This document shows positions 1-64,000 of a DNA stretch of 64,000 nt, in pieces. Origin of the DNA: Gordonia sihwensis NBRC 108236 (GTDB taxonomy: Bacteria > Actinomycetota > Actinomycetes > Mycobacteriales > Mycobacteriaceae); contig NZ_BANU01000005.1 of the NCBI RefSeq assembly GCF_000333035.1, positions 62,001-126,000 on the forward strand. Direction: 5' to 3'. Position 1 is the first letter of the stretch. Each line of letters begins with the position of its first letter. A model generated the notes under the pieces. It made no database searches. It was not told the origin of the DNA and was given only the letters and a program-made list of their open reading frames with translations. A program made the translations under genes and the position numbers.

Positions 1-206
1 AGGAGCCACAGTCCGGCCGCCAGAGGAAGTCGCGAGCGTACCCGGTCGTACTGGCCGATGAGTCCGAACACCCACGGCACGGTCGACACTGCGATCAGCA
101 TGCCGCCGACAGCGCCGTAGTGTCCGTCCTTCCAGAATGCCGGCGACAGTGCGAACAGTGCCGGCCCGATAACCAGCCCGAGGTCGTTCAATCGGGACAC
201 CCGCAT
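1..206 (-). CDS. Membrane protein, N-terminal fragment (cut by window edge)
   Basis: The frame opens with ATG at 206 and stays open to the window edge, giving 68 residues without a stop. Residues 8-23 and about 33-50 are hydrophobic (GLVIGPALFALSPAFW, then a stretch containing GGMLIAVSTVPWVFGLIG), so at least two membrane segments are present. They are separated by a short KDGHYG loop. The clean alternation of hydrophobic runs and polar loops, and codon use typical of the window, argue that this is a real gene. The function is not recognisable from this piece. Confidence 0.6.
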   Translation of the reverse strand, partial: MRVSRLNDLGLVIGPALFALSPAFWKDGHYGAVGGMLIAVSTVPWVFGLIGQYDRVRSRLPLAAGLWL

Positions 207-914
207 GCGGCCAGCGTAGCCGCCATGGGCGTTGTGCAAGCGGGCATCGCGTGGCTTAATGGACCAGCCGTCGTACGACCTCCCGAAAGAAGATGGGCAG
301 GAGGGTCTTGGAGGTCCACTCGGCTTCGAAGTCCGACCCGTAAGTGCCAAGCCGGATGTTGACTCGTGTCGTATGGGCTGCCGGATTCAACTTGACATAA
401 TGTATCTTATCGGCTCGGGTTCCATGTCCATATATGCAACTCGCCAGTCGACGACAGTTCAGCGCGTTTTGCACACAACTGGCAATTGTTGAGAAGTACT
501 TAACCGATTGAGCTGGGTCTGCTTGTTGGAAACCTCAGCTTTCGGCAATCCTAGTTGGCCAGTTCGATCAAAGCAGTTGGCCAAAGCATGGTTCGCGGTC
601 CCATAGTTTATCGTCACTGTGACGATGACCAGACGCGCGGGCCGCCGCACCTGGGCCGCTGCGCCGTCCTCGTGACCCGACCGCTCGTAGGTCTCAGGAT
701 TGGGTCGCGCGAGGGCAATACACGCTGCAATACTCCCGCCTCCACCACGATGCGAGCACCACTTCGCAGCGTCGTGGACCGTCCGGTTCGTTCTTGCCAA
801 GGTGCATCGCTGAGGCCACACGACCGGTCACGCCGCCATTGACCCGCGAAGGCGGCTACCCGATACACACCGAACTCGCCCCGAACGCTTGCACGCCAGT
901 TGCTGATTATTCCG
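207..914. other. Gene-free stretch with lower GC
   Basis: No reading frame here has the codon bias of the neighbours. Short frames exist on both strands but their products are Arg/Cys/Ser-rich and unlike any protein. Part of it, about 380-560, is clearly richer in A and T than the rest of the window (for example TTGACATAATGTATCTTAT at 392-410). This fits imported or decayed DNA next to the toxin-antitoxin pair. I see no terminal repeats, transposase remnant or tRNA. Confidence 0.5.
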
Positions 915-943
915 TTGATGCTATATATCTCTCCCGGTATACT
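915..943 (+). promoter_or_regulatory. Leaderless promoter of the toxin-antitoxin operon
   Basis: TTGATG (915-920) and TATACT (938-943) are separated by exactly 17 bp, a near-consensus sigma-70/SigA promoter. The predicted start of transcription (about 949-951) coincides with the GTG at 950, so the toxin mRNA should be leaderless. The -10 box lies inside a weak inverted repeat (CTCCCGG/CTCGGAG, 931-948), a possible operator for the antitoxin. Confidence 0.7.
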
Positions 944-949
944 CGGAGG

Positions 950-1303
950 GTGGGAATCGAGCGGGGATCGACGTGGCAGATTGAGCTGAGTGAAGAGGTG
1001 CGCAGTTGGCTCGACGGGCTCACAGTGAAGGGACGGGCACAGGCGTTCCGGGCACTCGACCTCCTGGCCGTCGAAGGTGCCATGCTCCGAATGCCGCACA
1101 GTCGCAAGCTCGACGAGAATCTCTGGGAACTCCGGTTTCGCTGTGATCAAGTCAACCAGCGAATCGCCTACACCATCCAGCCTGAGCGCCGCGTGATCAC
1201 GTTGACGACGTTCCGCAAGCAGCGCAACAACGAGCGCAAAGAAGTCCAGCGAGCCCGCAGTGTGCTGCGCCGCCGGGATCAGGAGAAGGAAGGGAAATCA
1301 TGA
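950..1303 (+). CDS. RelE/HigB-type toxin (phage Gp49-like family)
   Basis: A 117-residue basic protein that probably acts as a ribosome-dependent mRNA interferase. It has the HigB/Gp49 pattern: an N-terminal beta-strand (TWQIELSEEVRSWLDGL), a helix ending in LLAVEGAMLRMPHSRKLDENLWELR, then RIAYTIQPERRVITLTTFRKQ, where the Arg and Lys residues of the last strands would contact RNA. The frame stays open back to 794, but GTG 950 is chosen because it sits 7 nt after a TATACT box. The product then starts directly with the fold. The antitoxin gene overlaps its stop by 4 nt. Toxin-before-antitoxin order is typical of higBA. Confidence 0.8.
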   Translation: MGIERGSTWQIELSEEVRSWLDGLTVKGRAQAFRALDLLAVEGAMLRMPHSRKLDENLWELRFRCDQVNQRIAYTIQPERRVITLTTFRKQRNNERKEVQRARSVLRRRDQEKEGKS

Positions 1304-1596
1304 CCAACTACACCGAGTACAAGCAGGCGGCGCTCGCCGACCTCACCGCCGCCGAGCGTGAGGTCTACGACCAGGCATACGAAACCGCCGGAGTCGTGAT
1401 GGAGCTAGCAGGAATCGCCTACCAGGCTCGAATCGACGCCGGACTCACCCAAGCCCAGCTCGCAGAACGGATGGGCACCACTCAAAGCTCCGTCGCCGCC
1501 GTCGAGAACGGTTCCCGCACTCCCACCGTCAACTTTCTCGAGCGCCTCGCCCGCGCCTGCGGCGCCCGCCTCACCGTCAGCATCGACGCCGCCTGA
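1300..1596 (+). CDS. XRE-family antitoxin (HigA-type)
   Basis: A 98-residue protein whose C-terminal half is a Cro/CI helix-turn-helix: residues about 46-90 include ARIDAGLTQAQLAERMGTTQ, SSVAAVENGSRTPTVNFLERLA. The N-terminal 40 residues would bind and neutralise the toxin. The start overlaps the toxin stop (ATGA) and is preceded by a purine-rich SD (GGAAGGG), so translation is probably coupled. By family knowledge it binds the toxin and represses the operon, probably at the promoter at 915-943. Confidence 0.85.
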   Translation: MTNYTEYKQAALADLTAAEREVYDQAYETAGVVMELAGIAYQARIDAGLTQAQLAERMGTTQSSVAAVENGSRTPTVNFLERLARACGARLTVSIDAA

Positions 1597-1938
1597 CCTC
1601 GCCCCCGGTCATGCATCAGCAAGTGCTCGCCGCCTGGGGCCGCTTGGTGGATCATCCCTCTCGCACTTGCGGTCTATGCCAGTCGGACGGGTGTCGTCGC
1701 CACGATCGACTCCGTAAAGTGCTCGCCGCGTGCAGTTCAGCTCGAACCCAGCCTCCATCCTCGCCGACCAGGAAGTCGCCGATGGTGGTTGCGGCGATAG
1801 TTGGCCCCGCTGGTACTCGGGTCCCGAACCAACTCGCAGGTTCGATCTCTACCGGGTAATTCACGGCTCGCGACTTGAGGTCGGGAGACGCACCTTCGGA
1901 AGGCCACAACTCGATGGCGTGCTTCGAATCTTCTACAA
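1597..1938. other. Gene-free stretch after the toxin-antitoxin pair
   Basis: No convincing gene. A minus-strand frame (1652-2047) has a plausible middle part (around the VEDSKHAIELWPSEG peptide) that may be the shifted continuation of the small gene at 1939-2193, but no SD or conserved motif supports it as a gene of its own. Confidence 0.4.
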
Positions 1939-2193
1939 TTAGATTTCCGTCGAGAACGAATGATCGCTCTTGTATTCCCATAGAACGGTCAGGCGAACCA
2001 CACGCGGATATCGCCCGGACTGGGGAGTCGACGTTGGCGGATGCCACCTTCGCTTGCGCACTGAGACCGAGAACTCGAACGAGTCGAGGTAGACGTACAC
2101 TGAGTCCATCCAGACGGCAATGTTCTCATCTCTGTAGAGCGTGAGCTCGGTCCGGGCGTCGTAGGGCTTCACGTTTTCCGGGCATCTAGCCAT
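1939..2193 (-). CDS. Small hypothetical protein, probably truncated
   Basis: 84 residues. The ATG at 2193 overlaps the stop of the preceding gene (ATGGCTAG), suggesting translational coupling. The stretch ENIAVWMDSVYVYLDSFEFSVSVRKR resembles, from memory, the N-terminal part of an uncharacterised actinobacterial family with a shared GxEFxxxVRxR-like core. That family is usually about twice as long. Here TAA ends the frame at 1939, while another frame continues with a plausible peptide to about 1652, so a frameshift may have cut the gene. Function unknown. Confidence 0.4.
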   Translation of the reverse strand: MARCPENVKPYDARTELTLYRDENIAVWMDSVYVYLDSFEFSVSVRKRRWHPPTSTPQSGRYPRVVRLTVLWEYKSDHSFSTEI

Positions 2194-3038
2194 TGGTTGC
2201 ATCATTCGCGTTGTCGAGGAGGGCGCGGAGGTTTTCCGCCTCGTCTCTGATCTTTTCTCGCTCGAACCGGGTAAATTTACGCAACTGCATCGCCAGTACC
2301 GCGTCAGTTCCGACCTCGTCGGTTCCCAGCAGCCCCGCGACGGCCGTCCGTGCATCGTCGACCACTGTTGACGATGCGATGGCGGCGAGTACCTCCGTAC
2401 GGCGGTCGAGAGCCAACGTGATCGCTTCCAGGATCGCCGAACGATCGATCGTCCGCTGTCTGTCGGAGATCACTTCCTCCACGTGCGGATTGCCCGGCCA
2501 CGGCCAGGCGAATGCGCCATCGTCCACCGGACCGCTCGACAGGCTCGTCACGGTGAGCGAAGCCTCGCCCCGAGGACAGTCCGACAATCAAACCCGACCG
2601 GTCGTCGATCGTGATCGTGAGCCGCTCTCGCTCCGTGGCACCGGGTCGGCCTAGCAGGGTCGACCACGCCGGCCGCCCATCGCAGCGGACGGGCACCGGC
2701 GTGGTGAGTGCGATGACGTCTCGCGTCATCTGGTGGAGGACTCCGAATTGCCCCACGAGGTCGATCGGGCTTATGTGAGTCGTCAGCCACGGCATTCGGA
2801 TACCGCGGCCGCTGAGTTCCACTGCCGCGCCGTTGCTGTCACGGTAGAACGTGCGGCGGCCATCGCTGATGTACTGGACCTCGCCGTCTCGCTCCACACG
2901 CCAACGTCCGGCTCCACCGGACCAGAAATCGAGGACGTCGGTGTCGTTCGGTGTCGTACTCGTCATGCGCCCGGCGACTGGCACCATCGCAGCCCCGATG
3001 TTCCGTCCGACGAGTTCGGGCCACGATGGTGTCATCAC
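2186..3038 (-). pseudogene. LolA-like protein fused to GyrA-type coiled coil, frameshifted
   Basis: From ATG 3038 about 156 residues have a beta-rich LolA/lipoprotein-carrier-like pattern (GRWRVERDGEVQYISDGRRT, then a segment ending in ITIDDRSGLIVGLSS). The frame then becomes nonsense at about 2570, while the next minus frame continues the same protein (GEASLTVTSLSSGPVDDGAF) and runs to TAG 2186. The second part ends in a segment like the GyrA/ParC coiled coil: ILEAITLALDRRTEVLAAI, then GTDAVLAMQLRKFTRFEREK. Removing one G from the GGGG run at 2568-2571 joins both parts exactly. It is either a real frameshift (pseudogene) or a sequencing error in a homopolymer. It probably has no topoisomerase activity because the breakage-reunion core is absent. 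Confidence 0.65.
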
Positions 3039-3116
3039 AGCACCTTAACTCCGACCCTCGGTTCTGTCGGGCTCGTCTGCGGCGACGGCCGGAACGGTCT
3101 CGGTGCCAACGCCGCG

Positions 3117-4052
3117 TCATTCGAACCTGACGCCCGTCATCTCTTGGGACACGGTCCAGAGTCGTGCCGCGTCGTCGGTGCGCAACGTCTTCCACAGATT
3201 CTGTCGGCCCGGCGGACCGCCGAGTCGGCCGGGCCACTGAGGACCGTACAAGCGGCCGCCGACCGCGTCGGGTGCGGTCGCCGCCATAAGCGCCGGAAGC
3301 TTGGCGCTCTCCACAGTGCCGACGATCAGGCTGTGCGCCGAGAGCCAGCGAATCATGCGCACCGAACGCGTATCCCGCCGGCGTCCGAGTTCCGGTCTGG
3401 CCGCGAGCAAGGCAGTGGGAGCGACACCGGGATGCGACACGTTGCTCGTGATACCCCATGACGCCGCGGAACTACGTCTATCGAGTTCGAGGCCGAACAG
3501 CGCACACGCGATCTTCGACTGACGGTAGGCACGCATTCCGTCGTACCCACGCTCCCAGTTCAGATCGGCCCAGTTGATGGTGCCCCTGCGAGCTGCGACG
3601 CTCGACTGCGTCGTCACGCGGGCGGACCCCGCGCGCAGCAGCGGCAGCAGACGTCCGACGAGTGCGAAGTGGCCCAGATGATTTGTTCCGAATTGCAGTT
3701 CGTTGCCGTCGGCGGTCACTTGCCGAGACGGCGGCGTCATGACTCCCGCATTGTTGATCAGCACATGAATCGGCTCGCCCTCCTCCATCAAGGCCGCGCC
3801 GAGCGCCGCGACGGAGTCGAGCGATGACAGTTCGAGCTCCCGCAGAGACACAGCCGCCGCCGGTACACGGGATCGAATCGTCGCTAAGGCGGCCGCACCT
3901 TTTCGCGGGTTGCGGACCGGCATGATCACTTCGGCGCCCGCGCCCGCCAATTCAGTGGCGATTCCGAGGCCCATTCCGTCACTCGCCCCGGTGACGACGG
4001 CTCGTCGCCCCGAGAGATCACCGATAGCGATGTCGTAACGTTCGCGATCCAT
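3117..4052 (-). CDS. Short-chain dehydrogenase (retinol dehydrogenase-like)
   Basis: 311-residue NAD(P)-dependent oxidoreductase of the SDR superfamily. Visible are the nucleotide-binding TGASDGMG (21-28), NNAG (100-103), an active-site Ser in TTQSSVAA (about 150) and YRQSK (176-180) with the catalytic Tyr and Lys. The C-terminal part has the SHPGVAPTAL loop common to retinol dehydrogenase/WWOX-like actinobacterial SDRs. Substrate cannot be told. An SD (TAGGAG) precedes the ATG. It is divergent from an XRE regulator across a 122-bp region with strong palindromes, so that regulator probably controls it. Confidence 0.88.
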   Translation of the reverse strand: MDRERYDIAIGDLSGRRAVVTGASDGMGLGIATELAGAGAEVIMPVRNPRKGAAALATIRSRVPAAAVSLRELELSSLDSVAALGAALMEEGEPIHVLINNAGVMTPPSRQVTADGNELQFGTNHLGHFALVGRLLPLLRAGSARVTTQSSVAARRGTINWADLNWERGYDGMRAYRQSKIACALFGLELDRRSSAASWGITSNVSHPGVAPTALLAARPELGRRRDTRSVRMIRWLSAHSLIVGTVESAKLPALMAATAPDAVGGRLYGPQWPGRLGGPPGRQNLWKTLRTDDAARLWTVSQEMTGVRFE

Positions 4053-4123
4053 GCCGATGACTCCTATTCAACCGCCGAGTGAGGCCAACACCCTCTGATT
4101 CGAGTCTGGCCGGCGGGAAGCCC

Positions 4124-4159
4124 GTTATCCACGGCATGACGATCCGTGGATAACCACGG
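4124..4159. promoter_or_regulatory. Operator with three CCGTGG half-sites
   Basis: A perfect 11-bp inverted repeat, GTTATCCACGG (4124-4134) and CCGTGGATAAC (4144-4154), is spaced by 9 bp. The right arm overlaps a second perfect palindrome, CCGTGG-ATAA-CCACGG (4144-4159). The site lies between the divergent SDR and XRE genes, 16 bp before the XRE start. It is the likely binding site of the XRE protein for autorepression and SDR control. Confidence 0.7.
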
Positions 4160-4174
4160 CACGTCCGCGCCACA

Positions 4175-5056
4175 ATGAAACACATGACCGATCGCGACGC
4201 ACTCGGCGAGTTCCTGCGCACGCGCCGGGAAGCCCTCGCGCCCGAGGACGTCGGCCTGCCGCGCGGACGTCGCCGGCGCACCGCGGGCCTCCGGCGCGAG
4301 GAAGTTGCCGTTCTGTGCCACATGTCGGCCGACTACTACTCACGGCTCGAGCGCGCGCAGGGCCCGCAGCCGTCGGAGCAGATGACCGCGTCGATCGCGC
4401 TGGGCCTGCATCTCACCCGGGCGGAGCGCGATCACCTGTTCCGGCTCGCCGGACATCAACCGCCGCCGCGGGGCTCTTCCACCGATCACATCAGTCCCGG
4501 GATGCTGCGAATCTTCGATCGCCTGGCCGACACGCCGGCGGAGATCGTCGGAGAACTCGGTGAGACGCTGCGGCAGACTCCGCTGAGCGCGGCACTCGTC
4601 GGAGACCTCAGTGGACGTACCGGTCTCTCACGCAGCGCAGCATACCGATGGTTCACCGAGCCGGTGTCCCGGGAGCTCTATCCTCCCGACGACCACGACT
4701 TCTACTCGCGGATGTACGTCTCCAACCTGCGCGGCGTGGTGGCGGTTCGGGGACCGGAGTCACGAGCCGCACAGGTCTCCGACGAACTCCGGGCCCGCTG
4801 CGAGGAGTTCCGCAGGCTCTGGGAGCGTCACGAAGTCGGCGTCGCACCGCACGAGGTGAAACGCCTCCTGCATCCGGAAGTCGGATTGCTCGAACTCAAT
4901 TGCCAGATTCTCCACGATCCCGTTCAGACACACTCACTTCTCGTCTACACCGCATCGCCGGGCAGCGAAAGCTACGACAAACTGGCCCTGCTGGCCGTCA
5001 TCGGCCGGCACGATCGCGTCCCTCAAGCCGCCAGTCCCTCACCCGGCACGGGCTGA
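4175..5056 (+). CDS. XRE regulator with MmyB-like ligand domain
   Basis: 293 residues. The N-terminal helix-turn-helix (about 7-80) has RRRRTAGLRREEVAVLCHMS and YYSRLERAQGPQPSEQM, the signature of the actinobacterial MmyB-like XRE family. The C-terminal domain (about 105-275) is the MmyB-like ligand-binding region, including YRWFTEP and HPEVGLLELNCQIL, thought to bind a small lipid-like ligand. Members often repress an adjacent oxidoreductase, which fits the divergent SDR here. The last 34 nt overlap, tail to tail, with the universal stress protein gene. A second ATG, four codons downstream, is a possible alternative start. Confidence 0.88.
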   Translation: MKHMTDRDALGEFLRTRREALAPEDVGLPRGRRRRTAGLRREEVAVLCHMSADYYSRLERAQGPQPSEQMTASIALGLHLTRAERDHLFRLAGHQPPPRGSSTDHISPGMLRIFDRLADTPAEIVGELGETLRQTPLSAALVGDLSGRTGLSRSAAYRWFTEPVSRELYPPDDHDFYSRMYVSNLRGVVAVRGPESRAAQVSDELRARCEEFRRLWERHEVGVAPHEVKRLLHPEVGLLELNCQILHDPVQTHSLLVYTASPGSESYDKLALLAVIGRHDRVPQAASPSPGTG

Positions 5057-5487
5057 GACTCCCATCCCTCGGGAACGATGAGGACCGGGCAGTTGCCGCG
5101 ATTCGTCAGCCCCTTGAACACCGCCCCGCTCAGACTGTGGTCGAGCATCGCTCCGAGTCCGTGATGAGGGCGTCCGACGACGATCATCGTCGCCCCGCAC
5201 GACTGCGCCTCACTGGTGAGAACCTGGGCGGTCTCTCCGCGTGCGGTCGTGTAAGTCCAGTCGTCGGCGTCACGACCCAGGAGTTCGGCGACCACCCGCC
5301 GGTGCTCCTCGAGGTGCTGATCGGTTTCGACCTCGTAGTCGGGCTCGTCGGGATCGAACGGCAGGTCGCCGAAATCCACTACATGGACGACGCGGATCTG
5401 CGAATGCAGAGCACGCGCCAGCCGCGCCCCGAATACGACGGCCGCTTTGCTGTTCGCGTGGGCGTCGTAGCCAATGACAATGTTCAC
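5023..5487 (-). CDS. Universal stress protein (UspA family)
   Basis: A single 154-residue Usp domain. Starts MNIVIGYDAHANSKAAV with the first beta strand and the conserved Asp, and ends with the ATP-binding loop VGRPHHGLGAMLDHSLSG followed by the CPVLIVPEG strand. The loop follows the G-x2-G-x9-G-S pattern only approximately, so ATP binding is likely but not certain. GTG 5487 is preceded by a good SD (GAGGGGAG). The 3' end overlaps the convergent XRE gene by 34 bp. I saw no DosR-type box upstream. Confidence 0.88.
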   Translation of the reverse strand: MNIVIGYDAHANSKAAVVFGARLARALHSQIRVVHVVDFGDLPFDPDEPDYEVETDQHLEEHRRVVAELLGRDADDWTYTTARGETAQVLTSEAQSCGATMIVVGRPHHGLGAMLDHSLSGAVFKGLTNRGNCPVLIVPEGWESQPVPGEGLAA

Positions 5488-5807
5488 CTGTCGCTCCCCT
5501 CCTCGGTGGAGTCCCAGGGTCCATCAGCCGGGTCGGCGGTTCAGGCGGACGCTCTGGGCGTCGCCTCGGCAGGATCCATTGCCGCTACCACCATTCTACC
5601 CCGCTGATCTGGATCCAGCGGGTCCTCGACGTCTCCGCTCGTCGGACGACCGCGACAACCTCGATTTCTACGAAGGGAACGGATCGTCCTGAACCCAGGC
5701 ACTTCGAGTAAGCCAAGGGAGCGAAGCGACACGGCGCATGGAGGGAACCCGTCGACGGGCCGGCGATCGTACGAAACCACTGACGGCGTAGTGCGTCGCC
5801 GTACCTG
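5488..5807. other. Intergenic region with two small stem-loops
   Basis: No gene. CCCGCTG (5600-5606) pairs with CAGCGGG (5616-5622), and ACGGCG (5783-5788) pairs with CGCCGT (5797-5802). The second lies just past the stop of the minus-strand methyltransferase and could act as its terminator, though no T-run follows. The promoter of the stress protein should lie in the 5488-5600 part, but I cannot place it. Confidence 0.4.
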
Positions 5808-6638
5808 TCACCCGCGAGCCCAGAGGATCCGACTCGGGCTCGTCGCCTCGGTCGTCCGGCCCGTGTAGGTCCCGATCAGCTCGGCGGCGGACAGATCCTC
5901 CACGTCGTGGAAACGCAGATCGCGCAGCAGCGCGCCGAGGTCGTCACGGTCGTAGAAGTTGAACCACGGCTCGCCCACGGCGGCCACCCGCTCCGCCCGT
6001 GCCTGCATCCGTGCGCGTTGTGCGTCGTCGGTCGCCGGCTCGAGATAGTCGAGAATGACTTCCGTCGACGGTGTCTGGCCGGCGACGTACTCCAGCGTCG
6101 ATCGCGCGGCCTCCGGTGTCAGGTAGTAGACCACGCCGAGCCAGACGAACACCGCCGCCGCGTCTCGCCGGAACCCGGCCGACGCCAGCGACTCCGCGAG
6201 ATCGTCGGTTTCGAAGTCGACCGGAACGAGCGTCGTCGTCGCCGGCACGTCGATCTCCGCTTCAGCGAGCCGCTCCCGCTTCCATTCCTGGGTGGCCGGG
6301 TGATCGACCTCGAAGACGTGCAGGCCGGGATTCGTATTGCGGTACCCGAAGGTGTCGAGTCCCGCCCCCAGCACGACAACTTGACCGACACCCCGGGCTG
6401 CCGCGGCCGCGACCCGGTCCTCCGCGAATCGGGCGCGGGCCGCGAAGAACAATCGTCGCCGCCGATCGGTGGCCGCGACGGGCAGTCGCCCGTCCTCGGC
6501 CGCGCGGCTCAGTGCCTCGCCAGAGCTTCCGATCAGACGCACGGCGAAGGGATCGTCGAGGATCCGCGGGCTGTCGGCCACCTGGTGATAGGCGCGGGCG
6601 TATGCGGTCGCGAGTGCGGTTCTACTCGGTTCCTTCAT
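5808..6638 (-). CDS. SAM-dependent methyltransferase (TIGR00027/LCM family)
   Basis: 276 residues, the usual size for this actinobacterial family of putative O-methyltransferases related to leucine carboxyl methyltransferase. Typical features are SRTALATAYARAYHQV at the start, DDPFAVRLIG, the SAM-binding VVVLGAGLDTFGYR, FEVDHPATQEWKRERL and VFVWLGVVYYLTPEA. The frame is open to 6758, but the tandem ATGs at 6641/6638 follow GGAGGA (6644-6649) and 6638 has the better spacing. It lies 37 bp after davB on the same strand and may be the last gene of that operon. Substrate unknown. Confidence 0.85.
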   Translation of the reverse strand: MKEPSRTALATAYARAYHQVADSPRILDDPFAVRLIGSSGEALSRAAEDGRLPVAATDRRRRLFFAARARFAEDRVAAAAARGVGQVVVLGAGLDTFGYRNTNPGLHVFEVDHPATQEWKRERLAEAEIDVPATTTLVPVDFETDDLAESLASAGFRRDAAAVFVWLGVVYYLTPEAARSTLEYVAGQTPSTEVILDYLEPATDDAQRARMQARAERVAAVGEPWFNFYDRDDLGALLRDLRFHDVEDLSAAELIGTYTGRTTEATSPSRILWARG

Positions 6639-6675
6639 CATGTTCCTCCGGTCTGCCGATCGCGTGGCCACGCGG

Positions 6676-8379
6676 TCACGTGACATCGGGCAGGCGGATC
6701 GGTGCCAACTCGGCGAACCTGTCCCCCGGCCCGGGATTGCGACGATCACACCGCCCACCGAGGTGGTGCATCACGCCCCACACGGCGTTGAGCGCGGTCT
6801 GCACCGCGCCCTCCGCCCATCCCGCCGTCCACGCGACGTCGTCGCCGGCGAGGAAGACACCGCGATGACCGGGCGCGAACCCCTCCTGGACGAAGTGCGT
6901 GAACAGCCGTTCCTGATAACGGTAGTGACCGGGCAGATTCGCGCGGAACGCACCCATGAAGTTCCGCTCCACCTCCCAGGAGATCGTGAGCGGTGGCGCG
7001 ATCACATGACTGCGGATGTCGAGATCGGGATAGATCGACGACAACGAGTCGAGCATGAGATCCATCCGCTCGGAGGCGTCGAGCGGGATCAGCTTCAGCG
7101 AGTCGTCGGCCCACGTGTACGACAGGCAGATCACCGCGGGACCGTCGGAGGACTCCGGCTCCCCGCTCCCGGCGAGCGGACCGTCGAACAGGTACACGCC
7201 TCGGGGCATGCGATCGGTGAGCGTCATGCTCATCCGCGGATACCCGGTCGACGTATCCAGCTCACGCCAGAAGGGCCGGTCCACCAGCACGAACACTTTG
7301 CTGGAACCCATGTAGTGAGTCCGCTCGATGGCACTCCAATGCTCGGCGGCGAACAGTGACTCGTCGCATTTGACGGTGCTCAGAAGCAGCCACAGTGGCG
7401 CCGTGTACACCACCGCCGGATAGTCGGCGATGCCGCCGCCGGCATCGGTGACGGTGATCCGGTGGGGATGCGTGCGCCGCATCTCGACCGCGGCCGGGCG
7501 CGGGCGACCGCCGTTCAACGACGCCGGCGACGTGCCCGCCGGCCAGTGCGCGGCACCGGGAACCGCCGCCGACCACAACCGGACGGGCACCTGCTGCGCC
7601 CCGCCGACCACGCCCCGATGGTCCTCGTCGGCCGCCGTCGCGACCACCCGCAGCACCTCGAGGATCGAATTGGAGAAGTCGGTGTCCCACCCGCCGGTAC
7701 CGAAACCCACTTGACCGAACAACTCTCGGTCCGCGAACGACCGCAGTTGTGCGGAGTCGACGAGGAAACGGTAGAAGGTGGTGTCGTCGTAGCGCTCCAC
7801 GAGCGGGTGCCACAGCGCCGCCACGGCCGCGGCGTCCCGTGCCCGGATCGCCGATCGCAGCGCACCGAGGCCGGCGCCCGCCTCGAGTGCGGCCTCCCAG
7901 CCGCGGGCGACACGGCCGAACACCGGCGGCAGATCGTCCAGCGATCGCCCGTGAACGGTGACGCCCTTGAGGTCGATGACCGTGTCCGGCGTAGACGGCG
8001 CCAACGGATTCGGGAACGGCACAGTGCCCACGCCTGCTTCGTCGAAATAGCCGAACAGCGCGGTGGAGGACGGTGGAAACCGCATGGCGCCCAGCTCAGC
8101 GACCGCTCCGGGATGACCGTCGAACGACGCCGACCGCATACGGCCGCCGATCCGGTCGGGCTCGTACAGCACCGGCCGCAGGCCCATCCGAGTGAGCTCA
8201 CGCGCCACGATGACGCCCGACAGCCCGCCGCCGATCACGGCGACCTGCGTCCCGAGGGCTTCTGCGGGAACCGCACCGATCCCGGCGGGGTGCGCACGGA
8301 AGAGGTCGTACGGGAAGGGGAAGTCGGGTCCGATCATCGACAGCGGGGTTCCGCCCTCCGGTGCGACCGGGATGCTCAC
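6676..8379 (-). CDS. davB: Flavin amide-forming amino-acid monooxygenase, DavB-like
   Basis: 567 residues. It matches, from memory, L-lysine 2-monooxygenase (DavB) and the related tryptophan 2-monooxygenases along the whole length: PFPYDLFRAHPAGIG near the start, the FAD-binding VAVIGGGLSGVIVARE (46-61), ELGAMRFPPSSTALF, FGQVGFGTGGWDTDF, THYMGSSKVFVLVDRPFW and FLAGDDVAWTAGWAEGAVQT near the C-terminus. DavB converts L-lysine and O2 to 5-aminovaleramide and CO2. The start is GTG 8379, overlapping the stop of the amidase gene (GTGA). The paired amidase supports lysine as substrate, but other amino acids remain possible. Confidence 0.78.
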   Translation of the reverse strand: MSIPVAPEGGTPLSMIGPDFPFPYDLFRAHPAGIGAVPAEALGTQVAVIGGGLSGVIVARELTRMGLRPVLYEPDRIGGRMRSASFDGHPGAVAELGAMRFPPSSTALFGYFDEAGVGTVPFPNPLAPSTPDTVIDLKGVTVHGRSLDDLPPVFGRVARGWEAALEAGAGLGALRSAIRARDAAAVAALWHPLVERYDDTTFYRFLVDSAQLRSFADRELFGQVGFGTGGWDTDFSNSILEVLRVVATAADEDHRGVVGGAQQVPVRLWSAAVPGAAHWPAGTSPASLNGGRPRPAAVEMRRTHPHRITVTDAGGGIADYPAVVYTAPLWLLLSTVKCDESLFAAEHWSAIERTHYMGSSKVFVLVDRPFWRELDTSTGYPRMSMTLTDRMPRGVYLFDGPLAGSGEPESSDGPAVICLSYTWADDSLKLIPLDASERMDLMLDSLSSIYPDLDIRSHVIAPPLTISWEVERNFMGAFRANLPGHYRYQERLFTHFVQEGFAPGHRGVFLAGDDVAWTAGWAEGAVQTALNAVWGVMHHLGGRCDRRNPGPGDRFAELAPIRLPDVT

Positions 8380-9260
8380 CGCGATCGCCTCCCGGCGTCG
8401 TGCGGATCGGGACGCCGACGCGGATCGCTCGCCCCGTACAGGTCGGCGCGACGATCGCGCAGGTAGTGATTATGGCGGCGCGAACGCTCCAGACGCTCCG
8501 GCTCCAGATCCACCAGCAGCAGTTCGGCGCCCTCGCCGGCACGGGCCAGCTCGACGCCGTCCGGTGCGATCGCGCACGACCGACCGCAGTACCGGACGGC
8601 CGCACCGGCACCCTCGGCATCCGAGACCGCGCCCACCCGGTTCACGTAGGTGAGGAACATCTGATTCTCGATCGCCCGCGCCGGAACGAGCGTGGTGGCC
8701 ACGTGATCGTCGGGCTGCGCGAGCGCTGTCGGCACCAGAAGCCAGTCGGTACCCGCGAGGGCGTGCGCACGCGCGGCCTCCGGGAACTCGACGTCGTAGC
8801 AGACGAGGATTCCGCAGGTCAGCCCGCCGAAGGCGAACTGCTCCACCAGCCGATCGCCCGCGGTGAACGGAGTGTCGTCGGGCGCGGAGCCGGCCGGCGT
8901 CCCGACAGCGGGCCGGTACAGGTGCGTCTTTCGGTAGTGCGCGCGCAGGGTGCCGTCGCGACCCACCACCGCCGCCGAGTCGAACACCTCGCCGCCGCGT
9001 CCGCGCTCGGCGTACCCGTAGGCGATCGCCAGGTCGCATGCGTGAGCGGTTTCGGTCATCAGCCGGCCGATCGGTCCGCGCCCGGTTCCCTCGGGCCGCG
9101 GCTCGGGCGCCAGGGGACTCCGGTATCCGGTGAGCGTCAGCTCGGAACAGACGAGGATGCTCGCGCCGGCCTCCTGCGCGGCGACGGCCACCGCGGCGAC
9201 CTCCGACGACGCGGCCGGCAAGCCGGTCGACGCCGGACCCTGAAACAGTGCAGCTCGCAT
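8376..9260 (-). CDS. davA: Nitrilase-superfamily amidase, DavA-like
   Basis: 294-residue carbon-nitrogen hydrolase. The catalytic triad is visible: Glu40 (CSELTLTGY), Lys111 (YRKTHLY) and Cys154 (GILVCYDVEFPEAARA). It resembles, from memory, 5-aminovaleramidase DavA in MRAALFQGP, AIAYGYAERG, ENQMFLTYVNRVG and YCGRSCAIAPDG. It would hydrolyse the amide made by the next gene to 5-aminovalerate and ammonia. The frame is open to 9578, but ATG 9260 is preceded by GGGAGG at a good distance and starts the fold. It overlaps davB by 4 nt, giving a coupled two-step pathway. Confidence 0.78.
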   Translation of the reverse strand: MRAALFQGPASTGLPAASSEVAAVAVAAQEAGASILVCSELTLTGYRSPLAPEPRPEGTGRGPIGRLMTETAHACDLAIAYGYAERGRGGEVFDSAAVVGRDGTLRAHYRKTHLYRPAVGTPAGSAPDDTPFTAGDRLVEQFAFGGLTCGILVCYDVEFPEAARAHALAGTDWLLVPTALAQPDDHVATTLVPARAIENQMFLTYVNRVGAVSDAEGAGAAVRYCGRSCAIAPDGVELARAGEGAELLLVDLEPERLERSRRHNHYLRDRRADLYGASDPRRRPDPHDAGRRSR

Positions 9261-9325
9261 CGTGCGCCTCCCCCGCCGCCGCGTGAATGAGGACAGGTGG
9301 TGAACCGGCCGCCGCCGTGGCGGGG

Positions 9326-9826
9326 CTACTCGGCGGAGTCCGCGGGCTCCGCGGTCCGGCAGCACGTACGGCGAGTGCGCATCCCGCCCGACAGCGCCGC
9401 GTCGATGAGCAGACTGGTGCCGATACCCAGCATCCACGAATCCTTCGCGACCGGTATCCCCTGCTGTGTCGGTCGCAGCGACCCGTCCTCGTGCATCCCG
9501 GGCGTCCGCACGTACATCGTCAGCAAGCCGGAACTGAACGCGGTGAGCGCCGCGCCCGCCACCGCGGTCGGCACCCACGGCGCCAGCAGCGCCGATCCGA
9601 CGCCGATCTCAGCGACGGCGAGCGCTTTGCCGAACAGTCCCGGCCGCACCTGCCGGACCGCCGGGAACGCGTTGGCCGCCATGCCTTGGAGACCGGCGGC
9701 TGCTTCGTCGTCGAGGGAGAGCTTCCCGATTCCCGAGTTGAGGATGAAGGCGCCGGTCGCGAGCCGCAACGGCAGTCGGCGCAGTCGGTCGGTGACGGTG
9801 GGTGCGGTGCTGGACGTGTCGTTCAC
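9326..9826 (-). CDS. DoxX-like membrane protein
   Basis: 166 residues with three or four hydrophobic helices: residues about 18-35 (LRLATGAFILNSGIGKL), then segments ending LAVAEIGVGSALLAP, VPTAVAGAALTAFSSGLL and MLGIGTSLLIDAAL. The GxGKL motif in the first helix is common in DoxX/DoxD-type proteins of actinobacteria. GTG 9826 is chosen because GAGGAG lies 7 nt upstream. The longer frame adds a polar, Ser-rich tail. It is the first gene of the minus-strand run to davA-davB and could be cotranscribed (65-bp gap). Role unknown. Confidence 0.65.
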   Translation of the reverse strand: MNDTSSTAPTVTDRLRRLPLRLATGAFILNSGIGKLSLDDEAAAGLQGMAANAFPAVRQVRPGLFGKALAVAEIGVGSALLAPWVPTAVAGAALTAFSSGLLTMYVRTPGMHEDGSLRPTQQGIPVAKDSWMLGIGTSLLIDAALSGGMRTRRTCCRTAEPADSAE

Positions 9827-9951
9827 TGGTGGCTCCTCGCTGCTGTTCGACGGCGATCTCTCTGTGGACGAGGCCACCTTCCATCTCACCAGAATCGGGA
9901 GGCGGGACGCGGCGCTTCCGGTGATCGGGTCGCGATGCCGAGCACACAGAG

Positions 9952-9993
9952 GACAATCAGGGCTGGACGATCAGGACTGGACAGTCGCGACGG
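9952..9993. repeat. Tandem 14-bp repeats in the divergent promoter region
   Basis: GACAATCAGGGCTG (9952-9965) is followed at once by GACGATCAGGACTG (9966-9979), 12 of 14 identical, and by a weaker third copy (9980-9993). The array ends at the SD of the agmatinase gene. It may be a regulator site for the divergent doxX-davAB and agmatinase genes, or a chance duplication. Confidence 0.45.
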
Positions 9994-10005
9994 GAGGTGG
10001 ACGCG

Positions 10006-11001
10006 ATGTCGGATTCAGCGAGTTCGCGTCCGGAGCACTCGGAGGCCGGAGAGCCGATCGGTCCGGTGGATTCGACGGTGATTCCGAGATTCGCCGGACC
10101 GACGACCTTCGCCAGACTCCCCCGACTCGATCAGGTGCCGCCGGAGGCCAGACGCGACGGCATCGCGATTCTCGGAGCGCCCTTCGACGCGGGGACGTCG
10201 TACCGGCCGGGCGCGCGGTTCGGGCCGGCGCACATCCGTGCCTCCTCGAAGCTGCTCCGGCCGTTCCACCCGGGACTGGGCGTATCGCCCTTCGACACGC
10301 TGCAGGTGGTGGACGCCGGCGACGCCACGCTGAATCCGTTCGACATCGCCTCAGCGCTCACCGAGCTCGACGCCGCGGTGTCGGAACTGCGCGCGCAAGA
10401 CCTGCGGGTGATCACTCTCGGCGGCGACCACACCGTCGCGCTCCCGATTCTGCGGGCGGTGGCGCGCGACGTCGGCCCCGTGGCGGTGGTGCACTTCGAC
10501 GCTCATCTGGACACGTGGGACACCTACTTCGGCGAGGCCTACACGCACGGCACACCGTTCCGCCGCGCGAGCGAGGAGGGCCTGATCGATGTGGACCGCT
10601 CCGTGCACATCGGGACCCGCGGCCCGCTGTACTCGCCACGAGATCTCGACGAGGACGCACGGCTCGGATTCCGGGTGATCGCCGCCGACGAGTACGAAGC
10701 CGGCGGCGTCGCCGCAGTGTCCGGTCTCCTGCTCGACCGCATCGGCGCGGGTCCGGTGTACGTCTCCGTGGACATCGACGTCCTCGATCCCGCGCACGCG
10801 CCGGGCACCGGAACGCCCGAAGCGGGTGGACTCACCTCGCGGGAACTGCTGTCCACCCTGCGTTCGCTCGCCGGTCTGGACGTGCTCGGTGCCGACGTCG
10901 TGGAGGTCGCGCCGGCCTACGACCACGCCGAGATCACCGGAATCGCCGCCGCGCACATCGTGTACGAACTGCTCGCCGTGATGGCCGCACGCGGCGCGTG
11001 A
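10006..11001 (+). CDS. Agmatinase-family ureohydrolase
   Basis: 331 residues of the arginase/agmatinase fold with a binuclear manganese site. Ligands are seen in GGDHT (His142), FDAHLDTWD (Asp165, His167, Asp169) and SVDIDVLDPAHAPGTGTPE, where the two Asp residues complete the site. The HGTPFRRA and IGTRGPLYS motifs fit agmatinase or guanidinobutyrase rather than arginase. The product would be urea plus putrescine or 4-aminobutyrate. ATG 10006 is preceded by GGGAGG (9992-9997). It is divergent from the doxX-davAB run, so the locus may handle basic amino acids and their guanidino derivatives together. Confidence 0.83.
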   Translation: MSDSASSRPEHSEAGEPIGPVDSTVIPRFAGPTTFARLPRLDQVPPEARRDGIAILGAPFDAGTSYRPGARFGPAHIRASSKLLRPFHPGLGVSPFDTLQVVDAGDATLNPFDIASALTELDAAVSELRAQDLRVITLGGDHTVALPILRAVARDVGPVAVVHFDAHLDTWDTYFGEAYTHGTPFRRASEEGLIDVDRSVHIGTRGPLYSPRDLDEDARLGFRVIAADEYEAGGVAAVSGLLLDRIGAGPVYVSVDIDVLDPAHAPGTGTPEAGGLTSRELLSTLRSLAGLDVLGADVVEVAPAYDHAEITGIAAAHIVYELLAVMAARGA

Positions 11002-11070
11002 CCCCGGCGCTCGGGTCCACTCGACGGGCACTACCCTGTCGGTGGTCCGAAGCCCGATCTCTTCCTCGAG

Positions 11071-11847
11071 GTGTTGACTCTGTCCGGAATGGCTGTCCCC
11101 GTCCTGATCGCGCTCGCAGTCATCGGATTCGTCGGCGGAGTGGGGATCACGGCGCTCGGACCGGGCGGAGTACTCCCGACCATCGGGCTCTTCGCGCTCA
11201 CCGGTCTGGCGGCACCGACCGTCGCGGGGACCGCCATCGTCACACACGTGGCGACGGGTGTGGCGGGCACGGCGGCCTACCGGCGTTCGGGCGAGCTCCG
11301 CAGACCCGCGACGCGTCGCACCGCACTCGCGCTCGGCGGTACCGCGCTGATCGGCACGCCGATCGGAGTGTGGGTCAATTCCCTTGTGTCCCAACGGGTA
11401 TTCGGTATCGTTCTAGCCGTCCTGGTGGCTGTGGCCGCGGTGTCGATCTGGGTGCGCGAGTATCTCGGGGCCGACGCCGCGAGCGACCGCCATCCGCACG
11501 TCGCCGTGGTGGCACTGCTCGGGTTCACCGTCGCGGTGTTCAGCGGCATCGTCGGGATCGGCGGTCCGATGCTCACCGTGCCGCTGCTGATCGCCTGCGG
11601 CGTCCGAGTGCTGGAGTCGCTCGCGGCCGCCCAGGTCCAGTCGATCGTCATCGCGGTCGTCGGGTCGGTCGGATACGCGGCGCAAGGGGCGATCGATTGG
11701 CCGCTCGCGGCCCTGATCGGCGTTCCCGAACTCGCGGGAGTGCTGGTGGGATGGCGCGTCGCGCAGGCCCTGCCGACGCGCGTGCTGAAGATGGCCCTGA
11801 CGGCGGCCCTCCTCGCCCTCGCGCCCTACCTGGCACTGACCGCCTGA
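11071..11847 (+). CDS. TauE/SafE-family membrane exporter
   Basis: 258 residues, nearly all hydrophobic, with about eight helices in two repeats. Repeat signatures are GGVGITALGPGGVLPTIGLF near the N-terminus and SGIVGIGGPMLTVPLLIACG in the second half. The family exports sulfite, sulfoacetate or other organic anions. The start is uncertain: GTG 11071 gives the longest frame but its GAGG is too close; ATG 11089 is the alternative and has no clear SD. It lies 69 bp after the ureohydrolase on the same strand, so cotranscription is possible. Confidence 0.8.
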   Translation: MLTLSGMAVPVLIALAVIGFVGGVGITALGPGGVLPTIGLFALTGLAAPTVAGTAIVTHVATGVAGTAAYRRSGELRRPATRRTALALGGTALIGTPIGVWVNSLVSQRVFGIVLAVLVAVAAVSIWVREYLGADAASDRHPHVAVVALLGFTVAVFSGIVGIGGPMLTVPLLIACGVRVLESLAAAQVQSIVIAVVGSVGYAAQGAIDWPLAALIGVPELAGVLVGWRVAQALPTRVLKMALTAALLALAPYLALTA

Positions 11848-11862
11848 TGCCGACAGGGCCAG

Positions 11863-11892
11863 TAATTGCATAATCAACTAATTCGGTAAGGT
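11863..11892 (+). promoter_or_regulatory. MarR-type operator and leaderless promoter
   Basis: TAATTG-cataat-CAACTA (11863-11880) is a near-perfect inverted repeat of the kind bound by MarR dimers. TAAGGT (11887-11892) lies 6 nt before ATG 11899, so the marR mRNA should be leaderless. The operator covers the -35 to -20 region, which suggests autorepression. Confidence 0.55.
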
Positions 11893-11898
11893 CGACGT

Positions 11899-12351
11899 AT
11901 GAACTCTCCACGATGGCTCTCCGACGAGGAACAGGCGGCATGGCGCGCCTACCTCGACGCGACCCGGCTGTTGATGAATACGCTCGACCATCAGCTCGTC
12001 CGGGACGCACAGCTGTCGCTGACCGACTTCTCACTGCTCGTCGCCCTCTCCGAAGCGCCCGGCCGCCAACTGCGGATGAGCGGTGTCGCAGACGCTGTCG
12101 CCACGTCGCGAAGCACCGTCACCCGAGCGATGAACCGCCTGGTCGACAAGGGGTGGGTGGAGCGAATCCCGTGCGTCGACGACCGCCGCGGAGCCTGGGC
12201 GCATCTGACCCCCGCCGGTCTGGCCAAGCTGGTCGACGCCGCCCCGGCGCACGTCGACGAAGTCCGCGAGACGATGATCGACGTGCTCAGTCCCGCCGAG
12301 TTGAACGTCCTGGCGACGAGTTTCCAGAAGATTCGCGACCGATTGAGCTGA
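11899..12351 (+). CDS. MarR-family transcriptional regulator
   Basis: 150 residues with a central winged helix-turn-helix (about 40-105): LTDFSLLVALSEAP, MSGVADAVATSRSTVTRAM with the recognition helix, then the wing PCVDDRRGAWAHLTPAG. The flanking helices for dimerisation are present. It sits 52 bp after the TauE exporter on the same strand and has its own operator-like promoter. Targets are probably itself and possibly the exporter. Effector unknown. Confidence 0.88.
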   Translation: MNSPRWLSDEEQAAWRAYLDATRLLMNTLDHQLVRDAQLSLTDFSLLVALSEAPGRQLRMSGVADAVATSRSTVTRAMNRLVDKGWVERIPCVDDRRGAWAHLTPAGLAKLVDAAPAHVDEVRETMIDVLSPAELNVLATSFQKIRDRLS

Positions 12352-12364
12352 GCCTCACCCGCGA

Positions 12365-12982
12365 CTACCGTGCCGCCCGGGCACCCACGATCCGTAGCGC
12401 GATCTCCGCGTAGTCGTCGGCGAGATCGTCCGCGTCGGCGTGATTCCTGACGGGAAACCATCGGCTCACGTCGATCCCGAGGGACGTCAGAGCGAGCGTC
12501 ACGGTCGAGACGTCACCGAAGGAGAACTCGCCCGAGGCGGCGCCGGCTTCGGCGATCTCGGTGAACACTCTCGTGGTCGCGCGTCGCAGACCGGCGATCA
12601 GTTCGAAGTGATCGTCGGTCAGCGCCCGCAGTTCGTACTGGATGACGCGAGCGATCGCCCGGTTCTCCGCATGCCACCTCACGAACGACGCGATGGCGGC
12701 CCGGAGCCGTTCGGTCGGCGACCGCGCCGGATCGTCCGCAGCGAGCAGCGCGTCCAGAACCGCCCGATGGCCTTCCGTCGCTATCGCGAAGAGCAGCGAC
12801 TCCTTGGTCTTGTAGTGGGGATACACCGCGCCGGGACTCATGCCAAGACTCGCAGCGATCTCACGGGTGGTGGCCAGGCCGTAGCCCTTCGCCGCGAACA
12901 CCTCGCAGGCCGCCCGCCGGATCCGTGCGGCGGCTTTCGAACCCGGTACACCGTCGGCCGGACCGGGTGCGGTGGCGGTCAT
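12365..12982 (-). CDS. TetR-family regulator of the divergent acyl-CoA dehydrogenase
   Basis: 205 residues. The N-terminal HTH (about 17-63) is typical: IRRAACEVFAAKGYGLATTR, EIAASLGMSPGAVYPHYKTK. The C-terminal ligand domain has RLRAAIASFVRWHAENRAI, a pattern common in lipid- or acyl-CoA-responsive TetR proteins. ATG 12982 is preceded by AGGAGA at good spacing; the longer frame to 13021 lacks one. It is divergent from an acyl-CoA dehydrogenase across 158 bp that contain two tandem palindromes, so it probably represses that gene and itself, with a CoA thioester as inducer (inference). Confidence 0.88.
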   Translation of the reverse strand: MTATAPGPADGVPGSKAAARIRRAACEVFAAKGYGLATTREIAASLGMSPGAVYPHYKTKESLLFAIATEGHRAVLDALLAADDPARSPTERLRAAIASFVRWHAENRAIARVIQYELRALTDDHFELIAGLRRATTRVFTEIAEAGAASGEFSFGDVSTVTLALTSLGIDVSRWFPVRNHADADDLADDYAEIALRIVGARAAR

Positions 12983-13032
12983 CGAACTCTCCTGTCTCCG
13001 GTCGGGATTGACACGGCGCACACAGTCCTGAA

Positions 13033-13067
13033 ATATGCGTATGCATAGTTTCTATGCGTTTGCATAG
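13033..13067. promoter_or_regulatory. Two tandem 16-bp palindromic operators
   Basis: ATATGC-GTAT-GCATAG (13033-13048) and CTATGC-GTTT-GCATAG (13052-13067) are two copies of the same palindrome, with centres 19 bp apart, nearly two helical turns. The second is perfect in both arms. Their place between the TetR gene and the acyl-CoA dehydrogenase makes them the likely TetR binding sites. Confidence 0.75.
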
Positions 13068-13140
13068 TACATGACGCCAGACGGAGTGACGGGGCCCCGA
13101 GCCGTACGTCGCCCGGCCCCCGACCGATCGGAACCCTCCC

Positions 13141-14937
13141 ATGACGCACGCTCTCTCTCGCCGCGACCTCGACTTCCTGCTCTATGAGTGGCTCGACGTC
13201 GAATCCCTGACCGCCCGCGAACGGTTCGCCGATCATTCCCGAGAGACTTTCGACGGCGTCCTCGACCTCACGGCCGACCTCGCCGACAAGTACTTCATCC
13301 CCCACAACCGGCTCGCCGACGCCTCCGAGCCGACGATGCGTCCGGACGGCACGGTCGAGATGATCCCGGACGTCCAGCGCGCACTGGCGGCGTATGCCGA
13401 ATCCGGGCTGATCGCCGGACCGTTCGACCACGAGGTCGGCGGCATGCAGTTGCCGACCACCCTCGCGCGGGCCTCGATGGCCTGGCTGCAGGCCGCCAAC
13501 GCCGGAACCTCGTCGTACGCGCTGCTCACCGCGGCCAACGCGGCACTTCTGGCCGAGTACGGCACGCCTCAACAGATCGACACCTTCGTCCGGCCCATGC
13601 TCGAAGGACGCTGGTTCGGCACCATGTGCCTGTCCGAACCCCAGGCCGGATCCTCGCTGGCCGACATCACCACCCGCGCCGAACGCAGGCCGGACGGCAC
13701 CTACCGGGTCGTCGGATCGAAGATGTGGATCTCCGGAGGCGATCACGAACTGTCGGAGAACATCGTCCACCTGGTGTTGGCCAAGACGCCGGGCGGCAAG
13801 CCCGGTGTGCACAGCATCTCGCTGTTCATCGTGCCGAAGTACCTGCCCGGCGACGACGGCGGCCGCGGCGAGCGCAACGATGTCACGCTCACCGGGCTGA
13901 ACCACAAGATGGGCAATCGCGGCACCGTCAATACGGCGTTGGCCCTCGGTGACGGCACCCATCGACCGGGCGGCGAGGCCGGCGCGGTCGGCTATCTCGT
14001 CGGTGAGGAGCACCGCGGGCTCTCGTACATGTTCCACATGATGAACGAGGCGCGGATCGGCGTCGGCTTCCTGGCGACCGCACTCGGGTACGTGGGATAT
14101 CTCAAGGCCGTCGACTACGCGGCCGGGCGCACCCAGGGCCGCCCGATCGGCGCCAAAGATCCGGCCGCGCCGCCGGTCCCGATCATCGCGCACCCGGACG
14201 TCCGCCGCATGCTGCTGGCACAGAAGGCCTACGTCGAAGGCGGTCTGGCACTGGGCCTGTACTGCGCGAAACTCGTCGACGACTTGGACACCGCCGCCGA
14301 CGCGGAGACCGCAGCCGACCTGGAGTTGCTGCTCGACGTCCTGACACCGATAGCCAAGAGCTGGCCGTCGCAGTGGTGTCTGAAGGCCAACGATCTGGCG
14401 ATCCAGGTGCACGGCGGTTACGGCTACACCCGCGACTACGACGTCGAACAGCACTACCGCGACAACCGCCTCAATCCGATCCACGAAGGCACGCACGGCG
14501 TTCAGGGGCTCGACCTGCTCGGCCGCAAAGTGATCATGCGGGGCGGCAGGGGGCTGAGCCTGCTCGGCGCGCGTATCTCCGCGACCGCCGACGCCGCCCG
14601 CGGTCGCGGCGGCACCGCGTCGGCGTTCGCCGACGGTCTCGACGACGCCTGGCGGCGGGTGGTCGAAGTGACGGGGACCCTGTGGGCGGACGGTGATCCC
14701 GCTACGGCACTGGCGAACTCCTCGGTGTACCTGGAGGCCTTCGGTCACGTGGTGGTCGCCTGGCTCTGGCTCGACCAGTATCTCGCGTGCGAAGACCGGT
14801 CCGGCGACTTCTACGACGGCAAGAGGATGGCCACGCGCTACTTCTTCGCCCACGAACTCCCGCAGACCGGACCGTGGACGGCCCTGCTCGCGTCTCTCGA
14901 CGACACCACCGCGGTCATGGAACCGAACTGGTTCTGA
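13141..14937 (+). CDS. Acyl-CoA dehydrogenase (DmdC-like long form)
   Basis: 598 residues, longer than the standard 380-400 because of a C-terminal extra domain (about 480-598). FAD enzyme features are MCLSEPQAGSSLADITTRAE and VVGSKMWISGGDHE in the middle, and NDLAIQVHGGYGYTRDYDVE followed by NPIHEGTHGVQGLDLLGRK, where the Glu of IHEG is the expected catalytic base. This long type includes 3-methylmercaptopropionyl-CoA dehydrogenase DmdC and several fatty acyl-CoA dehydrogenases, so substrate stays open. It is under likely control of the divergent TetR through the palindromes about 75 bp upstream. Confidence 0.88.
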   Translation: MTHALSRRDLDFLLYEWLDVESLTARERFADHSRETFDGVLDLTADLADKYFIPHNRLADASEPTMRPDGTVEMIPDVQRALAAYAESGLIAGPFDHEVGGMQLPTTLARASMAWLQAANAGTSSYALLTAANAALLAEYGTPQQIDTFVRPMLEGRWFGTMCLSEPQAGSSLADITTRAERRPDGTYRVVGSKMWISGGDHELSENIVHLVLAKTPGGKPGVHSISLFIVPKYLPGDDGGRGERNDVTLTGLNHKMGNRGTVNTALALGDGTHRPGGEAGAVGYLVGEEHRGLSYMFHMMNEARIGVGFLATALGYVGYLKAVDYAAGRTQGRPIGAKDPAAPPVPIIAHPDVRRMLLAQKAYVEGGLALGLYCAKLVDDLDTAADAETAADLELLLDVLTPIAKSWPSQWCLKANDLAIQVHGGYGYTRDYDVEQHYRDNRLNPIHEGTHGVQGLDLLGRKVIMRGGRGLSLLGARISATADAARGRGGTASAFADGLDDAWRRVVEVTGTLWADGDPATALANSSVYLEAFGHVVVAWLWLDQYLACEDRSGDFYDGKRMATRYFFAHELPQTGPWTALLASLDDTTAVMEPNWF

Positions 14938-14959
14938 ATCGGTCCGTCCGTCGCCTCGG

Positions 14960-15184
14960 TCACCGTCCGGGGCGGGTCCGCACTTTGTGCGAGCCGTCAC
15001 ACATCGGGGCGATGGTGGACCGGCCGCATCGACAGAATGCGACCGTGCGCCGCCGGGGCGAATAGGCGGTACCATCGGGCTTGATCACCGAAATCGGCCC
15101 GCGTACCAATAGCGGCCCTGAAGGACATGGAATGACGGTGACGTCATCGTCCCGATGGTCGCCGCCCTGATCGTTGGAGGTCAT
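14960..15184 (-). CDS. CDGSH iron-sulfur domain protein
   Basis: 74 residues. The C-terminal CRCGRSTIAPMCDGSH (51-66) is the full CDGSH motif: Cys51, Cys53, Cys62 and His66 bind a [2Fe-2S] cluster, as in mitoNEET. The N-terminal half has the strand ISVIKPDGTA. The ATG is preceded by GAGGA. It is divergent from a heme-oxygenase-like iron redox protein, with the two starts close together, and the neighbours suggest a redox or iron role. Small electron carrier or cluster donor is a reasonable guess. Confidence 0.9.
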   Translation of the reverse strand: MTSNDQGGDHRDDDVTVIPCPSGPLLVRGPISVIKPDGTAYSPRRRTVAFCRCGRSTIAPMCDGSHKVRTRPGR

Positions 15185-15205
15185 TTGTCCTCAATTCCTG
15201 GGAAC

Positions 15206-16267
15206 GTGCGGAATTCATCGCTCAGCGCGAGCCTACTCACCTCGGACGACGGCGCCAACGGTTCGCAGCCGCGCATGCCGATGCCCGCGCCCCGCGGCCC
15301 GGTGAGCGCGGCACTGGCCGAACTGCTGCTCGATCTCGACGGTCCGGCCGAGCCCCTCTCGGCCGCGGTCGCCGCACATCGCAGTCCCGTGCTGGACGAC
15401 GAAGACGCCCAGCTCACCCTGACGATGCTGTATGAACTGCACCTGCGCGGCATCCGCGGCGTCGACGATCGGGCGGAGTGGGACCTGCGACTGCTCGAGG
15501 TGCGCGGCGAACTCGAACAACGTCTGGAATCGGAACTGAACGCGTTGGTCGGCCCGATCGAGGACCCCGACGACGTCGTGGAAGCGTTGTTCCAGGCGAG
15601 CGCGGACGACGACGGTCCGCCGCTGGCGGCATTTCTCGCGCGGTCGGGAACCGTCGATCAATTCCGGGAACTCGTGATTCACCGATCGCTGAACCAGCTG
15701 CGGGAAGCCGATGTTCACACGCTGGGCATTCCGCGCCTGGGCGGCGCACCCAAGGCTGCGCTGATCGAAGTGCAGAGCGATGAATACGGCGGCGGCCGAC
15801 TCGATTACATGCATGCCACTCTGTGGGCCGATCTGATGCGGGGAATGGATCTGGATTCCGGATACGCCGCATATATCGACAGCATTCCGGCTCCCACCCT
15901 GGCGGCCGTCAACACACTCTCCTATTTCGGCCTCCACCGCGGAAGGGTCCGCGAACTCGTCGGACATCTGTGCATGGTGGAGACCACGTCGTCACTGCCG
16001 AGCAGGCAGTACAGCCGTGGCCTGCGCCGCCTCGGATTCGGGCGCCCGGTTCGGCTGTTCTTCGACGAACACGTCGAGGCGGATGCGGTGCACGAACAGC
16101 TCGTCGTCCGCGAGGTCGCCGGAGCGCTCGGCGACACACCCGACGGCCGCATCGGCCTCCTGCGCGGCGCACTGACCTGTCTGGCGGTGGAACGGCTGGC
16201 CGCACAGCACATCTGGGCCGCGTGGGAGGCGGGCCGGTCGTCGCTGCGCGTGGGGTCCGCCCGGTGA
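15206..16267 (+). CDS. Iron-containing redox enzyme (heme oxygenase-like fold)
   Basis: About 353 residues of the TenA/heme-oxygenase-like helical superfamily, the so-called iron-containing redox enzymes that carry a di-iron site. Likely ligand-bearing segments are FRELVIHRSLNQLREADVHT, ALIEVQSDEYGGGRLDYMHA and the FFDEHVEADAVHEQLVVREV helix. The reaction is not known; relatives cleave or oxygenate amino or fatty acids. The start is uncertain: the frame opens at 15155 but would overlap the divergent CDGSH gene. GTG 15206 has a weak GGGA and ATG 15275 is the conservative choice. The next gene overlaps its stop (GTGA). Confidence 0.75.
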   Translation: MRNSSLSASLLTSDDGANGSQPRMPMPAPRGPVSAALAELLLDLDGPAEPLSAAVAAHRSPVLDDEDAQLTLTMLYELHLRGIRGVDDRAEWDLRLLEVRGELEQRLESELNALVGPIEDPDDVVEALFQASADDDGPPLAAFLARSGTVDQFRELVIHRSLNQLREADVHTLGIPRLGGAPKAALIEVQSDEYGGGRLDYMHATLWADLMRGMDLDSGYAAYIDSIPAPTLAAVNTLSYFGLHRGRVRELVGHLCMVETTSSLPSRQYSRGLRRLGFGRPVRLFFDEHVEADAVHEQLVVREVAGALGDTPDGRIGLLRGALTCLAVERLAAQHIWAAWEAGRSSLRVGSAR

Positions 16268-17010
16268 TCGGCCGATGGGCGGTCGGCGAGGCCACCGCCG
16301 GCCGGATCCTCGGGACCCTGCCCCTGCCCCAGCCCACCGTGACCGCGCCGACGGGCGTGTACCGGCCGTCGGTCGACTCGGCGATGCTGTGCCGTCGAAT
16401 GGTGAACCACATGCAGACCCACCCGAAGGGCGTGACCTCGGTGATCGAGCTGTGCGCTGGGAGTGGAATCGCGTCGGTCTACGCCGCTCTGGCCGGCGCC
16501 CGCGTGACGGCGGTCGACGACACCCGGGAATCGGTCGAGGCGGTCGCGGTCAACGCGGCGTCGAACGATGTGACCGTCGACGTCGTCCGCTCCGATGTCC
16601 GCGCACTCCCTCGGCTCGATCCCGCCGACCTGGTGGTCGCCAACCCGCCGTATGTCCCGGCGCCCGCGCACATGCCCGACGGACACGCCTGGAACGCCGG
16701 ACCGAACGGCAGGAGCGTGGTCGACTCGATCATCGGCGTGCTGCCCGAGCTCGTTCGGCCCGCGGGTGCGGCACTGCTGGTCCAGTCGGACGTCTGCGGT
16801 GTGACGCCCACCCTCTCCGGACTGGCGGACCGGGGCTTCGACGCGGCAGTCACCGACGAAGTCGTTGTCGACTTCGGTCCGGTGATGCACGAGCGCGCGC
16901 TCTGGCTGGAATCGCAGGGCTTCATCGAACCGGGCGAACGCACCGAGCGCGTGGTGGTGATACGAGCCGTGCGGTCGACGTCGGCCGTGCCGCGGGGAGC
17001 GTCGCGATGA
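16264..17010 (+). CDS. HemK2-like methyltransferase
   Basis: 248 residues, class I SAM methyltransferase of the HemK/PrmC superfamily. SAM-binding motif I is VIELCAGSGIASVYAALAGA, followed by VTAVDDTRESVEAVAVNA and the catalytic NPPYVPAP, which acts on planar nitrogen (Gln amide or nucleobase). It lacks the N-terminal helical domain of PrmC, so it is closer to the HemK2/MTQ2 type. GTG 16264 overlaps the stop of the iron redox gene by 4 nt, so translation is coupled. The longer frame to 15823 is antisense-like filler. Substrate unknown. Confidence 0.8.
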   Translation: MIGRWAVGEATAGRILGTLPLPQPTVTAPTGVYRPSVDSAMLCRRMVNHMQTHPKGVTSVIELCAGSGIASVYAALAGARVTAVDDTRESVEAVAVNAASNDVTVDVVRSDVRALPRLDPADLVVANPPYVPAPAHMPDGHAWNAGPNGRSVVDSIIGVLPELVRPAGAALLVQSDVCGVTPTLSGLADRGFDAAVTDEVVVDFGPVMHERALWLESQGFIEPGERTERVVVIRAVRSTSAVPRGASR

Positions 17011-17516
17011 CCGGGGCGTGGTCGGTGCGCCCGGAGGGCGACGGCGACGCGCAGGCGGTTCATGCGGTCAACGCAGCCGCGTTCCCGACGCCGGCCGAGG
17101 CGGATCTGGTCGACGAACTGCGTCGCGACCCGGCGGCGTGGATCGACGGGCTGTCGTATGTCGCGGAACAGGACGGCGAGATCATCGGGCACGCCCTGCT
17201 CACCCGGGCGACCGTCGGAGGAACGCCGGTATTGGCCCTCGCACCGTGTGCGGTGGTTCCGGCACAGCAAGGCACCGGCGTCGGAACGGCGGTGATCTCA
17301 GCACTGCTCGACGCTGCCCGCCGGATCGGCGACGAGACCGTCGTCGTCCTCGGCCATGCCGACTACTACCCGCGGTTCGGCTTCGTTCCCGCGTCCCGAT
17401 TCGGTATCTCGGCGCCGGTCACGGTACCCGACGACAGCTTCCTCGCACTGCCGCTGACCGCAGCGGCGCGCGTCCCCTCCGGAGTCATCGCCTATCCGGC
17501 GGCCTTCGGCCTCTGA
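17007..17516 (+). CDS. GNAT N-acetyltransferase (YhbS-like)
   Basis: 169 residues. Acetyl-CoA binding loop VVPAQQGTGVGTAVISALLD and the later VVLGHADYYPRFGFVPASRFG are the signature of YhbS-like GNAT proteins. The start ATG overlaps the methyltransferase stop (ATGA), making a three-gene coupled run: iron redox enzyme, methylase, acetyltransferase. Acceptor substrate unknown. Confidence 0.85.
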   Translation: MTGAWSVRPEGDGDAQAVHAVNAAAFPTPAEADLVDELRRDPAAWIDGLSYVAEQDGEIIGHALLTRATVGGTPVLALAPCAVVPAQQGTGVGTAVISALLDAARRIGDETVVVLGHADYYPRFGFVPASRFGISAPVTVPDDSFLALPLTAAARVPSGVIAYPAAFGL

Positions 17517-17596
17517 CCACGATCGGAGTCTCCGGACGATCACCGGCCGGCGTGCGGCCGATACCATTGGCCCGGAGATCCGACGAGAGGCAGACG

Positions 17597-18250
17597 ATGA
17601 CCACCGCGCCCGAAGCCGAGGGCAGTTTCGGCGAGCAGTTCATCGAAGAGTTCGACCGACTCCTCCGCTGGCGCCGCGACGTGCGACGCTTCCGGACCGA
17701 CCCGGTCGAGCCGCGACTGATTCAGGAGATCGTGGCCGCCGCCGAACTGGCGCCGTCCGTGGGCAACAGCCAGCCCTGGCGATGGGTCGAGGTCCGATCG
17801 CCGGAGCTGCGGGCAGTGGTGAAGTCCACCTTCGCCCGGTGCAATGCGGAGGCACTGGAGGGATACCGCGGAGAGCGTGCCCAGCAGTACGCCTCGCTCA
17901 AACTCGCCGGGCTCGATCAGGCACCTGTCCATCTCGCGGTCTTCAGTGAGGACCACCCGCAGCAGGGACACGGCCTCGGTCGTCGAACCATGCCCGAGAC
18001 CCTCGCCTACTCCGTGGTCACGGCGATCAGCAGTCTCTGGCTCGCCGCCCGCGCGCGCGGCATCGGCGTCGGCTGGATCTCGATCGTCGAACCCGACGAG
18101 GTGCACCGGGCCCTCGGCGTTCCGCCCGGGTGGCGATTCGTCGCCTACCTCTGCATCGGCTATCCGGAAGAGGTGAACTCGGTGCCCGAACTCGAACGCG
18201 CGGGCTGGCAGGCCCGGACCGACCCGGAGACGCGCTACTTCATCCGCTGA
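17597..18250 (+). CDS. bluB: 5,6-dimethylbenzimidazole synthase BluB
   Basis: 217 residues of the nitroreductase fold. BluB features are RRDVRRFRTDPVEPRLIQEI, ELAPSVGNSQPWRWVEV, GLGRRTMPETLAYSVVTAI and GIGVGWISIVEPDEVHRAL, ending in YLCIGYPEEV. The enzyme breaks FMNH2 with O2 to make the lower ligand of vitamin B12. ATG 17597 follows GAGAGG. The frame is open to 17018 but overlaps GNAT. No other cobalamin gene and no B12 riboswitch was seen nearby. GATACCAT (about 17562) may be the -10 region. Confidence 0.85.
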   Translation: MTTAPEAEGSFGEQFIEEFDRLLRWRRDVRRFRTDPVEPRLIQEIVAAAELAPSVGNSQPWRWVEVRSPELRAVVKSTFARCNAEALEGYRGERAQQYASLKLAGLDQAPVHLAVFSEDHPQQGHGLGRRTMPETLAYSVVTAISSLWLAARARGIGVGWISIVEPDEVHRALGVPPGWRFVAYLCIGYPEEVNSVPELERAGWQARTDPETRYFIR

Positions 18251-18347
18251 CTCGCCTAATCGGTACCGATCACTCGTTCGGTCGTCATACGATCGCCAGG
18301 GCCGCGCATTTCGGCGGCCGGACGACGTGCTGCGAGAGGAATTCCCC

Positions 18348-18911
18348 ATGACCGACCGAATCACCGCGCTCGATCTGCCCGCCGGAGAATTGAGCGCCGA
18401 CACGCTCAAGTACTTCGACGTCTGCCGCGAGAAGCTCGGGATGGTCCCGAACGTCCTGCAGGCGTACACCTTCGACGAGACCAAGCTTCGCGCCTTCACC
18501 GCGATGTACAACGACCTGATGCTGGCCGACTCGGGACTGTCGAAGCTGGAACGCGAGATGATCGCCGTCGTCGTCTCGTCGATCAACAAGTGCTACTACT
18601 GCCTCACCGCGCACGGAGCCGCCGTGCGCCAACTGTCGGGCGATCCCGAACTGGGCGAACTGCTCGTCATGAATTTCCGGGCCGCCGATCTGTCCGATCG
18701 TCACCGTGCGATGCTGCTCTTCGCCGAGAAGATGACCGAGCAGCCCTCGAAACTCGACGCCGCCGATCGAGAGGCGTTGCGCGCGGTGGGCTTCACCGAT
18801 CGCGACATCTTCGACATCTCGTCGACCGCGGCGTTCTTCAACATGACGAACCGGGTGGCGAGCGGCATCGACATGCGTCCCAACCCGGAGTACTCGGCTC
18901 AAGCGCGATGA
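18348..18911 (+). CDS. AhpD-like peroxidase (carboxymuconolactone decarboxylase family)
   Basis: 187 residues. The CMD/AhpD motif is CYYCLTAHG, with Cys82, Cys85 and His89 as the redox/peroxidase site, in the usual MIAVVVSSINKCYYC context. The form AERMTEQPSKL/DIFDISSTAAFFNMTNRVA fits the uncharacterised peroxidase-related family (TIGR01926). ATG 18348 is preceded by GAGGAA at good spacing. Likely role is removal of peroxides using a thiol partner, but the partner is not encoded here. Confidence 0.85.
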   Translation: MTDRITALDLPAGELSADTLKYFDVCREKLGMVPNVLQAYTFDETKLRAFTAMYNDLMLADSGLSKLEREMIAVVVSSINKCYYCLTAHGAAVRQLSGDPELGELLVMNFRAADLSDRHRAMLLFAEKMTEQPSKLDAADREALRAVGFTDRDIFDISSTAAFFNMTNRVASGIDMRPNPEYSAQAR

Positions 18912-18921
18912 CGTCCCGGCA

Positions 18922-19659
18922 TCACCCGATCTGCAGCGACGCATGGGCGGCCGTGACGGCGCGCTGCAGTTCGGCGGCGACCAGCCGGGTCGTCTGCGCC
19001 GGAGTGGCCGGAGCGACCGCATCGAGTGCGATCGGGACGCTGAAGACCACCACCGGGCGGTCCTGGTCCGGATAGGCGATGCCCGCGCATACCAACCACG
19101 GCCGACTCCCCTTCTTCAGTGCCCCGCTCGCGATGTGGCCGACTCCGCTGCTGACCTTCTGAAGCAGCCGGGGATCCTCCTCGTTGCACGTGCCCTCGGG
19201 GAAGATCGCGATCGAGTCTCCCCGACCCATCCGCTCGATGCAGACGTCCATCATCTGCTTGCCCGCGGTGGCCGCGGCGCGGAGACCGTGGTCCTTCTGA
19301 CGGAAGACCGGGATGCCGCCGAGGTCGTCGATCTTGCGGCGACGGTCCGGATCGTCGAAGAGTTCGTCTTTGGCCAACACACGCATCCGCCCGATCCGCG
19401 GGCGCAGCGGCGACAAGAAGCCGGATGCGGCAAGGATGAACGGATCGGTCTGGCGCACGTGATTGGCGGCGATCACCAGCGGCACCTCGTTTCGCCCGAC
19501 AACAGCGCGCAGACGGTCGCGCGCGTCGTCTTCGAAGCGGACACGCGGACGGTGTCGAGCCGCCAGTACGCCGTACATGGCGAGCGCCTTCATCCGGCTC
19601 TGACGGTGGTCGCTGTAATACCGGTACACCTCGTCGGCGTTCTCGAGCGTTACGTCCAT
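18922..19659 (-). CDS. PlsC-like lysophospholipid acyltransferase
   Basis: 245 residues. The acyltransferase motifs are NHVRQTD (66-72, the NHx4D catalytic site), GGIPVFRQ (block II-like) and FPEGTCNEED (152-161, glycerolipid-binding EGT). It probably transfers an acyl chain to a lysophosphatidate-like acceptor at the membrane. There is no N-terminal transmembrane helix. The start at 19659 lies 7 nt after a TACCGT box, so the mRNA could be leaderless, and two palindromes lie right upstream. Confidence 0.82.
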   Translation of the reverse strand: MDVTLENADEVYRYYSDHRQSRMKALAMYGVLAARHRPRVRFEDDARDRLRAVVGRNEVPLVIAANHVRQTDPFILAASGFLSPLRPRIGRMRVLAKDELFDDPDRRRKIDDLGGIPVFRQKDHGLRAAATAGKQMMDVCIERMGRGDSIAIFPEGTCNEEDPRLLQKVSSGVGHIASGALKKGSRPWLVCAGIAYPDQDRPVVVFSVPIALDAVAPATPAQTTRLVAAELQRAVTAAHASLQIG

Positions 19660-19665
19660 GCGAGC

Positions 19666-19693
19666 TACGGTACCGTAACTTACGGTTCCGTAA
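19666..19693. promoter_or_regulatory. Paired palindromic operators before the acyltransferase
   Basis: TACGGTACCGTA (19666-19677) and TTACGGTTCCGTAA (19680-19693) are two perfect palindromes with centres 15 bp apart and the same ACGG core. They overlap the predicted -10 region of the minus-strand acyltransferase. A TetR-type repressor is the likely binder; none is encoded right next to it. Confidence 0.65.
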
Positions 19694-19713
19694 CCACGGG
19701 GAACAGCGTCGAG

Positions 19714-20718
19714 TCAGACTTTGACGAAGCCGTTCTCGACCAGCCAGTCGCGCGCGACGTCGGCCGGCTCGCGTCCGTCCACGTCCACCTGACGATTCAG
19801 CTCGCTGATCTGCTCCGACGTCAGCTTCGCCATCACCGGCGCCATCACCTTCGCGATAGACGGGAACTGTTCGTTGACATCGGAACGCATGGTGACCGCC
19901 GCGTTGTAGTGCGGGAAGAACTGCTTGTCGTCCTCCAGCACGTTGAGGTTCAGTGCCTTGATCCGGCCATCGGTGGTGAAGACCTCTCCGAACACGCAAT
20001 TCCCGTTGGCGACCGCCTGGTAGATGATGCCGGTCTGCAGGATCTGCATCCGCACCTGCGCCGGATCGAACCCGTACTTGGCGGCCATACCCGGGAAGCC
20101 GTCCTGCCGGCTGCGGAACTCGGTCTCGACGCAGGTGGTCGCCGTCGCGGGATCCTTCTTCACCAGCGCGGCGTAGTCCGAGAGTGTCTTGACGCCGGTC
20201 TTCGCGGCGTTCTCTTGATTCACCGCGAGGGCATAGGTGTTGTCCATCGGCGCCGGGTCGATCCAGACGATGCCGTTCTTCGCCAGATCCGCGTCACGGA
20301 CGGCCTCGAACTGCTTGGTGGAGTCCGGGATCGGCTGTTCGTTGCCGAGATAGTTGATCCAGCCGGTACCGGTGTATTCGATCGTCACGTCCACCTGTCC
20401 CGCGGCCATCGCGTCGCGTGCGCTGTTGGATCCCTGAATGTTGGTCAGATCGCGGACGTTGGCGCCTGCGGCGGCGAGGGAGAAGCCGAGGATGTACCCC
20501 AGGATCACCTGCTCGGTGAAGTCCTTGGAGCCGACCGTGATGGTCTGTCCCTCGAGGTCGGGCTGCACGGTGATCGAGCCCGGCTTCACCGGCAGCGGAA
20601 GCGCACCGCCCGACTGCAGACCGCAGGCCGCGGCACCGAAGACGAGGGCGGCCACCGCGATCAGCGCGACGAGCGAGCGCAGTGGGCGGCGTGCGGCCGC
20701 GGGCAGGTGCGGTGTCAT
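19714..20718 (-). CDS. proX: Osmoprotectant ABC transporter substrate-binding lipoprotein
   Basis: 334 residues. A signal peptide with lipobox ends at Cys32 (AALVFGAAAC). The mature part is an OpuAC/ProX-type binding domain: ITVGSKDFTEQVILGYI near the start, DVTIEYTGTGWINYLG, YALAVNQENA and NGNCVFGEVFTTDGRI. It would bind glycine betaine, choline or a related quaternary ammonium outside the membrane. The start overlaps the permease stop (ATGA). It is the last gene of a four-gene operon. Confidence 0.88.
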   Translation of the reverse strand: MTPHLPAAARRPLRSLVALIAVAALVFGAAACGLQSGGALPLPVKPGSITVQPDLEGQTITVGSKDFTEQVILGYILGFSLAAAGANVRDLTNIQGSNSARDAMAAGQVDVTIEYTGTGWINYLGNEQPIPDSTKQFEAVRDADLAKNGIVWIDPAPMDNTYALAVNQENAAKTGVKTLSDYAALVKKDPATATTCVETEFRSRQDGFPGMAAKYGFDPAQVRMQILQTGIIYQAVANGNCVFGEVFTTDGRIKALNLNVLEDDKQFFPHYNAAVTMRSDVNEQFPSIAKVMAPVMAKLTSEQISELNRQVDVDGREPADVARDWLVENGFVKV

Positions 20719-21485
20719 CGCAGCCCCTTGGGTCCGAGGTACCGTTCGGCGAGCGCGCCGAACCAGTCGACGACGAGCGCCAGCGCGACGGCCAGCACGG
20801 CTCCGACGACCAGTGTCACGTTGTCGCGCAACTTGTAACCGGTGTCGATCAGGATGCCCAGTCCCCCGGCGTCGACCAGGAAGCACAGGGTCGCGGTGCC
20901 GACCGCGAGCACCAGCGATGTCCGCAGGCCGGCGAGGATGAAGGGCACCGCCAGCGGCAGCTCCACCTGGGCCAGCACTCGCGGCTCCGACATCCCCTGT
21001 CCCTTGGCGGCGTCGATGGTCGCCGCATCGACCTCCTGCAGACCGAGCATGCTGTTGCGCAGCACCGGGAGCAGCGAATAGAACGCGATCGGCAGCACGC
21101 CGATCCAGAAGCCCGTCGTGGCGGTCCAGAGGAAGAAGAGCACCAGCAGACCGATCGCCGGCGCCGCCTGCCCGATGTTGGCCACGCCGATGAAGAACGG
21201 TGCCAGCCAACGGAATCGACGTCGTGTGACCAGCACGGCGAGCGGTACCGCCACCACGACGACGATCGCGGCGATCGCGACGGTCAAGGCCAGATGCTCA
21301 CCGACGAGCTGCCCGATGTACGACGGATTGATGGTCGCCTTCTGGGTGGCGGTCAGGTCGCGGGAGAAGGCCCAACCGAGCACGCCCGCCGCGAGCAGCA
21401 CCGCGATCGTCGGCTGAATCCACAGCTGAAGATTGCTGGCCCTCCCGGCACCGGTCTCCTTGGACACCGCCTCCGCGCTGGTCAT
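20715..21485 (-). CDS. Osmoprotectant ABC transporter permease (second)
   Basis: 256 residues with six or so membrane helices: TIAVLLAAGVLGWAF, LALTVAIAAIVVVVAVPLAV, APAIGLLVLFFLW and more. The EAA-like cytoplasmic loop is DAATIDAAKGQGMSEPRVLA, which contacts the ATPase. ATG shares one base with the ATPase stop (TGATG). It pairs with the other permease of the operon as a ProW/ProZ heterodimer. Confidence 0.88.
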   Translation of the reverse strand: MTSAEAVSKETGAGRASNLQLWIQPTIAVLLAAGVLGWAFSRDLTATQKATINPSYIGQLVGEHLALTVAIAAIVVVVAVPLAVLVTRRRFRWLAPFFIGVANIGQAAPAIGLLVLFFLWTATTGFWIGVLPIAFYSLLPVLRNSMLGLQEVDAATIDAAKGQGMSEPRVLAQVELPLAVPFILAGLRTSLVLAVGTATLCFLVDAGGLGILIDTGYKLRDNVTLVVGAVLAVALALVVDWFGALAERYLGPKGLR

Positions 21486-22717
21486 CAGCTGGTGCCTTCC
21501 GGCGAGGCGTCCGCGGTCAGGTCCGCAGCTGGGTCATCGGCGTGCGGGTCGACGATCGCGGGACTGCCCTCGTGCTCCTCGCGCAGCGCGCGAATCGAGT
21601 CGATCAGCGTCTCGATGGTGACCACACCGACGTAGCGGCCGCGGGCACCGGTGACCACGGCGGACGCGTTACGTTCGGCGAGGATCGCTTCGAGCGCGTC
21701 CTGGAGGGTCGAGCTCGTGGCGACCGTCTCACCGAGCGGGATACCGACGCCGCGAATCGACGATGCGCCGACCAGATGGCGCCCGTCGGTCCACCGGATC
21801 GGCCGGTCACGGCTGTCGAGGATGATTCCCCAGTCACTGCCGATCCGTGCAGCGAAGTCGGCGGCCGAATCTCCTTCGTGGGCCGTCGGCCGCTGCTCGA
21901 TGTCCACGTCGCGCACGCGCAGCAGGTTGAGCTGCTGCAGCGACGCACCGGAGCCCACGAAGCCCTCGACGGTCTCGTTGGCGGGGTTGGCCAGAATCGC
22001 CTCCGGCGAGTCGTACTGCAGCACCTTCGAGCGCGCGCCGAGCACCGCGATCTTGTCGCCGAGTTTGACGGCCTCACTGAAGTCGTGGGTCACGAAGACG
22101 ATGGTCTTGCGGAGTTCCGCCTGCAACTGCATCAACTGGTCCTGCAGGACGCCTCGGGTGATCGGGTCCACCGCGCCGAAGGGCTCGTCCATGAGCAGGA
22201 CCGGAGGATCGGCGGCCAGGGCTCGCGCGACGCCGACGCGCTGCTGCTGTCCACCCGAGAGCTGGCGCGGATACCGACCGCCGAATTCGTCGGCGTCGAG
22301 GCCGACCATGTCGAGCAGTTCGTCGACTCGGTCGGCGATCCGCTTCTTATCCCATTTCAGCAGCTTGGGCACCACGGCGATGTTCTGTGCGACCGTCATG
22401 TGCGGGAAGAGGCCACCTTGCTGAATGGCGTACCCGATGCTCTGTCGCAGTTTGTTCGCGTCGATCGACAGTGCGTCCCGGCCGCCGATGGTGATTCGGC
22501 CGCTCGTCGGCTCGATCAACCGATTGATCATGCGCATCGTCGTGGTCTTACCGCTGCCGGACGGCCCGACGAAGACCACGACCTCGCCTGCCGGAATGGT
22601 CAGAGAAACGTCTTCGACAGCAGGTTCGCGCTGGCCGGGATAGATCTTCGAGACATGCTCGAGAACGATCTCGACTCCGGAGATCTCATTCTCTGCGTCA
22701 TCTTTGCTGTGGGTCAA
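21485..22717 (-). CDS. proV: Osmoprotectant ABC transporter ATPase with CBS domains
   Basis: 410 residues. Walker A GPSGSGKTT (about 51-59), Q-loop AIQQGG, signature LSGGQQQR, Walker B VLLMDEPFGAVD and switch FVTHD are all present. The C-terminal part (about 250-385) is a CBS pair (ending in VVTGARGRYVGVVTIETL), which in OpuA-type transporters senses ionic strength. The start codon is TTG 22717 with AAGGGA upstream; it overlaps the first permease stop (TTGA). Confidence 0.9.
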   Translation of the reverse strand: MTHSKDDAENEISGVEIVLEHVSKIYPGQREPAVEDVSLTIPAGEVVVFVGPSGSGKTTTMRMINRLIEPTSGRITIGGRDALSIDANKLRQSIGYAIQQGGLFPHMTVAQNIAVVPKLLKWDKKRIADRVDELLDMVGLDADEFGGRYPRQLSGGQQQRVGVARALAADPPVLLMDEPFGAVDPITRGVLQDQLMQLQAELRKTIVFVTHDFSEAVKLGDKIAVLGARSKVLQYDSPEAILANPANETVEGFVGSGASLQQLNLLRVRDVDIEQRPTAHEGDSAADFAARIGSDWGIILDSRDRPIRWTDGRHLVGASSIRGVGIPLGETVATSSTLQDALEAILAERNASAVVTGARGRYVGVVTIETLIDSIRALREEHEGSPAIVDPHADDPAADLTADASPEGTS

Positions 22718-23361
22718 CGGATCCCTTTCGACGTTGTCAATCGGCCGATCAGGACATAGATCCCGTCGAGGATCAAAGCCAGGATGACGATCAACACGGT
22801 GCCCGTCAGCGCCTGCGGAATAGCCGTGGGGCTACCGACGCGCGACAGACCGGAGAAGATGAGATTGCCCAGGCCGGGGCCCTTCGCGTAGGCCGCGATC
22901 GCCAGGATTCCCATCGCCATCTGCGTCGCGACACGCATGCCGGTGAGGATCGACGGCCATGCCAGCGGCAACTCGACCCGCGTCAGCACGCGGAGACGAC
23001 TCATTCCGATGCCGCGTGCGGCATCGGTGACCGCGGGGTCGACCGCGCCGAGACCGACGATGGTGTTACGCACGATCGGCAGAAGCGAGTACATCGTCAG
23101 CGCAATGACGGTCGGCGGAACACCGAGGCCCACTATCGGAATGAGCAGACCGAGAAGTGCGAACGACGGAATGGTCAGAATGGTGCTCGAGAGCGCCGTT
23201 GCGATAGCCGAGCCTCCGGGGCTGCGATATACCGCGATTCCGACGCCCACTCCGATGATCGTCGCCAGGAGTAGACACTGAATCACTGCGCTGACGTGCA
23301 AGTAGGAATCGACCACAAGCTGCGACTTGCGGCTCGATATGAAATCCCAGATCCCGTTCAG
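22714..23361 (-). CDS. Osmoprotectant ABC transporter permease (first), probable CTG start
   Basis: The permease core (VIQCLLLATIIGVGVGIAVY, IPSFALLGLLIPIVGLG, EAA-like loop DAARGIGMSRLRVLTRVELP) is clear. GTG 23316 has no SD. In frame upstream, CTG 23361 follows GAGGGG with 7 nt spacing and adds NGIWDFISSRKSQLV, which looks like the usual first segment of OpuC-type permeases. No ATG, GTG or TTG lies in frame between that SD and 23316. The CTG start is an inference; the conservative call is 23316. First gene of the operon proZ/W-proV-proW/Z-proX. Confidence 0.8.
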   Translation of the reverse strand: MNGIWDFISSRKSQLVVDSYLHVSAVIQCLLLATIIGVGVGIAVYRSPGGSAIATALSSTILTIPSFALLGLLIPIVGLGVPPTVIALTMYSLLPIVRNTIVGLGAVDPAVTDAARGIGMSRLRVLTRVELPLAWPSILTGMRVATQMAMGILAIAAYAKGPGLGNLIFSGLSRVGSPTAIPQALTGTVLIVILALILDGIYVLIGRLTTSKGIR

Positions 23362-23608
23362 AACAATTCCCCTCTATTAGCGTTTTCACCGTAGCGCATA
23401 TCGGCGGACGGTTCGCGCGGTCACGGTGTAATCGCAGGTCAGAACCTAGCGTCGCGCACCGATTCCGACAGAGCGCAAAGGAGCGACGTTCACACTTCGG
23501 CGGCGGCTGCGGGCGTGGAGACCCCGCCGGTGGCCGCATACGCGACCCGAGCCCTCCGGGAGCCTCCGACTACCATGCGTGGGAACGGTTCATCGGAGGA
23601 GGCAGCAG

Positions 23609-24049
23609 GTGTCGGACAACGAGGAGCAGCTCGTCGACGTGCGTTCGCTGCACCACCGGCTCGTGCGGATCAATCGAGTGCTGCGGGTGGCCGGCTCCGG
23701 TTCCGGTCTCAGCGCTGGAACCGCCGCGGCCCTGTGGTCGATCACCCAGCACGCACCCCTTCGGCTGTCCCGGCTGGCCGAGATCGAGTCGGTCTCCACC
23801 CCCGCCATCTCGCGGATCGTCACCGGCCTGGAGGACATGGGCTACGTGGAGCGGCGACCCGATCCACTCGATGCGCGGGCCCGACTGCTCTATCCCACCG
23901 AATCGGGGTGCGAAGTGGTCTCGACGACGCGGAACGCCCGGGTGCGGCGGATCGCCGAGGCTCTCGAGACGCTCGAACCGGACGACCGGCAACTCGTCGA
24001 GCGCGCCTTCGAACTCCTCAGCGACGCCTTGGCGGCGAGTGAAGTCTGA
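23609..24049 (+). CDS. MarR-family transcriptional regulator
   Basis: 146 residues. Winged HTH in the middle: LWSITQHAPLRLSRLAEI, SVSTPAISRIVTGLEDMGYV and the wing RRPDPLDARARLLYPTESG. GTG 23609 follows GGAGGAGG (23595-23602) at 6 nt; the longer frame from 23579 lacks an SD. It is divergent from the osmoprotectant operon across about 250 bp, so it may control that transporter, but no clean palindrome was found there. Confidence 0.85.
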   Translation: MSDNEEQLVDVRSLHHRLVRINRVLRVAGSGSGLSAGTAAALWSITQHAPLRLSRLAEIESVSTPAISRIVTGLEDMGYVERRPDPLDARARLLYPTESGCEVVSTTRNARVRRIAEALETLEPDDRQLVERAFELLSDALAASEV

Positions 24050-24061
24050 GCCGCCGCCGGA

Positions 24062-24916
24062 TCAAATGAGTGCCGAGATCCGGTCCGCCGCCTCGACGAG
24101 CGCGGTCACGAGCCTGCGACGCTCCCGACCGTCCACCGCCGATTTGAGCACCCCCAGCTGCAACTCGAACTCGGCCTGGTCGCCGGCGAAGACCGGTGCT
24201 GCGAGATAGCTGATCGGCTGCGCGTCAGCGCCGTCGAGTTCGTCTTCGGAATACGCACGCGACGACAATTGCGCGAGCCGGCGGGTCGCCGTGTGGCGGA
24301 GCGCGGGGTCGATGAGAAGCGGACCCACCGCGCCGAGCAACTCGGCGAGCACCTCGACGAGCATCGCGTCCGACGACTCCGGGCGGTACGCCGCGAAACC
24401 GCGCCGACGTACCGATTCGAGCAGGAGCCTCCGTCTCGGACGGTCTCGCTCGCCCAGCCAGGCCTCCTGGTCGGCCTCCCGCCAGGCCATCGCCGCGGCC
24501 CCGACGGGAAAGACGATCGCCAACGACTGGCCGAGCCCCAGGCCGGGAACCGGCCGCACCTCGCTGTGCCGTTTGGCGACGACGGTCATCGCGCCGGGCG
24601 CCATCCGCGCGAGCGTCACTCCGCAGTCGGTGGCCGCGACGAGTTCGTCGAGAACCTGCGCCACGTCCGGATTCGGCAGGTGAAGCGCCGGAGGCGAGGC
24701 TCCGCCGAGTGCCATCGCCGCCGGGCCCAGCCGATAGGCACGAGAGGCGTCGCGCTCGGCCCACCCCGCGTCGTCGAGCTCGGCCAGGATCGCCGACATC
24801 GTGGCGCGGGCCACGCCCAGCTCGTCGGCGATCTCCGCGATGGTCTGCGGGTGCTCGACGCGGGCGAGGAGTTCGAGGGTGTCGATCACCCGGCGCGTCG
24901 GTGGCGATCCGGCCAT
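24062..24916 (-). CDS. IclR-type regulator
   Basis: 284 residues. The N-terminal winged HTH (about 8-65) is of IclR type: RRVIDTLELLARVEHPQTIA, EIADELGVARATMSAILAEL. A C-terminal effector region of about 200 residues follows, though it is less typical of IclR. ATG 24916 follows GGAGG. It is divergent from an SDR and SnoaL-like gene pair, with a perfect palindrome between, so it most likely controls that pair. Confidence 0.8.
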   Translation of the reverse strand: MAGSPPTRRVIDTLELLARVEHPQTIAEIADELGVARATMSAILAELDDAGWAERDASRAYRLGPAAMALGGASPPALHLPNPDVAQVLDELVAATDCGVTLARMAPGAMTVVAKRHSEVRPVPGLGLGQSLAIVFPVGAAAMAWREADQEAWLGERDRPRRRLLLESVRRRGFAAYRPESSDAMLVEVLAELLGAVGPLLIDPALRHTATRRLAQLSSRAYSEDELDGADAQPISYLAAPVFAGDQAEFELQLGVLKSAVDGRERRRLVTALVEAADRISALI

Positions 24917-24999
24917 GTGTGTCCTCCCCCGCATGCGTGCCGATCTTGTGTCGCGGCTCATACCCCGCTACCTTGTGACGGATATTCAATCACACCTAT

Positions 25000-25011
25000 T
25001 CGAATATTCGA
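25000..25011. promoter_or_regulatory. Perfect 12-bp palindrome between IclR and SDR genes
   Basis: TCGAATATTCGA reads the same on both strands and lies 17 bp before the SDR start, in an AT-rich patch; a related half (GATATTCAATC) lies at 24981-24991. The likely binder is the divergent IclR-type protein. Confidence 0.55.
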
Positions 25012-25028
25012 TTCATGAAGGCGGTCCC

Positions 25029-25814
25029 ATGAGCCAGACCCAGTCCCTCGAGGGCAGAACAGCGATCGTGACGGGTGCCGGCCGCGGCATCGGAGCCGGC
25101 ATCGCGCTCGGTCTCGCGGAAGCCGGCGCCGACCTGGTGATCGCGGCCCGCAGTGCCGACCAACTCGAGCAGGTCGCCGACCGGATCCGGAGACTGGGCC
25201 GACGCGCGATCACCGTGCCCGCGAATGTCGCCGAAGACGACCCCGCCGATCTGGTCGGCGCCGCCACGCGGGAGTTCGGTGCGCTCGACATCGTCGTCAA
25301 CAACGTCGGCGGCGCCCTCCCGAAGCCCTTTCTGCAGACCAGCGTCAAAGCGCTCGTCGGTGCCTTCGCGTTCAACGTCGGGACGGCGCACGCGCTCAAT
25401 CTGGCGGCCGTGCCGAGCATGCTGTCCAACGACCGCGGCGGTTCGATCATCAACATCACCTCGTCGATCACGACTCAGCCGGGACGCGGGCTGCTGGCCT
25501 ACGGAACGGCTAAAGCGGCCCTCGCGCACTACACCCGGATGGCCGCGCAGGACCTGTCGCCGCGCATCCGGATGAACGCCATCGCACCCGGCACCATCAA
25601 CACACCCGCGCTCGGTTACGTCGCCGAAGACGACGCGATCCGCGAGGAGATCGTCAGCCGCACCCCGCTGCGCCGACTGGGTGTGCCGGACGACATCGCC
25701 GCCGCCGCGGTGTTCCTGGCAGGCGACGGCTCGGCGTACATGACCGGCAAGACCATCGAGGTGGACGGCGGTCTCATCGCCCCCAACATGGTGATGCCGC
25801 TCCCCGATCTCTGA
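25029..25814 (+). CDS. Short-chain dehydrogenase/reductase
   Basis: 261 residues, classical SDR. TGAGRGIGAGIA (about 16-27) binds NAD(P); NNVGG is the structural motif, ITSSITT has the catalytic Ser and YGTAK the Tyr/Lys pair; PLRRLGVPDDIAAAAVFLAG and SAYMTGKTIEVDGG close the fold. ATG 25029 is chosen over upstream starts because it follows AAGG and begins just before the nucleotide fold. Followed after 56 bp by a SnoaL-like protein, probably in one operon. Substrate unknown. Confidence 0.88.
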   Translation: MSQTQSLEGRTAIVTGAGRGIGAGIALGLAEAGADLVIAARSADQLEQVADRIRRLGRRAITVPANVAEDDPADLVGAATREFGALDIVVNNVGGALPKPFLQTSVKALVGAFAFNVGTAHALNLAAVPSMLSNDRGGSIINITSSITTQPGRGLLAYGTAKAALAHYTRMAAQDLSPRIRMNAIAPGTINTPALGYVAEDDAIREEIVSRTPLRRLGVPDDIAAAAVFLAGDGSAYMTGKTIEVDGGLIAPNMVMPLPDL

Positions 25815-25870
25815 CCGCCCGCCCCATCACCGGCCGACGACCTCCCGCCGACAGCCCCTAGGACTCCCCC

Positions 25871-26356
25871 ATGACGATCACCACCCCCGACGATCTGCGC
25901 GCCATCGAGACCGTGAAGTACCGCTACCTGCGAGCCGTCGACACGAAGGACTGGTCGGCGCTGGCCGACACGCTCACCGACGACGTGCACGCCGAATACG
26001 GATCGCAGGTGAACGGCCGGCCGCTGACCTTCGACGACCGAGCCTCTCTGGTCGCACATCTGAGCACGATCATGGCTCCGACCATGGTGACCGAGCATCG
26101 CGTCGACCATCCGATCATCGAAACCGACGGCGACACCGCCACCGGCAGCTGGTACCTGCAGGACCGCGTCATCGTTCCGGAGTACGACGTCATCATCATC
26201 GGAGCCGCGTTCTACCGCGACGCCTACCGGCGGACACCCGACGGCTGGCGCATCAGTTCCACCGGATACGAGCGCACCTTCGAAGCGCGAGGCAGTCTGT
26301 CGGCTGCCCGGATGCACGTGGAACAGGGACCGGCCGTCCGCCGGCCCGCGACGTAG
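25871..26356 (+). CDS. SnoaL-like (NTF2-fold) protein
   Basis: 161 residues of the NTF2/SnoaL_4 type: DDLRAIETVKYRYLRAVDTK, DWSALADTLTDDVHAEYGS, TEHRVDHPIIETDGDTATG and WRISSTGYERTFEA. Such proteins are isomerases, dehydratases or hydrolases for ring-shaped substrates; the Tyr-Asp pair near VDTKDW is typical. Together with the SDR upstream and the IclR-type regulator it looks like a small catabolic module. Confidence 0.82.
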   Translation: MTITTPDDLRAIETVKYRYLRAVDTKDWSALADTLTDDVHAEYGSQVNGRPLTFDDRASLVAHLSTIMAPTMVTEHRVDHPIIETDGDTATGSWYLQDRVIVPEYDVIIIGAAFYRDAYRRTPDGWRISSTGYERTFEARGSLSAARMHVEQGPAVRRPAT

Positions 26357-26379
26357 CGCGGGAGCCTCCGACCCCGGGT

Positions 26380-28776
26380 TCAGCCGGCGCCGGTACCCGC
26401 GCCCACGTACTCGGCCAGGTGCCGGCCGGTGAGGGTGGAAGCCGATGCGACGAGGTCGCGCGGCGTTCCCTCGAACACCACGCGGCCGCCGTCGTCACCC
26501 GCGCCCGGACCGATGTCGACGATCCAGTCGGCGTGCGCCATGACCGCCTGGTGATGCTCGATCACGATCACCGAGCGCCCCGCCTCCACCAGGGCGTCGA
26601 GTAACCCGAGCAGTTGTTCGACGTCGGCCAGATGCAGTCCGGTCGTGGGTTCGTCGAGGATGTAGACGCCGGCCTTCTCAGTCATCGCGATCGCGAGCTT
26701 GATGCGCTGGCGCTCGCCTCCCGAGAGCGTGGTGAGCGGCTGGCCGAGGGTCAGATAGCCCAGTCCGACGTCGGAGAGACGCTTGAGGATCTTGTGGGCT
26801 GCCGGCGTGCGTGCGTCACCGTCGTCGAAGAACTCCAACGCCGTGTCCACCGACATCGCCAGCACCTCGCTGATGTCCCGGCCGTCGACCCGGTAGTCGA
26901 GCACCGCGGCGTCGAACCGCTTCCCCTCGCAGACTTCGCACGGCGTCGCCACGCCGGCCATCGTGGCGAGATCGGTGTAGATCACGCCCGCGCCTTTGCA
27001 GTTCGGGCACGCGCCGTCGGAGTTGGGGCTGAACAGAGCGGGTTTGACTCCGTTGACCTTCGCGAAGGTCTTCCGGATGGCGTCGAGCAGACCGGTGTAG
27101 GTCGCCGGATTGCTTCGCCGTGAGCCGCGGATCGCCGTCTGGTCGATCGACACCGCGTCGGCGTCGGCGGGCAGCGAGCCGTGGATCAGGGAGCTCTTGC
27201 CCGACCCCGCGACACCGGTGATGACGGCGAGTACGCCGAGCGGGATGTCGACGTCCACGTGGCGCAGATTGTTGGTGGTGGCGTCTCGGATCTCCAAGAA
27301 TCCCGACGGGGTCCGCACACTGTCCTTGAGCCGCGCGCGGTCGTGGAGATGACGCCCGGTCAAGGTGTCCGAGGCCGCCAATTGCTCGACGGTGCCCTCG
27401 AAGCAGATCTCGCCGCCCAGCGATCCGGCGCCCGGCCCGAGGTCGACCACGTGGTCGGCGATCACGATGGCCTCGGGTTTGTGCTCCACCACCAGGACGG
27501 TGTTCCCCTTGTCGCGCAGTCGCAGCAGCAGGGCGTTCATCCTGGCGATGTCGTGCGGATGCAGTCCCACGGTGGGTTCGTCGAAGACGTAGGTGATGTC
27601 GGTGAGCGATGATCCGAGGTGGCGGACCATCTTGGTGCGCTGAGCCTCCCCGCCCGACAGTGTTCCGGTGGGCCGTTCCAGGGACAGGTAGCCCAGGCCG
27701 ATCTCGACGAACGACTCGAGTGCCGCATGGAGCTTCTCGATCAGCGGTGCCACCGTCGGCTCGTCGAGCCCCGCCACCCAGTCCGCGAGGTCGGAGATCT
27801 GCATCCGGCATGCGTCGGCGATGCTGACTCCGCCGATCCGGGAGTTCCGGGCGTGCTCGGCCAGTCGGGTGCCGTCGCACTCCGGGCAGGTCGTGGACGT
27901 GACCGCGCGTTCGATGAAGGCCCGCACATGCGGCTGCACAGAGTCGATGTCCTTGGACAGCATCGATTTGGTGATCTTCGGGATGATGCCCTCGTAGGTG
28001 AGGTTGATGCCCTCGACCTTGATCTTGGTGGCCTCGCGATAGAGCAGATCATCGAGTTCGCGATCGGAGAACCGGCCGACGGGCTTGTCCATGTCGAAGT
28101 AGCCGCTGCCCGCGAAGATGCGGCCGTACCAGCCGTCCATGCTGTAGCCGGGCACCTTGAGCGCTCCGCCGGACAGCGACTTGTCCGCGTCGTAGATCTC
28201 GCTCAGGTCGATGTCGGAGACCGTTCCCATCCCCTCGCATCGCGGGCACATCCCCCCGAGTTGCTCGAAGGACCGTCTGACCGCCTTGGTCTGCTTGCCT
28301 CGCTGGACTTTGATCGCACCGCCGCCCGACACGGTCGGGACGTTGAACGAGTACGCGTTGGGGCTGCCCACGTGGGGATCGCCGAGCTTGCTGAACAGGA
28401 TCCGCAGCATCGCGTTGGCGTCGGTGACGGTGCCGACCGTCGACCGCGGATTCGCACCGATCCGCTCCTGGTCGACGATGATGGCAGTGGTGATGCCGTC
28501 GAGCACATCGACGTCCGGGCGGGCCAGCGTCGGCATGAATCCCTGGACGAACGCGCTGTAGGTCTCGTTGATCAGCCGTTGCGACTCGGCTGCGATGGTG
28601 CCGAAGACGAGCGAGCTCTTTCCGGACCCGGAGACTCCGGTGAAGGCGGTGAGCCTGCGCTTCGGCAGTTCGACGCTGACGTCTTTGAGGTTGTTCACCC
28701 GCGCGCCACCGACTCTGATGACGTCGTGACTGTCGGCGGGCGCGGTAGTGGGGCGGTCGGCAGACATGGAGCACAT
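26380..28776 (-). CDS. UvrA-like ABC ATPase (short, class II type)
   Basis: 798 residues, shorter than the housekeeping UvrA of about 950. Two ABC ATPase modules: Walker A GVSGSGKSSL (47-56) and GVAGSGKSSL, signatures TLSGGEAQR and TLSGGERQR, Walker B YVFDEPTVGLH and YILDEPTTGLH. Zinc-finger cysteines are seen in CPRCEGMG and CPNCKGAG with CEVCEGKR. The reduced length suggests loss of the UvrB-binding part, as in UvrA2/DrrC-type proteins linked to drug or intercalator tolerance. ATG 28776 follows AGGGG. Housekeeping repair is an alternative role, less likely by length. Confidence 0.88.
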   Translation of the reverse strand: MCSMSADRPTTAPADSHDVIRVGGARVNNLKDVSVELPKRRLTAFTGVSGSGKSSLVFGTIAAESQRLINETYSAFVQGFMPTLARPDVDVLDGITTAIIVDQERIGANPRSTVGTVTDANAMLRILFSKLGDPHVGSPNAYSFNVPTVSGGGAIKVQRGKQTKAVRRSFEQLGGMCPRCEGMGTVSDIDLSEIYDADKSLSGGALKVPGYSMDGWYGRIFAGSGYFDMDKPVGRFSDRELDDLLYREATKIKVEGINLTYEGIIPKITKSMLSKDIDSVQPHVRAFIERAVTSTTCPECDGTRLAEHARNSRIGGVSIADACRMQISDLADWVAGLDEPTVAPLIEKLHAALESFVEIGLGYLSLERPTGTLSGGEAQRTKMVRHLGSSLTDITYVFDEPTVGLHPHDIARMNALLLRLRDKGNTVLVVEHKPEAIVIADHVVDLGPGAGSLGGEICFEGTVEQLAASDTLTGRHLHDRARLKDSVRTPSGFLEIRDATTNNLRHVDVDIPLGVLAVITGVAGSGKSSLIHGSLPADADAVSIDQTAIRGSRRSNPATYTGLLDAIRKTFAKVNGVKPALFSPNSDGACPNCKGAGVIYTDLATMAGVATPCEVCEGKRFDAAVLDYRVDGRDISEVLAMSVDTALEFFDDGDARTPAAHKILKRLSDVGLGYLTLGQPLTTLSGGERQRIKLAIAMTEKAGVYILDEPTTGLHLADVEQLLGLLDALVEAGRSVIVIEHHQAVMAHADWIVDIGPGAGDDGGRVVFEGTPRDLVASASTLTGRHLAEYVGAGTGAG

Positions 28777-28783
28777 TGTCCCC

Positions 28784-28832
28784 TACCCGGGCCGGATCGC
28801 GTGGACGCTCCGGGAGGGGCCCGGTCCGGGTA
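28784..28832. promoter_or_regulatory. Inverted repeat between UvrA-like and CPBP genes
   Basis: TACCCGGGCCGG (28784-28795) pairs with CCGGTCCGGGTA (28821-28832) with one mismatch over 12 bp and a 25-bp spacer. It lies between two divergent genes and might be an operator or an RNA hairpin. Confidence 0.35.
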
Positions 28833-28915
28833 TTGTTCGGTGGTTCCCACACTGCCGCATGCCAGATAGCTCAGGTGGCGGGGGATGCTCGAAGAATCGT
28901 CAGACCGGAGGCCGA

Positions 28916-29626
28916 GTGAGCCAGGCGCGCAACCATCGAGACTGGGCGATCGTCGGCGTCGTGGTCGCGGCATTGATCACGGTCAACGCCCTGGCGCATT
29001 TCGCCGGGCATTGGCCGGGGCTCCTCGCGGTTCCGGTGGGCGCGGTCGCGGTGGTGCTCCTCGCGCGGATGCGGGGCCTGGCGTGGTCGGAGATGGGCAT
29101 CAGCTCCTCGGAGCTGAAGTACGGGTTCCGGTGGTCGGCGATCGTCGTGGTCGCGGTCGTCGTGGTGGTCGGTGCCGGCGTCGCCATCCCCTGGACCCGG
29201 ACGTTCTTCCTGAACGACCGCTACTCGTCCGCGCGTGACGCGCTGCTCGCCGCTCTTGTGTGGATTCCCGTGCAGACCGTGCTTCCCGAGGAACTGTTGT
29301 TCCGCGGTGTGCTGCAGGGATCGTTGCGGCGAGTGATGAGCCGGCGGCTCACTCTGATCGCCGGTGCGGCCCTGTTCGGTTTGTGGCACATCGCCTCGTC
29401 GCTCGGACTCTCGGCGGGGAACGCCGGTGTCACCGATGCGATCGGCGCCGGCGTCGGAGCCGCCGTCGCCGGCGTGGTCGGCGCGGTGGTCGCGACCTCC
29501 GCGGCCGGATGGATCCTCGGCTGGCTGCGCTTCCGAACGGCCAATCTGCTCGCCCCGATCGTCCTGCACTGGACTCTCAACGCCTCGGGTGCGCTCGGCG
29601 CCGCCCTGGCCTGGCAGCTGCTCTGA
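28916..29626 (+). CDS. CPBP-family intramembrane metalloprotease
   Basis: 236 residues with about seven helices. The Abi/CPBP motifs are present: PEELLFRGVLQGSLRR (EExxxR), GAALFGLWHIASS (FxxxH) and VLHWTLNASG (HxxxN), which bind zinc in the membrane. GTG 28916 follows GGAGG; the frame is open further up but without hydrophobic content. Substrate unknown; members process peptides or lipoproteins, or give bacteriocin immunity. Confidence 0.85.
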   Translation: MSQARNHRDWAIVGVVVAALITVNALAHFAGHWPGLLAVPVGAVAVVLLARMRGLAWSEMGISSSELKYGFRWSAIVVVAVVVVVGAGVAIPWTRTFFLNDRYSSARDALLAALVWIPVQTVLPEELLFRGVLQGSLRRVMSRRLTLIAGAALFGLWHIASSLGLSAGNAGVTDAIGAGVGAAVAGVVGAVVATSAAGWILGWLRFRTANLLAPIVLHWTLNASGALGAALAWQLL

Positions 29627-29636
29627 CTCGCGCCGA

Positions 29637-31568
29637 TCAATTCCCGGTCTGCACGCGGAGATTCACGATCGCCTTGTCGACTTCGGCCCTGGTGGTCGCA
29701 TCGTTGATCGGACTCACTCCGAAGGCGAAGGTCATCGGAGAACTGTTCACGACGACCACCGTGACATCGTCACCGAGCACACCGGAGCGCTGATTGCGGA
29801 CGTCGATGCGAGCCCGGATCAGCGTGTACTCGGTGATCTTGTTGTCGAGCCGGTCGTTGCGCACGTCCTCGATCCGGGCCGGTGAGGCGTCGACTCCCGA
29901 GTACCCCGAACTCGACGACAGACACTCCACCAGTTTCCTGGCGATGGGCTCCGTGCGATCGCGGAAGGATGCGGGCAGCGTGCCGACGGCGATCTGCGCC
30001 ATCCACCCCGACGTGCCGGCCGGGCGTGAGGCTTTGATGCCGTTGGCCGTCACCGCGAACGGGATCTGCGAGATGTTGTCGGGATCCCAGCCGCTGACCG
30101 GAAGGTCGTTCGACGGAATGGAGATCGGTCCGGTCCCGACTCTGGACGCGGACGACGACTGCGTCGTGACCCCGCCCGCACACAGCGTCGGAACGCCGGC
30201 GACCACCGCGGGCCCGCCGGCAGTGGTCGAGGGAGCCGAGGTACTCACCGGCGACGACGTCGACTCGGGAGTGGACGGCACGGTAGATGTCCCGGCCGCG
30301 GTGTCGGGACCGTCGTCGCCGCGGAAGACGAAGAATCCGGCGACCGCGATCGCCGCGAGGACGACCAGCACTACCGCCGCCACGATCACGGCTTTCCGCC
30401 TGCCGGTGTCCGTCGGCTCGGGCGGATACCCGGGCGCACCGTAGGGCTGCTGCCGGCCGAAGTCTCCGGGCGGCGGCCCGAAATGAGGTGGCTGTTGTGC
30501 CGGGGGCTGCGGTACCGGAGATTGCGGTACCGGGGGCGGGCCGAAGGCGCCGATTCGGGGACGCTGCGGGTAGGGCTGCGCCGGCGACGGGCCCTGCTGC
30601 GCCGGCGGCGACTGCGGCGCGAGGGGCGCGGTGGGCTGTGCCCCGCTGTGCGGTGGGGTCGGAGCCGGATTGATCATCGTCGGCGCGTACGCCGCCGGAG
30701 CCTGCGGCGTCGCCGCCTGCGGTGTGAAGCCCGGTCTGCGCAGCGCCCCGTCCAATTCGTCTGCGAACTCTCGGCACGTCCGGTACCTGCGGGCGGGGTC
30801 CTTGTCCATCGCCCGTGCGAGGACCAGGTCGACGGCGGGTGCCAGAGTGGGCAGAACCGCGGTGGCGCTCGGGGCCGGAGCATGGAGATGAGCGTTGATG
30901 ATGTCGGTCGGTTTCGCGAGCGGGAACGGCGCTCGGCCGGTCAGGAGCCGGAATGCGGTACAGGCGAGCGCGTATTGGTCGGTGCGTCCGTCGAGTGCGG
31001 CCCCGCGCAACTGCTCCGGTGAGCAGTACTGGATCGACCCCACCGTCAGGTTCGCCGCTGTCAGCGCGGTGTCGCTTGTGGTGGTGCGAGCGATTCCGAA
31101 GTCGGTGAGATACACCTTGCGGTGCGCCGCGGTCGAGTCGTCCACCAGAATGTTCGCGGGCTTGACGTCGCGGTGCAGCATTCCCCGCGAGTGCGCGTAG
31201 TCGAGAGCGTCCGCGACGGCGCCGATCATCTCGCAGACCGTCGCCGGGTCGAGCGGTCCCGACTGCTGGAGCAGGGCGTCGCCGTCCGCCCCGGGGACGT
31301 ACTTCATCGCGATCCAGAGCTGCCCCTCGAACTCACCGCGGTCGTACACGCTCACGATGCCCGGGTGATCGAGTTGGGACGCCAGATCGGCCTCACGGAT
31401 GAACCGGGCCCGATAGGTGGGGTCACCGGTCAGCTCGGCGGGCAGCACCTTGAGCGCATCTTCCCGGGGGAGCCGCGGATGTGCGACCAGGTACACCTCC
31501 CCCATGCCGCCGACCCCGAGTCTTCGCTCGATCAAGTAGTTGGCGAAGTACTGGCCCGGGCTCAACAT
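29637..31568 (-). CDS. Receptor-type Ser/Thr protein kinase (PknF/PknH-like)
   Basis: 643 residues. Kinase domain 11-275: glycine loop GVGGMGEVY (18-26), Lys40, HRDVKPANIL (Asp134) and DFG (156-158). Then a long Pro/Gln/Gly-rich linker (about 285-390), one transmembrane helix (VIVAAVVLVVLAAIAVAGFF, about 395-415), a Ser/Thr/Pro stalk and an extracellular domain of about 190 residues with few Cys (VPTLCAGG, KLVECLSS), like the PknH-type sensor domain. ATG 31568 lies 6 nt after TAGGCT, so it may be leaderless. It follows the PAP2 gene by 14 bp. Confidence 0.9.
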   Translation of the reverse strand: MLSPGQYFANYLIERRLGVGGMGEVYLVAHPRLPREDALKVLPAELTGDPTYRARFIREADLASQLDHPGIVSVYDRGEFEGQLWIAMKYVPGADGDALLQQSGPLDPATVCEMIGAVADALDYAHSRGMLHRDVKPANILVDDSTAAHRKVYLTDFGIARTTTSDTALTAANLTVGSIQYCSPEQLRGAALDGRTDQYALACTAFRLLTGRAPFPLAKPTDIINAHLHAPAPSATAVLPTLAPAVDLVLARAMDKDPARRYRTCREFADELDGALRRPGFTPQAATPQAPAAYAPTMINPAPTPPHSGAQPTAPLAPQSPPAQQGPSPAQPYPQRPRIGAFGPPPVPQSPVPQPPAQQPPHFGPPPGDFGRQQPYGAPGYPPEPTDTGRRKAVIVAAVVLVVLAAIAVAGFFVFRGDDGPDTAAGTSTVPSTPESTSSPVSTSAPSTTAGGPAVVAGVPTLCAGGVTTQSSSASRVGTGPISIPSNDLPVSGWDPDNISQIPFAVTANGIKASRPAGTSGWMAQIAVGTLPASFRDRTEPIARKLVECLSSSSGYSGVDASPARIEDVRNDRLDNKITEYTLIRARIDVRNQRSGVLGDDVTVVVVNSSPMTFAFGVSPINDATTRAEVDKAIVNLRVQTGN

Positions 31569-31582
31569 GGGAACAGCCTAGG

Positions 31583-32236
31583 TCATGACCTCGCATGCAG
31601 CGGCGCATGCCGCAGCACGGCGTGCACCAGCGGCGGAACGATCAGCGCGGCGGCTGCCCCGACCAGAATGCCTGCGGTCACATCGGTGATCCAATGCATT
31701 CCGAGGTAGAGCCGGGATGCGGCGGCCGCGAGCGCCACGGCCAGCGCTCCGCACGCCGCGACGACTCTGGTCGCGGCGGACGCCGACGCCGCGGTGACCG
31801 CGACCAGCCCGAACGCGAGCGCCGCGGTGCCGGTGGTGTGTCCGGACGGGAACGACCCAGCGGTCTCGTGGGCCTCGAGTTGCCAGGCGACCGGAGGCCG
31901 GGTCCGATGCACCGCGATCTTGAACACCTCCGCGACGGCGGCCGCGGCCACGACCGTCGAGAGCAGGGCCGCGGCTCGCTCGACGCCGCCGTCTCGGCGC
32001 CACAGGACCATCGCGGCCACCGCGCCGAGCACGATGGTTCCGACAGGGCTGAGAACGGTGGAGAGAAACACGGCGACGCCGGTCGCGGTTCCGGAACGCT
32101 GTGCGAGCGTCCACTCCCACACGCTCCGGTCGGCGGCGAGCGGGCCGTGGACGTCGTAGACGACCGCACCGAGAGCGGCGGTCGTGAGCAGCAGTAGGAC
32201 TCCGACGGTCATCGAGGGCTTCGGCATACTGACCAT
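31583..32236 (-). CDS. PAP2-family membrane phosphatase
   Basis: 217 residues, about six helices. The three PAP2 motifs are KIAVHRTRPP (KxxxxxxRP), SFPSGHTTG (SGH) and SRLYLGMHWITDV (SRxxxxxHxxxD). It probably removes phosphate from lipid phosphates or undecaprenyl pyrophosphate at the outer face of the membrane. It is directly followed, on the same strand, by the Ser/Thr kinase. Confidence 0.88.
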   Translation of the reverse strand: MVSMPKPSMTVGVLLLLTTAALGAVVYDVHGPLAADRSVWEWTLAQRSGTATGVAVFLSTVLSPVGTIVLGAVAAMVLWRRDGGVERAAALLSTVVAAAAVAEVFKIAVHRTRPPVAWQLEAHETAGSFPSGHTTGTAALAFGLVAVTAASASAATRVVAACGALAVALAAAASRLYLGMHWITDVTAGILVGAAAALIVPPLVHAVLRHAPLHARS

Positions 32237-32413
32237 CTTCGGCTCCGCTCACTGAGCAGACGCTGAGAAGTCCGCAGGTCGGGGCCCGATCTGCGAACCA
32301 TGAGCAGTGCGGTGGGACGGCTTCTGCGGTTACGGCGCCAAGGCGCGTCTCCTGCGGCTAGGTTGGCAATGATCGCGGGCGCCGCTACGGTGCCCATTTC
32401 TGTGAGAGGCGCC

Positions 32414-33457
32414 ATGGAGAGCATCGAAACCGCGGCCGGTCCGATCGACGCGGACCGCCTGGGCAACGTGCTCTCCCACGAACACATCTTCGTCGTGAAC
32501 GACGACTACCGCGTCAACTTCCTGCCGGATTGGGACGAGCAGGCCCAGATCGATGCGGCGGTCGCCACGCTGACCCGACTCAAGGCCTCGGGCATCGACA
32601 CACTGATGGATGTCTCGGTGCCCGGGCTCGGCCGCAACGTGGAGCGGATCGCCGCCGTAGCCGACCGCGTGGACCTCAACATCGTGCTGGCCACCGGCCT
32701 GTACACCTATCACGATCTGCCTTTTCAGTTCCATTACACCGGACCCGGACTCGGTTTCGACGCGCCGGACCCGCTCGAGCGCCGGTTCGTCCGTGACCTG
32801 ACAGTCGGCATCGGCCGCAGCGCGATCAGGGCCGGGTTCCTTTACTGCGCGATCGAATCCGAGGGATTGAGCACGGGCGTCGAGCGCGTGATGCGGGCCG
32901 TGGGACGGGCGGCTGTCGAGACAGGCGCGCCGGTGGTGGTTCACACGAACCCGCACACCGCATCCGGACTGGTGGCCCAGCGGGTCCTGGCCGAAGAGGG
33001 CGTCGATCTGAGCCGGGTCCGGATGTCGCATTGCGGTGACACCACGGATCTGGACTACCTCATGAGGCTGGCCGATGCCGGCTCGCTGCTCGGACTCGAT
33101 CGATTCGGCGTCGACGTCCTCCTGCCGTACGCCGACCGTATGCGCACGCTTCTCGCTCTGATCGAGCGCGGGTACTCAGACCGGATCATGCTGTCGCAGG
33201 ACGCCTTCTGCTTCAGTGACTGGTTCGAACCTGCGAGCCTGGCCGAGGCCGCGCCGGACTGGGACTACTTCCAGGTGACCGGACGCGTGATTCCAGATCT
33301 TCTCGCCGCCGGCGTGAGCCGCGAGGTCATCGACACGATGATGCGTGCCGTCCCTCGGGCCTTTCTGACCAGGTCGGCGGGCTCGTCCGTGTCGAGTGAC
33401 GCCGTCATCACCGTGGCAGATTTCGAGAAAACTGGATTTAGTCCAGAAAAGCCGTAG
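32414..33457 (+). CDS. Phosphotriesterase-family hydrolase lacking the bridging lysine
   Basis: 347-residue TIM-barrel protein. It follows the mycobacterial Php/lactonase type closely (GPIDADRLGNVLSHEHIF, VLATGLYTYHDLPF, EEGVDLSRVRMSHCGDTTD). Metal ligands His22, His24, His177, His206 and Asp263 are present. The position of the carbamylated Lys that bridges both metals is Tyr144 (AGFLYCAIE, where relatives have ILKCA). A one-metal or inactive enzyme is possible. ATG 32414 follows GAGAGG. The stop codon lies inside the promoter of furA. Confidence 0.82.
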   Translation: MESIETAAGPIDADRLGNVLSHEHIFVVNDDYRVNFLPDWDEQAQIDAAVATLTRLKASGIDTLMDVSVPGLGRNVERIAAVADRVDLNIVLATGLYTYHDLPFQFHYTGPGLGFDAPDPLERRFVRDLTVGIGRSAIRAGFLYCAIESEGLSTGVERVMRAVGRAAVETGAPVVVHTNPHTASGLVAQRVLAEEGVDLSRVRMSHCGDTTDLDYLMRLADAGSLLGLDRFGVDVLLPYADRMRTLLALIERGYSDRIMLSQDAFCFSDWFEPASLAEAAPDWDYFQVTGRVIPDLLAAGVSREVIDTMMRAVPRAFLTRSAGSSVSSDAVITVADFEKTGFSPEKP

Positions 33458-33460
33458 AGT
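33432..33460 (+). promoter_or_regulatory. FurA operator and leaderless promoter
   Basis: CTGGA-tttag-TCCAG (33432-33446) is an inverted repeat like the box through which mycobacterial FurA controls furA-katG. TAGAGT (33455-33460) lies 6 nt before ATG 33467, which predicts a leaderless furA mRNA. The element overlaps the end of the phosphotriesterase gene. Confidence 0.7.
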
Positions 33461-33466
33461 GGGCGC

Positions 33467-36168
<2,702 letters not shown>

Positions 36169-36183
36169 CCGACTGACCAGGCC

Positions 36184-36250
36184 GAGATCCGTCGGGTCAG
36201 CGGCGTCCGAGGGTGATCCGCCCTCCGGCACCGCTGCCCCGACGGATCTC
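36184..36250 (+). terminator. Nested hairpin after katG
   Basis: GAGATCCGTCGGG (36184-36196) pairs with CCCGACGGATCTC (36238-36250), 13 bp without mismatch. Inside it, CAGCGG (36198-36203) pairs with CCGCTG (36231-36236), and GAGGG (36209-36213) with CCCTC (36221-36225). There is no T-run, which is usual for actinobacterial terminators. It probably ends the furA-katG transcript and protects its 3' end. Confidence 0.7.
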
Positions 36251-36305
36251 AGTTCAGCCCCCCGATGGCGGGCCTCGCCCGCGACTGCCCCGTTAGCCTC
36301 GAGGG

Positions 36306-37337
36306 ATGAAACTCGGTCTGCAACTCGGATACTGGGGCGCCCAGCCGCCCACGAACCACCGCGAACTCGTTCAGGCCGCCGAACGGGCGGGCTTCGACTC
36401 CGTCTATACGGCGGAGGCCTGGGGTTCGGACGCCTACACTCCCCTCGCCTGGTACGGGAGCGACACCGAACGCCTCAGACTCGGCACGTCCGTGCTTCAG
36501 CTGTCGGCCCGCACGCCCACCGCGTGTGCGATGGCGGCCCTGACTCTCGACCACCTCTCGGGCGGCAGGCACATCGTCGGTCTCGGCGTCTCCGGCCCGC
36601 AGGTGGTCGAGGGCTGGTACGGCCAGCGATTCGCGAAGCCGCTGGCACGCACCAGGGAGTACGTCGACATCATGCGCCAGGTGTGGGCGCGGGAGGCACC
36701 GGTGACCAGTCCCGGACCGCATTATCCGCTCCCGCTGTCCGACGAGTCGGCGACCGGCCTCGGAAAACCCCTGAAGTCGATCGTGCATCCGCTGCGCCGG
36801 GACATCCCGGTCCACCTCGGCGCGGAGGGCCCCAAGAACATCGCCCTGGCCGCCGAGATCGCCGACGGCTGGCTTCCGCTGTTCTTCACACCCCGGATGG
36901 CCGACCAGTACAACGCCTGGCTCGACGAGGGGTTCGCCCGACCCGGCGCCCGCCACACCCGCGAGACGTTCGAGATCGCCGCGGTGGCGCAGATCGTCCT
37001 CACCGACGACGTCGCCGCCTACTCCGCGATCAAGCCCTTCCTCGCGCTGTACATGGGCGGTATGGGCAGCGAGGACACCAACTTCCATGCGGAGGTCTAC
37101 CGCCGAATGGGCTACGCCGAGGTAGTCGACGAGGTCACCGCGCTGTTCCGGTCCGGCCGCAAGGAGGAGGCCGCGGCGATCATCCCGGACGCGGTCGTGG
37201 ACGATTCGGCGATCGTCGGCGACGAGGCCCACGTACGCGAACAGATGGCTGTCTGGGAGCGCGCCGGGGTCACCACGATGCTCGTCTCCCCCGGCACCGT
37301 GGCCGAGGTGGAACGCCTCGCCGCATTGCTCGACTGA
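36306..37337 (+). CDS. LLM-class F420-dependent oxidoreductase
   Basis: 343 residues of the luciferase-like TIM barrel with the mycobacterial F420 pattern (TIGR03559-like): MKLGLQLGYWGAQPPTNHRE, VYTAEAWGSDAYTPLAW, LGTSVLQLSARTPTACAMAA, VGLGVSGPQVVEGWYGQRF and IPVHLGAEGPKNIALAAEIA. It uses reduced or oxidised F420 on an unknown substrate. ATG 36306 follows GAGGG. Confidence 0.87.
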   Translation: MKLGLQLGYWGAQPPTNHRELVQAAERAGFDSVYTAEAWGSDAYTPLAWYGSDTERLRLGTSVLQLSARTPTACAMAALTLDHLSGGRHIVGLGVSGPQVVEGWYGQRFAKPLARTREYVDIMRQVWAREAPVTSPGPHYPLPLSDESATGLGKPLKSIVHPLRRDIPVHLGAEGPKNIALAAEIADGWLPLFFTPRMADQYNAWLDEGFARPGARHTRETFEIAAVAQIVLTDDVAAYSAIKPFLALYMGGMGSEDTNFHAEVYRRMGYAEVVDEVTALFRSGRKEEAAAIIPDAVVDDSAIVGDEAHVREQMAVWERAGVTTMLVSPGTVAEVERLAALLD

Positions 37338-37349
37338 GCCGTTGACCGC

Positions 37350-37423
37350 AACCTTGATTAGGTGAACGAAAGGTTAACGCGACCCGAATAACGCTTGACT
37401 TCACCTTGCGCGGAGGTTACAAA
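37350..37423 (+). promoter_or_regulatory. Promoter of the small 47-codon gene
   Basis: TTGACT (37395-37400) and TACAAA (37418-37423) are spaced by 17 bp, a good SigA promoter. The transcript should begin near 37430, giving a leader of about 29 nt. Upstream, AACCTT (37350-37355) and AAGGTT (37370-37375) form an inverted repeat that could hold a regulator. Confidence 0.6.
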
Positions 37424-37458
37424 GGTATGGACTGCAAAGAACGAAGGAGGTCTCCACC

Positions 37459-37602
37459 ATGCGAAACAGCACAGGTTCGACCTTTGCGTCCACCTTTCAC
37501 GCGTACATTCGCCGGATCGCCGCGCGGATGAACCAGAGCGCCAACGAGCGCCTGAGCCTGCAACTCGGAAACTCTCCGGTCGCGGTGCTCGGCGTCGGCT
37601 GA
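37459..37602 (+). CDS. Small protein of 47 residues, free-standing unit
   Basis: ATG 37459 follows a strong SD (AAGGAGG, 37444-37450) at 8 nt and the frame ends at TGA 37600-37602. The product begins MRNSTGSTFASTFHAYIRR, is basic and amphipathic in its first half and ends in SPVAVLGVG. A 17-bp-spaced promoter lies before it and a 23-bp hairpin right after, so it is its own transcription unit. I do not recognise the family. The transcript could also act as a small RNA or carry a leader peptide, although no regulated gene follows. Confidence 0.6.
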   Translation: MRNSTGSTFASTFHAYIRRIAARMNQSANERLSLQLGNSPVAVLGVG

Positions 37603-37617
37603 CGGCCCGAACAACAC

Positions 37618-37670
37618 GAAACAGCAGTGGTCCCCGACGGAACGAATCCGTCGGGGACCACTGCTGTTTC
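37618..37670 (+). terminator. Perfect 23-bp hairpin terminator
   Basis: The arms 37618-37640 and 37648-37670 pair over 23 bp without mismatch around a 7-nt loop (AACGAAT). The stem starts with GAAACAGC on the left and ends GCTGTTTC on the right, so it can end transcription from both sides. It lies between the small gene and the convergent Ddn-like gene. Confidence 0.9.
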
Positions 37671-37729
37671 GGAGGGTTGTGAACAAGTCGTCGTTCAGGA
37701 GCGGCCGGCGGACGGCCCGGCGACGACGG

Positions 37730-38200
37730 TCAGCTCACGCGGTGCAGGCGGAACAGCGGAATCACCCGGGTCGTGCGCTTCTCGTACAACGTGAAGTTCG
37801 GCCACACGCCGAGCAGCCGGTCCCACGCGGCGGCGCGCTCGACGCCGGAGAGCTCGGTCGCTGACATCCGCGTCGCCGCCCCGTGAACCTCGACGTCGAA
37901 CGAATCGGCGGCCCGGATGTTGTAGACCCACGCAGGCGTCCGCGGTCCCCCGAAGTACGAGCCGGCGACGATCCAGTCCTCGCCGTCGGGCGCCGCGAGC
38001 ACCGGCGTCGAGTGCAGCACTCCGCTCTTGCGGCCGCGCACCGTGATGGTGATCCCGGGCAGTCCGGCGATCCGCAGCAGATCCACTCGGCCGCGCGAGA
38101 CCTTCTGAAGCACGGTGTCCGCCTTCACGATCCACGGGAGGTACCGCGGCAGCCAGGAGATCGACCCGATCAGGATCGCCAGCCGCGTGAGGATCCCCAC
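37730..38200 (-). CDS. Deazaflavin (F420)-dependent nitroreductase-family protein
   Basis: 156 residues of the Ddn/PF04075 family: GLPGITITVRGRKSGVLHST, PVLAAPDGEDWIVAGSYFGG and TPAWVYNIRAADSFDVEVHG, then LFRLHRV at the end. Members reduce quinones or nitro compounds with F420H2, often at the membrane; the N-terminal hydrophobic segment (ILTRLAILIGSISWLPRYL) fits that. It lies 4 bp after htpG on the same strand. Confidence 0.87.
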   Translation of the reverse strand: MGILTRLAILIGSISWLPRYLPWIVKADTVLQKVSRGRVDLLRIAGLPGITITVRGRKSGVLHSTPVLAAPDGEDWIVAGSYFGGPRTPAWVYNIRAADSFDVEVHGAATRMSATELSGVERAAAWDRLLGVWPNFTLYEKRTTRVIPLFRLHRVS

Positions 38201-38204
38201 CGGG

Positions 38205-40145
38205 TCAGCCGAGGTCTCTGGTGAGCGTGTCGGCCAACAGCCTCGCGACCTCCGCCGGATCGTCGAGATCTCCGCCCTCGGCGAGCACCGCCGTCGCGTA
38301 CAGCAGCTTGGCGGTCGGTTCGAGAGCCGTGTGATCGTCGCCGTCCGCGTCGAACTTGCTCCGCAGGGCCGTGACGAGGGCGTTGTCCGGATTCAGCTCC
38401 AGGATCCGCTTCGACTTGGGCACCGGCTGGCCCGACGCCCGATACAGCTTCTCCAACTGCGGGGTCATCGAGAAAGTGTCCCCGACCAGGCACGCCGCCG
38501 ACTCGGTCAGCCGCGAACTCAGCCGCGCCTCCGAGACGTCGTCCGCGAGCGTCTCGGCGAGCCAGGACAGCAGCGGTGCGAACTCCTCGTCGCGCTTCGA
38601 CTTCTCCTCGCCGTCGGCGTCCGCGTCGGCGTCATCCAGGTCGACGACGCCCTTGGCCACCGACACCAGTTGCTTGCCTTCGAAGTCGAGACCGGAGGAG
38701 ACCCAGACCTCGTCCACCGGATCGGACAGCAGCAGCACCTCGATGCCCTTCGCGCGGAAGGCCTCCAGGTGCGGCGACCGCTCGATCTGCGTCCGCGACT
38801 CGCCGGTCATGTAGTAGATCACGTCCTGATCGGGCTTGCACCGCGAGAGGTAGTCGACCAGTGTGGTCGGCTCGGTCTCACTGTGGGTGGACCCGAACAC
38901 CGACGCCTTGAGGATCGCCTTCGCGTTGTCGTGGTCGTTGATCAGACCTTCCTTGAAGACGCGGCCGAAATTGCTCCAGAAGGTCTGGTAGTCCTCCGGA
39001 CGACGGTCCTGCAGTTCCTGGACCGACGAGATGACCTTCTTCACCAGACGTCGCCGGATGGCGCGGATCTGACGGTCCTGCTGCAGAATCTCGCGCGAGA
39101 CGTTCAGCGACAGATCCGCGGCGTCGACCACGCCCTGGACGAACCGCAGATACTCGGGCATCAACTCGGCGGCGTCGTCCATGATGAACACGCGCTTGAC
39201 ATACAGGTGGATGCCGCTGGTGCGCTCGCGCATGAACAGATCGAACGGCGCCTGCGACGGGATGAAGAGCAGGGCCTGGTACTCGAACGTGCCCTCGGCG
39301 TGCAGCGAGATGGTCTCGAGGGGCTCGTCCCAGGCGTGCGAGATGTGACGGTAGAACTCGGCGTACTCCTCCTCGGACACCTCGCCGGGCGACTTCGCCC
39401 ACAGCGCCTTCTGCGAGTTCAGGGTCTCGTCGACCTCTTCGGTCGTGGGCTCGCCGCCTTCCTCGGCGGCAGGCACCTGCTTGGTCACCCGCATGCGGAT
39501 CGGCCAGGAGATGAAGTCGGAGTACTTCTTGACCAGAGCGCGCAGCACGTTCTGGTCGGCGTAGTCGTGGACCGCGTTCTCCTCGTCGACGGCCTTGAGG
39601 GTGAGGGTGATCGACGTGCCCTGCGGAGCGTCGGGGGCCTCGTCGAGGGTGTAGGTCCCGTCGCCGGTCGACTCCCAGCGCGTTCCGACGGTCTCGCCGG
39701 CCTTGCGCGTGACCAGTTCGACGCGATCGGCGACCATGAACACCGAGTAGAAGCCGATGCCGAACTGGCCGATCAGTTCCCCGGCGTCCTTGGCGTCGGT
39801 CTCGGCGAGCTTCCGGCGCAGTTCATCGGTGCCCGACTTCGCCACGGTTCCGATCAGGTCGACGACCTCCTCGCGCGACATGCCGATGCCGTTGTCGGAC
39901 ACGGTCAGCGTCCGAGCGGAGGCGTCCGGGGTCAGCCGGATGTGCAGATCGGAGATGTCGACGTCGAGGTCCTTGTCGCGCAAGCCTTCCAAGCGGAGCT
40001 TGTCGACCGCGTCCGACGCGTTGGAGATCAGTTCGCGAAGAAAGCTGTCCTTGTTCGAATAGATCGAATGAACCATCAGATCCAGCAGTTGGCGTGCCTG
40101 GGCTTGGAACTCGTACACCTGCGAGGTCACCGCGTAACTCCTCAT
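38205..40145 (-). CDS. htpG: Molecular chaperone HtpG (Hsp90)
   Basis: 646 residues. The N-terminal ATPase has ELISNASDAVDKLR (Bergerat motif I), DNGIGMSREEVVDLIGTVAKSG without a break and GQFGIGFYSVFMVADRV. The middle domain contains SREILQQDRQIRAI; the C-terminal dimer domain ends in LLADTLTRDLG. An acidic insert (DLDDADADADGEEKSKRDEE) is in the usual linker region. ATG 40145 begins the family N-terminus (YEFQAQARQLLDLMVHSIYS); the frame is open to 40322 but that part is low-complexity and overlaps the divergent gene. Confidence 0.95.
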   Translation of the reverse strand: MRSYAVTSQVYEFQAQARQLLDLMVHSIYSNKDSFLRELISNASDAVDKLRLEGLRDKDLDVDISDLHIRLTPDASARTLTVSDNGIGMSREEVVDLIGTVAKSGTDELRRKLAETDAKDAGELIGQFGIGFYSVFMVADRVELVTRKAGETVGTRWESTGDGTYTLDEAPDAPQGTSITLTLKAVDEENAVHDYADQNVLRALVKKYSDFISWPIRMRVTKQVPAAEEGGEPTTEEVDETLNSQKALWAKSPGEVSEEEYAEFYRHISHAWDEPLETISLHAEGTFEYQALLFIPSQAPFDLFMRERTSGIHLYVKRVFIMDDAAELMPEYLRFVQGVVDAADLSLNVSREILQQDRQIRAIRRRLVKKVISSVQELQDRRPEDYQTFWSNFGRVFKEGLINDHDNAKAILKASVFGSTHSETEPTTLVDYLSRCKPDQDVIYYMTGESRTQIERSPHLEAFRAKGIEVLLLSDPVDEVWVSSGLDFEGKQLVSVAKGVVDLDDADADADGEEKSKRDEEFAPLLSWLAETLADDVSEARLSSRLTESAACLVGDTFSMTPQLEKLYRASGQPVPKSKRILELNPDNALVTALRSKFDADGDDHTALEPTAKLLYATAVLAEGGDLDDPAEVARLLADTLTRDLG

Positions 40146-40204
40146 CGTTGAGCTGATTTCGCGCCGCTGAGTGTACCGGGGCGGCTGCGCGTACTGTGAA
40201 GGGC

Positions 40205-40960
40205 GTGTCTGGGGTTCCACGTGCTCTGTTCGTCCACGCTCATCCCGACGACGAGTCGTTGTGGACCGGCGGCACCATGGCACGACACGCCCGGCGCGGC
40301 GGCGAGGTCTCGCTGGTGACATGCACGTGGGTGCCCGGGACCGCGCGCCACGGCGAGTTGCTCGACGCCGCCCGCGAACTGGGACTGTCTCGCGAGCCCA
40401 TCATGCTCGGCTACGCCGACAGTTTCGTCCCCGAGTCCGCGCCCGGCGCGACTCCGTTCGTCTCAGCGCCCTTCGACGAGCAGGTCGCGGCTCTGGTGGC
40501 ACACATCCGGGAGATCAAGCCGCACATCCTCGTCACCTATGACGCCTACGGCATGTACGGCCACCCCGATCACATCCACGCCAACCGGCTCACGTGCGCC
40601 GCGGCCGACGCCGCGGCGATCGGCGCCTACCGCCCCGACGCGGGCGAGCCCTGGCAGGTCCGTTCGCTCTACTTCATCACCATTCCCGAGACCACCGTGA
40701 CCACGTTGAAACCGCACCTCACCGAGGACTCGCATCTTCCCGTGTCCGGGACGCCCAGCGACCGGATCGACCTCGCCGTCGACGTCGACGACTGCCTCGG
40801 CAGCAAGATCCGCGCGATCGTCTCGCACAAGACGGAGATCGCGCGCAGCGCGTCGATGAAGGCCTTCGGAGCACTCCCCCGCGATCCGCAGCGACTGTTT
40901 CTGCAGTGGGAGTCGTATCTGCGGCGCGATCTCGTTCCGGGCGGAGCCGAGCTCGCCTGA
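40205..40960 (+). CDS. PIG-L family deacetylase (MshB/Mca-like)
   Basis: 251 residues. Zinc motifs are AHPDDE (12-17) and GHPDHIHANR in the middle, as in N-acetylglucosaminyl-inositol deacetylase MshB and mycothiol amidase Mca. At about 250 residues it is shorter than MshB (about 300), so I do not assign either name. GTG 40205 lies 7 nt after TACTGT (40192-40197), consistent with a leaderless mRNA; GTG 40196 is the longer alternative. It is divergent from htpG with about 60 bp between. Confidence 0.82.
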   Translation: MSGVPRALFVHAHPDDESLWTGGTMARHARRGGEVSLVTCTWVPGTARHGELLDAARELGLSREPIMLGYADSFVPESAPGATPFVSAPFDEQVAALVAHIREIKPHILVTYDAYGMYGHPDHIHANRLTCAAADAAAIGAYRPDAGEPWQVRSLYFITIPETTVTTLKPHLTEDSHLPVSGTPSDRIDLAVDVDDCLGSKIRAIVSHKTEIARSASMKAFGALPRDPQRLFLQWESYLRRDLVPGGAELA

Positions 40961-40968
40961 CTCCCGGC

Positions 40969-42864
40969 TCAGGCCGGCGACACGACCTCGACGAGATCGG
41001 TGCGCAGCCCTGACGCCCGCGCCACCCGGCGGCCGACGGCGGCGCGCAGGGATTCCGGTGTGCCGACGATGTTCACCTCGCGCTCGGCGCGGGTGATCGC
41101 CGTGTAGAGCAACTCCCGCGTCAGCAGTTCCGCGTCCGGGGGCGGGAGGATCACGGTGACCGTGCCGAACTGGCTGCCCTGACTCCGGTGAATGGTCATG
41201 GCGTAGACCGGAATCGCGTCGGCGAGCTGACTCGGGTGAAGCCGCTTGATCTCATGACCGCGTTCGAAGACCGCGGCGAGCCCGCCTGCATCGTCGATCA
41301 CCACTCCGGAATCGCCGTTGTAGACGTCCTGCGTCCGGTCGTTCGCGGTCACCAGCAGCGGTTCGCCCGGATACCAGCGGCCCGTTCCGGCCGCACCGCC
41401 GAGGTCGTCGCTGATCCAGCCGATCACCCGTCTGGACCAGCCCGCGACCCCGTAGGGACCGTCCCGGTGCGCGCACAGCACGCGGTGCCCCCGGAGTGCC
41501 ACCACGGCGCCGCGGGCGTCGCCGCTCCGCGCCGCCTCGCGCAGGCTCCGTGCCCAGCCCACGGCTTCGGTCCGCACCACGTCGGCGTCATCCGGATCGA
41601 TCAGCCGGACCGGATGCTCCGACCGCGCGCCGTGGCCGATGAGCTCGATCACCCGGTCCGCGTCGCCGGCGTTGACCGCTTCGGCGACCTCGCCGATGCG
41701 GTCTCCGTAGCGGTGTCCGCGGCGCAGCGTGATGACGCCGCGCGCCAGTGCGGAGGTCTCCGCCGAATCGAAGTCGGCCGCCGCGAGATCGCACACAGCC
41801 GTGAACGCGTCCGGAAGCACGGCGCCGGCCCCGGCGGTCACATCCCGGTCGACGAGGTCAGCGAGAACCGCGCCCGCCTCCACCGACACCAGCTGGTGCG
41901 GATCGCCGACGAGGATGAGCCGGGTGTCGGCGCGCAGCGATTCGAGCAGACGGCACATCATCGTGACCGGGAGCATCGAGGTCTCGTCGACCACCACGAC
42001 GTCGAAAGGCAGACGGTTGCCCGCCCCGCGGACGAACGTTCCGTCCGGCCGAGATCCGAGCAGGCGATGCACGGTCACCGCGGCGGGGTCACTCCGCAGG
42101 GTCTGGTGTTCGCGGCGGTACTCCCCGATCGCCGTCTGCAACTGGGCCGCGGCGCGTCCGGTGGGCGCGCACAGCCCGATCCGGAGGTCGCCGCCGAACA
42201 GCGTCTCCATCACGGCCAGGATGCGAGCGACCGTGTACGTCTTGCCGGTACCGGGACCGCCTGCGAGGACGGTGGTCCACGAGGTGGCCGCCAGCGCCGC
42301 GGCGGCACGCTGGCGGTCGTAGCCGCTCGTATCGCCGGCCCCGAACGCCGCATCGAGCGCCGCCGTCAGCGCGGCTGCGTCGACCGCGGGCCGGCTCGCG
42401 GCGCGTGCGTCGAGGATCTGCCGGATGCTCTGTTCCTGCCGGAAGAATTTGCGCAGATACAGCAGCGGGCCGTCGGCCGATTCGGCGAGGGCGAGCGGTC
42501 GCAGTGGGCCGGTGCCGCCGCCGATCACCAGCGGCGACGCGGCCAGCGCCGCACGCAGCGCGTCGGGTGCGGGCCACGGCAGCGGCGTCTGGTCGTCACC
42601 GGCCGCCGCGAGATCGGCGATCCTGTCCAGCTCGACGCAGGTGGAACCGGTCCGGACGGCACGGACCGCCAGCGCTGCGGCAAGGAGCACCTGCTCGTCG
42701 ACGGGTCCGCCGCACAGCGCTGCGACGCGCCTGGCGACGTGCACATCGGCGGCGTTCAGCACACCCGCCGCGTTGAACGTCGTGAGCAGATCCGATCCCG
42801 AGGCCACACGCTGCGGCGCGCAGCGGTCCGACAGTGCTCCGGCGGTCGCGGACGGGTCGGTCAT
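40969..42864 (-). CDS. recD: Exodeoxyribonuclease V alpha subunit RecD
   Basis: 631 residues, 5'-3' SF1B helicase of RecBCD. Walker A AGGPGTGKTYTVARIL (about 202-217), Walker B VVVDETSMLPVTMM, LILVGDPHQLVSVEAG and, near the C-terminus, YAMTIHRSQGSQFGTV and LLYTAITRAEREV. ATG 42864 overlaps the recB stop (ATGA). The reading frame continues upstream to 44121, but only as an antisense-like shadow inside recB. Confidence 0.93.
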   Translation of the reverse strand: MTDPSATAGALSDRCAPQRVASGSDLLTTFNAAGVLNAADVHVARRVAALCGGPVDEQVLLAAALAVRAVRTGSTCVELDRIADLAAAGDDQTPLPWPAPDALRAALAASPLVIGGGTGPLRPLALAESADGPLLYLRKFFRQEQSIRQILDARAASRPAVDAAALTAALDAAFGAGDTSGYDRQRAAAALAATSWTTVLAGGPGTGKTYTVARILAVMETLFGGDLRIGLCAPTGRAAAQLQTAIGEYRREHQTLRSDPAAVTVHRLLGSRPDGTFVRGAGNRLPFDVVVVDETSMLPVTMMCRLLESLRADTRLILVGDPHQLVSVEAGAVLADLVDRDVTAGAGAVLPDAFTAVCDLAAADFDSAETSALARGVITLRRGHRYGDRIGEVAEAVNAGDADRVIELIGHGARSEHPVRLIDPDDADVVRTEAVGWARSLREAARSGDARGAVVALRGHRVLCAHRDGPYGVAGWSRRVIGWISDDLGGAAGTGRWYPGEPLLVTANDRTQDVYNGDSGVVIDDAGGLAAVFERGHEIKRLHPSQLADAIPVYAMTIHRSQGSQFGTVTVILPPPDAELLTRELLYTAITRAEREVNIVGTPESLRAAVGRRVARASGLRTDLVEVVSPA

Positions 42865-45800
42865 CGCCCCACTCCTTCCGTTCGGCCGGCGAGGAGCTCC
42901 GACATCTCGACGATCAGGGCGGGCGGCAGGTCCCATTGAAAGACGCCGCAGCCGGGCGGAGTCTGCGGACCGGCCATCCCGCGCACGAAGTGATACTGCA
43001 CCGGACCCAGATGCCGTGCGGGGTCGTAGCCGGCGAGCCGCCAGCGCAGATAGCGGTGGAGTGCCACCGAATACAGCAGTGCCTGCAGCGGATAGTGCGC
43101 GGACATCATCTCCTCGGCCATCGCCTCGCCACCGAAGTCCTCGACCGCCAGATCCCCCGGACGCAGGCGGTTGGTCTTGTAGTCGACGACCACGAATCGG
43201 TTCTCGGCGGTCCGCAGCACCGAGTCGATGCTGCCGGTGAGATAGCCGGTGAAGGTCTCGTCGGAGACCGTCCGGACCATTTCCGCATACGGTGCCAGCG
43301 GATCGTCGCCCGGCAGATGCCGCGCGAGCAGATCTCCGACCTCCTCGAGGCCGAACCCGCCGGCGGTATCGGACAACGGCAGTTCGAAGTCCATCTCGGC
43401 CAGTCGCGCGCCGGGTTCGATGCTCCACAGATCGCCGAATCCCAGAGGTGTGGTGAGCACCCCGATCAGCGCGCGGGCGAGAACATCGACGTCGATCTCG
43501 ACTCCCCGTGCCGCGGCGCCCTGCACGCACATCTGACGCACGTGCGCCGCCATATCCGGCTCCGCGGTGTCCACATGCTCGAGTACTTCGTGGACGAGGG
43601 TTCCGAATCCGGCGCCGAAGGGCAGCCCGTTCATCAGCGACGGTGGGCCCACGACTTCTCCGGACACCGCACCGGCCTCCGCCCGCGCGTCGTCGGGCTC
43701 GTCGGGCCGCAGCACGTCCTCGGGTTCGCTCCCCGCCTGAACCGGCGAGGCTGGTCCGGGCGTCTCGGCGTGGAATGCCGCGTGCGCCGCGGCCACGATG
43801 GCCGAATACGACGTTCGGCGCCACCGTTGATCGATGTTTCTCGTGAACCGTGCCACGCTCAGTTCCGGAGGCGTGCCCGCGTCGGACGGAGGGCGCCACT
43901 CGGTGCGGCCGCGGCGACCCGCCGGTTCCACGACGACCGAGGGGTTCCCGGCTGCGACGCCGCGCAGAGCGCCGACGCACTCGGTGTCCCCGGCCGGGAT
44001 CGGCACGGTGTCCGGAATCGGCGACAGGTCGCCGGACCGTGCGGCCAGTCGACGCTCGTCGGCGGTGAAGAGCAGCCGGTGCAGGGCCCCGCGCGCGGTC
44101 GTCGTGCTCGGCGCCCACCACAGGACCACCTGGCTGCGGGCTCGGGTCGCGGCCACGTAGAGCAGTCGAAGATCCTCACCGGCGCCTTCGGAGCGGGACT
44201 GCCGATCGCGGCGCGCATAGCCGCGCGCCTGTTTCCCTCCGACGTCGAGATAGCGGCGATCGCCTTCGTGGAACAGGAAGGTGGCCGGATTCGGGTGGCT
44301 GGCGCCGTCCCAGCCGAACGGCACGTAGACGATCGGGAACTCGAGTCCCTTGCTCGCGTGGACCGTCATGATCTGGACGGCCTCGGTGTCGCGGTCGAGC
44401 CGTCGCGTCGCGTCACGCTGCTGTCCCCACTGCGAACCCTCGTCGATCTGTCGTCCGAGCCAGTCGACCAGCGTGGCGATCCCGGTCGACGACTCGGTGA
44501 CATGCCGATTGCACAGTTCGGAGATCTGCAGCACGTCGGTGAGCAGACGCTCGCCTCCGTCGACGCCGAGCAATCGCTCCGCGGTGCCGAACTCGCCGAA
44601 GAGCCGTGCGGCCATCGCCGCGAACCCGCCGTCGGCGAAGACGCGACCGAGTTCGGCCAGCCGTCCCGACAGCGCGCCGACACCCGTGTCGCCCTGCCGT
44701 TCCAGCGTCTGGGCCGACAGTCCGAGGATCGGCGTCAGCGCGGCCAGACGCACGCGTGGCTGGCGGGACGGCGTATCGATGGCGGACAGGACGTACCACC
44801 AGTATCGGGCCGCGGGTGTGGCGAAGATGGAGGTGCCCGAGGTGACGACGGAGGCGATGCCCCGTTCGGCGAGGGCACGCTGCAGCGGTGCGATCGTGCG
44901 GTTGGCGCGGAGCAGAACAGCGATGTCGCCGGGTTCGACCGACCGGGCGCCGTAGCCGTCGTCGATGGTCACGTCGCCGCCCAGCACACCCGCGATGTCG
45001 TCGGCGACGTCGTCGGTGACGCGCTCGCGGACTTCGGCGACCAAGGGAGTGGTGCCGTCCTGCGTCGTGGTGGTGAAGTCGCCGCGCAGGAATCCGCGGA
45101 TACGGACCGCGGGCGCGCCGTGGATCCGCGATCCGGAACGGCGCGCCCGAACCGGCTGATAGGCGATCTGTCGGTGACCGAGCGTCGCGCCCTCGAAGAG
45201 CGCGCCGAGCCCGTCCACCACCGCGGCGTCCGAACGCCAGTTCACGGTCAGCCGCTGCCGCTCGTCTGCCGCCTCGACCGCGTTCAGGTAGCTCAGCACC
45301 TCGGCGCCGCGGAAGGCGTAGATCGACTGCTTCGGATCGCCCACCAGCACCAGCGGCAGGTGATCGTGGAAGCATCGCCTGACGATCTCCCACTGCTGAG
45401 GATCGGTGTCCTGGAACTCGTCGATGAGCACGGCCGAGAACTGTGCGCGGATCCGGCGGCACGCCTCATCGCCGATCTCGGCGTCGGTGACGATCTCGAA
45501 CAGCGCCTGCTGCAGATCGTCGTAAGTGCGGACCCTGGCCAGCCGCTTGCGCAGCGCCGTGTGTGCGCGCGCCTGCTGAGCGATCCACACTCGCAGGTCC
45601 GATTCCTCGGTCCGCTCGTCCTCCCGGTCGGGAGCCAGTGCCGCAGCGGGATCGCGGACCGCGGCGACGGCGATCTGCTCGGCTTCGGCGTACCCGGGCG
45701 CCGAGTCCGGGTCGCCGGCGAAACGCGCGAGGTAAGCGTCTCGCGCGAGCTCGGCGACCATGTCGTCGACGTTCTCGAGGATCGGGAACTGCTGCTGACG

Positions 45801-46229
45801 GCCACCGAGGAAGCCGAGGACCGAGAGCATTCGATTGCAGAAGGTGTGGGTGGTCGCCATCGTGGCGGCGTCGAAGTCCGACAGGGCGTCCGCGAGCCGT
45901 TGACGCCGCCGTGCGACCTCGTCGGCGTCCGCGTCGGCCAGGAAGGCGATCAGATCGTCGCCGGACGTGCGTGCGGTGGCCCGATCGTGCAGCGCGGCGA
46001 CGCACTCGGTGAGACGAGAATGCGTCCGGTCCCGCAATTCGGCGGAGGCCGCGTTCGAGAACGTCGCCATGAGCAACTCCGACACCGGGACGCCGCCGGC
46101 GATGTAGCGCACGGCCAGCGCGACGATCGCGTAGGTCTTGCCGGTGCCCGCGCTGGCCTCGAGGACCAGCGTCCCGGTGGGCAGCGGTCCGGTGAGATCG
46201 AAGGCGGTGTCGCTTCCGAGTGCCGTCAT
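42861..46229 (-). CDS. recB: Exodeoxyribonuclease V beta subunit RecB
   Basis: 1122 residues, 3'-5' UvrD-like helicase plus nuclease. Walker A EASAGTGKTYAI (24-35), AVLIDEFQDTDPQQWEIV, GDPKQSIYAFRGAEVLSYL and VQIMTVHASKGLEFPIVYVP. The C-terminal nuclease has VVVDYKTNRLRPGD and HYPLQALLYSVALHRYLRW, the Asp-Lys and Gln-Tyr parts of the RecB-family active site. ATG 46229 overlaps the recC stop (ATGA). Forms the complex that processes DNA double-strand ends. Confidence 0.93.
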   Translation of the reverse strand: MTALGSDTAFDLTGPLPTGTLVLEASAGTGKTYAIVALAVRYIAGGVPVSELLMATFSNAASAELRDRTHSRLTECVAALHDRATARTSGDDLIAFLADADADEVARRRQRLADALSDFDAATMATTHTFCNRMLSVLGFLGGRQQQFPILENVDDMVAELARDAYLARFAGDPDSAPGYAEAEQIAVAAVRDPAAALAPDREDERTEESDLRVWIAQQARAHTALRKRLARVRTYDDLQQALFEIVTDAEIGDEACRRIRAQFSAVLIDEFQDTDPQQWEIVRRCFHDHLPLVLVGDPKQSIYAFRGAEVLSYLNAVEAADERQRLTVNWRSDAAVVDGLGALFEGATLGHRQIAYQPVRARRSGSRIHGAPAVRIRGFLRGDFTTTTQDGTTPLVAEVRERVTDDVADDIAGVLGGDVTIDDGYGARSVEPGDIAVLLRANRTIAPLQRALAERGIASVVTSGTSIFATPAARYWWYVLSAIDTPSRQPRVRLAALTPILGLSAQTLERQGDTGVGALSGRLAELGRVFADGGFAAMAARLFGEFGTAERLLGVDGGERLLTDVLQISELCNRHVTESSTGIATLVDWLGRQIDEGSQWGQQRDATRRLDRDTEAVQIMTVHASKGLEFPIVYVPFGWDGASHPNPATFLFHEGDRRYLDVGGKQARGYARRDRQSRSEGAGEDLRLLYVAATRARSQVVLWWAPSTTTARGALHRLLFTADERRLAARSGDLSPIPDTVPIPAGDTECVGALRGVAAGNPSVVVEPAGRRGRTEWRPPSDAGTPPELSVARFTRNIDQRWRRTSYSAIVAAAHAAFHAETPGPASPVQAGSEPEDVLRPDEPDDARAEAGAVSGEVVGPPSLMNGLPFGAGFGTLVHEVLEHVDTAEPDMAAHVRQMCVQGAAARGVEIDVDVLARALIGVLTTPLGFGDLWSIEPGARLAEMDFELPLSDTAGGFGLEEVGDLLARHLPGDDPLAPYAEMVRTVSDETFTGYLTGSIDSVLRTAENRFVVVDYKTNRLRPGDLAVEDFGGEAMAEEMMSAHYPLQALLYSVALHRYLRWRLAGYDPARHLGPVQYHFVRGMAGPQTPPGCGVFQWDLPPALIVEMSELLAGRTEGVGR

Positions 46230-49200
46230 CGGTCCTCCTCGTGCGCCAGGAGCGACCCGAACAGGGCCGCGGCGAGTCGGATGTACATGTCGGTCGCGTC
46301 GTCGCCGGGCAGCAGACCCGCCACGGACGACAGCGCCTCCGGCTGCGGCACCGCCGCGGCCATCGTCTCGAATCCGACCGCCGCGCCGGGATCCCCGTGG
46401 AAGACGAGCCCGGCGTACCGGTTCTGATCGCCGTACGACTTCTTGTACGCCCATTCGGCTCGACGCCGGGCCTTCGCCGGGTCGCCCGACCTGCCGAACT
46501 CCGACGCCGCGGCCACCGCGGCATCGAGGGTCAGGCCGATCGGCGCGGTCAGTCCCGCGTCACGGATGGCGACGAGCACCGCCAGCAGGTCCCCTGCGTC
46601 GTCAGGGGTGCGGATTCGACTCACCTTGGCCGACGGGTACCGACCGGAGGCACTGCCGACGACGACGGCTTCGGCGACGTCGCGGTCGGAACCGGCCCGG
46701 ATCGCCAGCAACCGGATCCAGGCCGCGAGGCGATGCTTGGGCCCGAGCCGCGAATAGCTGACGGGCACCAGCCTGCCGGCGAAGACGTCTCCGACCGTCC
46801 CGTACACCCGGCGGCCGTCGGGCAGCACCACGCGGACGTCGACGGCGTCGGCGGAATCGTCACGATAGCCGTGTGCGGCAGTCGCCACCGCCTGCGCCTT
46901 GTCGCGGATGGGACCGAACTCTCTGGTTCCGAACGCGAAGGGCGGCAGACTGCCGCGCCGCAGTTCGGCTCCCTGCGCGGCGTGCGGATCCGCACCGCTG
47001 AGCAACGCGTCGAGGTAGCGGTTGCCCACGCCCCACCGTTCGAGACCGTCCAACTCCACGGCGAGTTCGTCCCGATGTTCGTCGGCCTGTTCGGGCAGCC
47101 CCACGCCGAGACGCTGCCGTGCATGACCCTCCACCGGTGCGGCCAGAAAGCTGATGAGCTCGTCGAGGTCGACGTCGGCATCGCCCGGCGCCCGCGGGAG
47201 TCTCTCATCGGCGATCACCGGCAGCGCGGGTCCCCGCTCGCGGCATCGGGTGAGTGCGCTCAGAGCACGGGCGCCCGGAAGCAGGGCCGCGTCGTAGCTG
47301 AAGGGCCCGGAACCGTCGTCGACGAAGTTCCGTTCGTCGAACGCGTGCAGGGTGTGCCGGTACAGCACCGGAACCGGACCGCCGACGCCGAGCCCGAGCA
47401 CCCCGCGCAGGGCGTCGAGCAGCTCGGAGACCACCACCGCCGGCGGCGTCCGGGCACCGGTCAGCGCATCGGCGCCGGTGTAGAACACCAGCAGGTGCTC
47501 GGTCGCCGCACAGATCGCGTCGAGGAACACCTGGCGGTCCTCGTCGCGCACATTCCGTTCCCCCACCATCGGCGCGACCTGGAGGATGTCGTCGCCGTCG
47601 ACGGCCCCGGCCCGCGGGTATTGACCGCTGTCCATGCCGAGCACCACGATCACCCGATGCGGCACCGAGCGCATCGGCACCATCGAGCACACGGTCAGCT
47701 CGCCGGTGCAGAAGTTCGATCGCGTCGGACGCGCGATGAGCAGCTGCGCCATCAGATCGCGCATGTCGGCGAGCTCGAGTTCGGACTCCGGGGTTCCCTC
47801 GGGAACCGAGAGCGCATCGGTGAGCATGCCGACGGCTTGCGCCCGCTGCCACTCGGTCTCGGAGTCGGTGTGGGTCAGCAGATCGGCGGCGTGGATCATC
47901 GTTCGCAGCCATTGACCGGAGGCATGGGGTTCGGACACGGTCTCGAGCAGTGTGGTCAGGCGCTCGGCGAACTCGGCGAATCTTCCGGCGAGATCGGTGT
48001 CCGTCGAATCGATTCCCGACAGTGGCAGAGCGGTGGCGAGCCACTCGTTCTCCGCTTCCTCGGCGACCACGCCCAGCAGGATGCGGTCGAGCCCGGTCCG
48101 CACGGTGCCCTGGGGGAAACCGCCGAGCCCGAATCGGCGCCGCTGGGTCTCGTCGACGCCCCACCGGATACCTGAGCGCTGGACCCAGCCGGTGATCGTG
48201 TCGACATCGTCGTCGGTGAAGCCGAACCGGCGGCGCACCGGCTCCGTCGCGGCCAGATCGAGCAGATCGCCGGCCCGGACCCGGCCCGCCGCGAGGTCGA
48301 GGACGCGGGCGAGCACGTCGAGCACCGCGTTCTGCGCACGGATGCCCCGATCGGCGAGCCGCACGCGCAGCGAGAAGGCCGGATGGTCGCCGACGCGGCT
48401 CGACTGCCCGAAGACCCCGCCGATCAGCGGTGCGTACGCCTCCACGTCGGGACACATGATGAGCACATCGCGCGGTTCCAGAGTCGGGTCGGCGTCGAAC
48501 AGGTGCAGAAGCCGGTCGCGAAGCACCTCCACCTGGCGCTGCGGACCGTGGCAGGCGTGCACCTCGACGCTGCCGTCGGCACCGGGGTCGAGTCCCTCGC
48601 CCTCGGCCGGGCGCCCGGGATCGTCGCGCCTGATGCCGTCCTGAAGCGCACCCAGCAGTGTCGCGGGACGACGGTGTTCCGCGGAATGGTGGCGGGTGGC
48701 GCCGACCGCGGGCGCCAGCACCTCCTGGAGCTCCTGCACGTCCCGGGACAGGCTCGCCAGCAATGGGTGCCGCACGCGCACCGGTCGGCGTTCGGCGCGC
48801 AGCCGTCCACTCCGCTGCGGCCCCGCGGTCTGGACCGCCGACCACAGTTCGGGCGAGGGATGCGGAAGATACAAGCCCACCTCGCGCCGCTCCGACAGCG
48901 CCGCGAGCACGCTTCGCAGCGTCTGCGGGATCCGCGTGGCCCCGAACAACGAGAGCCGTTCGGGAAGGTCGACGGCGTCCGCGTCGGCGCGCAGACGGTC
49001 CACCACGACCGGCAGTTGCTCCGCCAGATGCGGATGCCCCACCTCCTCGCGGACCAGCCGCCACAGCCACGGCTGCCACCGCAGATGCTCGGCGAGTTCT
49101 CCTCCCGCACCGTCCGTGTCGGAGCCGGAGGCCCACTCGGCGATCATCGTCGGCCGCTGCCATCCGTACGAGGTGAACAGTGCGGCGATGGTCGACGCGG

Positions 49201-49606
49201 TCGAGAGCCGACGTCCGCGATCGGCGCGGGCGTCTCCGGTCCCGAGATGTGTGGCGAGAACGCGGAGCACGGGATCGTCGATGTGGCCGTCCACCACCCG
49301 CAGCACCGGCCATCGCAGACGATCGGCGAACCAGCTCTCGGCGGCCTCGGGATCGTCCGACACGCCGTCGAGCACCTGACGCAGCAGGAACGACGGCGAG
49401 TCGAAGGCGATGTTCGCGGCGATGCCGTCGCCGCCGCACGAGGTGCCGAGCCGCAGCGACAGCTGCTGCCGGAGCCAGCGTTCCACTCCGCGCTCGGGGA
49501 CCGCGACGATCTCGGTCCGCATGGGATCGGCCAGCGGCCGGGACACGGTGTCGGCGAGCGCCTCCACGAGGCATCCCGCCTGCTCGGCGCGGTGCACGGT
49601 CAGCAC
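46226..49606 (-). CDS. recC: Exodeoxyribonuclease V gamma subunit RecC
   Basis: 1126 residues. RecC has an inactive helicase fold and scans for Chi. Seen are ERGVERWLRQQLSLRLG near the start, DVLIMCPDVEAYAPLIGGVF, VIVVLGMDSGQYPRAG and a C-terminal dead-nuclease part with KARRRAEWAYKKSYGDQNRY. GTG 49606 follows GGGGAGA. First gene of the recC-recB-recD operon, with all three genes joined by ATGA overlaps. Long frames on the other strand over this gene are shadows. Confidence 0.92.
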   Translation of the reverse strand: MLTVHRAEQAGCLVEALADTVSRPLADPMRTEIVAVPERGVERWLRQQLSLRLGTSCGGDGIAANIAFDSPSFLLRQVLDGVSDDPEAAESWFADRLRWPVLRVVDGHIDDPVLRVLATHLGTGDARADRGRRLSTASTIAALFTSYGWQRPTMIAEWASGSDTDGAGGELAEHLRWQPWLWRLVREEVGHPHLAEQLPVVVDRLRADADAVDLPERLSLFGATRIPQTLRSVLAALSERREVGLYLPHPSPELWSAVQTAGPQRSGRLRAERRPVRVRHPLLASLSRDVQELQEVLAPAVGATRHHSAEHRRPATLLGALQDGIRRDDPGRPAEGEGLDPGADGSVEVHACHGPQRQVEVLRDRLLHLFDADPTLEPRDVLIMCPDVEAYAPLIGGVFGQSSRVGDHPAFSLRVRLADRGIRAQNAVLDVLARVLDLAAGRVRAGDLLDLAATEPVRRRFGFTDDDVDTITGWVQRSGIRWGVDETQRRRFGLGGFPQGTVRTGLDRILLGVVAEEAENEWLATALPLSGIDSTDTDLAGRFAEFAERLTTLLETVSEPHASGQWLRTMIHAADLLTHTDSETEWQRAQAVGMLTDALSVPEGTPESELELADMRDLMAQLLIARPTRSNFCTGELTVCSMVPMRSVPHRVIVVLGMDSGQYPRAGAVDGDDILQVAPMVGERNVRDEDRQVFLDAICAATEHLLVFYTGADALTGARTPPAVVVSELLDALRGVLGLGVGGPVPVLYRHTLHAFDERNFVDDGSGPFSYDAALLPGARALSALTRCRERGPALPVIADERLPRAPGDADVDLDELISFLAAPVEGHARQRLGVGLPEQADEHRDELAVELDGLERWGVGNRYLDALLSGADPHAAQGAELRRGSLPPFAFGTREFGPIRDKAQAVATAAHGYRDDSADAVDVRVVLPDGRRVYGTVGDVFAGRLVPVSYSRLGPKHRLAAWIRLLAIRAGSDRDVAEAVVVGSASGRYPSAKVSRIRTPDDAGDLLAVLVAIRDAGLTAPIGLTLDAAVAAASEFGRSGDPAKARRRAEWAYKKSYGDQNRYAGLVFHGDPGAAVGFETMAAAVPQPEALSSVAGLLPGDDATDMYIRLAAALFGSLLAHEEDR

Positions 49607-49666
49607 TGGCGACTCTCCCCTCTGCTCAACTGGCGCTACCGGACTGCTCGGCCGTCTGGGACGGTG

Positions 49667-50098
49667 TCAGCGGCGCCGCCGGAACTCCACTTCCCCGCCG
49701 GTGTGTTCGGCGAGCCCCGCACGCACCGCCTCCGGGAGCGGCGCGGGTCGGCCGGTCGCGAGATCCACCACGGCACAGGTGGTCTCGGCGAGCGCAGCGA
49801 GTGCGCCGTCCCAGGCGCGGACGCGGTAGCCGTAGTCGAACGACTTCTCACCGATCCGCGAGATCCAGATCTCGACCTTCGCCGACTCGTGGTGATAGAG
49901 GAGCGGAATGACGAACTCGATCTCCTGCCGCGCGATCAGGAAGCCGAACCGCCGATCGTCCTTCTGGAACCACAGGTGCATGGCCCGGACCCGAGCCTCC
50001 TCGAGGATCCGCGCGAACTGCACGTTGTTGATGTGGCTGAGCGGGTCCATGTCGCCCCAGCGCAATTGAATCTCGACGACGAACGGTGTGTCGGGCAT
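49667..50098 (-). CDS. Acyl-CoA thioesterase (4HBT hotdog)
   Basis: 143 residues. The hotdog signature is LRWGDMDPLSHINNVQFARI, with the Asp before the helix as in YbgC/FcbC-type thioesterases, then IGEKSFDYGYRVRAWDG and CAVVDLATGRPAPLPE. It probably hydrolyses short or medium acyl-CoA. It is 60 bp upstream of recC on the same strand. Confidence 0.85.
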   Translation of the reverse strand: MPDTPFVVEIQLRWGDMDPLSHINNVQFARILEEARVRAMHLWFQKDDRRFGFLIARQEIEFVIPLLYHHESAKVEIWISRIGEKSFDYGYRVRAWDGALAALAETTCAVVDLATGRPAPLPEAVRAGLAEHTGGEVEFRRRR

Positions 50099-50217
50099 GC
50101 GTGCACCCTATCGCCCGCCTCCGACAGTCCGGCCCGCCGGGACGGGTCGGTCGGTGCGCCTCGCCGACGGACCCGAAGTCGCGCCGCGATGTCGGTCGTC
50201 GCCGATACACTCCCCAC

Positions 50218-50838
50218 GTGGACATCGGGACTCGACGACTTCGGCTGCGCCCCGTGGCACCTCACGACGCACCGCTGCTGCACGGCCTGGACGCCGACCC
50301 GGTGGTGATGGAGTTCGTCACCGGAGGCGAAGCCACTGCGCCGGCGATGATCACCGATTGGGTCATCCCCCGATCCCAGGCGCAGTTCCGCGAATGCGGA
50401 ACCGGCCTCTGGGTCGCGTTCGACCGCCGAACCCGGCTGTTCACCGGTTGGGTCTGGCTGCGGGCACCCCGGCATTCGGCGGTGCCGGAGCTGGAGCTCA
50501 GCTACCGGCTGCGGCGCGAATCGTGGCACCGAGGACTGGCGACCGAGGCGGCGTCCGCACTGATCTCGGTCGCCTTCACCGAGACCGGGACCGAGCGGAT
50601 CTTCGCCAGCACTCACCCGGACAACATGCGATCGCAGCGGGTGATGCAGAAACTCGGAATGCGTCTGGCGGCCGAACACCTGCGTCGCGAGCAGTTCGAC
50701 GACGGATTCACCGGTCACGATGTGGAGTACGAGATCTGCCGCGCCGATTGGCTCCGGACCCGCCGGCCCGCAGCCGTCGCACCGTCCGGACCCCGGCACC
50801 GTGCGCGCGGCCCCGGCACCGTCGAGATGACCGCCTGA
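50218..50838 (+). CDS. GNAT acetyltransferase (RimJ-like)
   Basis: 206 residues. GNAT_3 pattern: TRRLRLRPVAPHDAPLLHGL, SYRLRRESWHRGLATEAASA (acetyl-CoA loop) and FASTHPDNMRSQRVMQKLGM. GTG 50218 lies 6 nt after TACACT (50206-50211), which predicts a leaderless mRNA. Target amine unknown; RimJ/RimL relatives act on ribosomal protein N-termini, others on antibiotics or small amines. Confidence 0.83.
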   Translation: MDIGTRRLRLRPVAPHDAPLLHGLDADPVVMEFVTGGEATAPAMITDWVIPRSQAQFRECGTGLWVAFDRRTRLFTGWVWLRAPRHSAVPELELSYRLRRESWHRGLATEAASALISVAFTETGTERIFASTHPDNMRSQRVMQKLGMRLAAEHLRREQFDDGFTGHDVEYEICRADWLRTRRPAAVAPSGPRHRARGPGTVEMTA

Positions 50839-50930
50839 TCGTCGCGGACTACCGTGATCGGTCAGGGGCCCGGCATCACCGAGCATCCGCTTCACCTCGT
50901 CATGTGAACCCACCACCCAGGAGACATTCA

Positions 50931-52361
50931 ATGACCAGCAGCCCAGCCACCAGCCTGCGGCGCCGCCGACAGGTGGTGATCATCGGCTCCGGTTTCGGCG
51001 GTCTGTTCGCGGCACAGCGCCTCAAGAAGGCCGACGTGGACGTGACCCTGATCGCGAAGACCACCCATCACCTGTTCCAGCCGATGCTGTACCAGGTCGC
51101 GACCGGCATCATCGCCGAGGGCGAGATCGCCCCGGCCACCCGGGTGGTGCTGCGGAAGCAGAAGAACACCCGGGTCCTCCTGGGCGAGGTGTTCGACATC
51201 GATCTCGAGAACCAGGTGGTCCGCTCGCAGTTGCTGGAGCGCGTCACCGAGACCGCCTACGACGACCTGATCATCGCCGCCGGGGCCGACCAGTCGTACT
51301 TCGGCAACGATCATTTCGCCGAGTACGCACCCGGCATGAAGACCATCGACCACGCACTGGAACTGCGCGGCCGCATCCTCGGCGCCTTCGAGCAGGCCGA
51401 GCTCTCCAACGATCCGGCCGAGCAGAAGAAGCTGCTGACCTTCGTCGTGATCGGTGCGGGCCCGACCGGTGTGGAACTGGCGGGTCAGATCGCCGAGATG
51501 AGCGACAAGACGCTCCGCGGCGCGTTCCGCAACATCGATCCGACCGACGCGAACGTCATCCTTCTCGACGCCTCGCCCGCCGTTCTTCCGCCCTTCGGCC
51601 CCAAACTCGGCGAGAAGGCGCGACGCAGGCTCGAACGCCTCGGCGTGGACGTGCAACTCGGTGCGATGGTGACCGATCTCGATTACGACGGTCTCACCGT
51701 CAAGGAGAAGGACGGCACCACCCGGCGCATCGAGAGCCAGTGCAAGGTGTGGTCGGCCGGTGTGCAGGCCAGTTCGCTCGGCAAGGTGCTGGCCGATCAG
51801 TCCGACACCGAACTCGACCGCGCGGGCCGGGTGAAGGTGGGACCGGACCTCACGATCCCCGGTCATCCCAACGTCTTCGTCGTGGGCGACATGATGGCGG
51901 TCGACGGCGTCCCCGGAGTCGCGCAGGGCGCGATCCAGGGCGGCCGGTACGCCGCCGACGCGATTCTCGCGGAGATCCGCAAGGGGCAGACGCCCGACCA
52001 GCGCAAGCCCTTCAGCTACTTCGACAAGGGCTCGATGGCCACCGTCTCACGCTTCAGCGCCGTGATGCAGGTGCCGATCCCCGGAACCAAGTGGAAGTTC
52101 GAGAGCGAGGGTTACATCGCCTGGCTCGGCTGGCTCGCACTCCACTTGGTGTACCTGGTGGGCTTCCGCAACCGGTTGAACACCATCATCAACTGGTTCT
52201 TCGCCTTCAACACCCGCGGGCGCACTCAGCTGGCGGTCACCGAGCAGCAGGTGTACGCGCGGACCGCCCTCACCGAACTGTCCTATCTCGAACGGCTCCG
52301 GCTGGCCGAGGCCGCCCGCGCCGACGGCGACGGCCCCGAACGGACCGACACCGCCGGCTGA
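50931..52361 (+). CDS. ndh: Type II NADH dehydrogenase
   Basis: 476 residues. Two dinucleotide-binding folds: VVIIGSGFGGLFAAQRLKKA (FAD) and FVVIGAGPTGVELAGQIAEM (NADH). HHLFQPMLYQVATGIIAEGE and NVFVVGDMMAVDGVPGVAQG are typical for mycobacterial Ndh, and the C-terminal amphipathic/membrane helix AWLGWLALHLVYLVGF anchors it at the membrane. It passes electrons from NADH to menaquinone without pumping. ATG 50931 follows AGGAGA. Confidence 0.94.
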   Translation: MTSSPATSLRRRRQVVIIGSGFGGLFAAQRLKKADVDVTLIAKTTHHLFQPMLYQVATGIIAEGEIAPATRVVLRKQKNTRVLLGEVFDIDLENQVVRSQLLERVTETAYDDLIIAAGADQSYFGNDHFAEYAPGMKTIDHALELRGRILGAFEQAELSNDPAEQKKLLTFVVIGAGPTGVELAGQIAEMSDKTLRGAFRNIDPTDANVILLDASPAVLPPFGPKLGEKARRRLERLGVDVQLGAMVTDLDYDGLTVKEKDGTTRRIESQCKVWSAGVQASSLGKVLADQSDTELDRAGRVKVGPDLTIPGHPNVFVVGDMMAVDGVPGVAQGAIQGGRYAADAILAEIRKGQTPDQRKPFSYFDKGSMATVSRFSAVMQVPIPGTKWKFESEGYIAWLGWLALHLVYLVGFRNRLNTIINWFFAFNTRGRTQLAVTEQQVYARTALTELSYLERLRLAEAARADGDGPERTDTAG

Positions 52362-52375
52362 CCGATCGTTCCCGT

Positions 52376-52411
52376 GATCGGGCCCTCTCGCCGCGGCGAG
52401 AGGGCCCGATC
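52376..52411. terminator. Perfect 36-bp palindrome between convergent genes
   Basis: The 36 bp are fully self-complementary around CCGCGG (centre at 52393/52394). The left half begins GATCGGGCCCTCTCG. It lies between the ends of ndh and the convergent thioesterase gene, 14 bp after ndh and 7 bp from the other, so it serves as a terminator in both directions. Confidence 0.9.
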
Positions 52412-52418
52412 GGCATTC

Positions 52419-52841
52419 TCAGCCCGCGGGTGTCTCGATGTTCTGCAGGCGGACCCGCGACTGCGCGACGAGCCTGCCCGTCTGATCGGTGATGTCGACC
52501 TGCCAGAGCTGCTGGCGGCGGCCCCGGTGAATCGGGCTGGTCGACACCGACAGCGTCCCGCTCGACACCGAGCGGAGGAAATCGGTCGAGTTGTTCGCAC
52601 CGACGGCGGTCCCGCCGAGTCCGCTCTCCTGCAGCCAGCAGAAGGCGCTGATGCTCGCGGCGCTCTCGGCCAGTGCGCAGTACACACCGCCGTGAGTGAT
52701 GCCGAAGGGCTGATGGTGGATCTCGGAGAGTTCCAGCGTGCCGCGCAGTCCCTCGCCGTCTGCGTGGGTCACGGTGAAGCCGAGGAGTCGGTCGAGGCCT
52801 CGGGCCTCGGTCGGGTCGATCGCAATTGACGTCTCTTCCAT
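52419..52841 (-). CDS. PaaI-type hotdog thioesterase
   Basis: 140 residues. The PaaI-like core has LELSEIHHQPFGITHGGVYC (HGG with catalytic residues), ALAESAASISAF and VGANNSTDFLRSVSSGTLSV. Member enzymes cleave aryl or menaquinone-pathway CoA thioesters such as DHNA-CoA. ATG 52841 is chosen at the family N-terminus, with a weak AGGG; the longer frame adds an unrelated Arg/Trp-rich tail. Confidence 0.85.
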   Translation of the reverse strand: MEETSIAIDPTEARGLDRLLGFTVTHADGEGLRGTLELSEIHHQPFGITHGGVYCALAESAASISAFCWLQESGLGGTAVGANNSTDFLRSVSSGTLSVSTSPIHRGRRQQLWQVDITDQTGRLVAQSRVRLQNIETPAG

Positions 52842-52968
52842 ACGTGAACCCTGCCACTGCCGGCAGGCCAGACGCCAGTGACCCCCGCGCTCCTCATCGA
52901 ACACGGGGGTCACCGTCGCGGATCGGGGGTCTCTGCAGCCCTCAGGACTCTCACGCGATCCTTGGTGA

Positions 52969-52987
52969 TGAATGTAGGCTAACCTTA
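52969..52987. promoter_or_regulatory. IdeR/DtxR-like iron box
   Basis: Against the 19-bp consensus TTAGGTTAGGCTAACCTAA, 14 positions match: the right half CTAACCTTA has 8 of 9, the centre G matches, and the left half 5 of 9. It is upstream of the blaI-like gene and of the divergent thioesterase. Which gene it controls is not clear from the sequence. Confidence 0.55.
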
Positions 52988-53129
52988 GTTTCGTGTCAAC
53001 ACGGTCCGCCGCAGAGCCGACGGGAACTCCTTCCCCGCCTCACGCGTTACACAATCGTGAGCGATGGCGGCCTCGACCGACACGATCCATGACCGGCACG
53101 AAGCGGAGAAATCAGGGAGTCGACGTAAG

Positions 53130-53522
53130 ATGAAGAAGATGAATGGATTGGGCGATCTCGAGCGTGCCGTCATGGACACCCTGTGGGCGTCCGCGACGCC
53201 ACAGACCGTGCGTCAGGTGCATGCCGAACTGGCCAAGAGCCGCACTCTCGCGTACACGACCGTCATGACCGTGCTGCAGCGTCTCACCAAGAAGGGTCTG
53301 GTTACCCAGATCCGTGACGACCGCGCACACCAGTACACGGCCACCTCGCCGCGCGAGGACCTCGTGGCCAAGCTGATGGTCGACGCACTCAGTTCCGCCG
53401 ACGCCCCGGACTCGCGTCACGCGGCCCTCGTCTCGTTCGTCGGACGAGTCGGCGCGGACGAAGCCGCGGCACTGCGCGAAGCTCTCGATGAGCTGGAAAC
53501 CACGCGCGGCAGCCACAGTTGA
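53130..53522 (+). CDS. BlaI/MecI-family repressor
   Basis: 130 residues. The winged HTH is MNGLGDLERAVMDTLWASAT, TVRQVHAELAKSRTLAYTTV and MTVLQRLTKKGLVTQIRDDR. The start is taken at ATG 53130 (MKKMNGLG), the usual N-terminus of the family; AGGGAG lies about 9 nt upstream. With the M56 protease that follows it forms the two-gene BlaI-BlaR-type pair common in mycobacteria, linked to beta-lactam or cell-wall stress. A BlaI-type TACA/TGTA operator was not found. Confidence 0.88.
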   Translation: MKKMNGLGDLERAVMDTLWASATPQTVRQVHAELAKSRTLAYTTVMTVLQRLTKKGLVTQIRDDRAHQYTATSPREDLVAKLMVDALSSADAPDSRHAALVSFVGRVGADEAAALREALDELETTRGSHS

Positions 53523-53567
53523 CTACCCTGACATGAGATCACCGACTCCGACGACCTGGGGAGGGCC

Positions 53568-54506
53568 ATGACGGCGCTGCTGTTCGGCATCCTCACGATC
53601 GCCTTGGTCGGACCGATCCCCGCTTCCCTCTCCCGCGCCACCTGGCCGCTCTACGCTCCGCGTGCGGCGATGGCCCTGTGGCAGTCGATCGCCCTCGCAG
53701 CCGTGCTGTCGGCATTCAGCACCGGGCTCGCGATCGCCGCCAACCTGCTCTCGCCCGGGCCCAACGGTGCGCCGACCAGCAATCCCATCGAAGAGATCCA
53801 CCGGCTCGGCTGGTTTCTCTGGACGGTCTACGTCGCGGTCTTCGCGCTGACCTTCCTCATCGGCGCGCGCCTGATGTACACCGTGATCCGCGTCGGCATC
53901 CGCACGCGGGCGCGACGCAATGCGCACCGCACGCTCATCGACCTGGTCGACAACGCCGACCGCAGGCTCGCGGCCGGGCGCGACATCCGGATCCTCGACG
54001 TCCCCGCGCCGCTCGCCTACTGCCTGCCCGGACTGCGCAGGCGAGTAGTCCTCAGCGAAGGGGTGCTGGCTCGACTCGACGAGCGCGAGCTGACCGCCGT
54101 CATCGAACACGAACGCGCACACCTGCGGGCCCGGCACGATCTGGTGCTTGAGGCATTCATCGCGCTGCACGAGGCCTTCCCCCGATTCGTCCGGTCCAAG
54201 TCCGCGCTCGGGTCGGTGGAACTGCTGGCCGAGGCCCTGGCCGACGATCAGGCCGCGCGTGCCACCACTCCCACCACTCTCGGCCGCGCACTGGTGGCCT
54301 GCGCGGACGCGACCGCACCTCGCGGCGCCATGGCGGTCGGCGGCCCGACCACCCTCGTCCGCGTCCGGCGGCTCTCATACATGCACTCCGCACGCCGCAT
54401 CTCGGCGACGGCCTACCTGCTCGCCGCGGCCATCCTGGTCGTTCCGACCCTCGCGGTGGCCATCCCCTGGCTCACCGAGCTCAGCCGCCTCATCGCCCAC
54501 CACTGA
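53568..54506 (+). CDS. M56-family membrane metallopeptidase (BlaR-like)
   Basis: 312 residues. Four membrane helices near the N-terminus (about 1-20, 35-60, 82-108) and one at the C-terminus (AYLLAAAILVVPTLAVAIPW). The zinc site is HERAH (181-185) in ELTAVIEHERAHLRARHD, preceded by the family motif RRRVVLSEGVLARL. There is no penicillin-binding sensor domain, so the signal is sensed some other way. It would cleave or trigger loss of the BlaI-like repressor encoded just before it. Confidence 0.87.
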   Translation: MTALLFGILTIALVGPIPASLSRATWPLYAPRAAMALWQSIALAAVLSAFSTGLAIAANLLSPGPNGAPTSNPIEEIHRLGWFLWTVYVAVFALTFLIGARLMYTVIRVGIRTRARRNAHRTLIDLVDNADRRLAAGRDIRILDVPAPLAYCLPGLRRRVVLSEGVLARLDERELTAVIEHERAHLRARHDLVLEAFIALHEAFPRFVRSKSALGSVELLAEALADDQAARATTPTTLGRALVACADATAPRGAMAVGGPTTLVRVRRLSYMHSARRISATAYLLAAAILVVPTLAVAIPWLTELSRLIAHH

Positions 54507-54526
54507 CGACCGCCGAGACGCTGTGA

Positions 54527-55978
<1,452 letters not shown>

Positions 55979-55987
55979 CCCGCGCCG

Positions 55988-57376
55988 GTGAACGTATTCG
56001 TCATCATCGCGAGTCTGGCCGGATTCATCGCGCTGACGCTGGGCACGGCGCTGTTCGTCGCCGGAGAGTTCTCGCTGACCGCGCTCGAACGGTCCACCAT
56101 CGCGGGCGACGTCGCGCGTCGCGGCGATCGCCGTGCGCGAGCCGTCGACCGAGCGCACCGATCCCTCTCCTTCCAGTTGTCGGGCGCCCAGCTGGGCATC
56201 ACGATCACAACGCTGATCACCGGTTACATCGCCGAACCGGTGCTGGCGACCCTGTTCGCGCCCGTGCTGGAGGCGATGAGGATTCCGGACGGAGTCGCCG
56301 ACGGCATCTCCCTGGCGCTGGCCCTGATCATCGCCACCTCGCTCTCGATGGTCCTCGGTGAGCTGATACCGAAGAACCTCGCGATCACCAAGCCGCTGGC
56401 GGTCGCGCGCGCCACCGCCACTCCCCTCGCGATGTTCTCCTCGTTCTTCCGGCCGGCGATCAACGGCCTCAACGGCTCGGCGAACGCACTGGTGCGGCGC
56501 CTGGGCATCGAGCCCACCGAAGAACTCGGGTCGGCGCGGTCGGCTGCCGAACTCGCCGCGCTGGTGCGCAACTCCGCGCTGCGCGGGGCCCTCGACCCCG
56601 ACACCGCGACTCTCGTCGACCGGTCGCTGCGTTTCGGCGATCTCACGGCCGCGGACCTGATGACTCCCCGCGTGCGGATCGAATCGCTCGAACCCAACGA
56701 CTCGGTGCGCGATCTGATCGCCGCCGCTTCCCGGACCGGCCACTCCCGGTTCCTGATCGCCGAAGGCGGCGACCTCGACAACCTCGTCGGCGTCGTCCAC
56801 ATCAAGCAGGCCTTCACCCTGCCGCCGCAGAGCCTCGCGACCACGTCGCTGCGGTCGCTGGCACGCCCGATCACCCGGGTCCCGGACAGCCTCGACGGCG
56901 ACTCGCTGATGGATCGCATCTCGTCGAACGGCCTCGAGGTCTGCGTGGTCATCGACGAGTACGGCGGCACCGCGGGCCTGGTGACGTCGGAGGACATCGT
57001 CGAGGAGATCCTCGGCGACGTCACCGACGAGCACGACGTCGAGGAGTCGGACGTGACTCCGGTCGGCAACGGCTTCCGCTGCTCCGGGCTGCTGCGGCTC
57101 GACGAACTGCAGAGCGGCACCGGCTACCGCGCACCCGAGGGGTCGTACGAGACGCTCGGCGGACTGGTGATGTTCTGCCTCGGCCGCATTCCGCGCACCG
57201 GCGACATCGTCGACCTTCCGCAGCGCGAGTCGGCCGGCGAGAACTTCCTCGACGAACCCGAACCCCGATGGCGCGCGACCGTGGTGCAGATGGATCAGCG
57301 CCGCGTCGACAAGGTGTGGATGACGATCATCGACGGCAGTGCCGAGCCCGGCGGGACGGAGGCGTCCCGTGGGTGA
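55988..57376 (+). CDS. CNNM/CorC-type transmembrane CBS protein (first)
   Basis: 462 residues. DUF21/CNNM membrane domain (about 1-200; GTALFVAGEFSLTALERSTI, FQLSGAQLGITITTLITGYI, MVLGELIPKNLAITKP), a CBS pair (about 220-340; ADLMTPRVRIESLEPNDSVR, VVIDEYGGTAGLVTSEDIVE) and a C-terminal CorC/HlyC domain (about 360-455). Likely role is magnesium or cobalt transport or resistance. Starts with GTG 55988; the second copy overlaps its end. Confidence 0.88.
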   Translation: MNVFVIIASLAGFIALTLGTALFVAGEFSLTALERSTIAGDVARRGDRRARAVDRAHRSLSFQLSGAQLGITITTLITGYIAEPVLATLFAPVLEAMRIPDGVADGISLALALIIATSLSMVLGELIPKNLAITKPLAVARATATPLAMFSSFFRPAINGLNGSANALVRRLGIEPTEELGSARSAAELAALVRNSALRGALDPDTATLVDRSLRFGDLTAADLMTPRVRIESLEPNDSVRDLIAAASRTGHSRFLIAEGGDLDNLVGVVHIKQAFTLPPQSLATTSLRSLARPITRVPDSLDGDSLMDRISSNGLEVCVVIDEYGGTAGLVTSEDIVEEILGDVTDEHDVEESDVTPVGNGFRCSGLLRLDELQSGTGYRAPEGSYETLGGLVMFCLGRIPRTGDIVDLPQRESAGENFLDEPEPRWRATVVQMDQRRVDKVWMTIIDGSAEPGGTEASRG

Positions 57377-58445
57377 CTGGTGGGGAATCCTGCTGACGGT
57401 GGTGCTCCTGGCCGCCAACGCCTTCTTCGTCGCCGGCGAGTTCTCGCTCATCGCGGCGCGGCGGGACCGGCTCGTCGCCCTCGAGGAATCGGGAAAGAAG
57501 CGTGCCCGCACGGTGATCGAGGCCTCCGAGCATCTGTCGCTGATGCTCGCGGGCTCGCAGCTCGGAATCACGATCTGTTCGATCCTGCTCGGTCGGGTCG
57601 CCGAACCGGCCATCGCCCATCTGATCAGCGCACCGCTGGATCTGATGCGCGTGCCGAGTCAGCTGCTGCACCCGATCGCCTTCGCGATCGGTCTGGCGAT
57701 CGTGGTGATCCTGCACATCCTGCTGGGTGAGATGGTGCCGAAGAACATCGCGCTCGCCGGCCCCGAGACCGTGGCGATGCTGGTGGTTCCGGTGCACCTG
57801 GTCTTCATGCGCGTCGCACGGCCGCTGATCTGGTTCTACAACGCGTTGGCGAACATCTCGCTCAGGGCGATGCGCGTCGAGCCCAAGGACGAGTTGGCGA
57901 CCACGGTCAACGAGGCCGAGCTGGCCGACATGATCGGCGAGTCCCGGGAGCTCGGTCTGCTCGACGCCGACGAGCACGAGCGGCTCACCCGCGCACTGAC
58001 GACCGTCGAACGGACGGTGGCCGAACTGATGATCCCGCTGAGCACGGTGCGCAGCGTGCGCGTTCAGCTCGACGCATCGACGGGCGGACTCGGTCCCACA
58101 CTCGGTTCAGTCGAGCGTGCGGTGCGCGAGACGGGTTACTCCCGCTTCCCCGTCCGCGGGTTGGACGGCTCGTTCATCGGCTACCTGCACATCAAGGACG
58201 TGCTCGACGACATCCTCGATCCGGCCGTCGGCCCGGAGTCGATCATCGGTGTGGACCAGATCCGGCCGCTGCCGAAGATCGGTTCGGCGACACCGCTGGA
58301 CGAAGCCACCGTCGTGCTCCGCCGCACCAGCGCCCACCTCGGGGCGGTCGTCGACACGGCGGGCACGATCATCGGGGTCATCGCACTCGCCGACCTCGCG
58401 GAGGCCTTCGTCGGCGACCTCCGCGACTCCACGCACCGCATCTGA
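57369..58445 (+). CDS. CNNM-type transmembrane CBS protein (second)
   Basis: 358 residues, same plan as the gene before but without the C-terminal CorC domain: AANAFFVAGEFSLIAARRDR, AGSQLGITICSILLGRVAEP, LHILLGEMVPKNIALAGPE, then one CBS pair ending LADLAEAFVGDLRDS. GTG 57369 overlaps the stop of the first copy by 8 nt. The pair may work as a heterodimer. Confidence 0.87.
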   Translation: MGDWWGILLTVVLLAANAFFVAGEFSLIAARRDRLVALEESGKKRARTVIEASEHLSLMLAGSQLGITICSILLGRVAEPAIAHLISAPLDLMRVPSQLLHPIAFAIGLAIVVILHILLGEMVPKNIALAGPETVAMLVVPVHLVFMRVARPLIWFYNALANISLRAMRVEPKDELATTVNEAELADMIGESRELGLLDADEHERLTRALTTVERTVAELMIPLSTVRSVRVQLDASTGGLGPTLGSVERAVRETGYSRFPVRGLDGSFIGYLHIKDVLDDILDPAVGPESIIGVDQIRPLPKIGSATPLDEATVVLRRTSAHLGAVVDTAGTIIGVIALADLAEAFVGDLRDSTHRI

Positions 58446-59317
58446 TGCAGCGGCAGGAGACGCTGTCGCGCCCGGAGTGGCAGTCCCGGGCCGACGCCCA
58501 CCGGGAGCGCGTCGAGACCCTCATCGGTCCGTATCTGCGGATGCGGAACGAAGGACGCAAGCACCCGGTCATCGACTTCCTGTTCACCTACTACTCGGCC
58601 CGCCCCGGTCAGGTGCTGCGCTGGCATCCCGGCTACGGTGTGCGGCTGGCCCAGGCCCACCGCTACTCCGGTCTGCGTGGCTACCGCGTCGATGTCGACG
58701 GCACCGCAGAGGTGACGCGCGAACATCTCGAGTCCCGGGTCCGGCTGCTCACCGACACCGTCCGCATCACGCGGGCGACGGCGAACCGCGCACCGCGCCT
58801 CGGTTGTCTCGGCCTGCACGAGTGGGCGATGGTGTATCGCGCCGACGAGACCCGTCACGAACTGCCGCTCCGGCTCGGCGCGCGCGGCACCGACGCCGTG
58901 GTCGAGGAGAGCACACTCGCGTGCACGCACTTCGACGCCTTCCGGTTCTTCACCGCGGACGCGGTCGGGCGCAACGCCACCGCCCTGAGTCGAGCCGGAG
59001 CCGTCGACAACGAGCAGCCGGGCTGCCTGCACGCGACGATGGACCTGTACCGCTACTGTCTGCGCCTCACGCCACTGCTCCCGGCGGACCTGCTGGCCGA
59101 CTGCTTCGAGCTGGCCCTGGACGCGCGGGAACTCGACATGCGAGCCAGTCCGTACGACCTCACCTCGTACGGCTACGCACCGGTGGCCATCGAGACGCCC
59201 GAGGGGCGGGCCCGGTACGTCCGCGAGCAGGCGGCTATCGCGCGGCGCGGGCAGGAACTCCGTGAGGCCCTCATCACAACCTGCGACAGCCTTCTCGAAT
59301 CGGTCGGCCTCGGATAA
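58445..59317 (+). CDS. Conserved actinobacterial protein of unknown function
   Basis: 290 residues, soluble and helical. Begins with [20 protein letters not shown], then [20 protein letters not shown] and [14 protein letters not shown], later [15 protein letters not shown] and ACRN-free [20 protein letters not shown]. Relatives are sometimes labelled 3-methyladenine DNA glycosylase in databases, but I see no helix-hairpin-helix or glycosylase motif to support that. The start shares one base with the previous stop (TGATG), so translation is coupled to the CNNM genes. Confidence 0.7.
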
Positions 59318-59429
59318 ATACTCGCTGGTAACCCCTTGTAACATGAATGATTGTGGGCGGGCCGCTTCCGGAGTCATCCGGCACGCAGCCGACGTTCCCG
59401 CAGTACGCACTCGCAAAGGAAAGGTTGCC

Positions 59430-61595
59430 ATGACCGAACGCGTCACCGTCAACGGATTGCAGGTCGCCGAAGTCCTCTACGACTTCGTCAACAACGAAGC
59501 GCTTCCCGGCACGGGTGTAGACGCCGAGAAGTTCTGGGCGGGCGCTGCGGCCGTGATCAACGACCTCGCTCCCCGCAACCGCGAGCTGCTCGCCGTCCGC
59601 GACGACCTGCAGGCCAAGATCGACGCCTGGCACCGCGACCACCAGGACTTCGACTTCGACGAGTACAAGGCCTTCCTGACCGAGATCGGCTACCTCGTCC
59701 CGGTGCCCGAGGACTTCCAGATCACCACGGAGAACGTCGACGAGGAGATCGCGAACATCCCCGGACCGCAGCTGGTGGTGCCGATCCTCAACGCCCGTTT
59801 CGCCCTCAACGCGTCCAACGCGCGCTGGGGCTCGCTGTACGACGCTCTCTACGGCACCGACGCGATCCCGGAGACCGGCGGTGCCGAGAAGGGTTCGTCC
59901 TACAACAAGGTCCGCGGTGACAAGGTCATCGCGTTCGCCAAGGCCTTCCTCGACAAGGCCGTGCCGCTGGAGCAGGGCAGCCACGCCGACGTGACCTCGT
60001 ACACCGTCGTCGACGGCAAGGTCGTCGCCGCGATCGGCGACGCCACCACCACCTTCGCCGACCCGAACGCGTTCGCCGGCTACACCGGCGACGCCGCAGC
60101 GCCGTCGGGCATCCTGCTGCGCCACCACGGTCTGCACGTCGAGATCCAGATCGATCCGGAGTCGCCGATCGGCGCCACCGACGCCGCCGGCGTCAAGGAC
60201 GTCGCCGTCGAATCCGCCGTCACGACGATCATGGACTTCGAGGACTCGGTCGCCGCGGTCGACGCCGACGACAAGGTGCTCGGCTACCACAACTGGCTCG
60301 GCCTCAACAAGGGCGACCTGGCCGAAGAAGTCAACAAGGGCGGTAAGACCTTCACCCGCACGCTGAACCCGAACCGGGTCTACACCGCGCCCGACGGCAC
60401 CGGCGAGGTGGAACTGCACGGTCGTTCGCTGCTCTTCGTGCGCAACGTGGGCCATCTGATGACCAACCCCGCCATCCTCGACGCCGACGGCAACGAGGTC
60501 CCCGAGGGCATCATGGATGCGCTGATCACCTCGGCGATCGGCATCCACGGGATGAGCGCCGAAGGTCTGCAGAACTCTCGCACCGGCTCGATCTACATCG
60601 TGAAGCCGAAGATGCACGGTCCCGACGAGGTCGCCTTCACCAGCGAGCTGTTCGGCCGCGTCGAGGACGTCCTCGGCCTGCCGCGCAACACCCTCAAGGT
60701 CGGCATCATGGACGAGGAACGCCGCACGTCGGTGAACCTCAAGGCGTCGATCAAGGCGGCCTCCGAGCGCGTGGTGTTCATCAACACCGGTTTCCTCGAC
60801 CGCACCGGCGACGAGATCCACACCTCGATGGAGGCCGGCGCGTTCGTCCGCAAGGCCGAGATCAAGGGCCAGACCTGGTTCAACGCGTACGAGGACTCGA
60901 ACGTCGACACCGGTCTGCACGCGGGTCTGCAGCACAAGGCGCAGATCGGCAAGGGCATGTGGGCGATGCCGGATCTGATGGCCGACATGCTGGAGCAGAA
61001 GATCGGTCACCCCAACGCCGGTGCCAACACCGCGTGGGTGCCGTCGCCGACCGCCGCCACCCTGCACGCGCTGCACTACCACGAGGTCGACGTCTTCGAG
61101 CGTCAGGACGACATCGCCAAGCGCGAACCGGCGTCTGTGGACGACATCCTGACCATCCCGCTGGCGAAGAGCACCGACTGGAGCGAGGAGGAGAAGCGCG
61201 AGGAACTCGACAACAACGCGCAGTCGATCCTCGGCTACGTGGTCCGGTGGATCGACCAGGGCGTCGGCTGCTCGAAGGTGCCGGACATCCACGACGTCGC
61301 GCTGATGGAGGACCGCGCAACGCTGCGCATCTCCAGCCAGCTGCTCGCCAACTGGCTCCGTCACGGCATCGTCACCGAGGACGAGGTCGTCGCCGCGCTC
61401 GAGCGGATGGCACCGGTGGTCGACCGGCAGAACGCCGGCGATCCCGCCTACCGTCCGATGGCACCGAACTTCGACGGCAACATCGCCTTCCAGGCCGCCA
61501 AGGACCTGATCCTCAAGGGCGCGACGCAGCCGAGCGGGTACACCGAACCGCTGCTGCACGCCGCGCGCCGCGAGTACAAGGCAGCCAACGCCTGA
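59430..61595 (+). CDS. glcB: Malate synthase G
   Basis: 721 residues, full length. It has [59 protein letters not shown] (Arg/Lys pocket) and [20 protein letters not shown], with a C-terminal cap [20 protein letters not shown]. It joins glyoxylate and acetyl-CoA to malate in the glyoxylate shunt. ATG 59430 follows AAAGGAAAGG. TAACAT (59339-59344) may be the -10 box. A 15-bp hairpin ends the gene. Confidence 0.96.
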
Positions 61596-61616
61596 TATAC
61601 ACGGAAGGTGCAGACC

Positions 61617-61652
61617 ACCGAGCCCGGACCGGATTCTCGGTCCGGGCTCGGT
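61617..61652 (+). terminator. Hairpin terminator of glcB
   Basis: ACCGAGCCCGGACCG (61617-61631) pairs with CGGTCCGGGCTCGGT (61638-61652), 15 bp without mismatch, loop GATTCT. No T-run follows. Confidence 0.85.
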
Positions 61653-61715
61653 GCATCGGCCCGCTGGACGCGCATCGGCCTGGCATGACACGAATCGCCG
61701 GAGGAAGGACGATCA

Positions 61716-62894
61716 GTGGCGAAGCACAATTCGGGTGGACGCAGTCGGACTTACATCAGCCGACCGCTGCTGGCATTCGTCCTCGCGATCATTCTGATCG
61801 CGGGCATCGTCACGGCGTGGCGTCAACTCGGCGATCGAATCGACGACGAACAGCCGGTGGCGGCCGGTGAGTGCCTCGAGGGACCGGCGAAGATCTCCGT
61901 TCTGGCCGATCCCGCGATCGCACCGGGTCTGCAGAGGATCGCGCAGGACTACAACAACACCGAGCCGGTGGTCCGCGACCACTGCATCACCGTGGACGTG
62001 CGACCCGCCGACGCCCGCGCGACTCTCGAGGGTCTGACCGCCCAGAAGTGGGACGCGCAGACCTACGGTGATTTCCCCGCCGCCTGGGTGCCCGAGTCGT
62101 CCATCTGGTCCGCGGCCCTGCAGACCGCGAAGCCCGACGTGCTCCAGGGCAACCCGGAATCGCTCGTGTCGTCGCCGGTCCGGCTGGCGATGGAGCCCGA
62201 GATCGCGAAGGCCGCCGACGGCCGCATCGGGTGGTCCGACCTGCCCGCGCAGACCCGCGCCAATTCCCTCTCCGCGTACGGCAGATCGTCGTGGGGCTCG
62301 ATGCGCATCGCGATGCCCACCGGCCCGCAGTCGGCCGCGACCGCACTGGGAGCCCAAGCAGTCGCGGCCGCGACCGTCCCGACCCAGAAGCCGCTCACTC
62401 TCCGACAGGCGCAGTCACCCGAGGTGGTCGCTGCGCTCGATCAGCTCATGTCGGCTCCGCCGAAAGTCGGGGACGGCTCCATCGACGCCGCCGTCGACTC
62501 GATCGCCGGGACCGGCGATCCCTCCGATGCGCCGGTCCGCGCCGTGTCGGTGACCGAGCAGCACCTCTACATGCTCACCAAGGACGACAAGACCGCCCGG
62601 GTCGCGGTGGTCGCGCCGAAGGGCCCGACTCCGTCGGCCGACTATCCGGTGGTGAAACTGTCGGGCCAGTTGGTTCCGGCGCACGTCAGCGACGCCGTCT
62701 CTCAGTTCTTCACCTTCGCGCGCAAACCGGCCCAGATGCAGATCCTGACCAAGGCGGGTTTCCGCGGTGCCGGGCCGCTGCCTGCACCGACGCCGACCGT
62801 GACCTTCGGCCCGATCGCCGACCCGATGCCGCTCCCCGAGCCCGCGGCCGCGGTCGCGATCAGCAAGGTGGTCTACCCGGCGGCGGCGCCGTAA
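61716..62894 (+). CDS. Membrane-anchored substrate-binding-like protein
   Basis: 392 residues. A single N-terminal membrane helix (PLLAFVLAIILIAGIVTAW, about 17-36) puts the rest outside the cell. The outer part has a type-2 periplasmic binding pattern: KISVLADPAIAPGLQRIAQ, WDAQTYGDFPAAWVPESSIW, SSPVRLAMEPEIAKAA and VVKLSGQLVPAHVSDAVSQF. It resembles the binding domain often joined to a VWA domain in actinobacteria, but no VWA part is present. GTG 61716 follows GGAGGAAGGA. Ligand unknown. Confidence 0.7.
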   Translation: MAKHNSGGRSRTYISRPLLAFVLAIILIAGIVTAWRQLGDRIDDEQPVAAGECLEGPAKISVLADPAIAPGLQRIAQDYNNTEPVVRDHCITVDVRPADARATLEGLTAQKWDAQTYGDFPAAWVPESSIWSAALQTAKPDVLQGNPESLVSSPVRLAMEPEIAKAADGRIGWSDLPAQTRANSLSAYGRSSWGSMRIAMPTGPQSAATALGAQAVAAATVPTQKPLTLRQAQSPEVVAALDQLMSAPPKVGDGSIDAAVDSIAGTGDPSDAPVRAVSVTEQHLYMLTKDDKTARVAVVAPKGPTPSADYPVVKLSGQLVPAHVSDAVSQFFTFARKPAQMQILTKAGFRGAGPLPAPTPTVTFGPIADPMPLPEPAAAVAISKVVYPAAAP

Positions 62895-62916
62895 CAGCGG
62901 GACCGGCGCGAAGGGC

Positions 62917-63552
62917 CTACCGCTTCCGATTCCAGAACTGGTGTATGAGGCCGCTGCCGGTGGTCACCGACTCGACGTCGAAGCGGTCCTGGAGTTCGGC
63001 ACAGCTGTCCCAGATCGAGACGCCCGAACCGATCACCACCGGGACGACGACCAGATGCATGAAATCGACCAGGTCGGCGTGCAGGAACTCGCGGACGGAC
63101 GTGGGTCCGCCACCGAGGCGGACATCGCCGCCGGCGAGTCCGCGCGCGTACTCGAGCGCCTGCGGCGCCGGGGCGTCCACGAAGTGGAAGACGGTGCCGT
63201 TCGCGAACTCGATCGGCGGGCGCTCGTGATGCGTCAACACCACCACGGGTGTGCGGAACGGAGGCTCGTCGCCCCACCACCCGCGCCAGCCGTCGTCGGC
63301 CCACGGTCCGGTCTGCGGACCGAACTTGCGGCGTCCCATTATCTCGACGCCGATCCCCTGACTCCACGCACTGGTGAACACGTGATCGGCGCGAACCGGC
63401 TCGGCGATCGCGTCCACACCCCAGATCACCCGGCCGTCGAAGTGGTCGAACAACCGGGCCGCCTCGCCGATCGGCGCATCGTACGTGACGGTTCCGCCCG
63501 CACTGAAACCGTCGAGCGAGACGTTGAGGTTGTGGACACGGACTTTGGACAT
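62917..63552 (-). CDS. Dihydrofolate reductase-like (RibD C-terminal) protein
   Basis: 211 residues. The fold signature is VRVHNLNVSLDGFSAGG at the start, MGRRKFGPQTGPW in the middle, TPVVVLTHHERPP and RLGGGPTSVREFLHADLVD near the end. These proteins use NADPH but rarely act as true DHFR. ATG 63552 follows AGGAGG at 6 nt. Confidence 0.85.
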   Translation of the reverse strand: MSKVRVHNLNVSLDGFSAGGTVTYDAPIGEAARLFDHFDGRVIWGVDAIAEPVRADHVFTSAWSQGIGVEIMGRRKFGPQTGPWADDGWRGWWGDEPPFRTPVVVLTHHERPPIEFANGTVFHFVDAPAPQALEYARGLAGGDVRLGGGPTSVREFLHADLVDFMHLVVVPVVIGSGVSIWDSCAELQDRFDVESVTTGSGLIHQFWNRKR

Positions 63553-63580
63553 CGCGAGCCTCCTGTCGGTGCCCGCGAGC

Positions 63581-64000
63581 CTACTCGCTGAAGGCCTCGA
63601 TCGGAGGGCAGCTGCAGACGAGGTTCCGGTCGCCGAAGGCTCCGTCGATCCGGCGGACGGCCGGCCACACCTTGGCGCGCGCTCCGGACGACGGGAGACC
63701 GTTCGGGTACACGGCGGTGAGCCGGTCGTATCCGTGATTCCACTCGCCCACCAGGCATTCGGCGGTGTGCGGCGCGCCGGCGAGCGGATTGTCCTCGACC
63801 GACCAGGTGCCGTCGGCGACCTTGTCGATCTCGCCGCGGATGGCGATCATCGCGTCGATGAAGGCGTCGAGTTCGGCGAGATTCTCGCTCTCAGTAGGCT
63901 CCACCATCAGGGTTCCGGCGACGGGGAAGCTCATCGTGGGCGCGTGGAAGCCGTAGTCGGCGAGTCGCTTGGCGACGTCGTCGACCGAGACTCCACTGTC
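63581..64000 (-). CDS. gcvP: Glycine dehydrogenase (GcvP), C-terminal part
   Basis: 140 residues of the C-terminus are inside the window; the frame is open to the right edge. [34 protein letters not shown] and [20 protein letters not shown] with [17 protein letters not shown] are diagnostic for the end of the P protein of the glycine cleavage system. The rest of the gene lies beyond 64000. Confidence 0.95.

Follow-up and report, generated by a model that had tools for sequence, protein, structure and literature searches.

A conserved small-protein gene of Gordonia with a candidate phosphate box, and its M-box-associated relatives in Mycobacteriales

We analysed a stretch of 64,000 nucleotides from Gordonia sihwensis NBRC 108236 (contig NZ_BANU01000005.1, positions 62,001 to 126,000), below called the window. 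A small unit at 37360-37671 lies between the 3' end of a luciferase-like oxidoreductase gene and a converging quinone reductase gene (Table 1). The original prediction described a free-standing unit with a promoter of 17-bp spacing, a strong Shine-Dalgarno box and a 47-codon frame encoding a small basic protein. All these elements were found in this layout, the distance between the -35 and -10 boxes being 17 nt, and the encoded protein has a net charge of +4. The leader deduced from the position of the candidate -10 box would be about 29 nt long. A strict promoter scan of the region 36300-38300 yielded no sites, since TACAAA lacks the final T demanded by the scan. Thus the promoter assignment relies on the conservation of TTGAC and GGTTAC (37415-37420), both present in all 16 relatives in the alignment of upstream regions.

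Table 1. Features of the small unit and of the adjacent genes (window coordinates)
Feature	Position	Strand	Comment
Peroxidase gene	33967-36168	+	further upstream
Luciferase-like oxidoreductase gene	36306-37337	+	PF00296; upstream neighbour
Candidate PHO-type box	37360-37378	-	two direct-repeat units 11 nt apart; kept in 16/16 relatives
-35 box TTGACT	37395-37400	+	16 nt after the box; TTGAC in 16/16 relatives
Candidate -10 box TACAAA	37418-37423	+	overlaps conserved GGTTAC; -10 role inferred
Shine-Dalgarno box AAGGAGG	37444-37450	+	read from the sequence
Small-protein gene, 47 codons	37459-37602	+	pN<pS in 120/120 pairs
Perfect hairpin, 25 bp	37617-37671	.	arms 37617-37641 and 37647-37671, 100% complementary; 5-nt loop
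F420H2-dependent quinone reductase gene	37730-38200	-	PF04075; converging downstream neighbour
Hsp90 gene	38205-40322	-	further downstream

The small protein was found in 16 of the 59 Gordonia genomes by protein search. A profile search recovered the same 16 genomes and a marginal second match in genome G048 (E 0.0099). The named close relatives are Gordonia proteins. The same oxidoreductase gene, 82-100% identical, lies upstream in 14 of the 16 fetched loci, the window's own included. One of the other two loci (L027) is on a contig too short to tell, and the other (L028, genome G019) has a different neighbourhood; the PHO-type box is kept in the latter although the surrounding genes are others. 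Residues S11, R31, P40, V43, L44 and G45 are common to the 16 proteins. Nonsynonymous divergence is below synonymous divergence in every pair (means 0.31 and 0.52), with the pairs being non-independent and the constraint moderate. The second codon position is the most conserved one (0.745, 0.831 and 0.685 for positions 1, 2 and 3). Judged by this conservation, the frame is a real protein-coding gene. The conserved short frame with synonymous-change bias proposed as a check by the original prediction was thus found, and the outcome named as contrary to it, loss of the frame with retention of the RNA structure, was not seen: both the frame and the hairpin occur in all 16 relatives. Among the papers listed by literature searches, none dealt with the 47-codon frame.

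The hairpin behind the stop codon is indeed perfectly paired, as predicted, but it is longer than the 23 bp given originally. It probably serves as the 3' end of both the small unit and the converging gene. The terminator scan calls it on the minus strand only, and no U-run follows it on the plus strand; of the features of an intrinsic terminator, the GC-rich hairpin is present and the U-run is reported on the minus strand only. The RNA 37430-37675 folds with z = -6.99, and none of 200 shuffled sequences was equally stable. Long perfect or near-perfect hairpins follow the stop codon in all 16 relatives (z from -1.9 to -6.2), their sequences being different. An Rfam search of the locus gave nothing at the gathering score; below it were two matches to miRNA families, plant-miRNA-like hairpins with scores far under the threshold.

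The upstream box reads AGGTGAACGAAAGGTTAAC on the plus strand and GTTAACC..GTTCACC on the minus strand. The alignment of 16 upstream regions has the pattern AGGTGAACGGAAAGTTAAC, followed 16 nt further on by TTGAC and then by GGTTAC, in all 16 sequences. The units are arranged head to tail and correspond to the reverse complement of GTTCACC-N4-GTTCACC, with 11-13 of 14 positions matching the two cores in all 16 loci of the small gene. This conserved box suggests that the promoter of the small gene is regulated. Regulation had been predicted previously from an inverted repeat, AACCTT (37350-37355) and AAGGTT (37370-37375). This inverted repeat is not conserved in relatives and was rejected as an operator; it is the direct repeat that carries the prediction of regulation. 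The pattern of the box plus TTGAC has 15 matches in 14 of the 59 genomes, 14 of them upstream of the small gene and one elsewhere (G017:C5), and the reversed control pattern has none. The bare repeat occurs twice in the window's genome; the second occurrence was set aside, as it lies within what by eye reads as a coding sequence resembling glnA.

A matrix built from the 16 boxes was used to scan the zones from -350 to -100 of pstS (30 loci fetched of the 59 genomes having this gene) and of amt (29 of 30 loci fetched). Of the pstS zones, 27 of 30 reached a score of at least 8, as did 1% of 3000 Markov shuffles, whereas no amt zone (0 of 29) and no coding window (0 of 206) did. A test independent of the small gene asked for a pair of GTTCACC cores at a distance of 11 nt in which no fewer than 11 of the 14 positions match; it was passed by 26 of 30 pstS zones, 0 of 29 amt zones, 1.7% of 480 shuffles, and all 16 regions upstream of the small gene. 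However, among the 16 genomes possessing the small gene (a set including ten additionally fetched pstS loci) only seven pstS zones score at least 8 and two at least 12, and the core test is passed by 7 of 16; the pstS zone of the window's genome scores 10.6. The top-scoring pstS boxes belong to Gordonia genomes without the small gene. Since the rate in the gene-bearing genomes exceeds that of shuffled sequences but is well below that of the rest of the genus, control of the small gene by a phosphate (PHO) box is likely, not proven. The core is the same as that given for the PHO box of S. coelicolor, GTTCACC, in the consulted part of PMC4415409; the S. coelicolor PHO box and the mycobacterial RegX3 box, as described in the consulted parts of PMC4415409 and PMC7884335, likewise consist of two 11-nt units with this core. 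In contrast to those, the Gordonia box, a candidate binding site, is reversed relative to its gene, whereas the best pstS matches read GTTCACC along the coding strand.

No Pfam or NCBIfam family exceeds its curated cut-off for the window protein, and 32 family members compared with both collections yielded nothing beyond single matches with E from 0.017 to 0.078. The earlier statement that no family could be recognised therefore holds for these collections, but not for profile searches, which revealed a large unnamed family. At E<=0.01 the profile of 16 sequences picks up 43 of 401 genomes, among them 14 of Gordonia. The matches in other genera were faint at first, the best having E 3e-6 in one genome; most of those inspected are short frames with xLTPQERxxLxxxxxPxAV. 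Comparison of the Gordonia group with the distant group by hhalign gave a probability of 97.7 and E 2e-12 over 39 columns. The core alignment of the family is ungapped throughout, the distant proteins are mostly 23-37% identical to the window protein, and intermediate sequences exist, such as P0043 ending in SPVAVLGAGA. With a joint profile, 209 proteins have E<=1; among the 120 of these that were listed are proteins of Gordonia, Mycolicibacterium (including M. smegmatis), Tsukamurella, Nocardia, and Mycobacteroides. With a profile of 32 sequences, 90 of the 401 genomes, from 13 of the 31 genera, give a match at E<=1e-3; the weakest of these matches, in long frames, are probably due to chance. 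With the same profile, 144 of the 297 genomes of genus g29 have a match at E<=0.01. The family core is [LM][ST]xxxRxxLxxxxxPxAVL, and the proteins considered here are mostly 43-71 amino acids long. The window protein is short and basic and fits this core; sequence comparison places it, as a divergent member, in an uncharacterised family of small proteins of Mycobacteriales.

Many genes of this family are preceded by M-box riboswitches (RF00380). On the same strand upstream of the small gene, an M-box was found in 7 of 14 distant loci and in 30 of 60 further loci (L239 was left unscanned), that is, in 37 of 74 scanned loci outside the window-type Gordonia branch; the other half have none. Of 25 named loci, 24 were scanned and 20 contain an M-box, which lies downstream in one case (L160) and upstream in the other 19; these loci share species with the unnamed ones. 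The copy of M. smegmatis mc2 155 (P0031) is among those linked to an M-box. No M-box was found at any of the 16 window-type Gordonia loci. The single M-box of the window's genome (L244, G000:C31:37327-37504) precedes a uORF2-like frame with a strong Shine-Dalgarno box and a gene of a P-type cation ATPase. Copies from another branch of the family in five Gordonia genomes (L171, L188, L195, L196, L203) have neither an M-box nor the PHO-type box (best score 4.1). A PHO-like box without an M-box was observed upstream of second copies in genus g22, which by likeness to named proteins appears to be Nocardia (L224, score 18.1; the closely similar L225, L227 and L228, score 15.2 each). Three of these four genomes also hold a copy with an M-box (L181, L057, L058).

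In M. tuberculosis an M-box controls the uORF2 peptide Rv1805A, which has the homologues Rv1535A and Rv0115A; in the consulted part of the same report the peptide is called mycobacteria-specific and M-boxes are also described upstream of MgtE-type genes (PMC12810186). Distant relatives of the window protein match this M-box and uORF2 layout, the family frame being placed after uORF2 in the loci that were read. In locus L260 the order is an M-box (recognised by its core string only), a uORF2-like frame, the small protein, an MgtE_N/CBS protein, an Nramp protein, and a second small protein. The uORF2 peptides are placed between the M-box and the first gene and have a conserved N-terminus. The window protein, unlike Rv1805A, Rv1535A and Rv0115A, is not a uORF2 peptide, its N-terminus having been compared by eye only, and its locus has no M-box, whereas other branches of the family are under M-box control. 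The protein Rv1535, described in the consulted part of PMC3207917 as hypothetical with neither homology nor function identified, may belong to the family. Frames resembling uORF2, with the Shine-Dalgarno sequence GGAGGTGA followed by M..GDSPY or a similar start, were noticed after the M-boxes of L050, L054, L057, L163, L242, and L246. Since visual inspection showed such frames in loci of Nocardia, Tsukamurella and Gordonia type, the distribution of uORF2 may be wider than mycobacteria.

The protein has no predicted membrane segment: the highest mean hydrophobicity over 19 residues is 0.20 in the window protein and 0.20-0.35 in five members, and on this ground a membrane peptide was rejected. 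The protein is perhaps helical, as a single structure model consists of one helix (residues 5-38) with low confidence (pLDDT 66). The amphipathicity of the helix was not above that of shuffled sequences in the five members tested. Given this and the low confidence of the model, nothing indicates the partner of the protein directly.

The PhoP/RegX3 class comprises the phosphate-starvation regulators of actinobacteria. We infer that a regulator of this OmpR/PhoB type would bind the direct repeat that lies shortly before the -35 box and, under phosphate shortage, turn on the unit, which would be a single gene for a 47-amino-acid basic non-membrane protein. Translation would start from the good Shine-Dalgarno box and the transcript would end at the long hairpin. 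In other genera the family protein would be made when Mg2+ is short, and the control of the gene would have shifted from an ancestral magnesium signal to phosphate in Gordonia. The product may be a small cytosolic effector that binds a metal-phosphate transporter or the ribosome, neither being favoured, and is needed when Mg2+ or phosphate is scarce. We estimate the probability of this reading, a PHO-controlled one-gene unit encoding a divergent member of the family and an effector of Mg2+ and phosphate, at about 0.6. The effector role as such is a tentative suggestion, with the odds somewhat against it. The 31-amino-acid protein MgtS of E. coli has as targets MgtA and PitA, a carrier of Mg2+-phosphate, according to the consulted part of PMC10710835, and thus offers a parallel of one small protein that links Mg2+ with phosphate; the likeness would be one of role only, as the window protein, unlike MgtS-like membrane proteins, has no detectable transmembrane segment.

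Other explanations differ in the part of this reading that they replace. The unit is short, has its own promoter and end, and yields a very stable transcript, as might be expected of a small regulatory or dual-function RNA in which the frame is secondary. However, none of the 16 relatives has lost the frame, its substitution pattern is that of a coding region, homology of the protein extends to genera with different DNA and different 5' control, and the Rfam matches are negligible, which makes this explanation very improbable and disfavours a gene for RNA only. Equally improbable is the idea that the likeness between the Gordonia and M-box-linked proteins arose by convergence or chance, so that the link to Mg2+ would be uninformative for the window gene: the short length of the proteins, the weak early matches and the low identity of most of the distant sequences agree with it, but the hhalign score, the gapless core and the intermediates argue against it.

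The signal and the target are less firmly assigned. Direct repeats of such spacing serve several OmpR-type regulators, and the box could belong to another of them, such as GlnR, MtrA or the acid-stress PhoP, and respond to another signal. The weak pstS boxes of most gene-bearing genomes and the reversed orientation are consistent with that, whereas the core and the spacing agree both with the S. coelicolor core, as far as PMC4415409 was consulted, and with pstS zones across the genus, so we consider it unlikely. The lack of high-scoring amt zones disfavours a GlnR box, the one of these three candidates that it covers. That the protein acts on the ribosome or on RNA and not on a transporter is slightly less improbable, though still on the unlikely side. 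The ribosome is a meeting point of Mg2+ and phosphate, the protein is basic, soluble and probably helical, and its PDB profile matches are ribosomal proteins, although these are not significant (E 0.08 and 0.5); against this idea, the only operon examined closely, that of L260, contains genes of transporter type.

The PHO-controlled effector fits a broader possibility, to which we would give less than even odds, that one family acts where the supplies of Mg2+ and phosphate meet across Mycobacteriales with a shared target, for example metal-phosphate transport or the ribosome. In many genera a Mg2+ riboswitch would govern it, whereas in the Gordonia branch and in Nocardia-type second copies a phosphate box would do so. 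If so, one gene would have exchanged an RNA sensor for a two-component promoter, a clear example of rewired regulation; we would also regard as new an effector common to Mg2+ stress and phosphate stress outside enterobacteria. The family adds a common unnamed protein to the mycobacterial Mg2+-stress loci, studied so far for the riboswitch and the uORF, and the Gordonia gene offers a simple relative free of riboswitch control for probing the role of the family.

Two minor observations concern individual loci. In a branch of genus g29 (L059, L062, L256, L257) the proteins end in YVAHMPTAVLGAC with a C-terminal cysteine, and an M-box was not found, L256 and L257 having been checked by the core string only. 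At L185 and L199, two M-boxes that diverge from each other lie next to one family member.
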